Shown here: positions 1 to 64,000 of the stretch, one piece after another | Layout of the letters: each line of letters starts with the position of its first letter | Position numbering within the stretch: position 1 is the stretch's first letter | Source of the DNA: Rhodocyclales bacterium | Lineage (GTDB): Bacteria; Pseudomonadota; Gammaproteobacteria; Burkholderiales; Rhodocyclaceae | Reading direction: 5' to 3' | Assembly: GCA_016214145.1 (NCBI GenBank) | Contig: JACRPA010000003.1 | Span: forward strand, 186,001-250,000 | Length of the DNA stretch: 64,000 nt | The notes under the pieces: model-generated | Told to the model about the DNA's origin: nothing | The model's database searches: none | What the model saw: only the letters and a program-made list of their open reading frames with translations | Position numbers and translations under genes: made by a program

Positions 1-1596
1 GAAGAGCGCGCGCGGCAGGGCTGCGCCGCTGTCCACATGGGACGTCATCCCGGCGAGCACTTCCCATTCCCAGCAGAAGTTCTCCATGAACTGGCTGGGC
101 AGTTCGACCGCGTCCCATTCGACGCCGTTGATGCCGGAGACGCCGAGTTCCTCGACGCGGGTGAGCAGGTGGTGCAGGCCGTGGCCGGTCTCGTGGAACA
201 GTGTGATCACCTCGTCGTGGGTGAACAGGGCGGGCTTGTTTCCGACCGGCCGCGAGAAGTTGCAGTTGAGGTAGGCCACCGGCGTCTGGATGCCGCTGTC
301 GGTGCGCCGCCGTGTGATGGCATCGTCCATCCAGGCGCCGCCGCGCTTCGTGTCGCGGGCGTAGAGATCGAGGTAGAACTGGCCGACCAGTCCGCCTGTG
401 GCATCCTCGATGCGGAAGAAGCGCACGTCTTCGTGCCAGGCCGGCGCCGTGTCGGGCCGGATGCGCACGGCGAACAGGGTCTCGACGACATGGAACAATC
501 CTTCCAGCACCTTGTGCTCGGGGAAGTACTGGCGCACTTCCTCGTCGGAAAAGCTGTAGCGAGCCTGCTTGAGTTTCTCCGAGGCCCAGCCGATGTCCCA
601 GGGTTCGAGCAAAGTCAGTCCCTGCAATACGGCGAAGTCGCGCAGCTCGGCCATGTCGCGCTCGGCGAAGGGCTTGGATTTCACGGCCAGTTCGCGCAGG
701 AAGGCCAGCACGTCGGCCGGCGATTCGGCCATCTTCGGCACCAGCGACACCTCGGCGTAGTTGCCGTAGCCGAGATGGCCGGCCTCTTCCGCGCGCAATT
801 CGAGGATGCGGCGGATGAGCGGCATGTTGTCCCACTCCGGCTTGCCGCCGAGATCGTGGAACTCGGCGGCGCGGGTGGCGTAGCCGCGATAGAGCTGTTC
901 GCGCAGGCGGCGGCTTTCGGCGTACTGCATCACCGGCAGGTAGGAGGGCATGTGCAGGGTGAACTTCCAGCCCTTGATTCCCGCCTTCTCCGCGGCGTCG
1001 CGCGCCGTTTCGACGGCGTCGGCGGGAATGCCGGCCAGTTCCGCCGCGTCGGTGACGATCTCGGCGAAGGCGTTGGTGGCGTCGAGCAGGTTTTCGGAGA
1101 ACCTGGCCTGCAGACTGGCCAGTTCCTCCTGGATGGCCTGGAAGCGCGGCTTGGCGTCTTCCGGCAGTTCGGCGCCGGAGAGGCGGAAGTCGCGGATCTC
1201 GTGTTCGACGATGCGGCGCTGCGCGGTCGAGAGATGGATGAAGCCAGGGCCGTCCTTGAGCGCCTTGAACTGGGCGAAGAGGTGCTGGTTCTGCCCCAGC
1301 TCGGCGAAGAAGCGCGTCACCTCCGGCAGGTTGGCGTTGTAGGCCTCGCGCCATTCCGGCACGTCCATCACCGAGTGCAGGTGGCCGACGACGCCCCAGG
1401 CGCGCGACAGGCGCTCGCTGCCGTCGAAGAAGGGCGCGGCGAAGTCCGCCCAGGAGGCGGGCGCCGTCTCCAGGCGCGCCAGCTGGGCGCGGTTTTCGGC
1501 GAGCAGTTCGGTGATCGCGGGCGTGACGTGTTCGGGCCGGATGGCGTCGAAGCGCGGCAGGCAGGAGAAGTCGAGCAAAGGGTTGGTCGTCATCAT
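1..1596 (-). CDS. prlC: Oligopeptidase A, M3 family metallopeptidase (3' end off window)
   Basis: Cytosolic zinc peptidase that degrades oligopeptides and cleaved signal peptides. The minus strand translates without a stop from an ATG at 1596 to the left edge (532 codons); the family is usually about 680 residues, so the C-terminus is missing. The N-terminus reads MMTTNPLLDF and the zinc site HETGH is present, with the long helical M3 region before it. A second in-frame ATG directly follows the first, so the start could be 1593. No good ribosome binding site is visible. The large plus-strand ORF at 37..1638 is its G+C-driven shadow. The coding sequence contains a copy of the dispersed GGGACTGACTTT motif (611-635). 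Family assignment is firm. Confidence 0.93.
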   Translation of the reverse strand, partial: MMTTNPLLDFSCLPRFDAIRPEHVTPAITELLAENRAQLARLETAPASWADFAAPFFDGSERLSRAWGVVGHLHSVMDVPEWREAYNANLPEVTRFFAELGQNQHLFAQFKALKDGPGFIHLSTAQRRIVEHEIRDFRLSGAELPEDAKPRFQAIQEELASLQARFSENLLDATNAFAEIVTDAAELAGIPADAVETARDAAEKAGIKGWKFTLHMPSYLPVMQYAESRRLREQLYRGYATRAAEFHDLGGKPEWDNMPLIRRILELRAEEAGHLGYGNYAEVSLVPKMAESPADVLAFLRELAVKSKPFAERDMAELRDFAVLQGLTLLEPWDIGWASEKLKQARYSFSDEEVRQYFPEHKVLEGLFHVVETLFAVRIRPDTAPAWHEDVRFFRIEDATGGLVGQFYLDLYARDTKRGGAWMDDAITRRRTDSGIQTPVAYLNCNFSRPVGNKPALFTHDEVITLFHETGHGLHHLLTRVEELGVSGINGVEWDAVELPSQFMENFCWEWEVLAGMTSHVDSGAALPRALF

Positions 1597-1655
1597 GGTT
1601 TTTCTAAAAGAGAAGGGCGCTTGGCGCGCCCTTCATAGTTGGGGTTGGGTTGCGC

Positions 1656-2552
1656 TCAATCAAGCTTCCGGCCGGTGAGCCGCTCGTAGGCCTCGCGGTA
1701 CTTGGCCGTCGTCTTGGCGATGATCTCGGCCGGAAGTTTCGGCCCGGGCGCCTGCTTGTTCCAGTCCAGGGTCTCCAGGTAATCGCGCACGATCTGCTTG
1801 TCGAAGCTGGGCGGGCTGATGCCCTCGCGGTACTCGTCGGCCGGCCAGAAGCGCGAGGAGTCGGGGGTGAGCGCCTCGTCGATGAGGTGCAGCCGGCCTG
1901 AACCGTCGAGGCCGAACTCGAACTTGGTGTCGGCGATGATGATGCCGCGCGTCAGCGCGTAGTCGGACGCCTCGCCGTAGAAGCGCAGCGTGACGTCGCG
2001 CACCTGTTCGGCCAGCGCCTTGCCGAGGAGCTTCTCCACGGTCGCGAAATCGATGTTCTCGTCGTGCGCGCCCATCTCGGCCTTGGTCGACGGCGTGAAT
2101 AGCGGCTGCGGCAGCTTCTGCGCCATATTCAGTCCGGCGGGCAGCGAAATGCCGCAGATGGCGCCGGTCTTCCGGTAGTCCTTCCAGCCGCTGCCGATGA
2201 GGTAGCCGCGCACCACCGCCTCGACCGGCAGGGGCTTCAGGCGCTTCACCACCACCGAGCGGCCGCGCACCTGCGCGCGCTCGTCCTCGCCCTTCACCAC
2301 CGTCTCCGGGTCGATGCCGGTGAGGTGGTTCGGCACGATGTGGGCCAGGCGTTCGAACCAGAAGCTGGAGACGGCCGTCAGCACGCGTCCCTTGTCCGGG
2401 ATCGGGTCGGGCAGGATGACGTCGAAGGCCGACAGGCGGTCGGTGGTGACGATCAGCATCTGCTGCTCGCCGACGGCGTAGATGTCGCGCACCTTGCCGC
2501 GGGCGATGAGGGGCAGGCTGGCAATGCGGGATTCGTAGACGGTCTGGCTCAT
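1656..2552 (-). CDS. purC: Phosphoribosylaminoimidazole-succinocarboxamide synthase
   Basis: SAICAR synthetase: ATP-dependent joining of aspartate to CAIR in de novo purine synthesis, in the cytosol. The 298-residue product contains GKVRDIYAV near the N-terminus, [21 protein letters not shown] in pieces, and the substrate-binding segment DTKFEFG. The ORF track begins at 2696, but homology starts at [10 protein letters not shown], so I place the start at 2552; no Shine-Dalgarno is evident. It lies between cbbY and prlC on the same strand, with a 32-bp gap to cbbY, and may be cotranscribed. Length and motifs are typical of the longer, yeast-like bacterial PurC form. Confidence 0.95.
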
Positions 2553-2584
2553 GGGAGGGGGATGTTGCGGCGGCAAAAGCGCGA

Positions 2585-3370
2585 TTATACGGTGGCCGGC
2601 GCTCCAGACAACCATGCCTGCAGGTCGGGCATGGTCACCCTCTCCAGGCTTTCGAGAATGGCCGCCGCGCCGCTGAAATCCTGCCCGCGCGTGCACCCCA
2701 GGAGTGCTTCTTCAGGGCGGCTTCGCCGGCCCTTCCGGGCGTAGTCGCAGGGGGCGACGACGGTGGCCAGTCCCGCCCCCAGGGAGGCCTTCAGGCCGTT
2801 CTCCGAGTCCTCGAAGGCCAGGCAGGCGGCGGCGGGCAGCCCCAGGCGCTCCAGCACCCACCAGTAGATGTCCGGCGCCGGCTTCTTCGCCGGCACCACG
2901 TCGCCGGCGCCGATCACCTCGAACCAGGCCATGGCCTCCGGCCCGAGGGCGGGCACCAGCAGGGCCGAGACGTTTTCCGGGGTGGTGGTGGTGGCCACCG
3001 CCAGGCGCAGGCCGGCCGCACGCGCCTCGGCGAGCAGGCGTGCCACGCCGGGACGCAGGGGAATCGCCCCGGAGGCGGCCAGTTGCGTGTAGTGACGAGT
3101 CTTCGCCTTGTGCAGGGCGGCGATCCGTTCGGCGACATCCGGCAGCCGGGCGAAATCCGGCCGGTGGAGAGCAACGAAATGGGCGATGCGTTCCTTGCCG
3201 CCGGTGACGGCGAGCAGCTCGCCGTAGAGCGCCTCGTCCCAGTGCCAGTCCAGTCCGGCTTCGCGGAAGGCGGCGTTGAAGGCCGGCCGGTGGCCGTCGC
3301 GCTCGGTGTCCGCCAGCGTCCCGTCCACGTCGAAAATCAGTGCCTGTAGTACGGCGCTATTCGCGGACAT
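2585..3370 (-). CDS. cbbY: HAD-family sugar bisphosphate phosphatase, CbbY type
   Basis: Phosphatase of the CbbY family, known to remove the RubisCO inhibitor xylulose-1,5-bisphosphate. The 261-residue protein has the HAD nucleophile motif [17 protein letters not shown] in the cap, ATTTTPENV (motif II), KKPAPDIY (motif III lysine) and FEDSENG (motif IV), a close match to the Rhodobacter CbbY pattern. I chose ATG 3370 over the track start at 3400, which would add an MRTRRAVTGP leader. It overlaps the upstream psiE-like gene by 14 bp and lies in the Calvin-cycle cluster, supporting the role. Residues about 210-227 ([15 protein letters not shown]) interrupt an otherwise continuous [13 protein letters not shown] segment, and the DNA there forms a small palindrome, so this looks like an in-frame repeat insertion. 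Confidence 0.85.
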
Positions 3371-3800
3371 AGGGCCGGTCACGGCTCTCCTGGTCCTCAC
3401 GGTAGGGGAACTTGACGTGGCCGAAGCGGATCGCCAGCACGGCGACGGTGAGCAGGAAGATCGCGCAGGCCACTGCCAGCATGCGCCATTCGTTCATGTC
3501 CTTCACGTCGAGGATCATGTAGCGCGCCAGCGCCACCATGGCGATGTAGAGCGGGTAGCGCACGGGAATGTGGCCGGAACGGAAGTACTGGCCGATCATC
3601 GCCAGCACCTCGAGGTAGAGGAACATCAGCAGGAGGTCCGCCAGGGTGACCTTGTGCGCTCCCAGCATGACCAGGATCTCCTGGTAGATCGCCACGGTGG
3701 TGGCGAAGGCGATCACCAGCAGGCCGGCGAACTCGACGATGTCGAGGCCGCCGCTGAAGAACTTGCGGATGCGGTCGAGGGTGTGCGAGCGGATGTCCAT
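3357..3800 (-). CDS. PsiE-family inner membrane protein
   Basis: 147-residue membrane protein resembling phosphate-starvation-inducible PsiE. Hydrophobic helices are visible around IVEFAGLLVIAFATTVAIY, TLADLLLMFLYLEVLAMI, YPLYIAMVALARYMIL and MLAVACAIFLLTVAVLAI, so four transmembrane segments are likely. Biochemical function of the family is unknown. It is downstream of fba with a repeat between them, and its 3' end overlaps cbbY by 14 bp, suggesting translational coupling with the phosphatase. An AAGG sequence precedes the ATG. A role in phosphate-linked membrane stress is only inferred from the family name. Confidence 0.75.
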   Translation of the reverse strand: MDIRSHTLDRIRKFFSGGLDIVEFAGLLVIAFATTVAIYQEILVMLGAHKVTLADLLLMFLYLEVLAMIGQYFRSGHIPVRYPLYIAMVALARYMILDVKDMNEWRMLAVACAIFLLTVAVLAIRFGHVKFPYREDQESRDRPYVRE

Positions 3801-3823
3801 GGTCAGGGCCTTTGAAAAAACAA

Positions 3824-3893
3824 GCCGCGGATTACGCGGATTCTCGCGGATATTCTCGTGATTCTATCCGCGTTCATCCGCAAAATCCGCGGC
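3824..3893. repeat. Palindromic repeat built from CGCGGAT units
   Basis: The gap between fba and the psiE-like gene is an imperfect long hairpin whose arms are made of repeated CGCGGAT-like units (GCCGCGGATT on the left, AATCCGCGGC on the right). No T-run follows, so a classical terminator is not evident; it could act as an mRNA stabiliser or processing site. It resembles intergenic hairpin repeats common in proteobacteria. Confidence 0.8.
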
Positions 3894-3910
3894 CACTGTC
3901 ATTCCGGCGC

Positions 3911-4975
3911 TTACTTGACGATCTGGTTCAGCTCGCCCTTCTTGTAGCGCTCGGCCATCTTCTCCAGCGACAGCGGCTTGATCTTCGCCGCCTGGCCGGC
4001 GCAGCCGAAGGCCTCGTAGCGCAGCTTGCAGATTTCACGGGCGGCCTTCTGCGCGTCGGCGAGGAACTTGCGCGGATCGAACTCGGCCGGCTTCTCGGCC
4101 ATGTGGCGGCGCATGGCGCCGGTCATGGCGAGACGGATGTCGGTATCGATGTTCACCTTGCGTACGCCGTGCTTGATGCCGGTGACGATCTCCTCGACCG
4201 GCACGCCGTAGGTCTCCTTCATCTGGCCGCCGTACTTGCGGATGACCTCCAGCCACTCCTGCGGCACGCTGGAAGAGCCGTGCATCACCAGGTGGGTGTT
4301 GGGGATGCGCGCGTGGATTTCCTTGATGCGGTCGATGGCGAGGATGTCGCCGGTCGGCTTGCGCGTGAATTTGTAGGCGCCGTGCGAGGTGCCGATGGCG
4401 ATGGCCAGCGCGTCGCACTGCGTCTTCTGCACGAAGTCGGCGGCCTGGTTGGGGTCGGTGAGCAGTTGCTCGCGCGTCATCCTGCCCTCGGCGCCGTGGC
4501 CGTCCTCCTTGTCGCCCTGCATGGTTTCGAGCGAGCCGAGCACGCCCAGCTCGGCTTCCACGGTGACGCCGATCGAGTGGGCGATGTCGACGACGCGGCG
4601 CGACACCTCGACGTTGTATTCGTAGGAGGACGGCGTCTTGGCGTCGTCCATCAGCGAGCCGTCCATCATGACGCTGGAGAAGCCGGAGCGGATCGCCGCC
4701 ACGCACACCGCCGGGCTGGCGCCGTGGTCCTGGTGCATCACCACCGGGATGTGCGGATAGGCCTCGATGGCGGCCTCGATGAGGTGGCGCAGGAAGGCTT
4801 CGCCGGCGTATTTGCGCGCGCCGGCCGAGCCCTGCATGATGACCGGGCTGTTGGTCTCGTCGGCGGCCTCCATGATGGCGCGCACCTGTTCCAGGTTGTT
4901 GACGTTGAAGGCGGGCAGGCCGTAGCCGTTTTCGGCGGCGTGGTCGAGCAGTTGGCGCATGGATACGAGGGGCAT
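3911..4975 (-). CDS. fba: Fructose-bisphosphate aldolase, class II
   Basis: Zinc-dependent aldolase that joins or splits fructose-1,6-bisphosphate and, in the Calvin cycle, also sedoheptulose-1,7-bisphosphate. The 354-residue protein shows the metal and phosphate-binding elements [24 protein letters not shown], and VMHGSSSVP, followed by NIDTDIRLA, matching the class IIB / CbbA pattern. The start ATG at 4975 is preceded by AGGAGA. It is only 18 bp downstream of pyk and on the same strand as gap, pgk and tkt, so it is probably expressed with the carbon-fixation and glycolytic genes. Confidence 0.97.
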
Positions 4976-4993
4976 GGCGGGGTCTCCTAGGGT

Positions 4994-6445
4994 TTAAAGG
5001 CTGCTGCGGCCGGGCGAATGACTATGTTCGCCGACACGCACGATTTTCATGGTGTTGGTGCCGCCCGGCGTGCCGATCGGCTCGCCGATGGTGAGCACGA
5101 TGGTGTCGCCGATCTCGACGGCGCCGGACTCGATCAGGATGTGCTCGGCCTCGCGCAGCAGCTCGTCGCGGTCGTGGCCGATGTAGCGCATCAGCAGCGG
5201 ATAGACGTCGCGGTAGAGGCTCATGCGGTAGCGGCTGCGGATCTCCGGCGTCAGGGCGAAGATGGGCACGCCGCAGTGGATGCGCGACATCCACAGCGCG
5301 GTCGAGCCGGACTGCGTCAGCGCGGCGATGGCCTTGACCTTGAGGTGGTAGGCGGTGAACAGCGCCGCCATGGCGATCGACTGGTCGATGCGGGTGAACA
5401 CGCGGTCGAGGAAATGGTGGTCCAGCTTGATCTCGTGCGATTTCTCGGCTTCGAGGCAGATGCGCGCCATGGCCTCGACCGTTTCCACCGGATAGGCGCC
5501 GGACGCGGTCTCGGCCGAGAGCATCACGGCGTCGGTGCCGTCGAGCACGGCGTTGGCGACATCGGAGACTTCGGCGCGCGTCGGCACCGGGCTGGAAATC
5601 ATCGATTCCATCATCTGCGTGGCGGTGATGGCGATCTTGTTGTGCTCGCGCGCGGCGCGGATCAGGCGCTTCTGCAGGGCCGGCACGGCGGCGTCGCCCA
5701 CCTCCACGGCGAGGTCGCCGCGCGCCACCATGATGGCGTCCGAGGCATGCAGGATGTCCTCCAGCGCGGCGATGGCCTCGACCCGCTCGATCTTGGCGAC
5801 AAGCAGGGCGTCCGATCCGGCGTTGCGCAGCAGCTCGCGCGCCAGGCGCATGTCGGCGCCGGACTTGGGGAAGGAGACGGCGACGAAATCGCAATTGATC
5901 TCCGCCGCGGTGCGGATGTCCTCCATGTCCTTGGCCGTGAGCGCCGGCGCCGAGAGGCCGCCGCCCTGCTTGTTGATGCCCTTGTTGTTCGACAGCACGC
6001 CGCCGATGCGCACGCGGCAGCGCACTTCGCGCTCGATGATCATGCCCACTTCGAGCACGATGCGACCGTCGTCGAGCAGCAGCACGTCGCCGGCGGCCAG
6101 GTCATCGATCAGGTCGGGGTAGTCGAGGCCGACGCGTGTCGCGTCGCCGGGCGTACCCGACGCATCGAGAACGAAGTCGCTGCCAGGCTTGAGTTCCGCC
6201 TTGCCGGCGGCGAACTTGCCGACGCGGATCTTGGGGCCCTGCAGGTCGACCATGATGCCGACGGTGCGGCCGACCTTGCGCACGATTTCGCGCAGCAGGG
6301 CGACGCGCTTGCGGTGGTCGTCGGCCGTGCCATGGGAGAAATTGAGGCGCACGACATCGACGCCGGCGGCGATCATCCGCGTCATTACCTCCTGGCTGGA
6401 ACTGGCCGGGCCGAGGGTGGCGACGATTTTGGTCGAGCGTTGCAT
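4994..6445 (-). CDS. pyk: Pyruvate kinase
   Basis: Final ATP-forming step of glycolysis, phosphoenolpyruvate to pyruvate. The 483-residue protein begins MQRSTKIVATLGPASS and carries the nucleotide-binding RLNFSHG, the catalytic loop KIERVEA, MVARGDLAVEVG and the ITATQMMESM signature, then the C-terminal regulatory domain (ALTQSGSTA). Upstream is a CACAGAG-type hairpin repeat, then pgk; downstream 18 bp is fba. A pyk gene inside a cbb glycolytic cluster is usual in Betaproteobacteria. Confidence 0.97.
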   Translation of the reverse strand: MQRSTKIVATLGPASSSQEVMTRMIAAGVDVVRLNFSHGTADDHRKRVALLREIVRKVGRTVGIMVDLQGPKIRVGKFAAGKAELKPGSDFVLDASGTPGDATRVGLDYPDLIDDLAAGDVLLLDDGRIVLEVGMIIEREVRCRVRIGGVLSNNKGINKQGGGLSAPALTAKDMEDIRTAAEINCDFVAVSFPKSGADMRLARELLRNAGSDALLVAKIERVEAIAALEDILHASDAIMVARGDLAVEVGDAAVPALQKRLIRAAREHNKIAITATQMMESMISSPVPTRAEVSDVANAVLDGTDAVMLSAETASGAYPVETVEAMARICLEAEKSHEIKLDHHFLDRVFTRIDQSIAMAALFTAYHLKVKAIAALTQSGSTALWMSRIHCGVPIFALTPEIRSRYRMSLYRDVYPLLMRYIGHDRDELLREAEHILIESGAVEIGDTIVLTIGEPIGTPGGTNTMKIVRVGEHSHSPGRSSL

Positions 6446-6458
6446 TTAAAAAGCCTTC

Positions 6459-6550
6459 ACCACAGAGAACACAGAGGGCACAGAGGGCACAGAGAGATCA
6501 AGAGATGGTTTCCTCTGTGTACTCTGTGTACTCTGTGACCTCTGTGGTTC
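6459..6550. repeat. CACAGAG-unit hairpin repeat, copy 1
   Basis: Several tandem CACAGAG units (ACCACAGAGAACACAGAG) are followed, after a short loop, by their complement as CTCTGTG units ending in CTCTGTGGT. The arrangement gives a long imperfect hairpin with roughly 9-11 nt periodicity filling the pgk-pyk gap. A second copy is at 31450-31533. No mobility genes are associated. Confidence 0.9.
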
Positions 6551-6558
6551 GGGATTTT

Positions 6559-7749
6559 TCAGTTCTTTGCCCTTTGTTCCAGAATATCCACTGCCGGCAG
6601 GGTCTTGCCTTCGAGGAATTCCAGGAAGGCGCCGCCGGCCGTCGAGATGTAGGACACCTTGTCGTAGATGTCGTATTTCTGGATGGCGGCGATGGTGTCG
6701 CCGCCGCCGGCCAGGGTGAAGGCCTTGGTCGCGGCGATGGCTGCGGCGATCTTCTTCGTGCCCTCGCCGAACTGGTCGAACTCGAAGACGCCGACGGGGC
6801 CGTTCCACACCACGGTGCCGGCCTGCATGATGATGTCGACCAGTTCCTGCGTGCTCTTCGGGCCGATGTCGAAGATCATGTCGTCGTCGGCCACCTTGCC
6901 TGAGTCCTTCAGTACGGCCGGTTCGGCGGCATCGAATTTCTTGCCGCAGACCACATCGACGGCGATCGGAATGGTGGCGCCGCGCGCCGACATCTTCTGC
7001 ATCAGCGCCTGGGCGGTGGGCACCAGGTCGTGCTCGCACAGCGATTTGCCGACATTCTTGCCGCTGGCCTGGAGGAAGGTGTTGGCGATGCCGCCGCCGA
7101 CCACCAGCTGGTCGACTTTCTCGGAGAGGGATTCGAGCACCGTCAGCTTGGTGGAGACCTTGGAGCCGCCGACGATGGCGACCATCGGCCGGGCCGGGCT
7201 GAGCAGGGCCTTCGACAGCGCGTCGAGCTCTTCGGCGACCAGCAGGCCGGCGCAGGCCGCCGGGGCGAACTGGGCGATGCCGTAGGTGGTGCCCTCGGCG
7301 CGGTGTGCGGTGCCGAAGGCGTCCATGACGAAGAGGTCGCACAGCGCCGCGTACTTCCTCGCCGTCGCCTCGATGTTCTTCTTCTCGCCCTTGTTGAAGC
7401 GGCAGTTCTCCAGCAGCACCACTTCGCCGGCCGCGACCTCATTTACCCATGAGCCGCCGTCGACCCAGTCGCGCACCAGGCGCACCGGTCGGCCGAGCTT
7501 GGCGGCCATCACGTCGGCCACCGGCTTGAGCGAATTCTCCTCGGTGAACACGCCCTCCTCGGGGCGGCCGAGGTGGGAGGTGACCATCACCTTTGCGCCC
7601 GCCTTCAGGCAGTGCTCGATGGTGGGCATGGAGGCCGTGATGCGGGCGTCGGAGGTGACCTTGCCGTCCTTGACCGGCACGTTGAGGTCGGCGCGGATGA
7701 AGACGCGCTTGCCGGCGAGGTCGAAATCGGTGAGTTTCTTGAATTTCAT
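6559..7749 (-). CDS. pgk: Phosphoglycerate kinase
   Basis: Interconverts 3-phosphoglycerate and 1,3-bisphosphoglycerate, used in both glycolysis and carbon fixation. The 396-residue product has the N-terminal [24 protein letters not shown], and the C-terminal nucleotide elements [18 protein letters not shown] and AGGGDTIAA. Typical full length. It is flanked on both sides by hairpin repeats, with gap upstream and pyk downstream on the same strand. Confidence 0.97.
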
Positions 7750-7757
7750 AAAGAACA

Positions 7758-7834
7758 GTGAGGGGTGAGGAGTGAGGGGTGAGGAGTAGGGCAGCGAGGG
7801 TGTACTCCTAACCCCTCACGCCTCACTCCTCACG
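7758..7834. repeat. GTGAGG-unit hairpin repeat
   Basis: Tandem GTGAGGAGTGAGGGG units are followed by complementary CCCCTCAC and CTCACTCCTCACG units, giving a long hairpin that occupies the gap-pgk spacer. Same architecture as the CACAGAG element but a different unit sequence. Confidence 0.88.
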
Positions 7835-7843
7835 CTTTGCTGC

Positions 7844-8857
<1,014 letters not shown>

Positions 8858-8864
8858 TTAGAAA

Positions 8865-10889
8865 TTACAGAACCGATTCCACGGCTTTCACCACGTTCGC
8901 CACGGTGAAGCCGAATTCCTTGAACAGCACGCCGGCCGGGGCCGACTCGCCGAAGCGGTCGAGGCCGATCACCACCCCATCCAGTCCGACGTATTTGTAC
9001 CAGCCGCCGGTGACGCCGGCCTCCACGGCAACGCGCCGCAGCCCTTTCGGCAGCACGCTTTCCCTGTAGGCCGCATCCTGGCGGTCGAAGGCGTTGGTAT
9101 TGGGCATGGAAACCACGCGCACCGGGATGCCTTCCTGGGCCAGCGCCGCCTGCGCCTTGAGAGCCAGGTCGACTTCCGATCCGGTGGCGATGATCGCGGC
9201 CTTGGCCTGTCCTTGCGCCTCGGAGAGGACATAGCCGCCGCGCGCAACGGCGGCGACCTGGGCGTCGTCGCGCTTGACGAAGGGCAGGTTCTGCCGCGAC
9301 AGGCACAGCGCCGACGGGCCGCTGCGCTTCTCCACCGCCTGCGTCCACGCCACCATGGTCTCGACGGTGTCGCAGGGGCGCCAGACGTCCATGTTCGGGA
9401 TCATGCGCAGCGTGGCGGTCTGCTCGACCGGCTGGTGCGTCGGGCCGTCCTCGCCGAGGCCGATGGAGTCGTGCGTGAAAACGTAGATCACCCGCTGCTT
9501 CATCAGCGCCGACATGCGCAGGGCGTTGCGGGCGTATTCCGAGAACATCAGGAAGGTGCCGCCGAAGGGCAGGATGCCGCCGTGCAGGGCCATGCCGTTC
9601 ATGATGTGCGACATGCCGAACTCGCGCACGCCGTAGGAGATGTAGTTGCCGGGGGTGCGGCCGGAGACGTGCTTGCAGCCGCTCCAGTTGGTCAGGTTCG
9701 ACCCGGTCAGGTCGGCCGAGCCGCCGACGAATTCGGGCAGCGCGGGCGCCAGCGCATTGATGGCGATCTGCGAGGCCTTGCGCGTGGCGACGGTCTCGCC
9801 CTTGGCGTTGATCTCGGCGAGGGCTTTTTTCGCATGCCCGGCCCAGTTGGCGGGCAAGTCGCCGGCCATGCGGCGCTTGAATTCGGCCGCCAGTTCCGGA
9901 TATTGCTTCGCGTAGCGCGCGAACGTCTGGTTCCAGTCGGATTCCAGCGTGGTGCCCTTCTTGCGCGCGTCCCAGGCCTCATAGACTTCCTGCGGAATCT
10001 CGAAGGGCGGGAACACCCAGCCCATGTGCGGGCGGGCGGCGGCGATCTCGGCGTCGCCCAGCGGCGCGCCGTGCACGTCATGGGTGCCGACCTTGCCGGG
10101 GGCGCCCATGCCGATGCGCGTCTTGCAGCAGATCAGGGTCGGGCGCGAGGCCTCGGCCTGGGCCTTCTTGATGGCGGCGTGGATGGCCTCGGGATCGTGG
10201 CCGTTCACGTTGGGGATCACCTGCCAGCCGTAGGCCTCGAAGCGGCGCGGCGTGTCGTCGGTGAACCAGCCTTCGACGTGGCCGTCGATGGAAATGCCGT
10301 TGTCGTCCCAGAAGGCGGTCAGCTTGCCCAGGCCCCAGGTGCCGGCGAGCGCGCAGGCCTCATGCGATATGCCCTCCATCAGGCAGCCGTCGCCGAGGAA
10401 GGCGTAGGTGCGGTGGTCGACGATCTCGTGGCCGGGCCGGTTGAACTCGGCGGCAAGCAGCTTTTCCGCCATGGCCATGCCGACGGCGTTGGTGATGCCC
10501 TGGCCGAGCGGGCCGGTGGTGGTCTCGACACCGGGGGTGTAGCCGTATTCGGGGTGGCCCGGCGTCTTCGAATGCAGCTGGCGGAACTGCTTGATGTCGT
10601 CGATGGAGACGTCGTAGCCCGTCAGGTGCAGCAGGGCGTAGATGAGCATCGAGCCGTGGCCGTTGGACAGCACGAAGCGGTCGCGGTCGGCCCACTTCGG
10701 GTTGGCCGGGTTGTGGCGCAGGTGGTGGTTCCACAGCACCTCGGCGATTTCCGCCATGCCCATGGGGGCGCCGGGGTGGCCGGATTTGGCCTTTTCCACC
10801 GCGTCCATGGCGAGGGCGCGGATGGCGCTGGTCAGGTTGTTGAACACGGGCTTCTCGAAGTCGCTGAAAGTGGCGCTCTGGATGGACAT
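8865..10889 (-). CDS. tkt: Transketolase
   Basis: Thiamine-diphosphate enzyme transferring two-carbon units in ribulose-5-phosphate regeneration and the pentose phosphate pathway. The 674-residue protein contains [20 protein letters not shown], the cofactor motif [10 protein letters not shown] with [25 protein letters not shown] and the C-terminal ATGSEVDLA. Length is typical. It lies between prkB (81 bp upstream) and gap, consistent with a cbbPTG arrangement. Confidence 0.97.
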
Positions 10890-10970
10890 CTGTTTCCCCT
10901 TGATTTCCTGGATCAGTGGTGCCCGCCGGAAAACTGCAAATTATCTTCCAAACCGGGCTGTTTTGGTAGT

Positions 10971-11846
10971 TCAGGCCTTCCTGCGCTTCTCCATCAGATG
11001 CAGGACCAGCGGGGTGAGGACGAGCTGGATGGCCAGCTCCATCTTGCCGCCGGGCACGACGATGCAGTTCGGCCGCGACATGAAGGAGTCGTGGATCATG
11101 GTCAGCAGGTAGGGGAAGTCCACGCCGTGCGGGTCGCGGTAGCGGATCACCACGAAGGACTCGTCCAGCGTCGGGATGTCGCGCGCGATGAAGGGGTTGG
11201 AGGTGTCCACCACCGGCACGCGCTGGAAGTTGATGTGGGTGCGCGAGAACTGCGGCGTGATGTAGTGCACGTAATCGTACATGCGGCGCAGGATGGTCTG
11301 CGTCACCGCCTCGACCGAGTAGCCGCGCGTGCTGGTGTCGCGGTGGATCTTCTGGATCCACTCGAGGTTGACCGTCGGCACGACGCCGACGAGCAGGTCG
11401 GTCTGCCGGGCGACGTCCACCGTGTCGGTCTTGACGCCGCCGTGCAGGCCCTCGTAGAACAGGCAGTCGGTGCCTTGGGGGAGGTCCTCCCAGGGCGTGA
11501 ATGTGCCCGGCTTCTGCTTCCAGGGTTCGGCTTCCTCGTCGTTGTGCAGGTAGTAGCGGCGCTTCGTCGTGCCGGTTTCGCCGTAGCCCTTGAAGGTGGC
11601 CTCGAGTTCCTCGAAGAGGTTGGCTTCCGGACCGAAGTGGCTGATGTGTTCGCAGACGCCGGCTTTCTCCGACATCTGGATGGCCTTCTTCATTTCCTCG
11701 CGGTCGTATTTGTGGAAGCTGTCGCCCTCGATGACGGCGGCGAGGATGCTTTCGCGGCGGAAGATGTGCTCGAAGCTGCGCTTGACGGTGGACGTGCCGG
11801 CGCCGGAGGAGCCGGTGATGGCGATGACGGGATGCTTGGCGGACAT
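10971..11846 (-). CDS. prkB: Phosphoribulokinase, proteobacterial type
   Basis: Makes ribulose-1,5-bisphosphate from ribulose-5-phosphate and ATP, the acceptor for RubisCO. The 291-residue protein begins MSAKHPVIAITGSSGAGTS with a P-loop, then EGDSFHKYDR, FYEGLHGGV and VPTVNLEWIQKI, all typical of the octameric proteobacterial form rather than the plant form. I set the start at 11846, where AAGGGG precedes the ATG; the track's extension to 11966 runs into the upstream control region. It heads the prkB-tkt-gap-pgk-pyk-fba run. Upstream DNA carries a TTGTTATGG element shared with the cbbM-cbbR intergenic region. Confidence 0.97.
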   Translation of the reverse strand: MSAKHPVIAITGSSGAGTSTVKRSFEHIFRRESILAAVIEGDSFHKYDREEMKKAIQMSEKAGVCEHISHFGPEANLFEELEATFKGYGETGTTKRRYYLHNDEEAEPWKQKPGTFTPWEDLPQGTDCLFYEGLHGGVKTDTVDVARQTDLLVGVVPTVNLEWIQKIHRDTSTRGYSVEAVTQTILRRMYDYVHYITPQFSRTHINFQRVPVVDTSNPFIARDIPTLDESFVVIRYRDPHGVDFPYLLTMIHDSFMSRPNCIVVPGGKMELAIQLVLTPLVLHLMEKRRKA

Positions 11847-11955
11847 GGCTAACCCCTTGCTGAGTGTTTGAATCCTTGGGCGGCGCCGGGCAACAAGGCA
11901 GGCATCGCTGCCCGGCGGCCGACGATAGCGGAACTGTAATGGGGGCGATGCATAA

Positions 11956-11981
11956 GTTCCATTCAAAAATTGTTATGGAAC
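11956..11981 (-). promoter_or_regulatory. Candidate CbbR-binding site upstream of prkB
   Basis: An inverted repeat GTTCCAT...ATGGAAC with a 12-nt spacer lies about 110 bp upstream of prkB in an A/T-rich stretch. It includes TTGTTATGGAA, nearly the same as TTGTTATGGTA in the cbbM-cbbR intergenic region, so both may be bound by CbbR (a LysR regulator). This is inference from the shared motif. Confidence 0.45.
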
Positions 11982-12003
11982 GAATAAGAAAGCTCTTATA
12001 CAA

Positions 12004-12056
12004 CGAGCCTCCGAACCGGATCCGTCTGAGCCACAGAGGATGGGTTCAGAGGCTCG
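12004..12056 (-). terminator. Long inverted repeat directly after cbbO
   Basis: CGAGCCTCCGAACC and GGTTCAGAGGCTCG are complementary with one mismatch and a 25-nt loop, and the repeat directly abuts the cbbO stop codon. There is no clear T-run, so this may be a weak terminator or an mRNA 3' stabilising hairpin separating the cbbMQO and prkB units. Confidence 0.5.
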
Positions 12057-14378
12057 CTAGCGCGTCAGCGCCATATAGAGCAACGGCAGCTTTTCCGGCA
12101 GGCGTGCAACCCGGTCGAGCACCAGATGGCGCTTGCCGAAGATTTCGCGCACGTATTCGTCGGCCTTCGGATCGAGCGAAAGGCAGAAGGTGGCGATGCC
12201 TTGCGTGTCCAGTTCGGCGACGGCCTTTTTCGCATCGGCGCGCAGGCTCTCGGGATCGGCCACGTCGATGTCGGACGGCTCGCCGTCGGTGAGCAGCAAC
12301 AGGATGCGCTTGTCGGCCTTGCGCGCCGAGAGATAGTGGCCGGCGTGGCGCAGGGCCGCACCCATGCGCGTCGACCAGCCCGCCGCCATCGCCGCCAGCC
12401 GTGCCTTGACGGTGTCGTCCCAGCGCTCCGAAAAGCCCTTGATGTGCTGGTAGCGCACCTCGTGGCGGGTATTGGAGTGAAATCCGGCGATGGCGAGCGG
12501 GTCGCCCAGGCAATCGATGGCCCAGGCCAGCAGCGAAACGGCTTCCTGGCTGAGTTCGAGGATGGTTTGCCCGCTTGCGTTGTCCGCGCCTCCCGCCTGC
12601 TGGTTGAGCGACTCGGACAAGTCGAGCAGCAGCAGGACCTGAATGTCGCGGCCGTCGGTGCGGTGGCTCATGTTGATGCGCGGGTCGGGCATGGCGCCGC
12701 CCTTGAAGTCGATCAGGGAACGCAGCGCCACATCGAGGTCGAGCTCGCTGCCTTCTTCCTGATAGCGAATGCGCACCTTGTCCTGCGGCTTGAGCAGGTC
12801 GAGCAGGCGCTTGAGGCGTTTGGCCAGCGCGGCGTGCTTGGTCAGCAGCCTGTCGATGTCCGCGGGATTGCCGCTCGGGTGCAGGGATTCGTAAAGGCTC
12901 ACCCAGTCCGGCCGGTAAGTCTGGCTCTGATAGTCCCACTCCGGATAGTGGCGCGGCGGCAGGCCGGCCACCTCCGATGGTTTCTTGTTCTTCTTGTCCG
13001 GATCGTCGAAGAAGTCTTCGTCGTCGCTGTCCTCGATGTATTGCCACAGGTGACGGTTGTCGTCGCGGTAGTCGATGACGGTGTCGTCGAAATGAACCTT
13101 GGCGAGCTGATCGCTCTGGCGGCGGGTTTTCGCGACGTAGGCGAGCGCCAGGTCGGCGATTTCCGTCGTGCCGGCTTCGGCGTGATCCGCCAGCAGTTCG
13201 TGAAAGCGCCGGGCGTACTCCAGCAGGTCCGCGTCGGTGTAGCCGTGCTGCGGATCGATCAGGGCGCGGGACAGCATCGCCAGACGGTGGCGCAGGCAGG
13301 AGGTGGTCTCCGGGTCGCAGGCATCCGCGACGGGCTTCGGGTGCAGGGCGAGGAAGATGCGGCGCAGGCCGGGGTATTCGCGGATCAGCAGGGTCTCGAT
13401 GCGGCAGTCCTCGAAGCACTCCACCGCCATGCGCTGGAACGGGCTCCAGTTGTCGGCGATCTGCGGCCGGCTCCAGCGGCGGTGGCCGACCATGTGGGCG
13501 AGCACGGCGCGGTAGCGGTCGAGGCCGCTCACTGTGCCACCGGGCCCATGGGCGTCGTCGAGCACGTCGGGCACGCGCAGGCCCAGACTGTCGTAATAGG
13601 GAATCGGCTTGCGCAGTTCGTCGAAGGCGGTGGAATAAGGCACCAGTTGGTCGCTGTCGCGCCACAGCGCGCGCAGGTAGAGATCGAGCCGCCGCTCGAC
13701 GTCGGCGAACAGCGTGCCGTGACGCTCGCGCTGCAGCACGGCGCGGCTGTCGGCCGATTGCAGCTTGAAGTAGTCGGTCTGCCGTTCCGGGTGATTGCCG
13801 TAGTGGCGGACGCCGTATTCCACCCAGTTCCTCACGCCGGCCATGGACAGCATGTTGGCGAGGAAAGGCGCCCGGGCAAAAAATTCCGGCAGGCCCGGGC
13901 TGGGAAAGGTGGTGTGATGGCCGTGGATGGACCCCGTGGTGCGCACCATCAGGTCCTGTGCAATGTCGATGTAGAACTGCAACTGTTCCGCGGATTGCAG
14001 GCGCCGCGCCACGGCCGCCAGGGTCTGCAGGAAGGGCGCGATGGCGTTGCCGTTGGGCGACTTCTGCATCGCGCGCACCAGGCCCATCACCGGCGGCAGG
14101 ACATCGCCGCCGATGGCGGTGGCGACACTCGGCCATTCCTCGAGAAAAGCCAGCATCGGCTCCGGGCCGCGCCCGAGTTTGCCGAGGACGCGCGCCGCCT
14201 CGAGATAGGCCTTGATCTCCTCCCTGGAAAAGGTGCTCAGCGCCTCGTAGAGGCATTCCTCGAAAACATCGGCCACCTGCTGAAAGCCGCAGTCGATTTC
14301 CTGCCAGTAGGCCTGCACCTGCGGGTGCAGCATGGCCTGCTTGCGGGTGTCTGTCGCGGGGCGGATTCCGGCAGTCAT
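12057..14378 (-). CDS. cbbO: RubisCO activation protein CbbO, VWA-domain
   Basis: Adaptor subunit of the CbbQO RubisCO activase, which removes inhibitory sugar phosphates from RubisCO using CbbQ ATPase action. The 773-residue protein has a long helical N-terminal part and a C-terminal von Willebrand A domain with MIDAS-type DLSES and, further on, LLTDGEPSDID. A very acidic stretch (EDSDDEDFFDDPDKKNKK) lies in the middle. The start at 14378 directly abuts a copy of the dispersed GGCACTGACTTTT motif that fills the 45-bp spacer after cbbQ. Order cbbM-cbbQ-cbbO is the usual form II arrangement. Confidence 0.93.
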   Translation of the reverse strand: MTAGIRPATDTRKQAMLHPQVQAYWQEIDCGFQQVADVFEECLYEALSTFSREEIKAYLEAARVLGKLGRGPEPMLAFLEEWPSVATAIGGDVLPPVMGLVRAMQKSPNGNAIAPFLQTLAAVARRLQSAEQLQFYIDIAQDLMVRTTGSIHGHHTTFPSPGLPEFFARAPFLANMLSMAGVRNWVEYGVRHYGNHPERQTDYFKLQSADSRAVLQRERHGTLFADVERRLDLYLRALWRDSDQLVPYSTAFDELRKPIPYYDSLGLRVPDVLDDAHGPGGTVSGLDRYRAVLAHMVGHRRWSRPQIADNWSPFQRMAVECFEDCRIETLLIREYPGLRRIFLALHPKPVADACDPETTSCLRHRLAMLSRALIDPQHGYTDADLLEYARRFHELLADHAEAGTTEIADLALAYVAKTRRQSDQLAKVHFDDTVIDYRDDNRHLWQYIEDSDDEDFFDDPDKKNKKPSEVAGLPPRHYPEWDYQSQTYRPDWVSLYESLHPSGNPADIDRLLTKHAALAKRLKRLLDLLKPQDKVRIRYQEEGSELDLDVALRSLIDFKGGAMPDPRINMSHRTDGRDIQVLLLLDLSESLNQQAGGADNASGQTILELSQEAVSLLAWAIDCLGDPLAIAGFHSNTRHEVRYQHIKGFSERWDDTVKARLAAMAAGWSTRMGAALRHAGHYLSARKADKRILLLLTDGEPSDIDVADPESLRADAKKAVAELDTQGIATFCLSLDPKADEYVREIFGKRHLVLDRVARLPEKLPLLYMALTR

Positions 14379-14403
14379 CGCCGTATCCCCGGCACTGACT
14401 TTT
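14379..14403 (+). repeat. Dispersed ~25-bp motif (CGCCGT...CTGACTTTT), copy in cbbQ-cbbO spacer
   Basis: The short gap between cbbQ and cbbO reads CGCCGTATCCCC then GGCACTGACTTTT, matching the consensus of at least 13 sites in this window. It lies on the strand opposite to the genes and immediately precedes the cbbO start codon. Confidence 0.7.
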
Positions 14404-14423
14404 CCATGGCTTGCGCCGGGCGC

Positions 14424-15239
14424 TCAGGCCGGGCTTGGGTCAAACGTCGCGTCGATCGCATGATCCAGCGTCGCGCGGATGTCGGCGTCGTCGGTGATCG
14501 GTCGCGCCATGGCCATGCGGCAGGCATCCTGCGGGGCGACGCCGCCCCTGATCAGCGTCGCGGCATATACCACGAGGCGGGTGGAAATGCCCTCGTCGAG
14601 TCCGTGGCCCTTGAGGTTGCGCGCGGCCTGGGCGATCTTCACCAGCCTGGCTGCGCTGGCCTCGTCCAGGCCGGTTTCCTTCGTCACGATCAGCGTTTCC
14701 AGCGCCGCTTCCGGGTAATCGAAATCGAAGGCGGTGAAGCGCTGCTTGGTGGATTGCTTCAGGTCCTTCATCAGGCTCTGGTAGCCGGGATTGTAGGAAA
14801 TCACCAGCTGGAAGTCGGCATGCGCCTCGATCAGCTCGCCCTTCTTGTCGATCGGCAGCACGCGGCGGTGATCTGTCAGCGGGTGGATCACCACGGTGGT
14901 GTCCTGGCGCGCCTCGACGATCTCGTCGAGATAGCAGATCGCCCCGATGCGGGCGGCGGTGGTGAGAGGGCCATCGAGCCAGCGCGTGCCGTTGGCTTCG
15001 AGCAGGTAGCGGCCGACGAGATCGGACGCCGTCATGTCCTCGTTGCAGGCCACGGTGATCAGCGGCTTGCCCAGCTTCCAGGCCATGTATTCGACGAAGC
15101 GCGACTTGCCGCAGCCGGTCGGGCCTTTCAGCATCACCGGCAGCCGGGCGGCGTAGGCGGCCTCGTAGAGGATCACTTCCCTGCCCTGCGCTTGATAGAA
15201 AGGCTCCCGGTGAACCTTGTACTGATCCTGGTTGGACAT
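14424..15239 (-). CDS. cbbQ: RubisCO activase ATPase CbbQ, MoxR-type AAA+
   Basis: Hexameric AAA+ motor of the CbbQO activase that remodels inhibited form II RubisCO. The 271-residue protein carries Walker A GPTGCGKS, Walker [11 protein letters not shown], sensor-1 SYNPGYQ and the arginine-rich C-terminal part typical of MoxR/NorQ/CbbQ proteins. It follows cbbM after a hairpin terminator and precedes cbbO, its partner. No strong Shine-Dalgarno is visible before ATG 15239. Confidence 0.95.
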
Positions 15240-15276
15240 GGTTTTATCCGATCAAAACGGTCAGGTATGGCGAGGC

Positions 15277-15302
15277 AAAAAACCCCGCCGTGGCGGGGTT
15301 GT
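15277..15302 (-). terminator. Rho-independent terminator after cbbM
   Basis: On the minus strand AACCCCGCC-ACG-GCGGGGTT is followed by TTTTG. Placed between cbbM and cbbQ, it probably lets cbbM mRNA outnumber cbbQO mRNA by partial termination. Confidence 0.85.
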
Positions 15303-15319
15303 TTCTATCAGAGTCCGGA

Positions 15320-16699
15320 TTACTTGTGGACACCGAGTTTTTCACGCCAGCCGGGGAATAGCTTGTCGGCATCCTTCGGGAACGACTCGAAGGCGCGGGC
15401 GAATTCCTTGTGCTCTTTCGCGAATGCGATCGGATCGGCGCCGGACTTCCAGCATTCATACGACTGGCGCAGGGAGATCGCGCCGGCGGCCGGGCTGTCG
15501 ATGTGGCCGTAGGAACCGCCCCCGGAGGTGTTGATCACGTTGCCGTGGCCGAGGTTCTCGAAGAAGCCGGGCAGGCGCAGCGCGTTCATGCCGCCGGAGA
15601 TGATCGGGGTGGTGGGCTTCATGCCGTGCCATTCCTGATGGTAGTAGGGGCCGTCCGCGGAGTCCCGCTCGATCATGTAGGCGATGTTGCGGTCATCCTT
15701 GCCGCCTTCCATCTTGCCGTAGCCCATGGTGCCGACGTGAATGCCGGAAGCACCCTGCAGACGCGACATCTTGGCCAGCACGAAGGCGGTATAGCCGCGC
15801 ACCGAAGAAGGCGAGGTGACAGCGCCGTGACCGGCACGGTGATAGTGCAGGTACTGGCCGGGGTACTGACGGCGCGCGGTGGTGATCATGCCGGGGCCGC
15901 CGACATAGCCGTCCACCAGGAAGGCGACCTTGTTGGCATCCGGACCGAAGGTTTCCAGAATGTAATCGGCGCGGGCGAGCATTTCGTAATGGTCGTCAGC
16001 GGTGATGTTGGCGGAGAACAGCTTGGCCTGGCCGGTTTCGTCCATGGCGCGCTTCATCGCGTCATACACCAGCGGGATGACCTTCTTGGTCGGGCAGAAC
16101 ACCTGGTTGCCCTGGGGTTCGTCGTTCTTGATGAAGTCGCCACCGAGCCAGAACTGGTAGGCGGCCTTGGCGAAGGGCTCGGGACGCAGGCCCAGTTTGG
16201 GCTTGATGATGGTGCCGGCGATGTAGCCGCCATTGACGCGGGGGCGACCCAGAATGTCCCACAGGTCGGTGATGTCCTTGGCCGGGCCGTCATACATGCG
16301 CAACATCGACCAGGGCACGTAGAAATCCTGCATCTGCAGATGCTTCACATCGCCCATGCCCTGGTTGTTGCCGATCGCCAGCGTCAGGAACGACACCAGC
16401 ATGGCGCGGCCGTCGGTCAGGTTGCGGTCGAACAGGTCATTCGGATAGGCAACCTTCATCACGCCGTTGGCTTCGTCGATGAAGTACACCAGCGCATCCA
16501 CCCCCTTGGTGAAGTCGTCCGTGGTGCTGACTTCCACGTTGGTGCCGGTGGACGATTCGGCGGCAATGTGCGCCGCCACTTCAAGGTAGCCGTAGCCCGT
16601 GGCGGGCTGCATGTGATAGGCGACCAGCACATGCTTGTCGCCCTTGATCAGGTCTTCTTCCTTGAGGCTCAGGTCGGCGTAGCGGTTCGACTGGTCCAT
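15320..16699 (-). CDS. cbbM: Ribulose-bisphosphate carboxylase, form II large subunit
   Basis: CO2-fixing enzyme of the Calvin cycle; form II functions without small subunits, and none is encoded nearby. The 459-residue protein has the active-site lysine region [12 protein letters not shown], the carbamylated lysine motif [26 protein letters not shown] and the loop-6 region [14 protein letters not shown]. Length and the N-terminal [12 protein letters not shown] match form II (CbbM) rather than form I. AAGGAG precedes the start. Divergent from cbbR, with candidate CbbR boxes between. Form II enzymes have low CO2 specificity, which suits low-oxygen, high-CO2 habitats. Confidence 0.98.
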
Positions 16700-16750
16700 G
16701 CTTTCTCCTTCGGTTCTCGGTCGCGTTGAATATGGGGCGAACTGTAGTCC

Positions 16751-16810
16751 CGAATATCCATAAGGTGAACTAAATGTTTGTTATGGTAATCTTGCGCTAA
16801 ACCTTATGGA
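16751..16810. promoter_or_regulatory. cbbM-cbbR divergent control region with candidate CbbR boxes
   Basis: The 123-bp intergenic region is locally A/T-rich. It contains CCATAA (16758) and TTATGG (16781), which are inverted with a 17-nt spacer, and another TTATGG at 16804, 23 bp further on. LysR-type regulators such as CbbR usually bind such spaced inverted repeats. Assignment to CbbR rests on position and on the shared TTGTTATGG near prkB. Confidence 0.55.
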
Positions 16811-16822
16811 AAGAGGCGTCCC

Positions 16823-17797
16823 ATGCACCTGACCCTGCGCCAGTTGAAGATCTTCGAGGCGGTGGCGCGCCACCTGTCTTTTTCGCGCGCCGCCGACGAA
16901 TTGCACCTGACCCAGCCGGCAGTCTCCATGCAGGTGCGCAGCCTGGAGGAGGCGGCCGGCCTGCCGCTCACCGAGCAGGTCGGCAAGCGGGTCTTCCTCA
17001 CCGAGGCCGGCAACGAACTGGCGCGCCACGCCCGCGTCATCGCCCAGCAGTTGCGCGAGGCCGAGGAGGCGCTCTCGGCGATGAAGGGGCTGCGCGGCGG
17101 GCGGCTCAACATCGGCGTGGTGTCCACCGCCAAGTATTTCGCGCCGCGCCTGCTCACGGCCTTTCGCACTGCACACCCGGAAGTCGAGCTGCGCCTCGGC
17201 GTGCACAACCGCGGCGCCATCGTGCAGCAGCTTGCCGACAACGAAATCGACCTCGCCATCATGGGGCGGCCGCCGCAGGAACTGGAGACGGTGTCGGAGC
17301 CCTTCGCCGAAAACCCGCTGGTCTTTGTCGCGGCACCGGATCATCCGCTGGCCGGGGCGAAGCGCATTGCGCCGAAGCAACTGGCCGAAGAGAGCTTCCT
17401 GCTGCGCGAGCCGGGTTCGGGCACGCGTGCTGCGATGGAGCGTTTCCTGACGGAAAACGGCGTGGTGCCGCAGCGCACGGTGGAGATGACCAGCAACGAG
17501 ACCATCAAACAGGCGGTGATGGCCGGCATGGGGATTTCCTTCATTTCGGAGCGCACCATCGCGCTCGAGCTGGCGACGGGCAATATCGCACGACTCAACG
17601 TGACGGGGACGCCGCTGAAGCGCCACTGGTACATTGTTCACCGCTCGGAGAAGCGCCTGCTGCCGGTGGCGGAGGCGTTTCGCCAGTTCCTGCTGCGGGA
17701 AAGCGGCGGGCTCGCCGAGCCGCCCGCGCCGATCACCGGCGCGAGCGGATCCAGTCGCGCCAGGCCGAAAAAAGCTGCGGGTCGACCGCGGCGATGA
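16823..17797 (+). CDS. cbbR: LysR-type regulator of carbon fixation genes, CbbR
   Basis: Transcription activator of cbb operons. The 324-residue protein has an N-terminal winged helix-turn-helix (TLRQLKIFEAVARHLSFSRA, with LTQPAVSMQVRSLE as recognition region) and a C-terminal periplasmic-binding-like effector domain. It is divergent from cbbM, the classic placement. The last ~20 residues (GASGSSRARPKKAAGRPRR) are read from DNA that on the other strand is the duplicated 3' end of the suhB-like gene, so the cbbR and suhB ends once overlapped convergently. The basic tail is therefore a by-product of that overlap. Confidence 0.93.
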   Translation: MHLTLRQLKIFEAVARHLSFSRAADELHLTQPAVSMQVRSLEEAAGLPLTEQVGKRVFLTEAGNELARHARVIAQQLREAEEALSAMKGLRGGRLNIGVVSTAKYFAPRLLTAFRTAHPEVELRLGVHNRGAIVQQLADNEIDLAIMGRPPQELETVSEPFAENPLVFVAAPDHPLAGAKRIAPKQLAEESFLLREPGSGTRAAMERFLTENGVVPQRTVEMTSNETIKQAVMAGMGISFISERTIALELATGNIARLNVTGTPLKRHWYIVHRSEKRLLPVAEAFRQFLLRESGGLAEPPAPITGASGSSRARPKKAAGRPRR

Positions 17798-17832
17798 CCG
17801 AGCGCTTCCACAGGTCGTCGGCGTCGAAGTCG
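17736..17832 (-). pseudogene. Remnant of the suhB-like gene 3' end (duplicated flank of island 1)
   Basis: Positions 17740-17832 match 20005-20097, the 3' end of the intact suhB-like gene, at 92 of 93 bases by eye. On the minus strand the remnant still reads to RDWIRSRR and ends in TGA at 17736-17738, inside cbbR. The intact copy ends RDWIRSRR too, but with different codons and TAG. The restriction-modification island lies exactly between the two copies. Confidence 0.9.
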
Positions 17833-17866
17833 GTAAGGGGGTTGAGCAGATCGCAATCAAAAAGAA

Positions 17867-17895
17867 TTGACGTCTAGACGTCAGGCAGATAGTAT
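17867..17895 (+). promoter_or_regulatory. Promoter of the methyltransferase gene with overlapping 16-bp palindrome
   Basis: TTGACG (17867) and TAGTAT (17890) are separated by 17 bp, a good sigma-70 promoter. A perfect 16-bp palindrome TGACGTCTAGACGTCA (17868-17883) covers the -35 element and part of the spacer. It is a likely operator for self-regulation of the restriction-modification unit, possibly by the methyltransferase's own N-terminal helix-turn-helix-like domain. The binding protein is inference. Confidence 0.65.
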
Positions 17896-17927
17896 CGGGT
17901 TGAACTCGATATGAAGCCTTGTCAGAG

Positions 17928-19058
17928 ATGAGAAAACGCCCCGGAGAAGTACGAGACGCCATAGTGAGCGTTCTGAAAGCTCGCCCGCAGGGGGCGAGCG
18001 TTGCAGACATAACCCGGCAAGTTACGGCGCTCATTGGAGATGTTCCGTCTTCGTCGGTAAGGTCATATTTGCAATTGAACACCCCGCAGCTCTTCGCTCG
18101 GATGAATCGCGCCCAATATGTGCTGAACGGTTTTGGATACCAACCTGAACACTTCAGCGAAAAGCCGGCGAGCCGCTCAATTACCATCGGTAAGGCCACT
18201 CTGGTCCAGGACGATGGTCTTGCGTGGCTGGCGCGACAGCCGGCGCACTCCGTGCATGCGATCGTTACCGACCCGCCTTACGGCTTGGTGGAATACTCGG
18301 ACTTGGAGCAAAAGAAGTTACGGGCCGGTAAAGGTGGGGTTTGGAGGATGCCGCCTTCATTCGACGGCACTACGAGATCTCCCTTGCCCCGCTTCACGGT
18401 GCTAAAGCAGACCGACCTCGATGCACTCGAACAATTCTTTACCGAGTGGGCTGCGCGGGCGCTTCCGGTATTGGTGCCAGGTGCGAATGTCGTCGTGGCG
18501 AGCAACCCACTCCTGTCATACCTGATATCCGGCGCGCTGGCGCGTGCGGGGCTTGAGCGGCGGGGAGAGATCGTCCGATTGGTCATGACAATGCGCGGTG
18601 GTGACCGACCCAAGCACGCGCATGAAGAGTTTTCCGAGGTCAGTGTCATGCCGCGGTCCATGTGGGAGCCTTGGCTGGTATTCCGCAAACCCTTGGAGGG
18701 GCGTGTCCAGGACAACCTGCGGAAGTGGGGCACGGGTGGGTTTAGGCGGATTTCTGCGGATCGCCCGTTCGGTGACGTGATTGAATCCTCTCCAACGCGT
18801 CCCGCGGAGCGGGCGCTGGCACCCCACCCGAGCCTTAAGCCTCAAGCTTTTCTTCGACAACTTGTGCGGGGCGTGTTGCCGCTTGGAAAAGGCATCGTGT
18901 TGGATCCCTTTGCCGGTTCCGGTTCCACGTTGGCAGCTGCGGAGGCTACGGGATATGAAAGCGTCGGCATCGAGAAAGATGCCGCGTATTACGACGTGGC
19001 CGTCAAAGCGATACCGAAGTTGGCCAAACTACCGTCAATCAACGGCTATAGCCGGTAG
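17928..19058 (+). CDS. DNA methyltransferase, beta class (type II modification enzyme)
   Basis: Site-specific amino-methyltransferase protecting DNA from the adjacent endonuclease. The catalytic motif IV TDPPYG (about residue 115) precedes the SAM-binding motif I LDPFAGSGST (about residue 325), the beta-class order; DPPY favours N6-adenine methylation. The first ~75 residues (EVRDAIVSVLKARPQGASVADITRQVTAL) look like a winged-helix domain that may read DNA or regulate. I use ATG 17928 (376 residues); a TTG at 17919 is possible. The 3' end overlaps the convergent endonuclease gene by 13 bp. Base composition is visibly more A/T-rich than neighbours, consistent with transfer. Recognition sequence unknown. 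Confidence 0.9.
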   Translation: MRKRPGEVRDAIVSVLKARPQGASVADITRQVTALIGDVPSSSVRSYLQLNTPQLFARMNRAQYVLNGFGYQPEHFSEKPASRSITIGKATLVQDDGLAWLARQPAHSVHAIVTDPPYGLVEYSDLEQKKLRAGKGGVWRMPPSFDGTTRSPLPRFTVLKQTDLDALEQFFTEWAARALPVLVPGANVVVASNPLLSYLISGALARAGLERRGEIVRLVMTMRGGDRPKHAHEEFSEVSVMPRSMWEPWLVFRKPLEGRVQDNLRKWGTGGFRRISADRPFGDVIESSPTRPAERALAPHPSLKPQAFLRQLVRGVLPLGKGIVLDPFAGSGSTLAAAEATGYESVGIEKDAAYYDVAVKAIPKLAKLPSINGYSR

Positions 19059-19648
19059 ATCCAGCACCGTCGAAGTTTCGCGATTCCTTCGGCGTGAAGG
19101 GTGGCGGTCCTCGTGCCAAGTTCCCCCCGGGCGTTCTTGCGGAAATCGGCTATTTCAACTTTGCCCAAGTAAATTTCCGTAAATCGGAGCGGAGCCCGGT
19201 CGCTTGCGGGTTCGGAGGTGTTGTCGACTTCATAAACGAACACGCACATCCATTGATTGCGGGCACCGTGAGTGTCAACAGCCCCTCCCGCTTTGCGCGT
19301 AGTCTTGATTTCAATTCCTTGCTCGCCGGCCTTGACACTATTGCCGGGGTATTTGCCTTTGACGACGAGATCAGGGTGCCCGTTGAAGTAGCGATTCTCT
19401 GCCAATGAACGCGAATGCTTGGCGAGACTGGCTGTCAGCATATCGGACAACACGCCCGACATGATTGCAGGTCGAAGCATGTCGTCGAGGCGATCAAGTC
19501 CTTTCTCGACCAGACGGGAATTTACGTCAAAGAAGAAATCGTAAACATCCTGAATGGCGAGCTTGAAATCTTCAAGACGAAGTTCGTAGGGCAAGACCGC
19601 TGCCTTGTTGAGCCCCTCCGCAACAACTTGATTGCGAGTTACCGGCAT
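19046..19648 (-). CDS. Putative type II restriction endonuclease, PD-(D/E)XK fold
   Basis: 200-residue protein lying tail-to-tail with the methyltransferase. The centre carries HPDLVVKGKYPGN followed by GIEIKTTRK, which fits a PD-(D/E)XK nuclease core with catalytic D, E and K. The N-terminal half is helical and may form the dimer or DNA-recognition part. I do not recognise a named enzyme, so the restriction role rests on the motif plus the neighbouring methyltransferase. The two 3' ends overlap by 13 bp, so antisense transcription could balance the pair. More A/T-rich than the surrounding core genes. Confidence 0.75.
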   Translation of the reverse strand: MPVTRNQVVAEGLNKAAVLPYELRLEDFKLAIQDVYDFFFDVNSRLVEKGLDRLDDMLRPAIMSGVLSDMLTASLAKHSRSLAENRYFNGHPDLVVKGKYPGNSVKAGEQGIEIKTTRKAGGAVDTHGARNQWMCVFVYEVDNTSEPASDRAPLRFTEIYLGKVEIADFRKNARGELGTRTATLHAEGIAKLRRCWIYRL

Positions 19649-19728
19649 GGTTGGGTTAGTCGAGCACTGGAAGAAACGCCAGGCCAGCTTCCCACCTTTC
19701 TCATGCCAGTGTCAAGGATAGACAATGC

Positions 19729-20001
19729 CTAGGGCGTGTTCTCATTCAATCTGTCGGATGCGTTGTGGCCAAAAGCGTCGACCGCTAGGCGCGCGACGCG
19801 GCCAAGGGTCATTCCCTTGGCGAGGAGCGCAACGACGCGGCCGGCGCTTTTGGCCACAACCCGAAGGGAACGGGTCTTTCCGGGCGCATGGCCGCGTTGC
19901 GGCGGCTCGCCGTAGAATAACTACTGTCTTCGCCGTCGCGCCTTGCCCTGCGCCCGGAAAGACCCGTTCGCACCGACAGATTGAATGAGAACACGCCCTA
20001 G
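19729..20001. mobile_element. 273-bp MITE with 29-bp perfect terminal inverted repeats
   Basis: The ends CTAGGGCGTGTTCTCATTCA... and its exact complement ...TGAATGAGAACACGCCCTAG match over 29 bp. Inside are two further inverted pairs: GTTGTGGCCAAAAGCG with CGCTTTTGGCCACAAC, and GAACGGGTCTTTCCGGGCGC (19868-19887) with its complement (19950-19969), plus a hairpin GCCAAGGG-TCATT-CCCTTGGC. There is no transposase. CTAG at both outer ends is a plausible target duplication, as for some IS5-family elements; family assignment is tentative. The TAG stop of the suhB-like gene lies in the right-hand CTAG. Confidence 0.88.
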
Positions 20002-20819
20002 CGCCGCGAGCGGATCCAGTCGCGCCAGGCCGAAAAAAGCTGCGGGTCGACCGCGGCGATGACCGAGCGCTTCCACAGGTCGTCGGCGTCGAAATCGTCG
20101 TGCTTCAGGGTGCACATGCGCCCGCCGGCTTCTTCCAGGATGAGGCGGCCGGCGGCGTAGTCCCACAGCTTCTGCCCGCCGTGCAGCAGCAGATCAAGCC
20201 GGCCGGCGGCGACGTAGGCCCATTCCAGCGTGCTGCAGCCGAAATTGCGCTGCGAGTAGTAGGGCGGCCGGGTGGCGAGGTCGTCGCCGAGTTTTTTCGG
20301 GATGCGCTTGAAGTCGACGCCGGCGACGCATTCCTTGAGGTTGGCCGCCGGCGGACGCAGGGGCAGTTTCAATCCGTTCATGGTGACGCCGCCGCCGCGC
20401 GAGGCGGCGAACATCTCCCGTGTGGCCGGGTCGTAGACCACGCCGACGACGGCGCGGCCCTCGATGAAATAGGCCACCGAGATGGCGAAGAAGGGCAGAC
20501 CGGCGACGAAGTTGGTCGTGCCGTCGATGGGGTCGACTATCCACAGGCCCTCGCCGCCTTCGTTCCACAGCCGGCGCTGCTCGGCCTCGCCCATTTCCTC
20601 CTCGCCCAGCAGCGGACGCGGGCGCAGCCTTTGCAGCCGCTCGGCGAGCGCATGCTGGGCGGCGATATCGACTTCGGTGAAGATGCTGCCGTCGGCCTTG
20701 TGCTCGCGCACCACCTGCAGGTAGCGCGGCATCACCACCTGCGCGGCGACTTCGCGCACCACCTGGGTGACCGCTGCGCACAACTCGTAGCAGGCAGAGC
20801 TCAAGGCGTGTCCTTCCAT
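19998..20819 (-). CDS. Inositol monophosphatase family protein (SuhB-like)
   Basis: Mg-dependent phosphatase of the inositol monophosphatase / 3'(2'),5'-bisphosphate nucleotidase fold. The 273-residue protein has the family motifs GEEEMG, IVDPIDGTTNFVAG (metal-binding aspartates) and LWDYAAGRLILEEAGG. Substrate is uncertain. I choose ATG 20819, which overlaps the redoxin gene by 19 bp; the track ORF runs far upstream as an open frame in other genes. The final codons and the TAG stop were supplied by island 1, and the older end is the remnant at 17736-17832. Protein sequence RSRR at the end is unchanged. Confidence 0.88.
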   Translation of the reverse strand: MEGHALSSACYELCAAVTQVVREVAAQVVMPRYLQVVREHKADGSIFTEVDIAAQHALAERLQRLRPRPLLGEEEMGEAEQRRLWNEGGEGLWIVDPIDGTTNFVAGLPFFAISVAYFIEGRAVVGVVYDPATREMFAASRGGGVTMNGLKLPLRPPAANLKECVAGVDFKRIPKKLGDDLATRPPYYSQRNFGCSTLEWAYVAAGRLDLLLHGGQKLWDYAAGRLILEEAGGRMCTLKHDDFDADDLWKRSVIAAVDPQLFSAWRDWIRSRR

Positions 20820-21358
20820 TTGATCGAGCAGCCCATGCCCGGGATCTGCTCCTGCGGCCCGGCGCCGGTTTTGGCCACCTGCAGCATGGCCTCGAACAGG
20901 TCGCGCCGTGCTGCGGGGACTGACTCCTTGCGCGAGGCATCGAGCCGGCCGCGGTACTGCAGCTCCAGCGCGGCGTTGAAGCCGAAGAAGTCCGGCGTGC
21001 ACACCGCGCCATAGGCCTTCGCCACCTCTTGTGTTTCGTCGAGGACGTAGGGGAAGGGGAAGTCCATGCGGCGGGCGACCCTGACCATGTTGTCCCACGA
21101 ATCCTCGGGGTAGTCGCTCGGGTCGTTGGCCATGATGGCGACGGAGCCGATGCCGTGCGCGGACAGCTCGCGGCAGTCGCGCACGATGCGGTCGAGCACC
21201 GCTTTGACGTAGGGGCAGTGGTTGCAGATGAACATCACCAGCAGGCCGTTGGGACCGCGCGCGCCGGCGAGGCTGTGGCGGCGGCCGTCGGTGCCGGGCA
21301 GGTCGAAGTCCGGGGCCTTCCAGCCGAAGTCGCAGAGGGGGGTGGTGAGGCTGACCAT
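20801..21358 (-). CDS. Thioredoxin-family redoxin (AhpC/TSA-like)
   Basis: 185-residue cytosolic thiol protein. MFICNHCPYVKAV is a CXXC redox motif in a thioredoxin-fold context, preceded by PDFDLPGTDG as in peroxiredoxin/TlpA-like proteins; a further GCSIKWK lies at the C-terminus. This matches the widespread small thioredoxin-family proteins annotated as redoxins. Start set at ATG 21358; the track's longer version extends into rsmE's leader. It shares a 19-bp overlap with the suhB-like gene and is divergent from rsmE. A near-consensus copy of the dispersed motif (20904-20928) lies in its coding sequence. Substrate unknown. Confidence 0.82.
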   Translation of the reverse strand: MVSLTTPLCDFGWKAPDFDLPGTDGRRHSLAGARGPNGLLVMFICNHCPYVKAVLDRIVRDCRELSAHGIGSVAIMANDPSDYPEDSWDNMVRVARRMDFPFPYVLDETQEVAKAYGAVCTPDFFGFNAALELQYRGRLDASRKESVPAARRDLFEAMLQVAKTGAGPQEQIPGMGCSIKWKDTP

Positions 21359-21402
21359 GGCGAAGAGTGGTGGGAAAAATCCGATGGCTGCGGAATAATA
21401 GC

Positions 21403-22134
21403 ATGATGAATCCACGCTTCTTCTGCCCGCAATCGCTGGCACCGAACAGTTTGGCCGAACTGCCGTCCGCCGCCGCGCACCATGCGCTGCGCGTGCTGCG
21501 GCTGTCGGTCGGCGATGCCGTGACGCTGTTCAACGGCGAGGGCGGCGAGTATCCCGGCCAGATCGCCGAGGCCGGCCGCGCCGTGCGCGTGCAGCTGGGC
21601 GATTGGCACGCCGTCGAGCGCGAATCGCCGCTGGAACTCACCCTGGCGCAGGCGCTGCCCTCGGGCGACAAGATGGATTTTGTCGTGCAGAAGGCCGTCG
21701 AACTCGGGGTCGCGCGCATCCAGCCGCTGCTGGCGTCGCGCAGCGTGGTGCGGCTGGCGGGCGAGCGCGCCGGCCGCCGCATCGCGCATCTGCGCCAGGT
21801 GGCGGTGGCGGCCTGCGAGCAGTGCGGGCGCAACCGGGTGCCGGAAATCGCGCCGATTCTTGATCTGCGGCAATGGCTCGGCCGGTTGCCGCACGACAAT
21901 GGCGTATGCCGCCTGATGCTCTCGCCCCATGCGGGGCGCCGGCCGCGCGAACTGGTCGGCGAAGGCGGATTCATCCTGCTCGTCGGGCCCGAAGGCGGGC
22001 TGGGCGAGGAGGAGGCGGCGACGGCAAGGGCAGCGGGTTTCACGGACCTGTCGCTGGGTCCGCGCATCCTGCGCACGGAAACCGCGGGGCTCGCGGCGCT
22101 GGCCGCCCTGGGCGCGCTGCACGGGGATATTTGA
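21403..22134 (+). CDS. rsmE: 16S rRNA m3U1498 methyltransferase
   Basis: SPOUT-class methyltransferase modifying uridine 1498 of 16S rRNA. The 243-residue protein contains HHALRVLRLSVGD, the RNA-contact KAVELGV segment, and the knot motif LLVGPEGGLGEEE followed by SLGPRILRTETA, all characteristic. I start at ATG 21403 (MMNPRFFCP); ATG 21406 is equally possible. Ends 11 bp before the polyphosphate kinase gene and is probably cotranscribed with it. Confidence 0.95.
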   Translation: MMNPRFFCPQSLAPNSLAELPSAAAHHALRVLRLSVGDAVTLFNGEGGEYPGQIAEAGRAVRVQLGDWHAVERESPLELTLAQALPSGDKMDFVVQKAVELGVARIQPLLASRSVVRLAGERAGRRIAHLRQVAVAACEQCGRNRVPEIAPILDLRQWLGRLPHDNGVCRLMLSPHAGRRPRELVGEGGFILLVGPEGGLGEEEAATARAAGFTDLSLGPRILRTETAGLAALAALGALHGDI

Positions 22135-22145
22135 AAGGGGCAAGC

Positions 22146-23633
22146 ATGTTCGAATCGGCGGAACTGGGACACAAGATCGACAAGGCGACCTACGACAAGG
22201 AAGTGCCGAAGCTGCGCGCCGACCTGCTCGACGCGCAGTTCGACGTCGGCGAGCTGAAGAAATTTCCCGTCATCATCCTCATCAACGGCGTCGATGGCGC
22301 CGGCAAGGGCGAGACGGTTAACCTGCTCAACGCCTGGATGGACCCGCGCCACATCCAGACGCACGCCTTCCCGCCGCCCTCCGACGAGGAGCGCGAGCGC
22401 CCCTTCATGTGGCGCTTCTGGCGCGCCCTGCCGCCCAAGGGCAAGATCGGCATCCTCTTCGGCAACTGGTACACCGATCCCATCGTCAACCGCGTGCTGA
22501 AGAACACCAAGTCCGCCGACCTCGACCAGTCCATCGAGGAGATCAACCGCTTCGAGCAGATGCTCGCCGACGAGGGCGCGCTGGTCCTCAAGTTCTGGTT
22601 CCATCTTTCGAAGGATGCGCAGCGGAAGCGGCTGAAGGCGCTGGAGAAGGACAAGGACACGCGCTGGCGGGTGACCCGGGCCGACTGGGACCACTTCAGG
22701 ATCTACGACAAGTTCCGCGCCGTCTCCGAGCACACCCTGCGCAACACCAGCACGGGCCATGCGCCGTGGATCGTCGTCGAGGGCGCCGACGAGCGCTATC
22801 GCTCGGTCACGGTGGCCAAGACGCTGCTGGACGCCCTGCGCAAGCGCGTCGACCAGGAGAAGAAGGGCGGCCGCCGCGCCATCGTCAGCGCGCCGCCCGC
22901 GCCGATCGCCACCGACCGGCGCGATCTCATCAACTCGCTCGACATGCGCCTGGCCCTCACCAAGAAGCGCTTCGACAAGGATCTGGAGAAATACCAGGGC
23001 CGGCTCAACCTGCTCACGCGCAACCCGAAGTTCAGGGAGCGCTCGCTGATCGTGGTGTTCGAGGGATCGGATGCCGCCGGCAAGGGCGGCAGCATCCGCC
23101 GCATCACCGGCGCGCTCGACGCGCGCCAGTACCAGACCATTCCGATCGCCGCGCCGACCGAGGAGGAGCGCGCCCAGCCCTACCTGTGGCGCTTCTGGCG
23201 GCACATTCCGCGCGTCGGTCGCGTCACCATCTTCGACCGCTCCTGGTACGGCCGCGTGCTGGTGGAGCGGGTCGAGGGCTTCTGCCAGGAAAGCGACTGG
23301 ATGCGCGCCTATTCGGAGATCAACGACTTCGAGGACCAGCTGGTGCGCTCCGGCGCCATCGTCGCCAAGTTCTGGCTGGCGACGACGGCCGAGGAGCAGC
23401 TGAAGCGCTTCAAGGAGCGCGAGAAGACCCGCTTCAAGCGCTTCAAGATCACAGCGGAGGACTGGCGCAACCGCAAGAAATGGGACGACTACGAACACGC
23501 CGTGTGCGACATGATCGACCGCACCAGCATCGAGATCGCGCCGTGGACGCTGGTCGAGGCCAACGACAAGTACTACACCCGCATCAAGGTGCTGAAGACC
23601 CTGTGCGACCGCCTGGAGGGCGACCTGAAGTGA
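22146..23633 (+). CDS. Polyphosphate:AMP phosphotransferase, two-domain PPK2 family
   Basis: Uses polyphosphate to phosphorylate nucleotides, most likely AMP to ADP (PPK2 class II, as in Acinetobacter Pap). The 495-residue protein holds two PPK2 domains: the first with INGVDGAGKGE, the second with VFEGSDAAGKGG and FDRSWYGRVLVERVEG. The first domain has GNWYTDPIVNR where the second has DRSWYGRVL, so the N-terminal copy looks catalytically degenerate, as known for this family. AAAGGGG precedes the ATG at 22146. The pst-pho cluster elsewhere in the window adds to a phosphate/polyphosphate theme. Confidence 0.92.
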   Translation: MFESAELGHKIDKATYDKEVPKLRADLLDAQFDVGELKKFPVIILINGVDGAGKGETVNLLNAWMDPRHIQTHAFPPPSDEERERPFMWRFWRALPPKGKIGILFGNWYTDPIVNRVLKNTKSADLDQSIEEINRFEQMLADEGALVLKFWFHLSKDAQRKRLKALEKDKDTRWRVTRADWDHFRIYDKFRAVSEHTLRNTSTGHAPWIVVEGADERYRSVTVAKTLLDALRKRVDQEKKGGRRAIVSAPPAPIATDRRDLINSLDMRLALTKKRFDKDLEKYQGRLNLLTRNPKFRERSLIVVFEGSDAAGKGGSIRRITGALDARQYQTIPIAAPTEEERAQPYLWRFWRHIPRVGRVTIFDRSWYGRVLVERVEGFCQESDWMRAYSEINDFEDQLVRSGAIVAKFWLATTAEEQLKRFKEREKTRFKRFKITAEDWRNRKKWDDYEHAVCDMIDRTSIEIAPWTLVEANDKYYTRIKVLKTLCDRLEGDLK

Positions 23634-23793
23634 CTGCCTGAGACGGTGAGATCGCCGACGAACGGCGCAAATACGGGGCAAGGCGGTACGGGGGCGTGAA
23701 ATAATTCCGCCCCCGTGCTGTTTTCATGGGCTAAAATTCAAGCAAAACATTGGGTTGGCTGGGCTGTTTAATAAAATTTCTCGGCATGCTGAC

Positions 23794-25116
23794 ATGACTG
23801 CGCCTGAATCGACTCGGCAGTACGTTTCCTGGTTCCGCCAGGCGGCGCCTTATATCCACGCCTTTCGCGGCCGCACCTTCGTCATCGGCTTCGGCGGCGA
23901 GGTGGCGCAGGGCGCGCTGGCGCAGGCGCTGGCGCAGGACTGCAATCTGCTCGCCGCGCTCGGCATCCGGCTGGTGCTGGTGCATGGCGCACGCCCGCAG
24001 ATCGAGGCGGAACTCAAGCGGCGCGGCCTCAAGGGGAAATATCACAAGGGGCTGCGCGTGACGGATGCCGAGGCGCTGGAATGCGTCAAGGCGGCGATGG
24101 GCGTCACCCGCCTGGAGATCGAGGCGCTGCTCTCGCAGGGCCTGCCCAACACGCCGATGGCGGGCGCCTGGATGCGCGTCACCGGCGGCAATTTCATCAC
24201 CGCCAAGCCGGTCGGCGTGGTCGACGGCGTCGACTACCAATACACGGGCGCCGTGCGCAAGATCATCGCCGAGGAGATCTGCGCCGACCTCGACCAGCAG
24301 AACGTGGTGCTGATCAGCCCCATCGGCGTCTCGCCCGCCGGCGAGATTTTCAACCTCAGCATGGAGGAGGTGGCCGAGGCGGTGGCCGTCGCCCTGCAGG
24401 CCGAGAAGCTGATCTTCCTTTGCGACGCGCCGGGCGTGACGGACGGCCGCGGCAAGCTGGTGGAGGCGATCACCGCCGACGAGGCGGAGCAGGTGCTGAG
24501 GAAACCGAAGCGCCTGACCGAGGACCTCGGCCTTTACCTGCCCTGCTGCATGCGCGCCACGCGTGCAGGCGTCAAGCGCGCCCACCTGGTCGACCGCGAC
24601 GTCGACGGCGGGCTCCTGCTCGAGTTGTTCACCCACGAGGGCGTCGGCACGGTGGTGACGCGCGACCCGCTGGCGCGCCTGCGCGAGGCGACCATCGACG
24701 ACGTCGCCGCCATCGTCGGCCTGATCGCCCCGCTGGAGGCGGACGGCACGCTGGTGCGGCGCGGCCGCGAGCGGCTGGAGATGGAGATCGGCCGCTTCTC
24801 CGTGCTCGAGCACGACGGCGTGGTCCTCGGCTGCGCCGCGCTGTATCCGTTCAGCAAGGACAAGGCGGCGGAACTCGCCTGCCTCGCCGTCAACCCCGAA
24901 TACCGCCGCGTCGGCTACGGCGAAGAACTGCTGCGCTACATGGAGGCGCGGGCCCGCAAGGCCGGCCTGAAGCGGCTGTTCGTCCTGACGACGCGCACTT
25001 CCCACTGGTTCATCGAACGCGGCTTCAGGGAAGCCGGCGTCGACTCTCTGCCACGCGAGAAGCGCGAACTGTACAACTGGCAGCGTCGTTCCAAGGTGCT
25101 CGGCAAGGCCTTGTAA
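23794..25116 (+). CDS. argA: Amino-acid N-acetyltransferase (N-acetylglutamate synthase)
   Basis: First step of arginine synthesis: acetyl-CoA plus glutamate to N-acetylglutamate. The 440-residue protein has an N-terminal amino-acid-kinase-like domain (VIGFGGEVAQG, LVLVHGARPQIE, FLCDAPGVTDG) and a C-terminal GNAT domain (LACLAVNPEYRRVGYGEELL, VLTTRTSHWFIERGF), the ArgA organisation. Translation most likely begins at MTAPESTRQY (23794), not the track's 23755. Eight bases separate it from the cyclase gene. Confidence 0.95.
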   Translation: MTAPESTRQYVSWFRQAAPYIHAFRGRTFVIGFGGEVAQGALAQALAQDCNLLAALGIRLVLVHGARPQIEAELKRRGLKGKYHKGLRVTDAEALECVKAAMGVTRLEIEALLSQGLPNTPMAGAWMRVTGGNFITAKPVGVVDGVDYQYTGAVRKIIAEEICADLDQQNVVLISPIGVSPAGEIFNLSMEEVAEAVAVALQAEKLIFLCDAPGVTDGRGKLVEAITADEAEQVLRKPKRLTEDLGLYLPCCMRATRAGVKRAHLVDRDVDGGLLLELFTHEGVGTVVTRDPLARLREATIDDVAAIVGLIAPLEADGTLVRRGRERLEMEIGRFSVLEHDGVVLGCAALYPFSKDKAAELACLAVNPEYRRVGYGEELLRYMEARARKAGLKRLFVLTTRTSHWFIERGFREAGVDSLPREKRELYNWQRRSKVLGKAL

Positions 25117-25124
25117 GGGGCAGC

Positions 25125-27191
25125 ATGCTCGAATCGCTCAAGGGGCTGACCGTTTCACTGCGCTTCCGCCTCGTCGCGGCGGCCTGCTTCGTCCTGGTGC
25201 TCATGCTGTGGGTGCAGGTGGCCAACAGCGTGCGCCTGATCGACGATGCGCTGGTGGCGCGGGAGAACCGCCACTTGGCGGAATTGCAGGTCCTGCACAA
25301 CGCCTCCCTCTCGGCGCCGCTGGCCGAGGGCGATGTCGTCAAGCTGACGCGCCTGGTCAGGCAGCTCGGTCAGCAACATGGCATCAGCTATGTCGTGCTG
25401 CGGGATGCTTCGCAGCGCATCGTGGCCGCCGAGGGCTGGGAGCCCGCCCGGCCCCTGCCGACGCCGATCGAGGATTTTTCCCGCCTGCCGCGCGAAGCCG
25501 AGCGCTTCGACGGCATGACCTCGCTGCGCATCGGCGATCGCGAGATCGGCAGCGTGCACTTCGGCATCGACACCCGGTTCCTGCGCCAGGCCAGCTACCA
25601 GCTGCTGTGGCAGAGCGTCGCCATCGGCTGGGTGGCCTTCCTGCTGACGGTGGTCCTGCTCTCGGTGATCGGCTACTGGCTGACGCGCAGCCTGCGCGTC
25701 CTGCAGCGCGGCGTCGGCGCGCTGGAAAGCGGCGAGTCCACCGTCCGCCTGCCGGTGGGCAGCAACGACGAGATCGGCACGCTGACGCGGGCCTTCAACC
25801 GCATGTCGCAGGCGCTCGACGAACGCGTCGAGGCTCTGAAGAAAAGCGAAGCGCGCTTCCATGCCATCGCCGACTACACCTACGGCGTGGAGGGCTGGTT
25901 CAACCCCCAGGGCCGCCTCATCTGGATCAACCGCTCGGTCGAGCGGATCACCGGCTACTCGCCGCTCGAGTGCCTGCTCTCGAACAACCTGGTCGACATG
26001 CTGGTGTTCGACAAGGACCGCAAGCTTGCGCTGGAAGTCGCGCTGAAGGCCCTGCGCGGCAGCACCGGAGACAACTTCGAGGTGCGCCTGAAGCACAAGA
26101 ACGGCAGCGTGGTGTGGACGGTGATCAACTGGCAGCCGATCAACAGCCCGACCGGGGAGTACCTCGGCCTGCGCGTCTCCGGCGACGAGATCCAGGGCCG
26201 CAAGGAAGCCGAACTGAAGCTGCTCGACACGGTGGTCGAGCTGCGCCGCGCGCAGGCCCTCAAGGAATACTACCTGACCCACAGCAACGAGGAGCGCTCG
26301 CGCCTGGAGGCGCTGCTCAACGTGATGAAGATCGGCGTGCTCTTCGTCGACGGCAGCCACCGCGTCATCTATATCAACAGCGCCTGCCGCGACATCTGGA
26401 AGCTGCCGCGGGACGAGAACCTGACCGGCCTGCGCGACAGCGGCATGATCGATCGCACGGCGCACCTGCGCAAGGAGGACGCCGCCTATCGCAGGCATGT
26501 CGAGGAGGTGCTGGCCGGCGAGGAGATCAGCGGCGCCTTTGAAATCGCCCTCCAGGACGGCCGCATCGTCACGGACGTCTCCGCCCTGGTGCCGGGGGAG
26601 AAGCCGGGCCAGTTCATCGGCCGCGTGTGGATCTACGAGGATGTCACGCGGCAGAAGCAGCTCGAGGGCCAGCTCATCCAGCTCGCCGAGCGCGATCCGC
26701 TCACCAACCTCTACAACCGGCGCCGCTTCCACGAGGAGATCGAGCGCATCATCGCCGACGCCTCGCGGCGCAAGGCCCATGCCGGGCTGCTCGCCATCGA
26801 CCTCGACGGCTTCAAGCCGATCAACGACGAGTACGGCCACCAGGCGGGGGACGAGGTGCTGATGAAGCTGGCCGAGGAGGTTGGTGCCATCGTGCGGCGC
26901 AACGAGATCTTCTTCCGCGTCGGCGGCGACGAGTTCGCCATCCTGGCGCCGGACGCCGACGAGGAGGAAATGGTCGGCCTCGCCCGCCGCGTCGGCGGCA
27001 AGATCGCCGACATGCGCTTCAATTTCGCCGGACGCGACGTGCAGCTCACCGCCAGCCTCGGCATCGCCCTCTATCCCAAGCACGCCGCCAGCAGCGAGGA
27101 GATCATCGCCCGCGCCGACTCCGCCATGTACCAGGCCAAGCTGAGCGGCAAGAACCGCTGGGCCATTTTCGGCAGCGCGAAGCTGCACTGA
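25125..27191 (+). CDS. Membrane diguanylate cyclase with HAMP and two PAS domains
   Basis: Predicted c-di-GMP synthase. Order in the 688-residue protein: transmembrane helix ([18 protein letters not shown]), periplasmic sensor of about 135 residues, second helix ([18 protein letters not shown]), HAMP ([18 protein letters not shown]), two PAS domains ([34 protein letters not shown]) and a GGDEF domain with [13 protein letters not shown] and an intact [10 protein letters not shown]. No EAL domain. An RXXD inhibitory site is not obvious. The start ATG 25125 follows AAGGGG. Signal sensed is unknown; likely controls surface or motility behaviour. Confidence 0.92.
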
Positions 27192-27255
27192 TCGGGGTAG
27201 AATATTCCGCTGTTGCCCGCTGTCGCGGGCGCTTCAATTCACGAAAGGATTCGCA

Positions 27256-27528
27256 ATGGGCCGCATGGTGAAATGCGTCAAGCTGGGCCGCGAGGCGGAA
27301 GGCATGGACTTTCCGCCGGTGCCGGGCGAGCTGGGCAAGCGCATTTTCGAGAATGTCTCGAAGGAAGCCTGGCAGGGCTGGATCAAGTTCCAGACCATGC
27401 TGATCAACGAAAACCGTCTCAGCCTGGCCGACGCCAAGGCGCGCAAATACCTCGTCGAGCAGATGGAGAAGCACTTCTTCGGCGGCGGCACCGACCAGGT
27501 GCAGGGCTACGTCCCGCCGAAGCCCTGA
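27256..27528 (+). CDS. yggX: Fe(2+)-trafficking / oxidative damage protection protein
   Basis: Small (90-residue) YggX-family protein linked to iron-sulfur cluster protection and iron handling. [18 protein letters not shown] and [16 protein letters not shown] are hallmarks, including the single conserved cysteine. GAAAGGA lies before the ATG. It is closed by a strong hairpin terminator at 27546-27575. Confidence 0.96.
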
Positions 27529-27545
27529 TCCCCGCCGGGACCGAC

Positions 27546-27575
27546 AAAAAAGCCGCGCGCTGCGCGGCTTTTTTA
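27546..27575 (+). terminator. Terminator after yggX
   Basis: AAAAAAGCCGCGC-GCT-GCGCGGCTTTTTT is a near-perfect bidirectional terminator. An almost identical copy lies at 28154-28190, so the two bracket the lipoprotein gene. Confidence 0.92.
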
Positions 27576-27623
27576 TTGCCCTATGGCCCAAGGAGGCATT
27601 CGATCGGCATAATGTGGATGTGG

Positions 27624-27648
27624 CGCCGTGTTGTGGGGGCTGACTTTT
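27624..27648 (+). repeat. Dispersed ~25-bp motif, copy upstream of the lipoprotein gene
   Basis: CGCCGTGTTGTGG followed by GGGCTGACTTTTA. It is one of a pair bracketing the lipoprotein gene; the other is at 28111. Confidence 0.7.
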
Positions 27649-27690
27649 ACTAGGATGGATTGCGGTGCGGGGATTCAAATGGGGAGGGAG

Positions 27691-28068
27691 ATGAACGCTA
27701 AAGCGATACTGACCCCGTTAGTTCGAGGGGTGTTTCATATAAGCTCAATTCGTTTCGGCATTTGCTCTCTATGTGTAGTGTTCATTGCTTGTGCAAGCGA
27801 TACTCCGTCAAGAGCTCGTTTCGTTGATCTGATTGAAAGTTATATCGGGTATGAGATTGAACGTCTTCCGCCATCTTCAAGCATAAGATGGCAGGACTTG
27901 AAAGAAACGGGGTTACTTATGAATGGAAACGAATTGAGGAGGTATCGGTTCATTACCAATGTTAATGCGGAACCATGCCAATATTTTCTTGAGATTGATC
28001 GATATTCACGGAAGATTATTAAAGCGCACATAGACCCAGATGCGAATCAGGGTTGCTATGTTCGATAA
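27691..28068 (+). CDS. Small putative lipoprotein, function unknown
   Basis: 125-residue protein, unrecognised. The N-terminus has a hydrophobic stretch SIRFGICSLCVVFIACASDT; FIAC is a plausible though weak lipobox, so it may be a lipoprotein or a secreted protein. The mature part includes SYIGYEIERLPPSS, and ends EPCQYFLEIDRYSRKIIKAH then a cysteine near the C-terminus, a layout seen in small uncharacterised proteobacterial lipoproteins. GGGAGG precedes ATG 27691. The gene is distinctly A/T-rich against its surroundings. It lies alone between two nearly identical terminators and two copies of the dispersed motif, pointing to insertion as a single-gene cassette. Confidence 0.6.
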   Translation: MNAKAILTPLVRGVFHISSIRFGICSLCVVFIACASDTPSRARFVDLIESYIGYEIERLPPSSSIRWQDLKETGLLMNGNELRRYRFITNVNAEPCQYFLEIDRYSRKIIKAHIDPDANQGCYVR

Positions 28069-28110
28069 ATGATAACTAAAAGGTATCGGAGTAGATTTTT
28101 TCGATGTAGC

Positions 28111-28135
28111 CGCCGTATCAGGGAGACTGACTTTT
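28111..28135 (+). repeat. Dispersed ~25-bp motif, copy downstream of the lipoprotein gene
   Basis: CGCCGTATCAGGG followed by AGACTGACTTTT. Same orientation as the copy at 27624. Confidence 0.7.
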
Positions 28136-28153
28136 CCCTGCAGGAAGTTTGAC

Positions 28154-28190
28154 GCATAAAAAAGCCGCGCATTGCGCGGCTTTTTTATGC
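28154..28190. terminator. Second copy of the yggX terminator, bidirectional
   Basis: GCATAAAAAAGCCGCGC-ATT-GCGCGGCTTTTTTATGC is a perfect palindrome with a 3-nt loop and A/T runs on both sides. It can stop the lipoprotein transcript from the left and rpiA from the right. It differs from 27546-27575 by two bases in the core. Confidence 0.9.
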
Positions 28191-28212
28191 CTGAAAATAC
28201 TCGGTAGTATCT

Positions 28213-28275
28213 GTGGGAGCGGCGTCCACGCCGCGATATTGGCGACTGCTGTCGCGGCGTGGACGCCGCTCCCAC
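28213..28275. repeat. GTGGGAGCGGCGTCC REP/BIME-like palindrome, copy 1
   Basis: GTGGGAGCGGCGTCCACGCC and its complement GGCGTGGACGCCGCTCCCAC face each other across a short ATATTGGCGACTGCT loop. Further copies at 38660-38722 and 59421-59486. Resembles repetitive extragenic palindromes of proteobacteria. Confidence 0.9.
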
Positions 28276-28284
28276 ATCGTGACT

Positions 28285-28944
28285 TCAGCGCTTCAGCGTC
28301 TTCACGCCGTCCGCCCCAGCCAGCAGGGCGACATCGGCGCCGCGCAGGGCGAAGAGGCCGTTGGTGACGACGCCGACGATGGCGTTGATGCGGGTTTCCA
28401 GCGTTCTGGGGTCGGTGATGGAGAGCCCCTTCACGTCCAGGATGAGGTTGCCGTTGTCGGTGGTGAAGCCTGAGCGCAGCACCGGTTCGCCGCCGAGCTT
28501 GGCCAGCTCGCGCGCGACGTGGGCGCGAGCCATCGGGATGACTTCCACCGGCAGGGGAAACTTGCCCATCGTCTGCACCAGCTTGGAGGCGTCGGCGATG
28601 CAGACGAACTTCTGCGCCACGGCGGCGACGATTTTCTCGCGCGTCAGTGCGCCGCCGCCGCCCTTGAGCATCGCCATGTCCGCCGTGATTTCGTCCGCGC
28701 CGTCGACATAGACCGAGAGGTCGCTGACGTCGTTGAGGTCGAGCACCTTGATGCCGTGCCCGGCGAGGCGCTTCGCCGTGGCCTCCGAACTGGCCACGGC
28801 GGCCGGAATGCGGTCGCGTATCTTGCCCAGTTCGTCGATGAAGAAATTGGCCGTCGAGCCGGTGCCGACGCCGATGATGGCGCCCGGCACTACGTAGTCG
28901 ATGGCGGCGCGCGCCACCGCCTGCTTGAGTTCGTCCTGGGTCAT
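28285..28944 (-). CDS. rpiA: Ribose-5-phosphate isomerase A
   Basis: Interconverts ribose-5-phosphate and ribulose-5-phosphate, feeding both the pentose phosphate pathway and Calvin-cycle regeneration. The 219-residue protein has [14 protein letters not shown], the catalytic [22 protein letters not shown] and [10 protein letters not shown] start at [10 protein letters not shown] (28944); the track start 29013 would overlap the lpdA stop. It sits at the end of the pyruvate dehydrogenase operon, 35 bp after lpdA. Confidence 0.96.
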
Positions 28945-28979
28945 TGCGTATAAATGATTGTCTGAGGGCAGGAGGGATT

Positions 28980-30863
28980 TTACTTCTTCTTCGCCGGCGG
29001 CAGGTCGGTGCACACGCCTTCGTACACTTCCGCCGCCATGCTGATGGATTCGCCCAGAGTCGGGTGCGGGTGGATGGTCTTGCCGATGTCGACGGCGTCG
29101 GCGCCCATCTCGATGGCCAGGGCGATCTCGCCGATCATGTCGCCGGCGTTGGGGCCGACGATGGCGCCGCCGACGATGCGATGCGTCTCTTCGTCGAAGA
29201 TCAGCTTGGTGAAGCCGTAGTCAGCGCCGTTGGCGATGGCGCGGCCTGAGGCGGCCCAGGGGAACTTGCCGATGCCGACTTTCACGCCCTTTTTCTTTGC
29301 TTCGTCCTCGGTGAGGCCGACCCAGGCGACTTCGGGATCGGTGTAGGCCACGCCCGGAATCACGCTCGCATCGAAGAAGGACTTGTGGCCGGCGGCGGCT
29401 TCCGCCGCGACGTGGGCCTCGTGCACCGCCTTGTGCGCCAGCATCGGCTGGCCGACGAGGTCGCCGATGGCATAGATGTGCGGGATATTGGTGCGCATCT
29501 GCTTGTCGACAGTGATGAAGCCGCGCGCGTCCACCGCCACGCCGGCCTGGTCGGCGCCGATCTTCTTGCCGTTCGGGCTGCGGCCGGCGGACTGCAAAAT
29601 CATGTCGTACAGCTGCGGCTCGGCCGGCGCCCTCTCTCCTTCGAACCAGACCTTCAATCCCTCCTTCAGCGCCTCGACCTTGACGGTCTTCGTCTTCAGC
29701 ATCACCTTGTCGAAGCGGCCGGCATTCTTCTTCTCCCACACCTTGACGAGATCGCGGTCGGGGCCCTGCATGAGGCCGTCGAGCATCTCGACGACATCGA
29801 CTTTCGCGCCGAGCGTCGAGTACACCGTCGCCATCTCCAGGCCGATGATGCCCCCGCCGATCACCAGCATGCGCTTCGGCACGAAGCGCAGCTCCAGCGC
29901 GCCGGTGGAGTCCACGATGCGCGGATCGTCCGGGATGAAGGGCAGGCGCACGGCGCTCGATCCGGCGGCGATGATGCATTTCTGGAAGCGGATGACCTTC
30001 TTTTCGCCGATCTTGTGGCTACGGCCGCCGCTTCGCGGCTTAACGCTCGCTTCGCGAGCATTAGCCTCCGCCGAAACTTCGTTTTCCTGGCCGGAATCAA
30101 CAATCAGTTCGACCTCGAGGTGGTTGGCGTCGAGGAAATGGCCGTAGCCGCGCACGATGTCGACCTTGCGCGCCTTGGCCATGCCGGCGAGGCCGCCGGT
30201 GAGCTTCGAGACGACCTTCGCCTTGTGGGCGCGCAGCTTGTCGAGGTCGAGCGCAGGCTGAGCGAACGATACGCCGCAGTCGGCCATGTGGGCGGCTTCC
30301 TCCATCACCGCGGCGACGTGCAGCAGCGCCTTGGAGGGAATGCAGCCGACGTTGAGGCAGACGCCGCCGAGCGAGGCGTAGCGCTCCACCAGCACGGTCT
30401 TCATGCCGAGGTCGGCCGAGCGGAAGGCGGCGGAATAGCCGCCGGGGCCGGCGCCGAGGACGAGCATGTCGGTTTCGATGTCGGCGGCGCCGGCATGGCG
30501 GGCGGCCTGTGGCGCCGGGGCCGTCGGCTGTAGGTCGGGCTTCAGCCCGATGACCGAAGGAAATCCCTGTGGGACTTCGGCCGCCGGCTGTCGGCCTGAA
30601 GGCCGACCTACGGATTCGTCCGCGCCCGTCTCCAGCAGCAACACCAGCGTGCCCTCGGCGACCTTGTCGCCGATCTTCAGTCTGATCTCCTTCACCACGC
30701 CGGCGGCGGGCGAGGGCACTTCCATGGTGGCCTTGTCGGACTCCAGGGTGACGAGCGGGTCCTCCGCCTTCACCGTGTCGCCGGGACTGACTTCTATGCC
30801 GATCACCGGCACGTCCTTGAAGTCGCCGATGTCGGGAACCTTGACCTCGATGATGGAACTCAT
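28980..30863 (-). CDS. lpdA: Dihydrolipoamide dehydrogenase (E3) with N-terminal lipoyl domain
   Basis: Flavoprotein reoxidising dihydrolipoamide of pyruvate dehydrogenase with NAD. Residues 1-80 are a lipoyl domain with the modified lysine in [10 protein letters not shown]; then a linker; then E3 with [11 protein letters not shown], the redox disulfide [13 protein letters not shown], the NAD site [12 protein letters not shown], and HPHPTLGES near the end. The 627-residue length exceeds usual lipoyl-E3 fusions because two repeat elements are read in frame: residues ~84-111 come from a REP-like palindrome also present in aceF, and residues ~259-284 ([20 protein letters not shown]) from a second hairpin. 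The lipoyl-coding DNA is almost identical to that of aceF. Overlaps the BPH gene by 4 bp. Confidence 0.95.
30018..30066. repeat. Hairpin repeat inside lpdA (TTCG-loop stems)
   Basis: GCCGCTTCGCGGC and GCTCGCTTCGCGAGC stems, the latter extended as GGCTTAACGCTCGC...GCGAGCATTAGCC, lie in the lpdA coding region and add about 25 residues where E3 proteins normally continue directly into [15 protein letters not shown]. Confidence 0.75.
30530..30611. repeat. 82-bp REP-like palindrome read in frame in lpdA
   Basis: GTAGGTCGGGCTTCAGCCCG at one end and CGGCCTGAAGGCCGACCTAC at the other. Identical by eye to 32554-32635 in aceF. Encodes [17 protein letters not shown] and [13 protein letters not shown] in the interdomain linker. 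Confidence 0.93.
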
Positions 30864-31438
30864 TTGCGGCTCCTGGCCAATTTGACGGTATGCAGGACGA
30901 TGGGGCCCTGCGTGGCGGTGTCGAACTCGGCGCCGGCCATGACGCCGATCTTCGCCACCTCCGCCGCGGTCTTGCAGCGGTCGTAGGCGGCGAACATGGC
31001 GCCCAGCGCGAAGTTGCGCCCGGAACCGATACCCCAGAAGCGGTCGTAGTCGAACACTTCACGATAGGAGTACACGCCGTAGATGCCGCTGCTGTTGGCG
31101 ATGATGGCGGTGATCTGAGAGGACTCGTAGGGGTCGTCCTCGTCTTCCTTGGGATTCAGGTAGCCCTGTTCCTTGAGGATCGGGTGCAGGCGGCGGAAGG
31201 TTTCGTACACCTCCATGCGGCTGCCGAGGCGGACGTCCTCCAGCTTCGGCAACAGGGAACTGATCACCAGGGGGTGGGCGCTGCTGCCGCACAGGCCGAT
31301 GAAGGAGCCGTTGATCTCCAGGATCTTGTCGTGCTCGCCCTTGTACTGGCGGCCCAGCCGCGTGTCGCCGAAGGTGGTGAGCGAGTCGGCGGCGATGGCC
31401 ACCGTGCCGTTTTTCTTGACTGCAACAATAGTCGTCAT
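30860..31438 (-). CDS. Betaproteobacterial proteasome homolog (BPH), N-terminal threonine hydrolase
   Basis: 192-residue Ntn-hydrolase of the proteasome beta / HslV superfamily. After Met removal the N-terminus is TTIVAVKKNGTVAIAADS: Thr1 nucleophile and Asp17 align with HslV (TTIVSVRRNG...), and a lysine near residue 37 fits the third catalytic position. The GSGRNFALGAM segment resembles HslV GSGGNYA. It is distinct from HslV in having an acidic insert (KEDEDDPYESSQ), and no HslU-type ATPase is nearby. This matches the family called BPH, reported to form tetradecameric rings with unknown substrates. It sits between aceF and lpdA and overlaps lpdA by 4 bp. Confidence 0.85.
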   Translation of the reverse strand: MTTIVAVKKNGTVAIAADSLTTFGDTRLGRQYKGEHDKILEINGSFIGLCGSSAHPLVISSLLPKLEDVRLGSRMEVYETFRRLHPILKEQGYLNPKEDEDDPYESSQITAIIANSSGIYGVYSYREVFDYDRFWGIGSGRNFALGAMFAAYDRCKTAAEVAKIGVMAGAEFDTATQGPIVLHTVKLARSRK

Positions 31439-31449
31439 GGAAAAAGCCT

Positions 31450-31533
31450 CAACACAGAGTACACAGAGAAGAACAAGAAGAACACAGAGAAAACTCCAGG
31501 AATTCTCTGTGCACTCTGTGTCCTCTGTGGTTC
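31450..31533. repeat. CACAGAG-unit hairpin repeat, copy 2
   Basis: AACACAGAGTACACAGAG units on one arm and CTCTGTGCACTCTGTGTCCT on the other, filling the aceF-BPH gap. Same family as 6459-6550. Confidence 0.9.
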
Positions 31534-31540
31534 AAGATGT

Positions 31541-32884
31541 TCACAGCAGGGTTCGCCGCATGTCGGCCAGCACCTGCGCGAGATAGGCCGTGAAGCGCGC
31601 CGCCGAGGCGCCGTCGATGACGCGGTGGTCGTAGGACAGCGAGAGCGGCACTAGCAGGCGCGGCTGGAAGGCCTTGCCGTCCCACACCGGTTTCGTCTGC
31701 GACTTCGACACGCCGAGGATGGCCACCTCCGGTGCGTTGATGATCGGCGTGAACGCCGTGCCGCCGATGCCGCCGAGGCTGGAGATGGAGAAGCAGCCGC
31801 CCTGCATCTCGGCCGGGCCGAGCTTGCCCTCGCGCGCCTTGGCGGAGAGCGCGCCCATTTCCTTGGCGATCTCCAGCACGCCTTTTTTGTCGGCGTCGCG
31901 GATCACCGGCACGACCAGGCCGTTCGGCGTGTCGGCGGCGAAGCCGATGTGGAAGTACTGCTTGTACACCAGATTCTCGCCGTCGAGCGAGGCGTTGAAG
32001 TCGGGGAATTTCTTCAGCGCGGCGACCGCCGCCTTGATGAGGAAGGCCAGCATGGTCAGCTTGATTCCCGACTTCTCGTTCTCCTTGTTCAGCTGCACGC
32101 GCAGGGCTTCGAGGTCGCTGATGTCGGCCTCGTCGAACTGCGTGACGTGGGGGATCATCACCCAGTTGCGCGCCAGATTCGCGCCGGAGATTTTCTTGAT
32201 GCGCGAGAGCGGCTTTGCCTCGATCGGGCCGAACTTGGCGAAGTCGACCTGCGGCCAGGGCAGCAGATCGAGTCCGGTGCCGCCGCCGGCGGGCGCCGCA
32301 GCGCTGCGCGGCTGCGCCAGCGCGCCCTTGACGTAGTTCTGCACGTCCTGCTGCAGGATGCGGCCTTTCGGTCCCGTGCCTTTCAGCAGTGCGACGTCGA
32401 CGCCGAGCTCGCGCGCGAAGCGCCGCACCGAGGGGCTGGCGTGGGCGCGATGGCCGCCGATGACCTCGGCGGCGATTGCGGCCGGCGCTGGCAGCGGAGA
32501 AGGCGGAGGCGGGGCGATGGGCTCGGCCGGTGGCTGGGCGGGGGGCGCCGCTTGTAGGTCGGGCTTCAGCCCGATGACCGAAGGAAATCCCTGTGGGACT
32601 TCGGCCGCCGGCTGTCGGCCTGAAGGCCGACCTACGGATTCGTCTGCGCCCGTCTCCAGCAGCAACACCAGCGTGCCCTCGGCGACCTTGTCGCCGATCT
32701 TCAGCCTGATCTCCTTCACCACGCCGGCGGCGGGCGAGGGCACTTCCATGGTGGCCTTGTCGGACTCCAGGGTGACCAGCGGATCCTCCGCCTTCACCGT
32801 GTCGCCGGGACTGACTTCTATGCCGATGACCGGCACGTCCTTGAAGTCGCCGATGTCGGGCACTTTCACTTCGATGACGGACAT
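31541..32884 (-). CDS. aceF: Pyruvate dehydrogenase E2, dihydrolipoamide acetyltransferase
   Basis: Core of the pyruvate dehydrogenase complex, moving the acetyl group to CoA. In the 447-residue protein: one lipoyl domain ([10 protein letters not shown], residues ~1-80), linker, peripheral subunit-binding domain (ASPSVRRFARELGVD), a second Pro/Ala linker, and the catalytic domain with SYDHRVIDGA. Residues ~83-110 of the first linker are encoded by an 82-bp REP-like palindrome identical to the one in lpdA. One lipoyl domain rather than two or three is a short variant; LpdA's own lipoyl domain may compensate. Ten bp after aceE. Confidence 0.96.
   Translation of the reverse strand: MSVIEVKVPDIGDFKDVPVIGIEVSPGDTVKAEDPLVTLESDKATMEVPSPAAGVVKEIRLKIGDKVAEGTLVLLLETGADESVGRPSGRQPAAEVPQGFPSVIGLKPDLQAAPPAQPPAEPIAPPPPSPLPAPAAIAAEVIGGHRAHASPSVRRFARELGVDVALLKGTGPKGRILQQDVQNYVKGALAQPRSAAAPAGGGTGLDLLPWPQVDFAKFGPIEAKPLSRIKKISGANLARNWVMIPHVTQFDEADISDLEALRVQLNKENEKSGIKLTMLAFLIKAAVAALKKFPDFNASLDGENLVYKQYFHIGFAADTPNGLVVPVIRDADKKGVLEIAKEMGALSAKAREGKLGPAEMQGGCFSISSLGGIGGTAFTPIINAPEVAILGVSKSQTKPVWDGKAFQPRLLVPLSLSYDHRVIDGASAARFTAYLAQVLADMRRTLL
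32554..32635. repeat. 82-bp REP-like palindrome read in frame in aceF
   Basis: Same sequence as 30530-30611, in the lipoyl-to-PSBD linker. Confidence 0.93.
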
Positions 32885-32893
32885 GGCGGCTCC

Positions 32894-35587
<2,694 letters not shown>

Positions 35588-35735
35588 GGTCTTGTCTCCT
35601 CGTCAGATGTTTGAACGGGCGCATCGTGTGCGCCTTTGCTTCCACTCTAGTACGGGGTAGCGTGCCGGGGAAGCATTCCGTATAGTAAGATATTAAACCG
35701 GATAGTGCAATACCTAAAAAGCGGTCCGGGAAAAG

Positions 35736-35766
35736 CAAAGGGCCAGCCCGCAGGCTGGCCCTTTGC
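35736..35766 (-). terminator. Terminator after the Met-rich lipoprotein gene
   Basis: GCAAAGGGCCAGCC-CGCA-GGCTGGCCCTTTGC is a perfect stem of 14 bp followed on the minus strand by TTTTCC. It closes the 35787-36059 gene. Confidence 0.85.
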
Positions 35767-35786
35767 GATGGGGATGGCCGGATGGT

Positions 35787-36059
35787 TTACTTCTTCGCCT
35801 CTCCCTTCTTGCCGTCCACAACCGGGCCGCCTGACATGCCCGCCATGCCCTCCATGCCCTTGTCCGACGGCATTCCTGACATGGCAGGGCCGCCTGACAT
35901 GCCCGACATTCCTTCCATGCCGCCCATGCCGGACTGGGCAGGCGCCGGGGTCGCTGCAGGAGCGGGTGCGGGTGCCGGAGGGGGTGGCGGCGCCTCCTTC
36001 TTTCCACAGGCAGTCAGGGCTAGCGCAACCATACCGGCAAGCAATAGTGAGCGTTTCAT
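35787..36059 (-). CDS. Met/Gly-rich small lipoprotein
   Basis: 90-residue exported protein. MKRSLLLAGMVALALTACGKK has a clear lipobox (LTAC), so it is probably anchored to a membrane by a lipidated cysteine. The mature part starts with a Pro/Ala spacer (PPPPPAPAPAPAATPAP) and continues with GMGGMEGMSGMSGG-type repeats rich in methionine, ending in a lysine-rich tail. Methionine clusters of this kind can bind Cu(I) or Ag(I), but no metal gene is next to it. AAAGGGAG precedes ATG 36059; the track's 36149 start adds an unsupported leader. Function unknown. Confidence 0.72.
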   Translation of the reverse strand: MKRSLLLAGMVALALTACGKKEAPPPPPAPAPAPAATPAPAQSGMGGMEGMSGMSGGPAMSGMPSDKGMEGMAGMSGGPVVDGKKGEAKK

Positions 36060-36197
36060 TGGACTCCCTTTCAAGAATGAGATTGACGTCATGTGAGCGG
36101 TGAATGGATTCCGCGCCATCCGGCGAACCGACTCAACATGCGTAACCATGACATTAACCGGGAAAAATACAAGTGGCCTCGGGTTTCGGCGCGCGGT

Positions 36198-37397
36198 TCA
36201 GTTCGCCCGCTTGCGCCCGACGATGGCGGCCTTCTCGTCTTCCTTGTAGGCGAAGGTGATGATGCCCTGCCGAACCTCGCCCATCGCGACCATGCTGGCC
36301 GTGACGGCTTCGTGGTCGGTTTTGGTGAAGGGGTGCTCGTAGGTGGACACCACGCCGGGAATGCGCTCCCGGAGATCCTCCAGGGCGGCGCGGATCCTTG
36401 CGCCGTCCGTGACGCCGGCCTGGCGGATGGCGGCGGTGAGGATCAGCATGGCGTCGTAACCCTGGGCGGCGGAGACGGCCGAGGACATGCGCTTCAGGTT
36501 GTACTTGCCGAGATAGGTGAGGATGAACTCGGTGCGGCGCGAGCTGGTCGGCTCCTCGATGAAGGTCTGCGGCATGCGGGCGCCCTCGGCATTGCCCTTG
36601 GCGGTGTTGAGGTAGTTGGTCCACGACAGCGGCCAGCTGCCGACAATCGGCGCCTTCCAGTTGATTTTCGCGCGGCTGTTGGCGATGACCGCCAGCTCGG
36701 GGCCGACCGTGTAGGTCAGGATGATTTCAGCGCCGGCCTTGCGCGCCTTGTCGAGGGCGCCGGCGAGGTCCTGCACCCCAAGCGGGAAGGCCTCCACCGC
36801 GACGGGCTTGACGCCGAGTTTGTCCAGCGCGGCGAGGAGGAAATCCTTGCCCTGCGCGCCGTAGGCCGTGGTGTCGTGCAGCACGGCGACCTTCCTGAAG
36901 TGCCGCCGTTCGACTGCCTCGCGGGCGACGAGTTGCGCCTGGATGTCGTCGTTGGCGGAGTTGCGGAAGATGTAGTGCTCCGCTTCCTTGGCGAAGGTGG
37001 TGGTGATGGCCACGCCGGTGGCCACCGGCACCAGAAGCGGAATTTTCGCCTTCTGGTAAAGATCGATGGTCTTCAGCACCACGCCGGTGTTGCAGCTGCC
37101 GATGGTGGCGACGACCCTGGCCTTGCCGGTGAGTTCCTCGGCAAAGGCGCGGCCCTTGTCGGGATTCCCCTCGTCGTCGCGCTCGACCAGTTCGATGGGG
37201 CGGCCGAGCACGCCGCCCTTCCAGTTGATTTCCTCGGCGGCCATGCGCACGCCGTTGCGCATCGATTCTCCCATCGGCGCGGAGCCGCCGGTGAAGGGGC
37301 AGGTGAGGCCGATGCGGATCGGTTCGGGGCCGGCGGCCTGGCAAGGTGGAATTTGAATGCCCGCCAGACAGGCAAGCAGGGACAGTTTGAGCCTCAT
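36198..37397 (-). CDS. ABC-type periplasmic binding protein (type 1, branched-chain amino acid family), paralog 1
   Basis: 399 residues with a signal peptide (MRLKLSLLACLAGIQIPPCQAAG) then PIRIGLTCPFTGGSAPMGES and AAEEINWKGGVLGRPIELVERDD, the standard type 1 solute-binding fold. It is paralogous to the next gene (shared IIGSWPLS-like and MPQTFI segments). No permease or ATPase gene accompanies either one, so they are orphan binders. They lie divergent from a multi-PAS histidine kinase and may present a ligand to it. Ligand unknown. Confidence 0.85.
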   Translation of the reverse strand: MRLKLSLLACLAGIQIPPCQAAGPEPIRIGLTCPFTGGSAPMGESMRNGVRMAAEEINWKGGVLGRPIELVERDDEGNPDKGRAFAEELTGKARVVATIGSCNTGVVLKTIDLYQKAKIPLLVPVATGVAITTTFAKEAEHYIFRNSANDDIQAQLVAREAVERRHFRKVAVLHDTTAYGAQGKDFLLAALDKLGVKPVAVEAFPLGVQDLAGALDKARKAGAEIILTYTVGPELAVIANSRAKINWKAPIVGSWPLSWTNYLNTAKGNAEGARMPQTFIEEPTSSRRTEFILTYLGKYNLKRMSSAVSAAQGYDAMLILTAAIRQAGVTDGARIRAALEDLRERIPGVVSTYEHPFTKTDHEAVTASMVAMGEVRQGIITFAYKEDEKAAIVGRKRAN

Positions 37398-37455
37398 GGT
37401 TTCTCCATTTAATGTTTTTGGATCCCCGCTTTGCGGGGAGGGAGCCGAAGCGGCG

Positions 37456-38637
37456 TTACTTCGCCGTCTTCTTCTTGGGTTCTTCCGTGGCGCGCACGAC
37501 GCGGCCGCCGCGCACTTCGCCCATCGCCACCTGGCCGGGGCCGTCGATGGCCTCGTGGTCGCTGCGCGAAAAGGGGCGCTCGTAGGTCATGACAACGCCC
37601 TCGACCCTCTCCTTCAGGTTCTCCAGCGCCTCGCGCACGCGCGAGCCGTGCGTGGTGCCGGCCTGGCGGATGGCCGCGGCCAGCAGCAGCACGGCGTCGT
37701 AGCCCTGCGCGGCGGCCGAGGGCGAGGGCATGCGCTCGGCGCGCGACAGCTGCTGGTAGGCCTCGATGAAGGCGCGCCGCTTCGGCGTGGTCGCTTCCTG
37801 GATGAAGGTCTGCGGCATGCGCGCGCCTTCGCCGTTGGGCCCGGCGTTGTCGATGAAGTTGGACATCGACAGCGGCCAGCTGCCGATGATCGGCACGGAC
37901 CAGCCGAGCTTGGCCGCGCCGTTGGCGATCTGCGCCAGCTCCGGACCGATGCCGTAGGTGAGCAGGGCCTCGGCGCCGGCCTCGCGCGCGGCGAGGAGCT
38001 GGCGCGTCATGTCGACGTCGCGGATGTTGAACTTGCCCACCGCGACGGGGCGGATGCCCTTTCTCTCCAGAGCGCGTTCGAGGTCCTCGCGGCCGAGCTG
38101 GCCGTAGTTGGTCGAGTCGGCGAGGATCGCCACCTTCCTGAACCTGCGCCGCTCGACGGCCTCCTCGACGACCATGGCGGCCTGGATGGTGTCGCTGGCG
38201 GAGACGCGGAAAATGAAGTTCTCCGGATGCTGCGGCGGCAGGAACTGGCGCGTGACGATCGAGCCGGTCGCCACCGCCGTGATCATCGGGATGCGCGCCT
38301 CCTGGTAGAAGCGCTGGCTGGCGAGCGCCACGCCGGTGTTGACGATGCCGATGCCGGCGACGACCTTCTCCCTGCCGACCAGTTCCTGGGCGATCTGCGC
38401 GCCGCGCTCATTGCGCGCCTGATCGTCGCGCTCGACGAGCAGGAGCGGCCGGCCGAGCAGGCCGCCCGCGGCGTTGATCTCCGCGGCGGCGACGCGGATG
38501 CCGTCGCGCATGGAAATGCCCATCGGGCTGGAGCCGCCGGTGAACGGGCCGGAGACGCCGATGCGGATCGGCTCGACGGCCAGTGCCGCGGCACTGGCGG
38601 CGCACCAGGCGATTGCGATCAGGCGCAGCAGCTTCAA
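37456..38637 (-). CDS. ABC-type periplasmic binding protein (type 1), paralog 2
   Basis: 393 residues beginning at a TTG start (38637) with GGAGAA six bases upstream; this gives a proper signal peptide KLLRLIAIAWCAASAAALA. The track start at 38724 would read through a REP palindrome and is rejected. Mature sequence PIRIGVSGPFTGGSSPMGIS and AAAEINAAGGLLGRPLLLVERDD matches paralog 1. The C-terminus is lysine-rich (EEPKKKTAK). Divergent from the sensor kinase gene, sharing a control region that contains the REP element. Confidence 0.85.
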   Translation of the reverse strand: MKLLRLIAIAWCAASAAALAVEPIRIGVSGPFTGGSSPMGISMRDGIRVAAAEINAAGGLLGRPLLLVERDDQARNERGAQIAQELVGREKVVAGIGIVNTGVALASQRFYQEARIPMITAVATGSIVTRQFLPPQHPENFIFRVSASDTIQAAMVVEEAVERRRFRKVAILADSTNYGQLGREDLERALERKGIRPVAVGKFNIRDVDMTRQLLAAREAGAEALLTYGIGPELAQIANGAAKLGWSVPIIGSWPLSMSNFIDNAGPNGEGARMPQTFIQEATTPKRRAFIEAYQQLSRAERMPSPSAAAQGYDAVLLLAAAIRQAGTTHGSRVREALENLKERVEGVVMTYERPFSRSDHEAIDGPGQVAMGEVRGGRVVRATEEPKKKTAK

Positions 38638-38659
38638 TTCGCATTCTCCATCGCAACGG

Positions 38660-38722
38660 GTGGGAGCGGCGTCCACGCCGCGATATCGGCGGCTGCCATC
38701 GCGGCGTGGACGCCGCTCCCAC
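38660..38722. repeat. GTGGGAGCGGCGTCC REP/BIME-like palindrome, copy 2
   Basis: GTGGGAGCGGCGTCCACGCC...GGCGTGGACGCCGCTCCCAC with the loop GCGATATCGGCGGCTGCCATCGC. Lies between the divergent binding-protein and kinase genes. Confidence 0.9.
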
Positions 38723-38817
38723 ATCCCGAATGCAGGTTAGCGACGGAGTTGGTTGAGGCAAATGAGGGTTAACCCCAAGAGCGTGCGAAAATCCCCGGTG
38801 CCATTCTGCAAACCGTG

Positions 38818-41544
38818 ATGAAACAAGCACAAACCACCGCGAACCAGCGCAACTGGGTCCTGAGCGTTCCCTACGTCGCCATCGGCGTCTTCGCCCTGGC
38901 CATGCTGGCGCTCGTCTGGGGCCTGCAGAAGCGCGAGACCGACCTGCAGAACGACGCGCTCGGGCGCGACGTGCAGTGGGCCGAGCAGACCATGCGCCTG
39001 CACATGCAGGGCACGCAGGACTACCTCGCCCAGATGGCGCGCGAAATGGCCGAGGGCAAGCTCGATCGCGGCGCCTTCCAGGTGCGCGCCACGCAATACC
39101 TCGCCAACACGCCCGAGCTGGCCAACGTCGTCTGGGTGGATTCCGGCCAGATCATCCGCTGGACGGCGCCCTTCGAGACCACCGACTGGATCGCCGGCGA
39201 GCGCCTTGCCGGCGCGCAGCCGTCGAGCTTCGCCCACGCCCTCACATCCGGCCTGCCGACCTACGGCGAGGCCTACGTGAACCATCGCGGCGCCGCCCTG
39301 CTGGAAGTGTACGTGCCGGTGCAGTTCGGGCGCACCCACCTGGGGGCGCTCGTCGGGGTGTACACCGTCGAGGGCATGGTGCGTCATCTGGTGCCGCACT
39401 GGTTCGGCGAGAAATACAGCCTGAGCATTGTCGACGCCCAGGGCCAGGTGCTGGCGTCCAACACGGCGGTGAAGCCGGCCGACGACGCCCTCAGCTATTC
39501 GATCGACTTCGACCCGCCCGGCAACGGCCTGGCGCTGCGCGCCAAGGCCTTCCGCACCGACCCCGGCGTGGCGCGGGTGGTGCCGCTGTTTCTCATCGCC
39601 GGCCTGACGCTGCTGGTGGTGTGGAGCCTGTGGGCCCTGCGCAGCCACTTCCAGCGCCGCGTCCGGGTGGAGAAGGAGCGCGACCGCCTCTTCAACCTCT
39701 CGCTCGACATGCTCTGCATCGCCGGCATGGACGGCAGCTTCCGCCGCGTCAATCCGGCCTTCGGCAGGGTGCTCGGCTACGCCGCGGAGGCGATCACCGG
39801 CAAGCCGATGCTCGATTACGTGCATCCCGAGGACCTGGCCGCCACCGTGGATGAACTGCGGCAGCTCGCCTCCGGCAAGCCCTCCAGCTTCGAGGGCCGC
39901 TGGCGCGGCGCCGACGGCCGCTACCGCTGGCTGCTGTGGGCCATCAACCCGGTGCCCGAGGAAAAGCTGCTCTACGCCGTCGCCCACGACATCACCGACC
40001 GGCGCGAGGACGAGGAGAAGCTGAAGAGCGCCTATGCCTTCCGCCGGGCGATGGGCGAGTCGCTCGTCACCGGCCTGCGCGCCATCGACCTGGAGGGCCG
40101 CATCACTTTCGTCAACCCGGCCTTCTGCCGCATGATCGGCTGGAGCGAGCAGGAGCTGCTCGGCATGCGGCCGCCCTTTCCCTACTGGCCGCCCGAAGGG
40201 GCGGAGCAGTTGCGCCACGACCTGGAACTGACGCTGGCCGGCCAGGCGCCGCCGGGCGGCTTCGAGATGCGCATCATGCGCCGCGACGGCCATCGCTTCG
40301 ATGTGCGCATGTACATCTCGCCGCTCATTGACAGCGCCGGCCGCCAGATCGGCTGGATGGCCTCGATGAACGACATCACCGAGCCGAAGCGCGCACGCGC
40401 CGAGCTGGAGGCGGCGCACGAGCGCTTCGTCGCCGTGCTCGACGGCCTCGACACGGCGGTCTACGTGGCGGACGTGGCGAACGACGAAATCCTCTATGCC
40501 AACCGCGCCTTCAAGAACCTCTGCGGCTTCGACGCGATCGGCAGGAACTGCTGGCAGGTGACCACCGCCTGCCATCCGGAGCGCGGCGATTTCCTGGTCG
40601 ATCCGCGCAGCCTCGATCTCGACGGCGTGCCGTGCGAGCTGTTCGACGGCGAGATCCGCCACCGGCTTGCCGGCCGCTGGTTCCACCTGCGCGACCGCGC
40701 CATCCGCTGGGTGGACGGCCGCATCGTGCGCATGGAAATCGCCACCGACATCACCGACCGCAAGCACATGGAGGAAGCGGCCCTGCAGCACCAGGAGCGG
40801 CTGGAACAGACCTCGCGCCTCATCACCCTGGGCGAAATGGCCTCCTCGCTGGCGCACGAGCTGAACCAGCCGCTGTCCGCCATCGCCAACTACTGCATGG
40901 GCAGCGTCAACCGCCTCAAGTCGGGCGACTACCGGCAGGAAGACATCCTCGCCGCCATGGAGAAGGCCAGCGCCCAGGCCGAGCGCGCCGGCAAGATCAT
41001 CCGCCGCACCCGCGAATTCGTGAAGAAAAGCGAGCCGGTGCGCGCGCCCGTGGCGCTGGCGGAGATCGTCGAGGAGGCCATCGGCTTCGCCGACATCGAG
41101 GCGCGCAAGGCGGCCGTCGCCATCCGGGTGGACATCCCGCCCGATCTGCCGCCGGTGTTCGCCGACCGCATCATGATCGAGCAGGTGGTGCTGAACCTGG
41201 TGAAGAACGGCGTCGAGGCCATGCAGCAGGCGCACGCCGGCGAGCGCGAGCTGAAGGTGACGGCCCGCCTCGACGGCAGCACCGTCGAGGTGGCGGTGGC
41301 CGATCGCGGCTGCGGCATGACCGACGAGCAGCTGGAGCGGCTCTTCGTGCCCTTCTTCACCACCAAGGCCGAGGGCATGGGCATGGGGCTGAACATCTGC
41401 CGCTCGATCGTCGAGTACCACGACGGCCGCCTCTGGGCGCAGCCCAATCCGGGGGGCGGCAGCGTGTTTCGGTTTACACTCCCCATCCGATCATCGCGCG
41501 AAGCGCCACTTCACTCCCCTCTCCCCTCCGTGGGAGAGGGGTAG
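38818..41544 (+). CDS. Membrane-bound sensor histidine kinase with multiple PAS domains
   Basis: 908-residue sensor. Order: transmembrane helix (VLSVPYVAIGVFALAMLALVWG), periplasmic sensor of about 220 residues, second helix (VVPLFLIAGLTLLVVWSLWAL), then three PAS domains (DMLCIAGMDGSFRRVNPAF; ITFVNPAFCRMIGWSEQEL; EILYANRAFKNLCGFD), HisKA with LITLGEMASSLAHELNQPLS, and HATPase (NLVKNGVEAM, DRGCGMTDEQ, GMGMGLNICRSIVE). The H-box and PAS makeup resemble FixL/DctS kinases. GTG 38815 just before ATG 38818 is also possible. The C-terminal SPLPSVGEG is encoded by a hairpin repeat. Partner is the FixJ-like regulator next door. Confidence 0.92.
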   Translation: MKQAQTTANQRNWVLSVPYVAIGVFALAMLALVWGLQKRETDLQNDALGRDVQWAEQTMRLHMQGTQDYLAQMAREMAEGKLDRGAFQVRATQYLANTPELANVVWVDSGQIIRWTAPFETTDWIAGERLAGAQPSSFAHALTSGLPTYGEAYVNHRGAALLEVYVPVQFGRTHLGALVGVYTVEGMVRHLVPHWFGEKYSLSIVDAQGQVLASNTAVKPADDALSYSIDFDPPGNGLALRAKAFRTDPGVARVVPLFLIAGLTLLVVWSLWALRSHFQRRVRVEKERDRLFNLSLDMLCIAGMDGSFRRVNPAFGRVLGYAAEAITGKPMLDYVHPEDLAATVDELRQLASGKPSSFEGRWRGADGRYRWLLWAINPVPEEKLLYAVAHDITDRREDEEKLKSAYAFRRAMGESLVTGLRAIDLEGRITFVNPAFCRMIGWSEQELLGMRPPFPYWPPEGAEQLRHDLELTLAGQAPPGGFEMRIMRRDGHRFDVRMYISPLIDSAGRQIGWMASMNDITEPKRARAELEAAHERFVAVLDGLDTAVYVADVANDEILYANRAFKNLCGFDAIGRNCWQVTTACHPERGDFLVDPRSLDLDGVPCELFDGEIRHRLAGRWFHLRDRAIRWVDGRIVRMEIATDITDRKHMEEAALQHQERLEQTSRLITLGEMASSLAHELNQPLSAIANYCMGSVNRLKSGDYRQEDILAAMEKASAQAERAGKIIRRTREFVKKSEPVRAPVALAEIVEEAIGFADIEARKAAVAIRVDIPPDLPPVFADRIMIEQVVLNLVKNGVEAMQQAHAGERELKVTARLDGSTVEVAVADRGCGMTDEQLERLFVPFFTTKAEGMGMGLNICRSIVEYHDGRLWAQPNPGGGSVFRFTLPIRSSREAPLHSPLPSVGEG

Positions 41545-41556
41545 GGGGAGAGGGGG
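41514..41556. repeat. CTCCCC-unit hairpin repeat at the kinase 3' end
   Basis: CTCCCCTCTCCCCTCCGTGG followed by GAGAGGGGTAGGGGGAGAGG. It supplies the last codons and the TAG stop of the histidine kinase. Confidence 0.85.
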
Positions 41557-41582
41557 AGAAGCGCAGGAATCGAGGTTGAATC

Positions 41583-42188
41583 ATGACTGACCAGCGCGTT
41601 TACATCGTCGACGACGACGAAGCCATGCGCGACTCGCTGCTGTGGCTGCTCGAGTCGCAGGGCTTCGCCGTGACGGCCTATTCCTCGGCGGAGGACTTCC
41701 TCGCCGCCTGCCGCGACGGCATGGCCGGCTGCATCGTGCTCGACGTGCGCATGCCCGGCATGAGCGGCCTGGAGCTGTACGAGAAGCTGAACGCGCGGCA
41801 GTGCACGCTGCCGGTGATCTTCATCACCGGCCATGGCGACGTGCCGATGGCCGTCTCCGCGCTGAAGAAGGGCGCCGTGGACTTCATCGAGAAGCCGTTC
41901 AGCGACAAGGACATGCTGCGGCTGATCGCGCAATGCCTGGAGATCGACCGCAACGCCCGCGAGAAGAGCCAGGCGGGCGCGGCGGTGGCGCGCCGGCTGG
42001 CGAGCCTGACCGAGCGCGAAGTCGAGGTGATGGACCTCATCATCGCCGGCAAGCTGAACAAGCAGGTCGCCGATGTGCTGAACATCAGCATCAAGACGGT
42101 GGAAGTGCACCGTTCCCGCATCATGGACAAGATGGAAGTGCGCACGGTGGCCGAGCTGGTCCAGGCCGTGATGCGCGGCAGACAGTGA
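41583..42188 (+). CDS. Two-component response regulator, FixJ/LuxR type
   Basis: 201 residues: receiver domain with acidic pocket IVDDDEAM, phosphoacceptor in CIVLDVRMPGMSG, and the lysine in FIEKPFSDKD, then a LuxR-type helix-turn-helix (LTEREVEVMDLIIAGKLNKQ, SIKTVEVHRSRIMDKM). It follows the histidine kinase and is its likely partner, comparable with DctS/DctR or FixL/FixJ. Targets may include the neighbouring binding proteins or the bdhA-lut genes (inference). Confidence 0.93.
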   Translation: MTDQRVYIVDDDEAMRDSLLWLLESQGFAVTAYSSAEDFLAACRDGMAGCIVLDVRMPGMSGLELYEKLNARQCTLPVIFITGHGDVPMAVSALKKGAVDFIEKPFSDKDMLRLIAQCLEIDRNAREKSQAGAAVARRLASLTEREVEVMDLIIAGKLNKQVADVLNISIKTVEVHRSRIMDKMEVRTVAELVQAVMRGRQ

Positions 42189-42209
42189 TGACATGAAGGA
42201 GAAACGCAA

Positions 42210-42980
42210 GTGACGCAAGGCAGTCTGGCAGGAAAGGCGGCGATCGTGACGGGGGCCGCGAGCGGCCTCGGCAAGGCCATCGCCGAGCGGCTCGCCGCCG
42301 ACGGTGCGCAGGTAGTGGTGGCCGACATCAGCGACAAGGGCGCGGAAGTCGCGGCTGCCCTCGGCGGCATCTTCGTCAGGGGCGATTCGGCGAAGCGGGA
42401 AGACTGCAAGGCGCTGGTCGACGCCGCCCTGGCGAAATGCGGCACGGTGCACATCCTGGTGAACAACGCCGGCTTCCAGCACGTCTCGCTGATCGAGGAT
42501 TTCCCCGAGGACATGTGGGACAGGATGCAGGCGGTGATGCTCACCGCACCCTTCCTGCTGACGCGCTACTGCTGGCCGGCCATGAAAAAGCAGCAATGGG
42601 GCCGCATCGTGAACATCTCCTCCATCCACGGCCTCATCGCCTCGCCCAACAAGGCCGGCTACATCGCCGCCAAGCACGGCCTGGTCGGCCTCACCAGGAC
42701 CGCGGCGCTGGAAGGCGGCGCCTGCGGCATCACCGCCAACGCCATCTGCCCGGCCTATGTGCGCACGCCGCTGGTGGACAACCAGATCGCCGACCAGGCG
42801 AAGACGCGCGGCATCCCCGAGGCCGAGGTGATCGAGAAGGTTTTTCTGGAGCCGGCCGCCATCAAGCGCCTGATCGAGCCGGCCGAGGTGGCGGACTTCG
42901 TCGCCTACCTGTGCAGTCCCGCCGCCGGCGTCATCACCGGCGCGGCGCTGACCATGGACCTGGGCTGGACGGCGCGGTAA
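42210..42980 (+). CDS. bdhA: 3-hydroxybutyrate dehydrogenase
   Basis: Short-chain dehydrogenase oxidising D-3-hydroxybutyrate to acetoacetate with NAD, used in polyhydroxybutyrate turnover. The 256-residue protein has IVTGAASGLGKAIAE, LVNNAGFQHVS, the catalytic SSIHGLIASPNKAGYIAAKHG (S-Y-K) and AICPAYVRTPLVDNQI, the BdhA-specific pattern. Start is GTG 42210 with AAGGAGAA upstream. 22 bp after the regulator gene. Confidence 0.93.
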   Translation: MTQGSLAGKAAIVTGAASGLGKAIAERLAADGAQVVVADISDKGAEVAAALGGIFVRGDSAKREDCKALVDAALAKCGTVHILVNNAGFQHVSLIEDFPEDMWDRMQAVMLTAPFLLTRYCWPAMKKQQWGRIVNISSIHGLIASPNKAGYIAAKHGLVGLTRTAALEGGACGITANAICPAYVRTPLVDNQIADQAKTRGIPEAEVIEKVFLEPAAIKRLIEPAEVADFVAYLCSPAAGVITGAALTMDLGWTAR

Positions 42981-43037
42981 ACCCCAATAGCGCCGGCTGC
43001 GGCCGCTGGCTAGACTGTTCCTTCTCTGGAGAATTCC

Positions 43038-43775
43038 TTGCGCGTCGCCCTCTTCGTCACCTGCCTCGCCGACCTGATGCGGCCCGGCGTCGCCTTCGCG
43101 GCGATCCGCCTGCTCGAACACGGCGGCTGCACCGTCGAGGTGCCGCAGACACAGACCTGCTGCGGCCAGCCGGCCTACAACTCGGGCGATCGCGCCACCG
43201 CCATCGCCCTGGCGCGCAAGGTGCTCGTCGAGTTCGAGGGCTTCGACTACGTCGTCGCCCCCTCCGGCTCCTGCGGCGGCATGATCCGCGCCCACTATCC
43301 CGAGCTGTTCCGCGACGATCCCGCCACGCTGAAGCGCATCGAGGCGCTCGCCGCGCGCACCTGGGAGCTCACCGACTTCCTGGCCAATGTGCTCAAGCTC
43401 GACAGCGTGCCCGGCGACTTCAAGGGCACGGTGACCTACCACGACTCCTGCTCCGGCCTGCGCGAGCTGGGCGTCAAGGCGCAGCCGCGCGCGCTGCTGG
43501 CAAAGCTGCCCGGCCTGAAGTTGACCGAGATGAACGAGGCCGAGACCTGCTGCGGCTTCGGCGGCACTTTCTCGCTGAAGTTCGGCGAGGTGTCGACGCA
43601 GCTCGCCGACAACAAGTGCGGTCACGCCTGCGCCACCGGGGCCGACGCCATCGTCGGCGGCGACCTCGGCTGCCTGCTCAACATCGAGGGCCGCCTGCGC
43701 CGTCGCGGCGACCTGAAGACGAAAGTGCTGCATGTGGCCGAGATATTGGCCGGAGATGAAAGGCTAAAAAGCTAA
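43038..43775 (+). CDS. lutA: L-lactate oxidation Fe-S protein, LutA/YkgE
   Basis: Subunit of the LutABC L-lactate dehydrogenase complex. The 245-residue protein has two CCG-domain motifs of heterodisulfide-reductase type: TCCGQPAYNSGD with SCGGM, and ETCCGFGGTFS. The start appears to be TTG 43038 with GGAGAA four bases before it. Followed by a CACCAAG hairpin repeat and then lutB. Confidence 0.93.
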   Translation: MRVALFVTCLADLMRPGVAFAAIRLLEHGGCTVEVPQTQTCCGQPAYNSGDRATAIALARKVLVEFEGFDYVVAPSGSCGGMIRAHYPELFRDDPATLKRIEALAARTWELTDFLANVLKLDSVPGDFKGTVTYHDSCSGLRELGVKAQPRALLAKLPGLKLTEMNEAETCCGFGGTFSLKFGEVSTQLADNKCGHACATGADAIVGGDLGCLLNIEGRLRRRGDLKTKVLHVAEILAGDERLKS

Positions 43776-43852
43776 CCACCAAGGCACCAAGACACCAAGT
43801 TACACCAAGGTTTTCTTGGTGCTTCTTTGTGTCTTGGTGCCTTGGTGGTTCA
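43775..43852. repeat. CACCAAG-unit hairpin repeat
   Basis: ACCACCAAGGCACCAAGACA on the left and GTGTCTTGGTGCCTTGGTGG on the right. It starts on the last base of the lutA stop codon and its end provides the AAGGA before lutB, so it lies within the operon mRNA and could set the lutA:lutB ratio. Confidence 0.9.
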
Positions 43853-43860
43853 AGGATTTT

Positions 43861-45267
43861 ATGGAACTGCGCTCCAACGAATTCAAGACTCGCGCCGCCG
43901 CCAACCTCGGCGACGAGAAGCTGCAGCGCGGCCTCGGCCTGATCAAGGTGAAGGCGGTGGTGAACCGCGCCAATGCCGTCGCCGAGTTCGGCGACTTCGA
44001 GACGCTGCGCGAAGTCGGCAAGGCCATCCGCGACCGGGCGCTGGCCGACCTCGACCTCTACCTGGAGCGCTTCGAGCGCGAGGCCGTCGCGCGCGGCGCC
44101 GTGGTGCACTGGGCGGAGAACGCCTCCGAGGCCTGCCGCATCGTCGTCGACATCGCCCGCGAGAACGGCGTCAGGACGGTTGCCAAGGCCAAGTCCATGG
44201 TGAGCGAGGAAGTCGGGCTCAACGACGCGCTGATCGAAGCCGGCATCGAGCCGATCGAGACCGACCTCGGCGAGTACATCCTGCAGATCAACGACGCCGA
44301 GCCGCCCTCGCACATCGTCATGCCGGTGATCCACAAGACCGCCGAGGATGTCGCCGATCTCTTCCACGCCAAGCACGGCACGCCGCGCAAGACCGACCCG
44401 GCGGCGCTGACGCGCGAGGCGCGCGAGATCCTGCGGCCGAAATTCCTCTCCGCCGACATGGGCGTCTCCGGCGCCAACTTCCTCATCGCCGAGACCGGCT
44501 CGACGCTGATCGTCACCAACGAGGGCAACGGCCGCCTATGCACCACGCTGCCGCGCCTGCACGTCGCCATCACCGGCATCGAGAAGGTGGTGGCCACACT
44601 CGAAGACGCCTCGACCCTGCTGCGCCTGCTGCCGCGCTCGGCCACCGGCCAGGCCATCACCAACTACGTCTCGCTGCACACCGGGCCGAAGCGCCTGGAG
44701 GAATCCGACGGCCCGCAGCAGTTCCATATCGTGCTGGTGGACAACGGCCGCTCGAAGCTGCTGGCCGGCGAGATGCGCGAGATGCTGCGCTGCATCCGCT
44801 GCGGCGCCTGCATGAACCACTGCCCGGTGTACCAGGCCGTCGGCGGCCACGCTTACGGCTGGGTCTATCCCGGCCCGATGGGCAACATCCTGACGCCGTC
44901 CTACGTCGGCCTGGAGAACGCCATCGCCCTGCCCAACGCGGCGACGATGTGCAACCAGTGCGGCGTCGTCTGCCCGGTGAAGATTCCGCTGCCCGACCTC
45001 ATGCGCAAGCTGCGCGAAGAGCAGATGGAACGCGGCCTCAAGCCATGGCCGGAGCGCCTCGGCCTCGCCCTGTGGGGCTGGGCGGCGCAGCAGCCGGCGC
45101 TCTACGCGCTCGGCACGCGCATTGCCGTGCGCTTCATGAAATGGCTGGGCGGCCGCGAGAAGCTCATCCACCGCCTGCCGCTCGCCTCGGGCTGGAGCGA
45201 CGGGCGCGACTTCCCCGCGCCGGAAGGCCAGACCTTCCGCGAGCTGTACAAGGAGCGCCGCCAATGA
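43861..45267 (+). CDS. lutB: L-lactate oxidation Fe-S protein, LutB/YkgF
   Basis: 468-residue iron-sulfur protein of the lactate oxidation complex. The N-terminal domain (VKAVVNRANAVAEFGDFETL, FLIAETGSTLIVTNEGNG) is LUD-type; the C-terminal part has two cluster motifs, CIRCGACMNHCPVY and CNQCGVVCPVKIPL. I start at ATG 43861; the track's 43816 start is a GTG inside the repeat. The stop overlaps the lutC start (ATGA). Confidence 0.94.
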   Translation: MELRSNEFKTRAAANLGDEKLQRGLGLIKVKAVVNRANAVAEFGDFETLREVGKAIRDRALADLDLYLERFEREAVARGAVVHWAENASEACRIVVDIARENGVRTVAKAKSMVSEEVGLNDALIEAGIEPIETDLGEYILQINDAEPPSHIVMPVIHKTAEDVADLFHAKHGTPRKTDPAALTREAREILRPKFLSADMGVSGANFLIAETGSTLIVTNEGNGRLCTTLPRLHVAITGIEKVVATLEDASTLLRLLPRSATGQAITNYVSLHTGPKRLEESDGPQQFHIVLVDNGRSKLLAGEMREMLRCIRCGACMNHCPVYQAVGGHAYGWVYPGPMGNILTPSYVGLENAIALPNAATMCNQCGVVCPVKIPLPDLMRKLREEQMERGLKPWPERLGLALWGWAAQQPALYALGTRIAVRFMKWLGGREKLIHRLPLASGWSDGRDFPAPEGQTFRELYKERRQ

Positions 45268-45905
45268 CCGCCCGCGAAAACATTCTCAACCGCGTGCGTT
45301 CGGCGCTCGGGAGAAAAGTCAGTCCCCAGGACACGGCGAGCATCGACGCCCGCATCGCCGCCCACCCCCTCGGCATGCAGCCGCCGCGCGACTGGGAGCC
45401 GGAGCTGCGCTTCCGTGCCCGCGCCGAGGCGCTCGCCAGCACCGTCGAGAAGGTGTCGAGCCTGCAATCGGTGCCCGGCGCCGTGGCGCGCTATCTGGTG
45501 ACGCACGACCTGCCCACCGGCGGCATCTGCTGGCCCAGCCTGCGCAAGCTCGACTGGATCGGCGCCGGCCTCGGCATGGAAGACCGCCCGGCGCGCGGCG
45601 ACGACTTCGTCGGCGTCACCGGCTGCTACTGCGCCATCGCCGAGACCGGCACGCTAATGCTGCTCTCCGGCCCCGATACCCCGGCCGCCGCCAGCCTGCT
45701 GCCGGAGACGCACATCGCCATCGTCGAGACGGCGCGCATCGTGCCCTTCATGGAAGACGCCTGGGCGCTGCTGCGCGCCGAGCGCGGCCGCCTGCCGCGC
45801 GCCGTGAATTTCGTCTCCGGCCCCTCGCGCACCGCCGACATCGAGCAGACCGTGACGATGGGCGCGCACGGGCCTTATCGGGTGCACATCATCCTGGTTG
45901 GCTGA
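45264..45905 (+). CDS. lutC: L-lactate oxidation protein LutC/YkgG, with replaced 3' end
   Basis: 213-residue LUD-domain protein, third component of the lactate utilisation complex, with GCYCAIAETGTLML and VNFVSGPSRTADIEQTV typical of the family. Overlaps lutB by 4 bp. Its 3' end is duplicated at 49583-49660, 3.7 kb away; this copy ends IILVG with codons CTG GTT GGC TGA, the remnant with CTC GTC GGT TAG. So island 2 was inserted at the gene's 3' end and brought an equivalent tail. A reverse-oriented copy of the dispersed motif is at 45314-45338. Confidence 0.93.
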   Translation: MTARENILNRVRSALGRKVSPQDTASIDARIAAHPLGMQPPRDWEPELRFRARAEALASTVEKVSSLQSVPGAVARYLVTHDLPTGGICWPSLRKLDWIGAGLGMEDRPARGDDFVGVTGCYCAIAETGTLMLLSGPDTPAAASLLPETHIAIVETARIVPFMEDAWALLRAERGRLPRAVNFVSGPSRTADIEQTVTMGAHGPYRVHIILVG

Positions 45906-45910
45906 ATCCT

Positions 45911-45935
45911 CGCCGTACTGCGGGGACTGACTTTT
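45911..45935 (+). repeat. Dispersed ~25-bp motif at the left end of island 2
   Basis: CGCCGTACTGCGG then GGACTGACTTTTT, closest to consensus of all copies, five bases after the lutC stop. Confidence 0.75.
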
Positions 45936-46001
45936 TGTTCGGGAATGTTAGTGCCGGCAGGGAATCGGCCGAAGCGGCGCTGCCGGATGCGCCGCCGGGC
46001 G

Positions 46002-46706
46002 CTATGACCTCCCCAGCCTCTCGTGAATGTCAAACGCCATGATTGCCAGAAAACCCGCCAGCAACAGGTACTGCATGCCGTATTGCAGGCGAACTGCAAG
46101 CGGTGCTCGATAGTATGCGGAGTCCTGCACATTTCGATTCTTGAAAACAGCCCACACTTGCGGAATTGCGACAATGGCAATCAGGATCAGCAGCGGGCTC
46201 GGCCGCCAGAAGAAGAGGCCGACTAGCAATGGGATGCCAAGAAACCAGATCCGAGGCGAAATAACGGAGACAATGCGCCCGCCATCCAGCGGCGAGAGTG
46301 GAATCAGGTTGAACAGGTTAAGCATGAATCCGGCATAGGCCAGCGCCAGCAGCAGGTTGCTTCCCAGTTCGCGTGCCAGGAGGTAGCAGACAAATGCCGC
46401 CGCACTCCCCAATATCGGTCCGGCAATTCCCACGAACGCCTCGGTTTCGGCATTCATGGGCTGCTCTTTCAGTTCGATCCAGGCGCCGACGAATGGAATG
46501 AAAGTCGGGGCCCCGACGTTCAATCCCCGCTGCCTGGCGGCCAGGAAGTGCCCCATTTCGTGGAGAAACAGCAGCACCACGAAACCTACCGCATACCACC
46601 ACCCGTAGACGAATGCATAGGCAAATATGGAAAGCAGCATCGTGCCGCCGGTGGTGAGGAATTTCCCGAGTTTTCCGGCGAGCAACAGGGCGGCCAGGGC
46701 TTTCAC
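46002..46706 (-). CDS. Site-2 protease family membrane metallopeptidase (M50-like)
   Basis: 234-residue polytopic membrane protein. FLHEMGHFLAARQRG holds the zinc HEXXH motif in a transmembrane helix; IPLSPLDGGRI provides the second conserved motif with the zinc-binding aspartate. About six hydrophobic segments. Such proteases cut within membranes, often to release regulators or clear membrane proteins. No PDZ domain is present. Last gene of a four-gene operon (DUF2167, membrane protein, J-domain protein, this); overlaps the J-protein gene by 4 bp. Substrate unknown. Confidence 0.87.
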   Translation of the reverse strand: MKALAALLLAGKLGKFLTTGGTMLLSIFAYAFVYGWWYAVGFVVLLFLHEMGHFLAARQRGLNVGAPTFIPFVGAWIELKEQPMNAETEAFVGIAGPILGSAAAFVCYLLARELGSNLLLALAYAGFMLNLFNLIPLSPLDGGRIVSVISPRIWFLGIPLLVGLFFWRPSPLLILIAIVAIPQVWAVFKNRNVQDSAYYRAPLAVRLQYGMQYLLLAGFLAIMAFDIHERLGRS

Positions 46707-47062
46707 GTATTCCCCTCCCGCTGACGCAAAGCCTGCTGGTAGGCGCCGTTGATTTCCCTGGTCTTGCGTTCAGCCAGGAGCTTCAATTCATCACCCAGTT
46801 CCGCCACCTTGTCGGGGTGGTATTGGCTCATCAGGGTCTTGTACGAACGCCGAATTTCATCCACCGTGGCGTCAGGCGATACGTTCAGAATGCGATGCCA
46901 TTCTTCGGGGGTGGCGTCCCTGTCTCCCGATGTTTCTAGCCTTGCCTCATGCTCGGGTTCAGTTGGCTTGGGCTTTCCGGCGTTACCCAGCAAGAGCCGC
47001 GAGACTATCCAGTAGCCGACAAAAAGGCCGAAGAGTATTACCAGAATTTCAGTGACGTTCAT
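46703..47062 (-). CDS. Membrane-anchored J-domain protein
   Basis: 119 residues: an N-terminal transmembrane helix (EILVILFGLFVGYWIVSRLL), a short linker, and a C-terminal J domain (WHRILNVSPDATVDEIRRSY, then SQYHPDKVAELG) with the HPD triad. It would recruit and stimulate an Hsp70 (DnaK) at the membrane. No zinc-finger or substrate-binding DnaJ regions. Overlaps both neighbours by 4 bp, implying tight co-translation with the protease and the membrane protein. Confidence 0.87.
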   Translation of the reverse strand: MNVTEILVILFGLFVGYWIVSRLLLGNAGKPKPTEPEHEARLETSGDRDATPEEWHRILNVSPDATVDEIRRSYKTLMSQYHPDKVAELGDELKLLAERKTREINGAYQQALRQREGNT

Positions 47063-47778
47063 GATTCGGCTTCTTCATGAAGTCTTCGGCGATGCGCCTG
47101 CAGCAAACACATGCGCTCCGTTCCCTCTTCCTCGCACTCGATCTCGGAATCCAGCCGCGCCAGGCACCCTGCGCAGGTTGCATGCCAATGACTTGGTTTT
47201 TGCAGTCGCCGTGCCGCAATGACGAGATCCTCTGCCACCGGGATCGACACAGATACATGCCTGATCATATTCAGCGCAAAAGGGGGGCAGATCAACGACT
47301 CAAAGGCCAAGGCGGCAAATCGCCTGTGTGAAATAGAGAGCTGCTCACGCTTATGCCATAGCAACACCAGCGCGACAAGGATGCTGAGATAGAGCGAACC
47401 AATGCCCATAAGCAGCATTCTGTCGCCAAGCCTCGAGAAGAACCCCAAGGGGAAAAGGACAAAGAGGCTGATTGCCATAATCCACACCCAGGGAGCCAGC
47501 GCCATGAAGGCGCCCCTTGGCGGGTCGCAGGCCTCGCTCAGTGGCGCCCCTTCGAATTTCCAGGACAGACGAAACAGAGGGCGGTGGGGCAGAAATGGAT
47601 TGGGGAGAAAGGGCTCTTTCCCCATGATCTGAAAGTTGCGTGAACCGAAACTGACGCCCCAACCATTGCTTCTCCTCGGGAACAGAATCCCCTCATTGCC
47701 GCGAAGCAGAAGCGCGGAATCGTAAACATACAATCCAATGGCGGCTGCCATCAGCAGAATCTCCGCCTGGAAAACCAT
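47059..47778 (-). CDS. Membrane protein of the DUF2167/J-protein/protease operon, function unknown
   Basis: 239 residues, unrecognised. Hydrophobic segments: AEILLMAAAIGLYVYDSALLL at the N-terminus, then WVWIMAISLFVLFPLGFF and LLMGIGSLYLSILVALVLLW. The soluble C-terminal part has HATCAGC followed by EIECEEEGTERMC, cysteines that could bind a metal or form disulfides. Start ATG 47778 overlaps the DUF2167 stop as TAATG; the track's 47059..48204 extends through the DUF2167 gene and is rejected. Stop overlaps the J-protein start by 4 bp. Confidence 0.6.
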   Translation of the reverse strand: MVFQAEILLMAAAIGLYVYDSALLLRGNEGILFPRRSNGWGVSFGSRNFQIMGKEPFLPNPFLPHRPLFRLSWKFEGAPLSEACDPPRGAFMALAPWVWIMAISLFVLFPLGFFSRLGDRMLLMGIGSLYLSILVALVLLWHKREQLSISHRRFAALAFESLICPPFALNMIRHVSVSIPVAEDLVIAARRLQKPSHWHATCAGCLARLDSEIECEEEGTERMCLLQAHRRRLHEEAES

Positions 47779-48611
47779 TACGGCTTGTTGCGCTTGAATA
47801 TCGACCTGAGCCCAGCCATTGCGGCAATTGCCACCCCGACAATCACTTTCCAGAAAGCCGCGAGGAAACCGCCGATCACGGCCCAGAAGCCTTTCTTGGT
47901 GGCGACAGCGGCTGCGCCCCCGACGATCAGGGCGGCAAGTCCATACTCCGCAATCTTGTCCCCCTGCTTGAACTCGGCGTACTTTTCGCCGGAAACATAA
48001 TCGAATTGGTTGAGCGAGGCCTTGAAATCCTGGGTGTTCGCGGTGAGCGCATCCAGATCCGATACCAGTATTGCGCTCATGACGCCCGATCTGCCCAGCA
48101 ATCGGCTGGTGTAGTTGGCGACCGATTTGCCATTCTCTGCTTTGAGTCTCAAGCCCCATTCCAACCGCTTGGATTGGGCATCGTAGTGCGGGGGAACCAC
48201 CCATCCGTCGGTATAAATTGCAGGCATCCCCAAGCGCTTGCGTTCCTCGTTGCCCGGGCCGTCGGATTCCTTCAGCGATTTCAAAAGTGCATCCGGATCG
48301 ATTTTTTCATCGTCCTTCACATAACCGGAGGGCTTGAATGTAAATACCGCGAACCAGTCCAGTGTCTGGGGCCCGAACATGTAGTGCCCGTCCACGGGCG
48401 GGTTTCCCTGCAGCTCGAGGAATCGGCGAGTGTTGGTTGCGTCGAGGAACACATGTCCCTCGGGGACCTTGATGGTTGCCTTGTCGGCGATGCGGCCTTC
48501 AGTCGGACCGACTTGCCAGGCAAGATTTTTTAGCGCAGTTGCTGCCGCTGAATCCGCCTGGCCCCAAACGACCAGCGGCCATATCAGCAACATCCCGAGA
48601 ACGTATCGCAT
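47778..48611 (-). CDS. DUF2167-family secreted/membrane-anchored protein
   Basis: 277 residues with signal peptide MRYVLGMLLIWPLVVWGQA, a globular DUF2167-like domain (GPTEGRIADKATIKVPEGH, FLDATNTRRFLEL, GWVVPPHYDAQSKRLEWGLR) and C-terminal hydrophobic helices (YGLAALIVGGAAAVATKKGFW, FLAAFWKVIVGVAIAAMAGL). The domain's function is not known. First gene of the four-gene operon. In its 5' leader, TTCGAGGA-AAGC-TCCTCGAA (48635-48654) forms a perfect hairpin. Lower G+C than the flanking lut and Fe-S genes. Confidence 0.78.
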   Translation of the reverse strand: MRYVLGMLLIWPLVVWGQADSAAATALKNLAWQVGPTEGRIADKATIKVPEGHVFLDATNTRRFLELQGNPPVDGHYMFGPQTLDWFAVFTFKPSGYVKDDEKIDPDALLKSLKESDGPGNEERKRLGMPAIYTDGWVVPPHYDAQSKRLEWGLRLKAENGKSVANYTSRLLGRSGVMSAILVSDLDALTANTQDFKASLNQFDYVSGEKYAEFKQGDKIAEYGLAALIVGGAAAVATKKGFWAVIGGFLAAFWKVIVGVAIAAMAGLRSIFKRNKP

Positions 48612-48634
48612 ATCTCCCCCTTGCTGAATTATGC

Positions 48635-48654
48635 TTCGAGGAAAGCTCCTCGAA
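48635..48654 (-). promoter_or_regulatory. Hairpin in the leader of the DUF2167 operon
   Basis: Perfect 8-bp inverted repeat TTCGAGGA/TCCTCGAA with a 4-nt loop about 25 bp before the start codon, in an A/T-rich stretch; AAGGGGGAG follows as ribosome binding site. It may be an operator or an mRNA structure. Confidence 0.45.
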
Positions 48655-48829
48655 TAAATGCTATTGCAATACTATACCCTCGCCATTTCACAATGAACAG
48701 CATTCAGCGCGCCGTGCAAACTTTCAAAATGAAGCAGTCGGCTTCGGTTTTTTCAGTGAAATGCGAAGCTGGGCCTTTGGATTCTCCGGCGCGCGGCGGC
48801 GACCTCGTCGGCTGGACAAGTCTGAAAAA

Positions 48830-49255
48830 CTACCCCCAGGGATTGACCACGGCCAGTCCTGCAATGCCCTTGAAGTCCTTGCCGTTGCGGGTGGCCAGGC
48901 CCAGGTTGTGGCGCAATGCCGTGGCGGCGATCTGGGCGTCTTCGGTGGAGATGGCTTGCCCGCTGCGCATGCGCGCGGCGACGAGCAGCGCGTACTCGGC
49001 GGCGCAGCAGCCGTCGAACGGCAGGGTGCTTCCGGCGAAGTCCTCCACGAACATCTGCTCGGCCGCCGATGCCAGGCCATTGCGGCGCTTGCCGGCGGGT
49101 AGCAGCGCGATGCCCAGCAGTATTTCGGCGCGGGTGACGGCGCTGACGAAATAGGACGCCCTCTGCTGACGGCCGAACCAGTCCAGCACCTCGGCCGCGG
49201 GTTTCGGCCGCATGAGTTCGGACAGCACGTTGGTGTCGAGCAGGATGCCGCCCAT
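48830..49255 (-). CDS. PIN-domain toxin ribonuclease, FitB/VapC type
   Basis: 141-residue PIN nuclease, toxin of a type II toxin-antitoxin pair. Acidic active-site residues appear in LLDTNVLSELMRP, VTRAEILLG, STEDAQIAATA and ATRNGKDF, and the sequence is closest to the FitB subgroup. Lies 2 bp after its antitoxin gene. It is near the right-hand end of island 2. Target RNA not predictable. Confidence 0.9.
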   Translation of the reverse strand: MGGILLDTNVLSELMRPKPAAEVLDWFGRQQRASYFVSAVTRAEILLGIALLPAGKRRNGLASAAEQMFVEDFAGSTLPFDGCCAAEYALLVAARMRSGQAISTEDAQIAATALRHNLGLATRNGKDFKGIAGLAVVNPWG

Positions 49256-49257
49256 GC

Positions 49258-49503
49258 TCAGCCTTTCGGCGCCGGGGGCAGGCGCGCCGCGCGCCGCTTC
49301 GGAATCGGCAGGGTGTCGGCCTTGAGGCCGGCGAAACGCCGGTGTATCCGTTGCGCGAAGTCCGGCCCGGCGGCCTGCGTCTGCACGGCCCGGCGCAGAA
49401 TGTCGCGCGCCTCCTGTTCCATCGAACAGCCATGGCGCGCCGCCTGCTGGCGCAGCAGGCTTTTCAGTTCATCGTCCAGATTGCGGATCGTCAAATTGGC
49501 CAT
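49258..49503 (-). CDS. Antitoxin, FitA-like ribbon-helix-helix protein
   Basis: 81 residues; MANLTIRNLDDELKSLLRQQ followed by HGCSMEQEARDILRRAV is the FitA ribbon-helix-helix DNA-binding and dimerisation region. The C-terminal tail (PKRRAARLPPAPKG) probably wraps the toxin. Start set at 49503 where homology begins, shorter than the track ORF. Precedes the PIN toxin and should autoregulate the pair from the upstream ATGCATGCATTGTAAT region, which contains palindromic ATGCAT. Confidence 0.88.
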   Translation of the reverse strand: MANLTIRNLDDELKSLLRQQAARHGCSMEQEARDILRRAVQTQAAGPDFAQRIHRRFAGLKADTLPIPKRRAARLPPAPKG

Positions 49504-49582
49504 GGCATTCCCCCGAGTGCACGCAATGCATGCATTGTAATCAACCAGGCCGCCTCCGGCAAGGCGGGCGCATGGCTTCTCC

Positions 49583-49660
49583 CGCACCGCCGACATCGAG
49601 CAGACCGTGACGATGGGCGCGCACGGGCCTTATCGGGTGCACATCATCCTCGTCGGTTAG
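49583..49660 (+). pseudogene. Remnant of lutC 3' end (duplicated flank of island 2)
   Basis: 68 bases (49583-49650) are identical by eye to 45828-45895 in lutC and continue in frame as RTADIEQTVTMGAHGP to IILVG and a TAG stop. The last three codons differ from intact lutC only synonymously. It has no start and is the broken end of the original gene. Confidence 0.92.
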
Positions 49661-49897
49661 CCCCCTTCATTCCCGCAGAAGCGGGACGCCGCCCGCCGGC
49701 CGTTTGCCCGCCGCCGCCCCGGCTTCCTTGCGCTGATTTGATGTAGCGCAATGATCTTCGTAAAACTTGATCCAACCCCTTTTCCCAGTCGGAAGCCGCT
49801 TGTATCATCGCGCGACTTCTGACGGCGTCCGCATGAATTCGGCTGGCCGCGAGATTTTCTGCTTTCAATTATTTCCGTTTAAAGGAGGACTGCATTG
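49661..49897 (+). promoter_or_regulatory. Upstream region of the Fe-S/NrfD/cytochrome operon
   Basis: No gene. It begins with TCATTCCCGCAGAAGCGGGA, a short REP-like hairpin. At 49728-49751 there is an inverted repeat TTGCGCT/AGCGCAA with a 10-nt spacer, overlapping TTGATGTAGCGCAA, which partly fits an FNR-type site (TTGAT-N4-ATCAA). AAAGGAGG lies before the start of the Fe-S gene. Regulation by an FNR-like protein is possible but weakly supported. Confidence 0.4.
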
Positions 49898-50989
49898 ATG
49901 AACTCCAACGAGACTCCCCCGGCCGATCCGGCCAAGGAGCTATCGGCTGAATGTCCGGCGCCGCCGGCGTCGGCGGATCCCGCCGCCAGCGCCCTGAAGA
50001 CGTCGCGCCGCGACTTCCTCAAGGCCGGCGGCATGCTGAGCCTGTCCTCGCTGATGGGCACCGGGGCGCTGATGGCCCAGTCCGAGGACGCCCACGCGGC
50101 GGCCGAATGGGCCGAGCACTTCCAGAAGAACTACCGCCTGATGACGCCCGAGGAGAAGAACGAGGCGCGCCTCCGGCTGGAACGGCGCCATTCCCAGGAA
50201 TACGGCAAGCAGGTCACGGTCGATATCACCGATGCCCAGCCCGGCATGCTCATGGGCTACGCCCTGAACATCCGCAAGTGCATCGGCTGCCGCCGCTGCG
50301 TGCATGCCTGCGTCGCCGAGAACAACCAGTCGCGCGGCAGCAAGCCCGGCGAAAAGATCGAGTGGATCCAGGTGCTGCGCATGGAGCGCGGCGAGTTCGC
50401 CAAGGACAAGATGAACCACGGCTATCCCGAGGGGCTCGGCATCCAGGTCGGCGGCAACGCCTACACCCCGGCCGGCCAGGTGCTCGAGGGCCAGTACCAC
50501 TACCAGCCCGAGGCGGTGCCGGAGAAGGACGCCACCTACATGCCGATCGCCTGCATGCAGTGCGAGAAGCCGCCCTGCGTCAAGGTCTGCCCGGTGCGCA
50601 CGACCTACCGCGAGGCCGACGGCCCGGTGGTGATCGACTACAACTGGTGCATCGGCTGCCGCATGTGCATGGGCGCCTGCCCCTACTGGGCGCGCCGCAT
50701 CAACCTGACCAGCCCGGTCCTGCCGAAGGAAGAGATGAACCCGGTGACGCACTACCTCGGCAACCGCCCGCGCATGCGCGGCGTCGTCGAGAAGTGCCAC
50801 TGGTGCCTGCAGCGCACCCGCCACAACCGCTACCCGGCCTGCGTCGAGGTCTGCCCGGTCGGCGCGCGCAAGTTCGGCAACCTGCTTGATCCGGAAAGCG
50901 AAGTGAGCAAGATTCTCGAGCGGAAGAACGTCTTCCGTCTCAAGGCCGAGCTCAACACCTTCCCGAAATTCTTCTACTTCTACGATTGA
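49898..50989 (+). CDS. Tat-exported ferredoxin-type Fe-S protein (DsrO/PsrB-like)
   Basis: 363 residues with a twin-arginine signal (TSRRDFLKAGGMLSLSS). Four-cysteine clusters recur: CIGCRRCVHAC, CMQCEKPPCVKVCP, CIGCRMCMGACP, and CHWC...CVEVCPVGARK, so up to four [4Fe-4S] centres. This is the electron-transfer subunit type paired with NrfD-like quinol proteins. No molybdopterin catalytic subunit follows; a multiheme cytochrome does. Start ATG 49898; a TTG at 49895 is also in frame with the strong AAAGGAGG. Confidence 0.9.
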   Translation: MNSNETPPADPAKELSAECPAPPASADPAASALKTSRRDFLKAGGMLSLSSLMGTGALMAQSEDAHAAAEWAEHFQKNYRLMTPEEKNEARLRLERRHSQEYGKQVTVDITDAQPGMLMGYALNIRKCIGCRRCVHACVAENNQSRGSKPGEKIEWIQVLRMERGEFAKDKMNHGYPEGLGIQVGGNAYTPAGQVLEGQYHYQPEAVPEKDATYMPIACMQCEKPPCVKVCPVRTTYREADGPVVIDYNWCIGCRMCMGACPYWARRINLTSPVLPKEEMNPVTHYLGNRPRMRGVVEKCHWCLQRTRHNRYPACVEVCPVGARKFGNLLDPESEVSKILERKNVFRLKAELNTFPKFFYFYD

Positions 50990-50999
50990 GGAGCGAGCC

Positions 51000-52214
51000 G
51001 TGCAACAACTGACCAGTTTCGCTGCCGACTACACGCGATACGTCCTCAAGGGCGGCACCAAGTTCTACGCCTGGATGGGTTCCCTCGCGGTGCTCATCAT
51101 TGGCATGATGTACGTGTTCTACCTGCAGAACACCGAGGGCCTGATCGTCACCGGCATGACCAGCCAGATCCACGACGGCCTGTATTTCGCCAACCTGGTC
51201 TTCCTCGTCGGCGTCGCCGCCGGGGCGGTGACCATCGTCTTCCCGGCCTATGTCTACCACCACGAGGGCATGCACAAGGTCACGGTGCTGGGCGAGATGC
51301 TGGCGATCTCCGCGGTGATCATGGTGACCATGTTCGTCTTCGCCCACATGGGGCGGCCGGACCGCCTCTGGCACATGATCCCGCTCATCGGCATCTACAA
51401 TTTCCCGCACTCGATGCTGGGCTGGGACGTGCTGGTGCTCACCGGCTACCTGATCCTCAACGCCATCTGCGGCTTCTACTACCTGTGGGTGAAATACACG
51501 GGCGGGGAGATCAACAGGAAGTTCTTCATGCCGCTGGTGTACATCTCGATCGTCTGGGCGCTGTCCATCCACACCGTCACGGCCTTCCTGATCGCGACCA
51601 TGCCGGCGCGCCCGATGTGGTTCCACGGCATGATGCCGATCCGCTTCATCGCCACGGCGTTCGCGGCGGGCCCGTGCCTGATCATCCTGGCCTTCCTGAT
51701 CGTCCGCAGGAACACCAAGATGTGGGTCGAGGACAGCGCGATCGACCTGCTGTCGACCATCGTCACCTGGTGCCTCGGCATCGCGCTGTTCCTGACCATG
51801 TCGGAGGTCGTCGTCGAGCTGTACGCCCGCACCGAGCACGCCAACGGCCTCTACTACCTGATGTTCGGCCTGCACGGCCTCACCGCTCTGGTGCCGTGGT
51901 TCTGGAGTTCCATCGTCCTCATGGTCGCCTCGTTCGTGCTGTTCCTCATCCCGGCCGTGCGCAAGAACTACAAGCTGCTGCCGATCCCCTGCGTCATGGC
52001 CTTCGCCGGCATCTGGATCGAGAAGGGCATGGGCCTGATCGTTCCCGGCTTCGTCCCGACGCCGATCGGCGAGGTGACCGAGTACTACCCGACCTTCGTC
52101 GAGTGGCTGCTGACCCTCGGCATCTGGGCCTTCGGCTTCTTCATCCTGACCATCCTGCTCAAGGGCGCCATCGGCATCCTGCAGGGCGAGATCAAGTACG
52201 GCGCGGCGAAGTGA
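51000..52214 (+). CDS. NrfD/PsrC/DsrP-family quinol-interacting membrane protein
   Basis: 404-residue protein of about ten transmembrane helices, for example WMGSLAVLIIGMMYVFYL and LYFANLVFLVGVAAGAVTIV. The family passes electrons between the quinone pool and a periplasmic Fe-S partner. GTG start at 51000 with AGGAG upstream, 10 bp after the Fe-S gene. With its partners it probably forms a quinol:cytochrome module. Whether it oxidises or reduces quinol is not evident. Confidence 0.9.
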   Translation: MQQLTSFAADYTRYVLKGGTKFYAWMGSLAVLIIGMMYVFYLQNTEGLIVTGMTSQIHDGLYFANLVFLVGVAAGAVTIVFPAYVYHHEGMHKVTVLGEMLAISAVIMVTMFVFAHMGRPDRLWHMIPLIGIYNFPHSMLGWDVLVLTGYLILNAICGFYYLWVKYTGGEINRKFFMPLVYISIVWALSIHTVTAFLIATMPARPMWFHGMMPIRFIATAFAAGPCLIILAFLIVRRNTKMWVEDSAIDLLSTIVTWCLGIALFLTMSEVVVELYARTEHANGLYYLMFGLHGLTALVPWFWSSIVLMVASFVLFLIPAVRKNYKLLPIPCVMAFAGIWIEKGMGLIVPGFVPTPIGEVTEYYPTFVEWLLTLGIWAFGFFILTILLKGAIGILQGEIKYGAAK

Positions 52215-52224
52215 GGCAACGACC

Positions 52225-53052
52225 ATGAAAAAACTTGCTATTTACACAGTGATTCTCGCCTTCTGCGGCAGCGCGTTCTACGCCGTCTCCGCCGCGGAAC
52301 AGGCGGCAGCACCGGCTGAACCGGCAAAGCAGGAGGCCGCAAAAGAGCCGCCCGTCTGCTTCGAAAGCCGCAAGGGCGCCTCGGAAGTCACCCAGCGCGA
52401 GATCAAGCCGGGCTGGCCCAACGTCAAGTGCTCGCCGACCACCGGCGCGGCGCTCTGGTACGGCGACCCCTACGAGGGCACCGTGCCGATGGGCAAGATG
52501 CCGGGGCTGGAGAAGATTCCCGAGGGCCACGCGCTCATCAAGCCGCGCTCCGAGAAGCTGGCCCTGATGCCGATGTGCGGCACCGCCTGCCACAACGGCG
52601 TCGGCCCGCAGTTCAATCCGCCCAAGCTGCCGAAGGACAAGCGGCCGACACCGATCCCGACCATGGGAGCGATGGTGCCCGACCTCGCGAATTTCCAGCA
52701 CGGCCGCGGCCGCATCTGGTGCCTCGATTGCCACCATACGACCAAGCGCAACATGCTGGTCGACCACTTCGGCGACCCGGTCAGCTTCGACCAGCCGCAG
52801 CTCCTGTGCGGCAAGTGCCACGGCGACAAGCTGCGCGACTGGCGCGACGGCATCCACGGCAAGCGCATCGGCGAGTTCGTCAGCAGCGGCAAGAAGCGCT
52901 GGTTCACCTGCACCGAGTGCCACAACCCGCACAACGTGCAGGACGGCGAGCGCAACCGCGGCTTCGTGCAGTTGCAGCCCGAGCCCTCGCCCCAGCTGCC
53001 CAAGGGCATGAAGGATGCGAAGCATGAGAAGCTGCATCCGATTCCGCACTGA
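52225..53052 (+). CDS. Periplasmic tetraheme cytochrome c
   Basis: 275 residues with signal peptide (KKLAIYTVILAFCGSAFYAVSA). Four heme-binding sites: CGTACH (a CX3CH form), CLDCHH, CGKCHG and CTECHN. A Pro/Ala-rich spacer follows the signal. One base overlaps the next start (TGATG). It is the likely electron partner of the Fe-S/NrfD pair, taking the place of a molybdopterin subunit. Its final partner is unknown. Confidence 0.87.
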   Translation: MKKLAIYTVILAFCGSAFYAVSAAEQAAAPAEPAKQEAAKEPPVCFESRKGASEVTQREIKPGWPNVKCSPTTGAALWYGDPYEGTVPMGKMPGLEKIPEGHALIKPRSEKLALMPMCGTACHNGVGPQFNPPKLPKDKRPTPIPTMGAMVPDLANFQHGRGRIWCLDCHHTTKRNMLVDHFGDPVSFDQPQLLCGKCHGDKLRDWRDGIHGKRIGEFVSSGKKRWFTCTECHNPHNVQDGERNRGFVQLQPEPSPQLPKGMKDAKHEKLHPIPH

Positions 53053-53480
53053 TGTCCGATACACCCGAGAAGCCGAATCCGCTCAGGGGCGATCCAGCCT
53101 GGGTCGCCCCGGCGCTGACGCGCGAGGAAAAAACCCGCAGCGTCGGCAAGACGCCGGTCTTCTTCGGCCCGCCGCTGGCCATCCTCACGGAAGGCCAGAA
53201 GAACACCATGGAGATCAGCGGCAAGCTCAACCGCACGGCGGAGCGCTACCTGGAAATCCAGCGGCACCACGGCCTCGATCTCTCGGAGCCGGAGCGAAAG
53301 TGCATCGCCCACATCTGCCACATCGGCTTCATGTCGCCGCTGGAAATACGCGAACTGCCCTTCGAGGTCAGCCTGAGCAAGTTCGAATGCGAAGGGCTGG
53401 ACAAGGCCGCGCTGGCAAAGAAGCTCGAAGCGGTCAGCTTCGCCGACCTCGTCGCCGTCGTCGAGTCGCTGGGGTTTTAA
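53052..53480 (+). CDS. Conserved small protein of the Fe-S/NrfD/cytochrome operon, unknown function
   Basis: 142 residues, no signal peptide or transmembrane segment seen, unrecognised. TPVFFGPPLAILTEGQKNTM and CIAHICHIGFMSPLEIRELP stand out; C-X3-C-H-like spacing in CIAHICH could be a fortuitous CX4CH and is unlikely to bind heme in the cytosol. Start overlaps the cytochrome stop by one base, so it is co-translated and probably an assembly or accessory factor. Confidence 0.6.
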   Translation: MSDTPEKPNPLRGDPAWVAPALTREEKTRSVGKTPVFFGPPLAILTEGQKNTMEISGKLNRTAERYLEIQRHHGLDLSEPERKCIAHICHIGFMSPLEIRELPFEVSLSKFECEGLDKAALAKKLEAVSFADLVAVVESLGF

Positions 53481-53484
53481 GGCC

Positions 53485-53889
53485 ATGCCGAACCGCGTGC
53501 AATGGGATCCGCGCCTCAGCGTGGGCAATGCAACCCTCGACGCCCAGCACCGGAACCTCCTGGCGCACTGCAACGCCCTGGCCGACTGCCTCGCCGAGGC
53601 AGGCTCCGAAGGCGACCGCAAGTTCCGCCAGGCCTTCGAGGAACTGATGGCCCTCGCGCGCGAGCACTTCGCCGCCGAGGAGGCGCTGCTCGCCTGCGGC
53701 GGCTATCCCGAGCTGGAAGAACACCGGCATGAGCGCGACGAGTTCGATTACCTGGCCGCCGAGATCGTCACCACGGAGAATTTCGACAAGGACGAGCTGC
53801 AGACCTTCCTCGCCCTGTGGTGGACCGGGCACATCCTCGGCTCCGCCAAAAAGCAGCGCGCCTTCCTGGAGCAGCAGCCGGCCGGCTGA
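53485..53889 (+). CDS. Hemerythrin-like protein with altered ligand
   Basis: 134 residues matching bacteriohemerythrin: LDAQHRNLL, HFAAEEALL, EEHRHERDEF and WWTGHILGSAKK. These give the usual His and Glu ligands of a diiron O2-binding site. In the last motif the normal HIXXXD aspartate is replaced by alanine (HILGSA), so metal binding may be incomplete or different. Five bp after the unknown gene. Following the stop is a repeat of AGCCGGCCGGCT that could form a hairpin. Possible O2 or NO sensor or scavenger for the respiratory module. Confidence 0.85.
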   Translation: MPNRVQWDPRLSVGNATLDAQHRNLLAHCNALADCLAEAGSEGDRKFRQAFEELMALAREHFAAEEALLACGGYPELEEHRHERDEFDYLAAEIVTTENFDKDELQTFLALWWTGHILGSAKKQRAFLEQQPAG

Positions 53890-53912
53890 AGCCGGCCGGC
53901 TGTGCCAGCCCC

Positions 53913-53937
53913 TTCCGTACCGCAGCGGCTGACTTTT
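53913..53937 (+). repeat. Dispersed ~25-bp motif upstream of ccdAB
   Basis: TTCCGTACCGCAG then CGGCTGACTTTTC. Pairs with the copy at 54632, bracketing the toxin-antitoxin genes. Confidence 0.65.
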
Positions 53938-53955
53938 CAGCACGGGAGGGCTGCA

Positions 53956-53994
53956 TTGACATGCGCTTGTCGATGCGCATAAACTGTGCGCATC
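53956..53994 (+). promoter_or_regulatory. ccdAB promoter with palindromic operator
   Basis: TTGACA (53956) and TAAACT (53980) with 18-bp spacing. GATGCGCA (53972) and TGCGCATC (53987) form an inverted repeat covering the -10, the expected operator for CcdA autoregulation. Confidence 0.75.
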
Positions 53995-54013
53995 ATAATG
54001 TTGGGGCCCTCCC

Positions 54014-54259
54014 ATGCCATCCACCCACAACGCCAATGCGCCGAAAAAAGCCACCAACCTCAGCATCAACGAGGATCTGCTGGCCAAGGCCCGGGAAATG
54101 AACATCAACCTCTCGGCGACCCTGGAGCAGGCCCTGGGCGAGGCCCTGAGGCAGCGGCAGCGGGAGCAATGGCTGGCCGAGAACAAGGAGGCCATTTCGG
54201 CCTATAACGCGCACGTCGAAAAGCATGGCGTGTTCAGCGACCGGCTGCGGAGCTTCTGA
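54014..54259 (+). CDS. ccdA: CcdA-type antitoxin
   Basis: 81 residues with an N-terminal ribbon-helix-helix (KKATNLSINEDLLAKARE) and the C-terminal toxin-binding segment WLAENKEAISAYNAHVEKHG, typical of CcdA. The stop overlaps the ccdB start (TGATG). Chromosomal copy. Confidence 0.93.
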   Translation: MPSTHNANAPKKATNLSINEDLLAKAREMNINLSATLEQALGEALRQRQREQWLAENKEAISAYNAHVEKHGVFSDRLRSF

Positions 54260-54576
54260 TGGCCCAGTTCAGCGTTCACCGCAACCCCAACCCGCAGACC
54301 AGGGCGCTCATGCCTTTCCTGCTCGACGTGCAGAGCGACCTGCTGGCCGACCTCGGCACGCGCGTGGTCGTGCCGCTCTGCCCGGCCTCGGCGATGAAGG
54401 GAAAGCTCGTCAGGACCCTGATGCCGGTTTTCCAGATCGACGGCAAGTCCTGCGCGATGCTCGCGCCGCAGCTTGCCGGCATCGAAAAGAAACAGATGGG
54501 GTCGGAAGTCGCCAGCCTCGCGGAACACCGCAACGAAATCATCGCCGCCCTCGATCTGCTGTTCACCGGCATCTGA
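54259..54576 (+). CDS. ccdB: CcdB-type toxin (gyrase poison)
   Basis: 105 residues beginning AQFSVHRNPNPQTRALMPF and ending with SEVASLAEHRNEIIAALDLL, a full-length CcdB fold protein; the family traps DNA gyrase. The C-terminal tryptophan-glycine-isoleucine of plasmid-F CcdB is replaced by LLFTGI, so activity on gyrase needs testing. Bracketed with ccdA by dispersed motif copies. Confidence 0.92.
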   Translation: MAQFSVHRNPNPQTRALMPFLLDVQSDLLADLGTRVVVPLCPASAMKGKLVRTLMPVFQIDGKSCAMLAPQLAGIEKKQMGSEVASLAEHRNEIIAALDLLFTGI

Positions 54577-54631
54577 CTCGACTCGTCATTCCCGCGAAAG
54601 CGGGAGTCGTGCGCCCGCAAAGGCTCCTTCT

Positions 54632-54656
54632 CGCCGTCCTGCAGCGGCTGACTTTT
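54632..54656 (+). repeat. Dispersed ~25-bp motif downstream of ccdB
   Basis: CGCCGTCCTGCAG then CGGCTGACTTTTC. Confidence 0.7.
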
Positions 54657-54795
54657 CCCGGAATGGAACCAGGGCATCATGCTTGATTGAAGCGCTATGA
54701 GAGGAAAGCCCCCGGTCGAGCGGACCCGGCTACTCCGTCAAAATGCCACGGCCTGCTCAGGCCGAGGACCAGGCCATATCTGCAAACCGCTGAGC

Positions 54796-54820
54796 AATAG
54801 TCAGTCTCCGCAGGACGGCG
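54796..54820 (-). repeat. Dispersed ~25-bp motif, inverted copy before pstS
   Basis: On the minus strand CGCCGTCCTGCGG then AGACTGACTATT. Confidence 0.65.
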
Positions 54821-54909
54821 AGGAGAATGGTTTTTGCAAGTACATGCGCGCCTGGCGCGCCGGAACGCGGCGGGGATGCCGCCTTCACATTGCCTGCCTA
54901 CCTGCCGGC

Positions 54910-54942
54910 CCGTAACAATCCCGTCACATTGACGACATAAAC
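54910..54942 (+). promoter_or_regulatory. Pho box and promoter of the pst operon
   Basis: Direct repeats CCGTAAC (54910) and CCGTCAC (54921) are 11 bp apart, the spacing of PhoB half-sites, and CATAAACTT follows as a possible -10. PhoB is encoded downstream, so phosphate-starvation activation is expected. Confidence 0.7.
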
Positions 54943-54975
54943 TTCGCTCCGCAATCACAGACAAGGAGCGAAGAC

Positions 54976-55986
54976 ATGGTAGAGAAGCACATCAGGCGCG
55001 CGGTGCCCGCGCTGATCCTCGGCCTGGTGGCCGCAGGGGTTGTCCAGGCCCAATCCACTCAATCCAGCGTCGTCAGGATCGACGGCTCGTCCACCGTCTA
55101 TCCCATCACCGAGGCGGTCGCCGAGGAATTCCAGAAGGCCGAGAAGAACGCCATCAAGGTCACCGTCGGCATTTCCGGCACCGGCGGCGGCTTCAAGAAA
55201 TTCTGCCGCGGCGAGACCGACATTTCCGACGCCTCGCGCCCCATCCTGAAGAAGGAGATGGAGGCCTGCGCCGCCGCCGGCATCAAGTACTTCGAACTGC
55301 CGGTCGCCTTCGATGCGCTGACCGTGGTCATCAATCCGAAGAACGCCTTCATCAAGCAGATGACGGTGGAAGAGTTGAAGAAGCTGTGGGAGCCGGGCGC
55401 GCAGGGCAAGATGACGCGCTGGAATCAGGTCAATCCGGCCTGGCCGGATGCGCCGGTGAAGCTGTTCGGCGCCGGTTCCGATTCGGGCACCTTCGACTAC
55501 TTCACCGAGGCCATCGTCGGCAAGGCCAAGTCCAGCCGCGGCGACTACACCGCCTCGGAAGACGACAACGTGCTGGTGCAGGGCGTTGCGCAGGACATCA
55601 ACGCCATCGGCTACTTCGGCTATGCCTACTATGCCGAGAACACCGCCCGGCTGAAGGCGGTGCCGGTGGTGAACCCGAAGGGCAAGGCGGTGCTGCCGTC
55701 CATGGACAACGTCATCAACGGTTCCTACGAGCCGCTGTCGCGCCCGATCTTCATCTATGTAGCCGAGAAGGCCTACGCCCGCGCCGAGGTGAAGAAGTTC
55801 GTCGAGTTCTACCTGAAGCACGGCGCCAAGCTGTCGCGCGAGGTGAAGTACGTGCCGTTGCCGGAGAAGGCCTACACCGGCAACCTGGAGCACCTGAAGA
55901 AGGGCAAGCTGGGCACCGTCTTCGGCGGCACCGCCGAGGTCGGCATCACCATCGACGAGTTGATGAAGCGCGAAGCGAAGCTCTGA
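54976..55986 (+). CDS. pstS: Phosphate ABC transporter, periplasmic binding protein
   Basis: 336 residues with signal peptide (ALILGLVAAGVVQAQ). RIDGSSTVYPITEAVAEEF, GISGTGGGFKKFCRGETDIS and GAGSDSGTFDYFTEAIVG form the phosphate-binding pocket of the PstS family. ACAAGGAGCG precedes ATG 54976. First gene of pstSCAB-phoU-phoBR; its stop overlaps the pstC start. Confidence 0.96.
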   Translation: MVEKHIRRAVPALILGLVAAGVVQAQSTQSSVVRIDGSSTVYPITEAVAEEFQKAEKNAIKVTVGISGTGGGFKKFCRGETDISDASRPILKKEMEACAAAGIKYFELPVAFDALTVVINPKNAFIKQMTVEELKKLWEPGAQGKMTRWNQVNPAWPDAPVKLFGAGSDSGTFDYFTEAIVGKAKSSRGDYTASEDDNVLVQGVAQDINAIGYFGYAYYAENTARLKAVPVVNPKGKAVLPSMDNVINGSYEPLSRPIFIYVAEKAYARAEVKKFVEFYLKHGAKLSREVKYVPLPEKAYTGNLEHLKKGKLGTVFGGTAEVGITIDELMKREAKL

Positions 55987-56957
55987 TGTCCGTCAGCGCC
56001 GCCAGTTCAGAGACCCTGGATTCCCGCTTTCGCGGGAATGACGGCGCGGCCTCTGCCGCAGGCCGCCTGGCCCGCCGCGCCTCGCGCCGCCTCAAGGAAA
56101 AGGTCATCGAATCGATCCTTTTCCTGGCGGCGCTGGTGTCGGTGTTCACGACGCTGGGCATCGTCTACATCCTGGTGTCGGAATCCGTGGTGTTTTTCCG
56201 CCACGTGCCGCTCCGGGATTTCCTCACCGACACGCAGTGGACGCCGCTGTTCGACGACGCCCACTTCGGCATCATGGTGCTGCTGTCGGGCACGCTGGTC
56301 AGCTCGGCGGTGGCGTTGCTGGTCGCCATTCCGCTCGGCACCGTGATCGCGGTGTTCCTCTCGGAATTCGCCGGGCCGCGCCTGCGCGAAACCGTCAAGC
56401 CGATGCTGGAGCTGCTCTCCGGCGTGCCGACCATCGTCTTCGGCTATTTCGCCCTGATGTTCGTCACGCCGCTCCTGCAGAAGTTCATCCCCGGACTGCC
56501 CGGCTTCAACCTGCTGTCCGCCGGCATCGTCATGGGCATCATGATCATTCCGACCGTCAGTTCCATCGCCGAGGACGCCATGCGCGCCGTGCCGATGAAT
56601 CTGCGCGAAGGCTCCTACGCCATGGGCGCCACCCGCCTGCAGACCGCCCTCAAGGTCGTCGTGCCGGCGGCCTTCTCCGGCATCATGGCGGCCTACATCC
56701 TCGGCATCTCGCGGGCGGTGGGCGAGACCATGATCCTCGCCGTCGCCGCCGGCATGCAGCCCAACCTGACCTGGAACCCGACCGAGCCGGCCGCCACCAT
56801 CACCGCCTACATCGTGCAGGTGGCGCTGGGCGACCTGCCGCACGGCAGCGTCGGCTACCAGACCATCTTCGCCGCCGGCCTGACGCTGATGCTGATCACG
56901 CTGCTGTTCAACATCCTCGGCTACTGGCTGCGCAAACGCTACCGGGAGCGGTATTGA
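55986..56957 (+). CDS. pstC: Phosphate ABC transporter permease PstC, with REP-encoded N-terminus
   Basis: 323-residue inner-membrane permease with six helices and the EAA loop region EGSYAMGATRLQTALKVVVPAA. Residues ~9-20 (ETLDSRFRGNDGAA) are read from a REP palindrome (TTCCCGCTTTCGCGGGAA); LDSRFRGNDG is a peptide often produced when this repeat is translated. The insert is in the cytosolic N-terminal tail before the first helix, so function is probably retained. TGATG overlaps with both pstS and pstA. Confidence 0.95.
   Translation: MSVSAASSETLDSRFRGNDGAASAAGRLARRASRRLKEKVIESILFLAALVSVFTTLGIVYILVSESVVFFRHVPLRDFLTDTQWTPLFDDAHFGIMVLLSGTLVSSAVALLVAIPLGTVIAVFLSEFAGPRLRETVKPMLELLSGVPTIVFGYFALMFVTPLLQKFIPGLPGFNLLSAGIVMGIMIIPTVSSIAEDAMRAVPMNLREGSYAMGATRLQTALKVVVPAAFSGIMAAYILGISRAVGETMILAVAAGMQPNLTWNPTEPAATITAYIVQVALGDLPHGSVGYQTIFAAGLTLMLITLLFNILGYWLRKRYRERY
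56015..56045. repeat. REP palindrome within the pstC 5' end
   Basis: CTGGATTCCCGCTTTCGCGG continuing to GAATGACGG. Related sequences lie at 49667 and 54587. Confidence 0.85.
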
Positions 56958-57880
56958 TGGCTTTGCAAAGCGCCGCCGAAATCCGCGCGCTGATCGCGCG
57001 CCACAAGCGCCGGGACGTGATCTTCGGCCTGTTTGGAATCCTTTGTCTGGCGATCGGACTGCTGACCTTCGCCACCCTCTTCGTCGACATGCTGATCGAC
57101 GGCTACGCGCGCCTGACGCCGGAGTTCTTCACGAACTTCCCCTCGCGGCGCGCCGGCCAGGCCGGCATCCTCTCGGCCTGGGTCGGCACCGTCATGGTGA
57201 TGTTCGTCACCGCCGCCGTGGCCGTGCCGCTCGGCGTCGCTTCAGGCATCTACCTGGAGGAGTATGCGTCGAAGAACTGGGTGACCGACGTCATCGAGAT
57301 CAACATCAGCAACCTGGCCGGCGTACCCTCGATCGTGTACGGCCTGCTGGCGCTGGGCCTGTTCGTGTACCAGTTCGGCCTCGGCCAGTCGGTGGCTACC
57401 GCCGGCCTGACGCTGGCGCTGCTGATCCTGCCGGTGGTGATCGTCGCCACGCGCGAGGCCATCCGCGCCATCCCCGCCGCCATCCGCGAGGCGGCCTATG
57501 CGCTCGGCGCCACCCGCTGGCAGGTGGTGCAGGGCCACATCCTGCCCTACTCGATGGGCGGCATCATGACCGGCGTCATCATCGGCATGGCGCGCGCCAT
57601 CGGCGAGACGGCGCCCATCATCACCATCGGCGCGCTGACCTTCATCGCCTTCCTGCCGCCCTCGCCGGTGGGCGCGGAGTTTCCCTTCGTTTCCTTCGAG
57701 TGGCTGACATCGCCCTTCACGGTGATGCCGATCCAGATCTTCAACTGGACCTCGCGCCCGGACCCGGCCTTTCAGGCGAATGCCGCCGCGGCCGGCTTCA
57801 TCCTCGTTTTCATGACCCTGGCGATGAACGGCCTGGCCATCTGGCTGCGCTATCGCATCCGCCGCAACATCAAGTGGTGA
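56957..57880 (+). CDS. pstA: Phosphate ABC transporter permease PstA
   Basis: 307-residue second permease: YLEEYASKNWVTDVIEINISNLAGVPSI (cited in part: ISNLAGVPSIVYGLLALG) and the EAA loop EAAYALGATRWQVVQGHILP are typical of PstA. Six hydrophobic helices. Forms the channel with PstC. Overlaps pstC by one base. Confidence 0.96.
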   Translation: MALQSAAEIRALIARHKRRDVIFGLFGILCLAIGLLTFATLFVDMLIDGYARLTPEFFTNFPSRRAGQAGILSAWVGTVMVMFVTAAVAVPLGVASGIYLEEYASKNWVTDVIEINISNLAGVPSIVYGLLALGLFVYQFGLGQSVATAGLTLALLILPVVIVATREAIRAIPAAIREAAYALGATRWQVVQGHILPYSMGGIMTGVIIGMARAIGETAPIITIGALTFIAFLPPSPVGAEFPFVSFEWLTSPFTVMPIQIFNWTSRPDPAFQANAAAAGFILVFMTLAMNGLAIWLRYRIRRNIKW

Positions 57881-57886
57881 TCCACG

Positions 57887-58678
<792 letters not shown>

Positions 58679-58697
58679 AGACAGTCAAGGAACCAAT

Positions 58698-59408
58698 ATG
58701 CCCAACAGCGAACATCTTTCGAGACAATACGACTCCGAACTGGAGGACATCCGCTCGCGCGTGCTGCAGATGGGCGGCCTGGTCGAATCGCAGATCCTCG
58801 CCGCCATCGAATGCCTCGCCAGCGGCAACGTCGAACTGATGGCCCAGGTGACGGACACCGACCGCCGCGTGAACAGCTGCGAAGTGGAGATCGACGAGGC
58901 CTGCTCGCATGTCATCGCCCGGCGCCAGCCGGCGGCGCGCGACCTGCGCCTGATCATGGCGGTGAGCAAGATCGTCACCGACCTCGAGCGCACCGGCGAC
59001 GAGGCGGAGAAAATCGCCCGCATGGCGCGGCAGATCCACGGCAGAGGCCGCCTGCAGATTCCGCGCTCGGCCGACGTGAGCCAGGCCGGCCAGCTGGCGG
59101 TGGCCATGCTGCGCCGCGTGCTCGACGCCATGGCGCGGCTGGATGCCACCGAGGCCGAGCGCATCATCGCCGAGGACGTCACCATCGACGACGCCTTCCG
59201 CGGCATCGTGCGCCAGCTCGTCACCTACATGATGGAGGACCCGCGCACGATCTCCACGGCGCTCGACATCGTCTGGATCGCCAAGGCCATCGAGCGCATC
59301 GGCGACCATGCCAAGAACGTCGCCGAACAGATCATCTACATCGTACACGGCACCGACGTGCGCCATACCACCCGGGAGGGACACGGCGAACCGGATGGGG
59401 CAGAATAA
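58698..59408 (+). CDS. phoU: Phosphate signalling protein PhoU
   Basis: 236 residues with two PhoU helical repeats: the EIDEACSHVIARRQPAARDL and DLERTGDEAEKIARMA motif, then FRGIVRQLVTYMMEDPRTIS and ERIGDHAKNVAEQIIYIVHG. Connects PstSCAB to PhoR, keeping the Pho regulon off when phosphate is plentiful. Placed after pstB as usual. Confidence 0.96.
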   Translation: MPNSEHLSRQYDSELEDIRSRVLQMGGLVESQILAAIECLASGNVELMAQVTDTDRRVNSCEVEIDEACSHVIARRQPAARDLRLIMAVSKIVTDLERTGDEAEKIARMARQIHGRGRLQIPRSADVSQAGQLAVAMLRRVLDAMARLDATEAERIIAEDVTIDDAFRGIVRQLVTYMMEDPRTISTALDIVWIAKAIERIGDHAKNVAEQIIYIVHGTDVRHTTREGHGEPDGAE

Positions 59409-59420
59409 CGACGGCGTCGC

Positions 59421-59486
59421 CTGCGGGAGCGGCGTCCTCGCCGCGAAAGCAGCCGCCGAGATCGCGGCGTGGACGCCGCTCCCACA
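59421..59486. repeat. GGGAGCGGCGTCC REP/BIME-like palindrome, copy 3
   Basis: GCGGGAGCGGCGTCCTCGCC...GGCGTGGACGCCGCTCCCAC, slightly diverged from copies 1 and 2, between phoU and phoB. Confidence 0.85.
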
Positions 59487-59516
59487 ACGACTTTCGGGCA
59501 TTCTCGCCAGGGATTC

Positions 59517-60209
59517 ATGACAACCAGAGTACTTGTCGTCGAGGACGACCCCGCCATCCAGGAACTGATCCGCTTCACCCTGGAGAAGGCCGGCTTGAAG
59601 CCGGTTGCCGCGGCGAGCGCCGAGGAGGCGCAGGCCGCCCTCAAGGCGGAGCTGCCCGATGTCGTCCTCATCGACTGGATGCTGCCGAAGATGTCCGGCC
59701 TGGCGCTGGCGCAGCAGCTGCGCGCGACGCCGCGGACGGCGAAACTGCCGCTCATCATGGTCACCGCGAAGGGCGAGGAGGCCGACCGCGTCGCCGGACT
59801 GGAGAGCGGCGCCGACGACTACCTCGTCAAGCCCTTCAGCCCGCGCGAGCTGGTGGCGCGCATCCAGGCGGTGCTGCGCCGGCGCGCGCCGCATGCGGCC
59901 GAGATGAAGCTGACGGCCGGCCCGCTCAGCCTCGATCCGATTTCCTATGAAGTGACGCTGGACGGGCGCGCCGTCGAGCTGGCCTCCGCCGAGTTCAAGC
60001 TGCTGCGCTTCTTCATGGCGCATCCCGGCCGCGTCTTCAGCCGCGCCCAGGTGCTCGACCAGGTGTGGGGCGACCACGTCTTCATCGAGGAGCGCACGGT
60101 GGACGTGCACATCCGCCGCCTGCGCCAGGCGCTCGGCGCGCAGGGCGAGCAGCTCATCGAGACGGTGCGCGGCGCCGGCTACAAGCTCGCCATGCCCAGG
60201 GCGGGGTAG
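59517..60209 (+). CDS. phoB: Phosphate regulon response regulator PhoB
   Basis: 230 residues: receiver domain (VVEDDPAIQELIRF, phosphoacceptor VLIDWMLPKMSG, lysine in YLVKPFSPREL) and OmpR-type winged helix (EFKLLRFFMAHPGRVFSRAQ, VDVHIRRLRQALG). DWMLP is characteristic of PhoB. Start set at ATG 59517 with AGGGA upstream; the track's 59469 start is inside the REP repeat's right arm. Expected to bind the Pho box before pstS. Confidence 0.95.
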   Translation: MTTRVLVVEDDPAIQELIRFTLEKAGLKPVAAASAEEAQAALKAELPDVVLIDWMLPKMSGLALAQQLRATPRTAKLPLIMVTAKGEEADRVAGLESGADDYLVKPFSPRELVARIQAVLRRRAPHAAEMKLTAGPLSLDPISYEVTLDGRAVELASAEFKLLRFFMAHPGRVFSRAQVLDQVWGDHVFIEERTVDVHIRRLRQALGAQGEQLIETVRGAGYKLAMPRAG

Positions 60210-60216
60210 CGCCGCG

Positions 60217-61518
60217 ATGCCTTCGGCCTGGCTTTCCCTGCTGATCCGCCTGCTTGCCGCCGTCCTGGCGGGACTGACTTCTGGTTTCATCCTCGGCGCC
60301 GTGGCGGGCGTGGCCGCCGCCGCCGGCCTGCTGCTGCTGATGCTGCTTGCGCATACGGCGCAACTGGCGCGCCTGCAGCGCTGGCTCAAGGCGCCCGACG
60401 AGCGCGACATCCCCGACGCCCGGGGCGTCTGGGGCAGCGTCTTCGTCGAGCTGCATCGCCTGCTGCGGCGCGAGCGCAAGGTGCGCGCGCGCATCGAAGC
60501 CGAGCTGGAGGTTTTCAGCCAGGCGGCGGAAGCCTCGCCGGACGGCCTGGTCTTCCTCGACATCGACGACCACATCGTCTGGTGCAACCGCGTCGCCGAA
60601 CAGCACCTCGGCCTGCGCGGCGAGCGGGATAGCGGCCTGCTGGTCACCAACCTGATCCGCCTGCCGCGCTTCGCCGAATTCCTCGCCAATGCCAGGGAAG
60701 GCGAGTCGCTGTCGTACCGGCCGGCGGAGAGGAAGGGCCGGGTTTTCTCCATCGAGGCCATCCGCTTCGGCAAGGACCGCAAGCTGCTGATCAGTTCCGA
60801 CGTCTCGCACATCGAACGGGCGGAGACGATGCGCCGCGATTTCGTCGCCAACGTCTCGCACGAACTGCGCACGCCGCTGACAGTGATTTCCGGTTTCATC
60901 GAGCACATGGCCGACGATCCGGCGCCGGACCCCGCCGAGTGGAAGCAGCAGATGGCCATGGTGGACGAGCAGGCGGGGCGCATGCTGAACCTGGTCGACG
61001 ACCTGCTGACCCTGTCGCGGCTGGAGGACGAAACGCAGATGCCGCGCGAGGAGGAGTTCGACGTGCGTGACCTGATCTACGACGTGTCGGCGGAAGGGCG
61101 GCGGCTCTCCGCCGGCCGCCACTCCATCACCTGCGAAGTGGTGCCGGCTTTCCTGAAGGGCAGCCGGGAGGAACTGCGCAGCGCCTTCGCGAACCTCGTC
61201 AGCAATGCCGTCCGCTACACGCCGGCGGGCGGGCGCATCGTGCTGCACTGGGCCATGCGCGACGGCAAGGGCGTCTTCAGCGTCGAGGACAGCGGCATCG
61301 GCATCCCCGAGGAGCACTTGCCGCGCCTGACGGAGCGCTTCTACCGCGTCGATCGCGGCCGCTCGCGCGAATCGGGCGGGACGGGACTCGGCCTGTCCAT
61401 CGTCAAGCACATCCTGCTGCGCCACCAGGCCGCGCTCGATATTGGTTCCGTCGCAGCGACCGGCAGCACCTTCAGCGCCGTTTTTCCGGCCTGGCGCGTC
61501 AAGCTGCCGATGGCCTGA
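60217..61518 (+). CDS. phoR: Phosphate regulon sensor histidine kinase PhoR
   Basis: 433 residues: two N-terminal membrane segments (LLIRLLAAVLAGLTSGFILG, VAAAAGLLLLMLLAHTA) with almost no periplasmic loop, a PAS domain (SPDGLVFLDIDDHIVWCNRV), HisKA FVANVSHELRTPLTVISGF and HATPase (NLVSNAVRYTP, GGTGLGLSIVKHIL). The lack of a periplasmic sensor fits sensing through PhoU/Pst. Its first membrane segment is encoded partly by a motif-like sequence (60258-60282). Confidence 0.95.
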   Translation: MPSAWLSLLIRLLAAVLAGLTSGFILGAVAGVAAAAGLLLLMLLAHTAQLARLQRWLKAPDERDIPDARGVWGSVFVELHRLLRRERKVRARIEAELEVFSQAAEASPDGLVFLDIDDHIVWCNRVAEQHLGLRGERDSGLLVTNLIRLPRFAEFLANAREGESLSYRPAERKGRVFSIEAIRFGKDRKLLISSDVSHIERAETMRRDFVANVSHELRTPLTVISGFIEHMADDPAPDPAEWKQQMAMVDEQAGRMLNLVDDLLTLSRLEDETQMPREEEFDVRDLIYDVSAEGRRLSAGRHSITCEVVPAFLKGSREELRSAFANLVSNAVRYTPAGGRIVLHWAMRDGKGVFSVEDSGIGIPEEHLPRLTERFYRVDRGRSRESGGTGLGLSIVKHILLRHQAALDIGSVAATGSTFSAVFPAWRVKLPMA

Positions 61519-61559
61519 GGCCAGGGTTTTCCTGATTCATCCGCCTCTCTGAAACACCT

Positions 61560-61573
61560 TTGACCTGTATCAA
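61560..61573 (+). promoter_or_regulatory. FNR/ANR-type site upstream of iorAB
   Basis: TTGACCTGTATCAA matches TTGAT-N4-ATCAA at nine of ten positions, 69 bp before iorA. Indicates activation under low oxygen, which suits an oxygen-sensitive ferredoxin-linked enzyme. Confidence 0.75.
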
Positions 61574-61641
61574 GGGATAAACCCCCTGGCCAAAGTAGTT
61601 TCGTCTCTCTTTTCTTGATTTCATTCAACGGGGTGGTGCAG

Positions 61642-63513
61642 ATGGCAGCAGTCATGCTGGCGCCGGCGGCGAGCCGGCTCCTGATGTCGGGCAACGAGGC
61701 CGTGGCGCGCGCGGTGTGGGAGGCCGGGACGAAAGTCGCGGCGGGGTATCCGGGCACGCCGGCGACCGAGATGCTGGAGCAGTTGTCCACCTACCCGGAC
61801 ATGTACACCGAGTGGTCGGTGAACGAGAAGGTGTCGCTGGAAGTCGCCATCGGCGCCTCGATGATGGGCTCGCGTTCCTTCAGCGCCATGAAGCACGTGG
61901 GACTCAACGTCGCCTCCGACGCGCTGATGACGCTGACGCTGACCGGCGTCGAGGGCGGCCTGGTGATCGCCGTCGCCGACGACGTCGGCATGTCGTCCTC
62001 GCAGAACGAGCAGGATTCGCGCTTCTGGGGCCGCTTCGCCCACGTGCCGATGCTCGAGCCGGCCGACTCGCAGGAAGCCTACGACATGACCCGCTACGCC
62101 TACGAACTCTCCGAGGAGTTCCAGGTGCCGGTGATCCTGCGCCTGACCTCGCGCATCTGCCACGTCAAGGGCCTGGTCACCGTCGGCGAGCGCATCGAGC
62201 GTCCGGCGAAGGGTTTCAACAAGAACGCCGAGCGCTGGGTGATGGTGCCGGGCCACGCCAAGCGGCGCATTCCCCTCATGCTCCAGCGCGAGCAGGAATT
62301 GAAGCGCCTTTCCGACCGCTCGCCGCTGAACATGCTGGAGCCTGGCACGGACCGCCGCGTCGGTTTCATCACCAGCGGCCCGGCCTACATGCATGTGCGC
62401 GAGGCCTTCCCGGATGCGCCGGTGCTGAAGCTCGGCCTGTCCCATCCCTGGCCCCTGGAAAAAGTGGCGGCGCTGGCGGAGATGGCCGACACCCTCGTCG
62501 TGGTGGAGGAGGTCGAGCCGATCCTCGAAACCGAACTGAAGGCCGCCGGCTTCGCCGTGCACGGCAAGGACTTCCTGCCGCGCATCGGCGAGCTCGCCCC
62601 CGAGGTGGTGAAGCCCGCCGTCGAGCGCCTGCTGCGCAAGGAAGCGGCGCCCGAGCCACAATCTGCCTTGGCGCCGCCGCCGCTCTTCCCGCGGCCGCCG
62701 ACCCTGTGCGCCTCCTGTCCGCACATGGGGGTGTACTACACGCTGTCGCAGCTGAAGAACCTGACCATCTCGGGCGACATCGGCTGCTACACGCTGGGCG
62801 CCGGCCACCCGTGGAACTCGCTCGACTCGACCATCTGCATGGGCGCCTCGATGGGCATCGCGCTCGGCATGGACAAGGGCCGCGGCGAGCAGGACAGGAA
62901 CAAGCGCATCGTCGCCGTCATCGGCGACTCGACCTTCATGCACATGGGCATGCAGGGCCTGCTCGACCTCACCTGGAACCGCGGCAACGTCACCATCCTG
63001 CTGCTCGACAACGGCACGGTGGGCATGACCGGCGGCCAGAACACGCCGGCCAACGGGCGCGACATCCACGGCCAGGGCGCGCCGCGCATCGACTTCCCCC
63101 GGCTGGTCGAGGCGCTCGGCGTGAAGAAGGAGCGCATTCATGTGCTCGATCCCTACCAGCTGCCGGTGCTGTTCAAGGCGCTGCGCGACGAGACGAAGAT
63201 CGACGACGTCTCCGTCATCATTACCGACCGCCCCTGCGTGCTGATCGAGGAATTCAAGCCGTTCAGGCCCTACGTGGTCGAGGAGGACAAGTGCACCGGC
63301 TGCGGCAACTGCGTCGAGGTCGGCTGCCCGGCCATCCATGTCACGCGGCGCGAGAAGGTGGTGAAGCCGTCGGGCAAGGAAGTCGAGCTGGCCTTCACGC
63401 GCATCGACAGCGTCGCCTGCACCGGCTGCGGCCTCTGCGTGCAGCCCTGCGCACCGGAGGCGATCGTGCATTTCGCGCCGGCGGGTTCGGTCATTTCCAT
63501 CCAGCCGGCCTGA
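61642..63513 (+). CDS. iorA: Indolepyruvate:ferredoxin oxidoreductase, alpha subunit
   Basis: Converts arylpyruvates (from aromatic amino acids) and CoA to arylacetyl-CoA with ferredoxin reduction; in anaerobic aromatic degraders this feeds phenylacetyl-CoA. The 623-residue protein has the pyruvate-site region AAGYPGTPATEMLEQL, a thiamine-diphosphate domain (GDIGCYTLG, GDSTFMHMGMQG, LLLDNGTVGMTGGQ) and two ferredoxin clusters at the C-terminus, CTGCGNCVEVGCP and CTGCGLCVQPCAP. Start ATG 61642. The beta subunit follows after 8 bp. Confidence 0.95.
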   Translation: MAAVMLAPAASRLLMSGNEAVARAVWEAGTKVAAGYPGTPATEMLEQLSTYPDMYTEWSVNEKVSLEVAIGASMMGSRSFSAMKHVGLNVASDALMTLTLTGVEGGLVIAVADDVGMSSSQNEQDSRFWGRFAHVPMLEPADSQEAYDMTRYAYELSEEFQVPVILRLTSRICHVKGLVTVGERIERPAKGFNKNAERWVMVPGHAKRRIPLMLQREQELKRLSDRSPLNMLEPGTDRRVGFITSGPAYMHVREAFPDAPVLKLGLSHPWPLEKVAALAEMADTLVVVEEVEPILETELKAAGFAVHGKDFLPRIGELAPEVVKPAVERLLRKEAAPEPQSALAPPPLFPRPPTLCASCPHMGVYYTLSQLKNLTISGDIGCYTLGAGHPWNSLDSTICMGASMGIALGMDKGRGEQDRNKRIVAVIGDSTFMHMGMQGLLDLTWNRGNVTILLLDNGTVGMTGGQNTPANGRDIHGQGAPRIDFPRLVEALGVKKERIHVLDPYQLPVLFKALRDETKIDDVSVIITDRPCVLIEEFKPFRPYVVEEDKCTGCGNCVEVGCPAIHVTRREKVVKPSGKEVELAFTRIDSVACTGCGLCVQPCAPEAIVHFAPAGSVISIQPA

Positions 63514-63521
63514 GGATTGCC

Positions 63522-64000
63522 ATGAACTTCGTTACCACCAACATCCTCGTCTGCGGCATCGGCGGCCAGGGCGTCATGACGGCCACCGAGATACTGTCCG
63601 AGGCGGCCATCGCCGAGGGCCACGACGTCAAGAAGACCGAGGTCGCCGGCATGTCGCAGCGCGGCGGCGTCGTCACTTCGCACCTGCGCTTCGGCAAGAA
63701 GGTGCTCTCGCCGCAGATCGCGCCGGGCACGGCCGACGTGCTGCTCGGCTTCGAGGCCGCCGAGGCGCTGCGCTGGTCGCATTACCTCAAGCCGGGCGCC
63801 ATGGCGCTGGTGAACGACGCGCGCATGGTGCCGCCCGTGGTCGAACTCGGCCTCTTCAAGTACCCGGACGATCCCATCGGCGACATGCGTTCGCGCGGCG
63901 TGAAGACCGTCTCTTTCGATGCCGCCACAATCGCGCACGACCTGGGCGACCTGCGCCTCGGCAACACCGTCATGCTCGGCGCCATCGCCGACCAGCTGCC
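63522..64000 (+). CDS. iorB: Indolepyruvate:ferredoxin oxidoreductase, beta subunit (3' end off window)
   Basis: Gamma-type domain partner of IorA. The visible 159 codons include NILVCGIGGQGVMTATEILS, KKTEVAGMSQRGGVVTSHLR and GFEAAEALRW, characteristic of IorB. It remains open to the right-hand edge; the family is roughly 195-200 residues or longer when fused. Cotranscribed with iorA. Confidence 0.94.
   Translation, partial: MNFVTTNILVCGIGGQGVMTATEILSEAAIAEGHDVKKTEVAGMSQRGGVVTSHLRFGKKVLSPQIAPGTADVLLGFEAAEALRWSHYLKPGAMALVNDARMVPPVVELGLFKYPDDPIGDMRSRGVKTVSFDAATIAHDLGDLRLGNTVMLGAIADQL

Follow-up and report, generated by a model that had tools for sequence, protein, structure and literature searches.

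The gap between the convergent genes yggX and rpiA in a Candidatus Desulfobacillus-type genome of the Rhodocyclaceae contains an A/T-rich segment with a single orphan gene, and comparison with related genomes gives good support (a probability of roughly 0.85 to 0.9) to its being a lineage-specific insertion that duplicated a transcription terminator. The same segment carries two copies of a 25-nt motif that is dispersed throughout the genome and may, at slightly better than even odds, be a DNA uptake sequence. The window, meaning the whole stretch of DNA analysed, comprises 64,000 nucleotides (G000:C4:186001-250000) of this 3.42 Mb genome (G000) and has 65% GC. The features of the locus, in window coordinates, are as follows.

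27256..27528, + strand: yggX, Fe(2+) trafficking protein, the conserved left neighbour (Pfam PF04362, 3.4e-42)
27546..27576, + strand: terminator 1, bidirectional, stem AAAAAAGCCGCGC-GCT-GCGCGGCTTTTTT, the ancestral left flank (repeat search, genome pattern search, folding)
27577..28155, strand not given: inserted segment, ~580 bp, 45% GC (comparison with congeners and family genomes)
27624..27648, + strand: motif copy 1, the 25-nt dispersed, uptake-sequence-like motif (repeat and genome motif scans)
27691..28068, + strand: ORFan gene, 125 aa (no relatives in database searches)
28111..28135, + strand: motif copy 2, the dispersed motif (CGCCGTATCAGGGAGACTGACTTTT; repeat and genome motif scans)
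28154..28190, strand not given: terminator 2, bidirectional, acting for rpiA from the other strand (repeat search, pattern search, folding)
28212..28276, strand not given: REP-like perfect palindrome TGTGGGAGCGGCGTCCACGCCGCGA..., present in G006 too (repeat search)
28285..28944, - strand: rpiA, the conserved right neighbour, convergent (gene call and translation), which we take from its translation to be ribose-5-phosphate isomerase A

The two terminators described in the initial annotation as nearly identical are indeed so: they form direct repeats (27539-27576 and 28151-28188) that agree at 87% over 38 nt, with identical stems and two differences in the loop. Both fold into strong stems followed by a T run (-21.0 and -28.5 kcal/mol); folding was used instead of a consensus terminator scan, which returned zero sites and whose rules are evidently unsuited to long stems running into A/T tracts. 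Exact matches to AAAAGCCGCGCNNNGCGCGGCTTTT in the entire genome are limited to these two copies, and at two mismatches one additional, different hairpin appears. Since the stem occurs nowhere else in 3.42 Mb, the pair represents a true local duplication, and chance resemblance is ruled out.

The orphan gene differs sharply in composition from its surroundings, as the initial annotation had observed. From a level of about 65%, GC content drops to 38-45% over the open reading frame, which has 42% GC, a GC3 of 38% and a strongly negative score against host codon usage. The start codon is ambiguous (ATG at 27691 or 27679). The encoded protein begins with basic residues and continues with a hydrophobic stretch, a lipobox-like FIAC and a Cys-containing C-terminal region. 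These features make the proposed small lipoprotein plausible; the lipobox is marginal, with, by inspection, an atypical Phe at -3 relative to [LVI][ASTVI][GAS]C. Our best guess is a small cell-envelope protein. Searches of Pfam, NCBIfam, PHROGs and PADLOC gave no match, PDB sequences nothing significant, and 59 relatives, plasmids, phages, IMG/VR and GTDB contigs no homologue; a search of 399 genomes of the order returned marginal matches only (E 0.003-0.006), covering short stretches and in several cases containing stop codons. A phage, plasmid or viral origin was rejected on the empty PHROGs, plasmid, phage and IMG/VR searches, and a role as a defence gene on the PADLOC result. A single-sequence AlphaFold model, which hints at helices and, after them, three beta strands, reached a pLDDT of 45 and was thus too poor for a fold search.

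Both flanking genes are conserved around the site in nine congeners (yggX was found in 15 of the 16 genus genomes, and rpiA is 88-92% identical between the window and congeners), and all nine carry an empty site: a single terminator, no gene and a short yggX-rpiA gap, lengthened in G002 by partial yggX copies. The congener terminator has a similar stem of the GCCGCGC- or CCGCGC-type, in one copy at the same place, and in eight of the nine one oppositely oriented copy of the motif follows the rpiA stop codon. The closest congener by yggX, G006 (95% identical), lacks the motif and has the REP-like palindrome as in the window, which probably predates the insertion given its identical position there. 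From terminator 2 through the palindrome and into rpiA, the window aligns with the empty site of G006; up to terminator 1, its left flank (TCCCCGCCGGGAC..AC-AAAAA) aligns with G002, the common ancestral form. With the right flank corresponding to G006 and the left to the ancestral form, the terminator is where a segment of ~580 bp and 45% GC came in, doubling that terminator; the alignment delimits the insert as 27577 to about 28155, together with one copy of the terminator. It has no homologues in 150 other family genomes, and only the motif itself matches elsewhere in the genus. Neither a donor sequence nor a second copy of the insert or of the terminator pair, within the genome or the family, was found, which leaves mobility of the cassette putative. 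The insert contains one plausible open reading frame, and neither a recombinase gene nor transposon ends were seen. Far from being conserved across the family together with both terminators and in normal composition, the gene is lineage-specific and compositionally atypical; with the one-terminator sites of the congeners, this makes an insertion that duplicated the yggX terminator the most parsimonious explanation. The earlier proposal of an inserted cassette duplicating the yggX terminator therefore holds for the insertion and the duplication, and fails for the motif copies as its nested boundary.

Other changes are visible at the same locus. In Ca. D. denitrificans (G002:C1:2526076-2526623; L038, L047, L048), yggX is followed by two partial copies of its own 3' end in tandem, with a repeated segment of ~100 nt ahead of each, and this end of the gene may be a rearrangement-prone spot in the genus. 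In divergent genomes, the yggX-rpiA interval contains, by our reading of the sequence, an acetyltransferase-like gene (G013) or a phoU-like gene (G012). REP-like palindromes of the form GTGGGAGCGGCGTCCACGCCGCGA occur three times in the window (28212-28276, 38662-38720 and 59425-59483).

Three other histories of the segment were weighed. The terminator region could have been duplicated locally, with the A/T-rich sequence captured separately or grown de novo rather than in one event; the duplication covers the terminator only and the gene is an ORFan, as this would predict, but two events are needed, and 580 bp of insert show no homology to the surroundings or the genus, the motif excepted, which leaves the two-step origin doubtful. 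The exact 13-bp stems at both sides, the single gene and the retention of both empty-site flanks would also suit a site-specific mobile gene cassette for which the terminator hairpin is the attachment site and the two terminators are attL and attR. We regard this as unlikely, as the insert has no recombinase gene and neither the terminator pattern nor the cassette is found elsewhere in the genome or family. Lower still is our estimate for an ancestral gene deleted in other lineages by recombination between the direct-repeat terminators: such a deletion would leave exactly the one-terminator empty site, yet it would require loss in all nine congeners examined, and the opposite-orientation motif in the gap of eight of them and the foreign composition of the gene also speak against it.

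The initial annotation had instead placed the ends of a nested cassette at the two motif copies. These are real, run in the same direction (27624-27648 and 28111-28135), are 76% identical and lie one on each side of the gene. However, the motif is a genome-wide family of hundreds of copies, most of them within genes, and the empty site of eight of the nine congeners already has a single copy in the opposite orientation. Random placement would give about as many same-direction neighbours within 700 bp, and of 21 other A/T-rich islands in 400 kb, 19 lie more than 300 bp from any motif. As pairs occur at the chance rate and other islands are not framed, the motif does not mark cassette ends, and the nested arrangement is very improbable. 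Two copies within one 580 bp insert nevertheless constitute a mild excess, which cuts both ways. It would fit the uptake of tagged DNA, but recently acquired genes in Neisseria are devoid of uptake sequences (PMC2397512), and two copies on a foreign insert run contrary to that precedent. Both could have arisen or been added after the insertion.

The consensus of the motif is CGCCGTnYYGCnGGG[A/G]CTGACTTTt, 25 nt with sharp edges and two boxes, CGCCGT and CTGACTTTt. With at most one mismatch, its core GACTGACTTTT occurs 12 times in the window against 0.32 expected. Sites in the window lie at 611, 14394, 27624, 28111, 45315, 45926, 53929 and 54648, and about 330 more are found in G000. With counts of ~250-340 per genome, the motif stands on both strands and in coding as well as intergenic DNA. 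The pattern CCGTN6GGNNCTGACTTTT, with one mismatch, gives 169 hits on one strand of this genome and 168 on the other (reversed control, 0), and 120-365 in most congeners, three of which have 2, 16 and 41 copies. Among 9-mers, ACTGACTTT shows the strongest over-representation in 464 kb of the genome (51 against 0.41 expected) and likewise in 400 kb of G002 (68 against 0.27). In unbiased 400 kb stretches, ~80% of the copies lie inside genes, like the sequence overall, with a preferred reading frame, the coding and intergenic percentages being approximate because the gene caller was home-made. Several sites are kept at orthologous positions in G001, G002 and G010, compared over orthologous stretches around yggX, even where the surrounding identity is ~60%. 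Overlapping inverted pairs that form a dyad occur at L022:1501-1537 and in the first 400 kb of G002.

Outside the genus, the Desulfobacillus dialect is nearly absent. In a genome of another genus (G023), the most enriched words assemble into a related motif whose core differs at one base, so that two dialects can be distinguished: CGCCGTnYYGCnGGGACTGACTTTt in Desulfobacillus and CGCCGTCYCGCCAGC[A/G]CCGACTTTT in G023. Searched with a pattern that fits both, genomes from at least seven Rhodocyclaceae genera gave counts of tens to 584 each and most others 0-5, a patchy distribution within the family; the reversed control was near-empty. A motif scan of public genomes recovered Candidatus Desulfobacillus denitrificans (AP021857) and Rhodocyclaceae MAGs. 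Single exact matches also appeared in contigs labelled Bacteroidia, Geobacteraceae, Casimicrobiaceae, Acidobacteria and Anaerolineae (L090, L103, L109, L131, L137), which are possibly mis-binned Desulfobacillus-type contigs. Other dispersed words were noted as well. The almost motif-free genus member G009 (L248-L253) has an abundant word, GTAGGCTGGG, which is present 37 times in 119 kb against 0.16 expected and probably represents a different repeat family, and the 12-mer TAGGTCGGGCTT forms a second dispersed family in G000 (23 against 0.01 expected in C3:1-400000 plus the window).

The uptake sequences (USS) of Pasteurellaceae consist of a core plus further conserved blocks and are dispersed in genes and spacers; our motif resembles them in both respects, with an unrelated sequence and in a different family. 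It is short and dispersed like REP elements, and a REP-like palindrome lies nearby at 28212-28276, but it differs from them in being non-palindromic and in having the majority of its copies inside genes. With the DUS of Neisseriaceae (PMC3630211) the motif has in common that it is a strongly over-represented short word, numbers hundreds of copies spread over both strands and over genes and spacers alike, contains TGA, has position-conserved sites, forms overlapping inverted pairs (reported there for Simonsiella and Kingella) and differs by small changes between the dialects of related genera. It differs in length and build (25 nt in two boxes versus 10-12 nt), in number (about 250-580 copies versus about 2000) and in family, and its uptake role is putative. 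Over-representation, presence on both strands, kept positions, dialects and inverted pairs are marks of an uptake sequence, and on these grounds we judge that reading marginally favoured; the main alternative is the binding site of a chromosome-organising protein. Among the papers searched, none describes an uptake sequence in Rhodocyclaceae, where such a system is apparently undescribed.

The competence genes were considered in the same context. ComEC is present in 15 of the 16 genus genomes and a minor pilin of the ComP_DUS type (PF16732) in 12, including members with few motif copies. This pilin, a candidate for the specific receptor that seemed specific in the genus and controls, proved to be common throughout the order (85 of 100 relatives, with or without the motif), and consequently we do not use it as discriminating evidence.

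With the insertion and its site, the doubled terminator, the lack of homologues and the spread of the motif over the whole genome taken as shown, we propose the following course of events. A short A/T-rich segment with one orphan gene, probably encoding a small lipoprotein, entered the convergent yggX/rpiA gap in the species of the window only, as far as sampled. The DNA would most likely have arrived by natural transformation, as for the neisserial minimal mobile element, and been joined through short terminator homology (homology-facilitated recombination). Recombination at the hairpin common to yggX and rpiA would leave the insert between two terminators; yggX transcription would still stop at terminator 1, and that of rpiA and the new gene at terminator 2. 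The two motif copies in the insert would be uptake-like tags of the genus that favoured its uptake, not recombination ends. For this entire course, tagged insertion at the terminator by transformation, the odds seem about even to us, as they do for the broader proposition that the motif is a new uptake-sequence system, with dialects in several Rhodocyclaceae genera, and that the orphan gene entered as a tagged fragment.

The arrangement recalls the minimal mobile elements of Neisseria, as far as the definition of Saunders and Snyder (2002) is quoted in PMC3082526: a whole gene with no assigned function lies between two conserved housekeeping genes, no mobility genes accompany it, and the genome carries uptake-sequence-like tags. 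Unlike those elements, the cassette occurs in one lineage only and the terminator is duplicated, and exchange through the flanking genes is only putative here.

As gains of orphan genes go, the cassette is ordinary apart from its footprint, which the terminator copied on both sides makes unusually readable; the motif is of greater importance. The classical uptake sequences are those of Neisseriaceae and Pasteurellaceae. If our reading is correct, self-preferring natural transformation has evolved once more, or is more widespread than known, and 25-nt tags with dialects across mostly uncultured Rhodocyclaceae would offer a way to test the co-evolution of tag and receptor. They would also provide a sequence tag for spotting mis-binned contigs and possibly transformable hosts.
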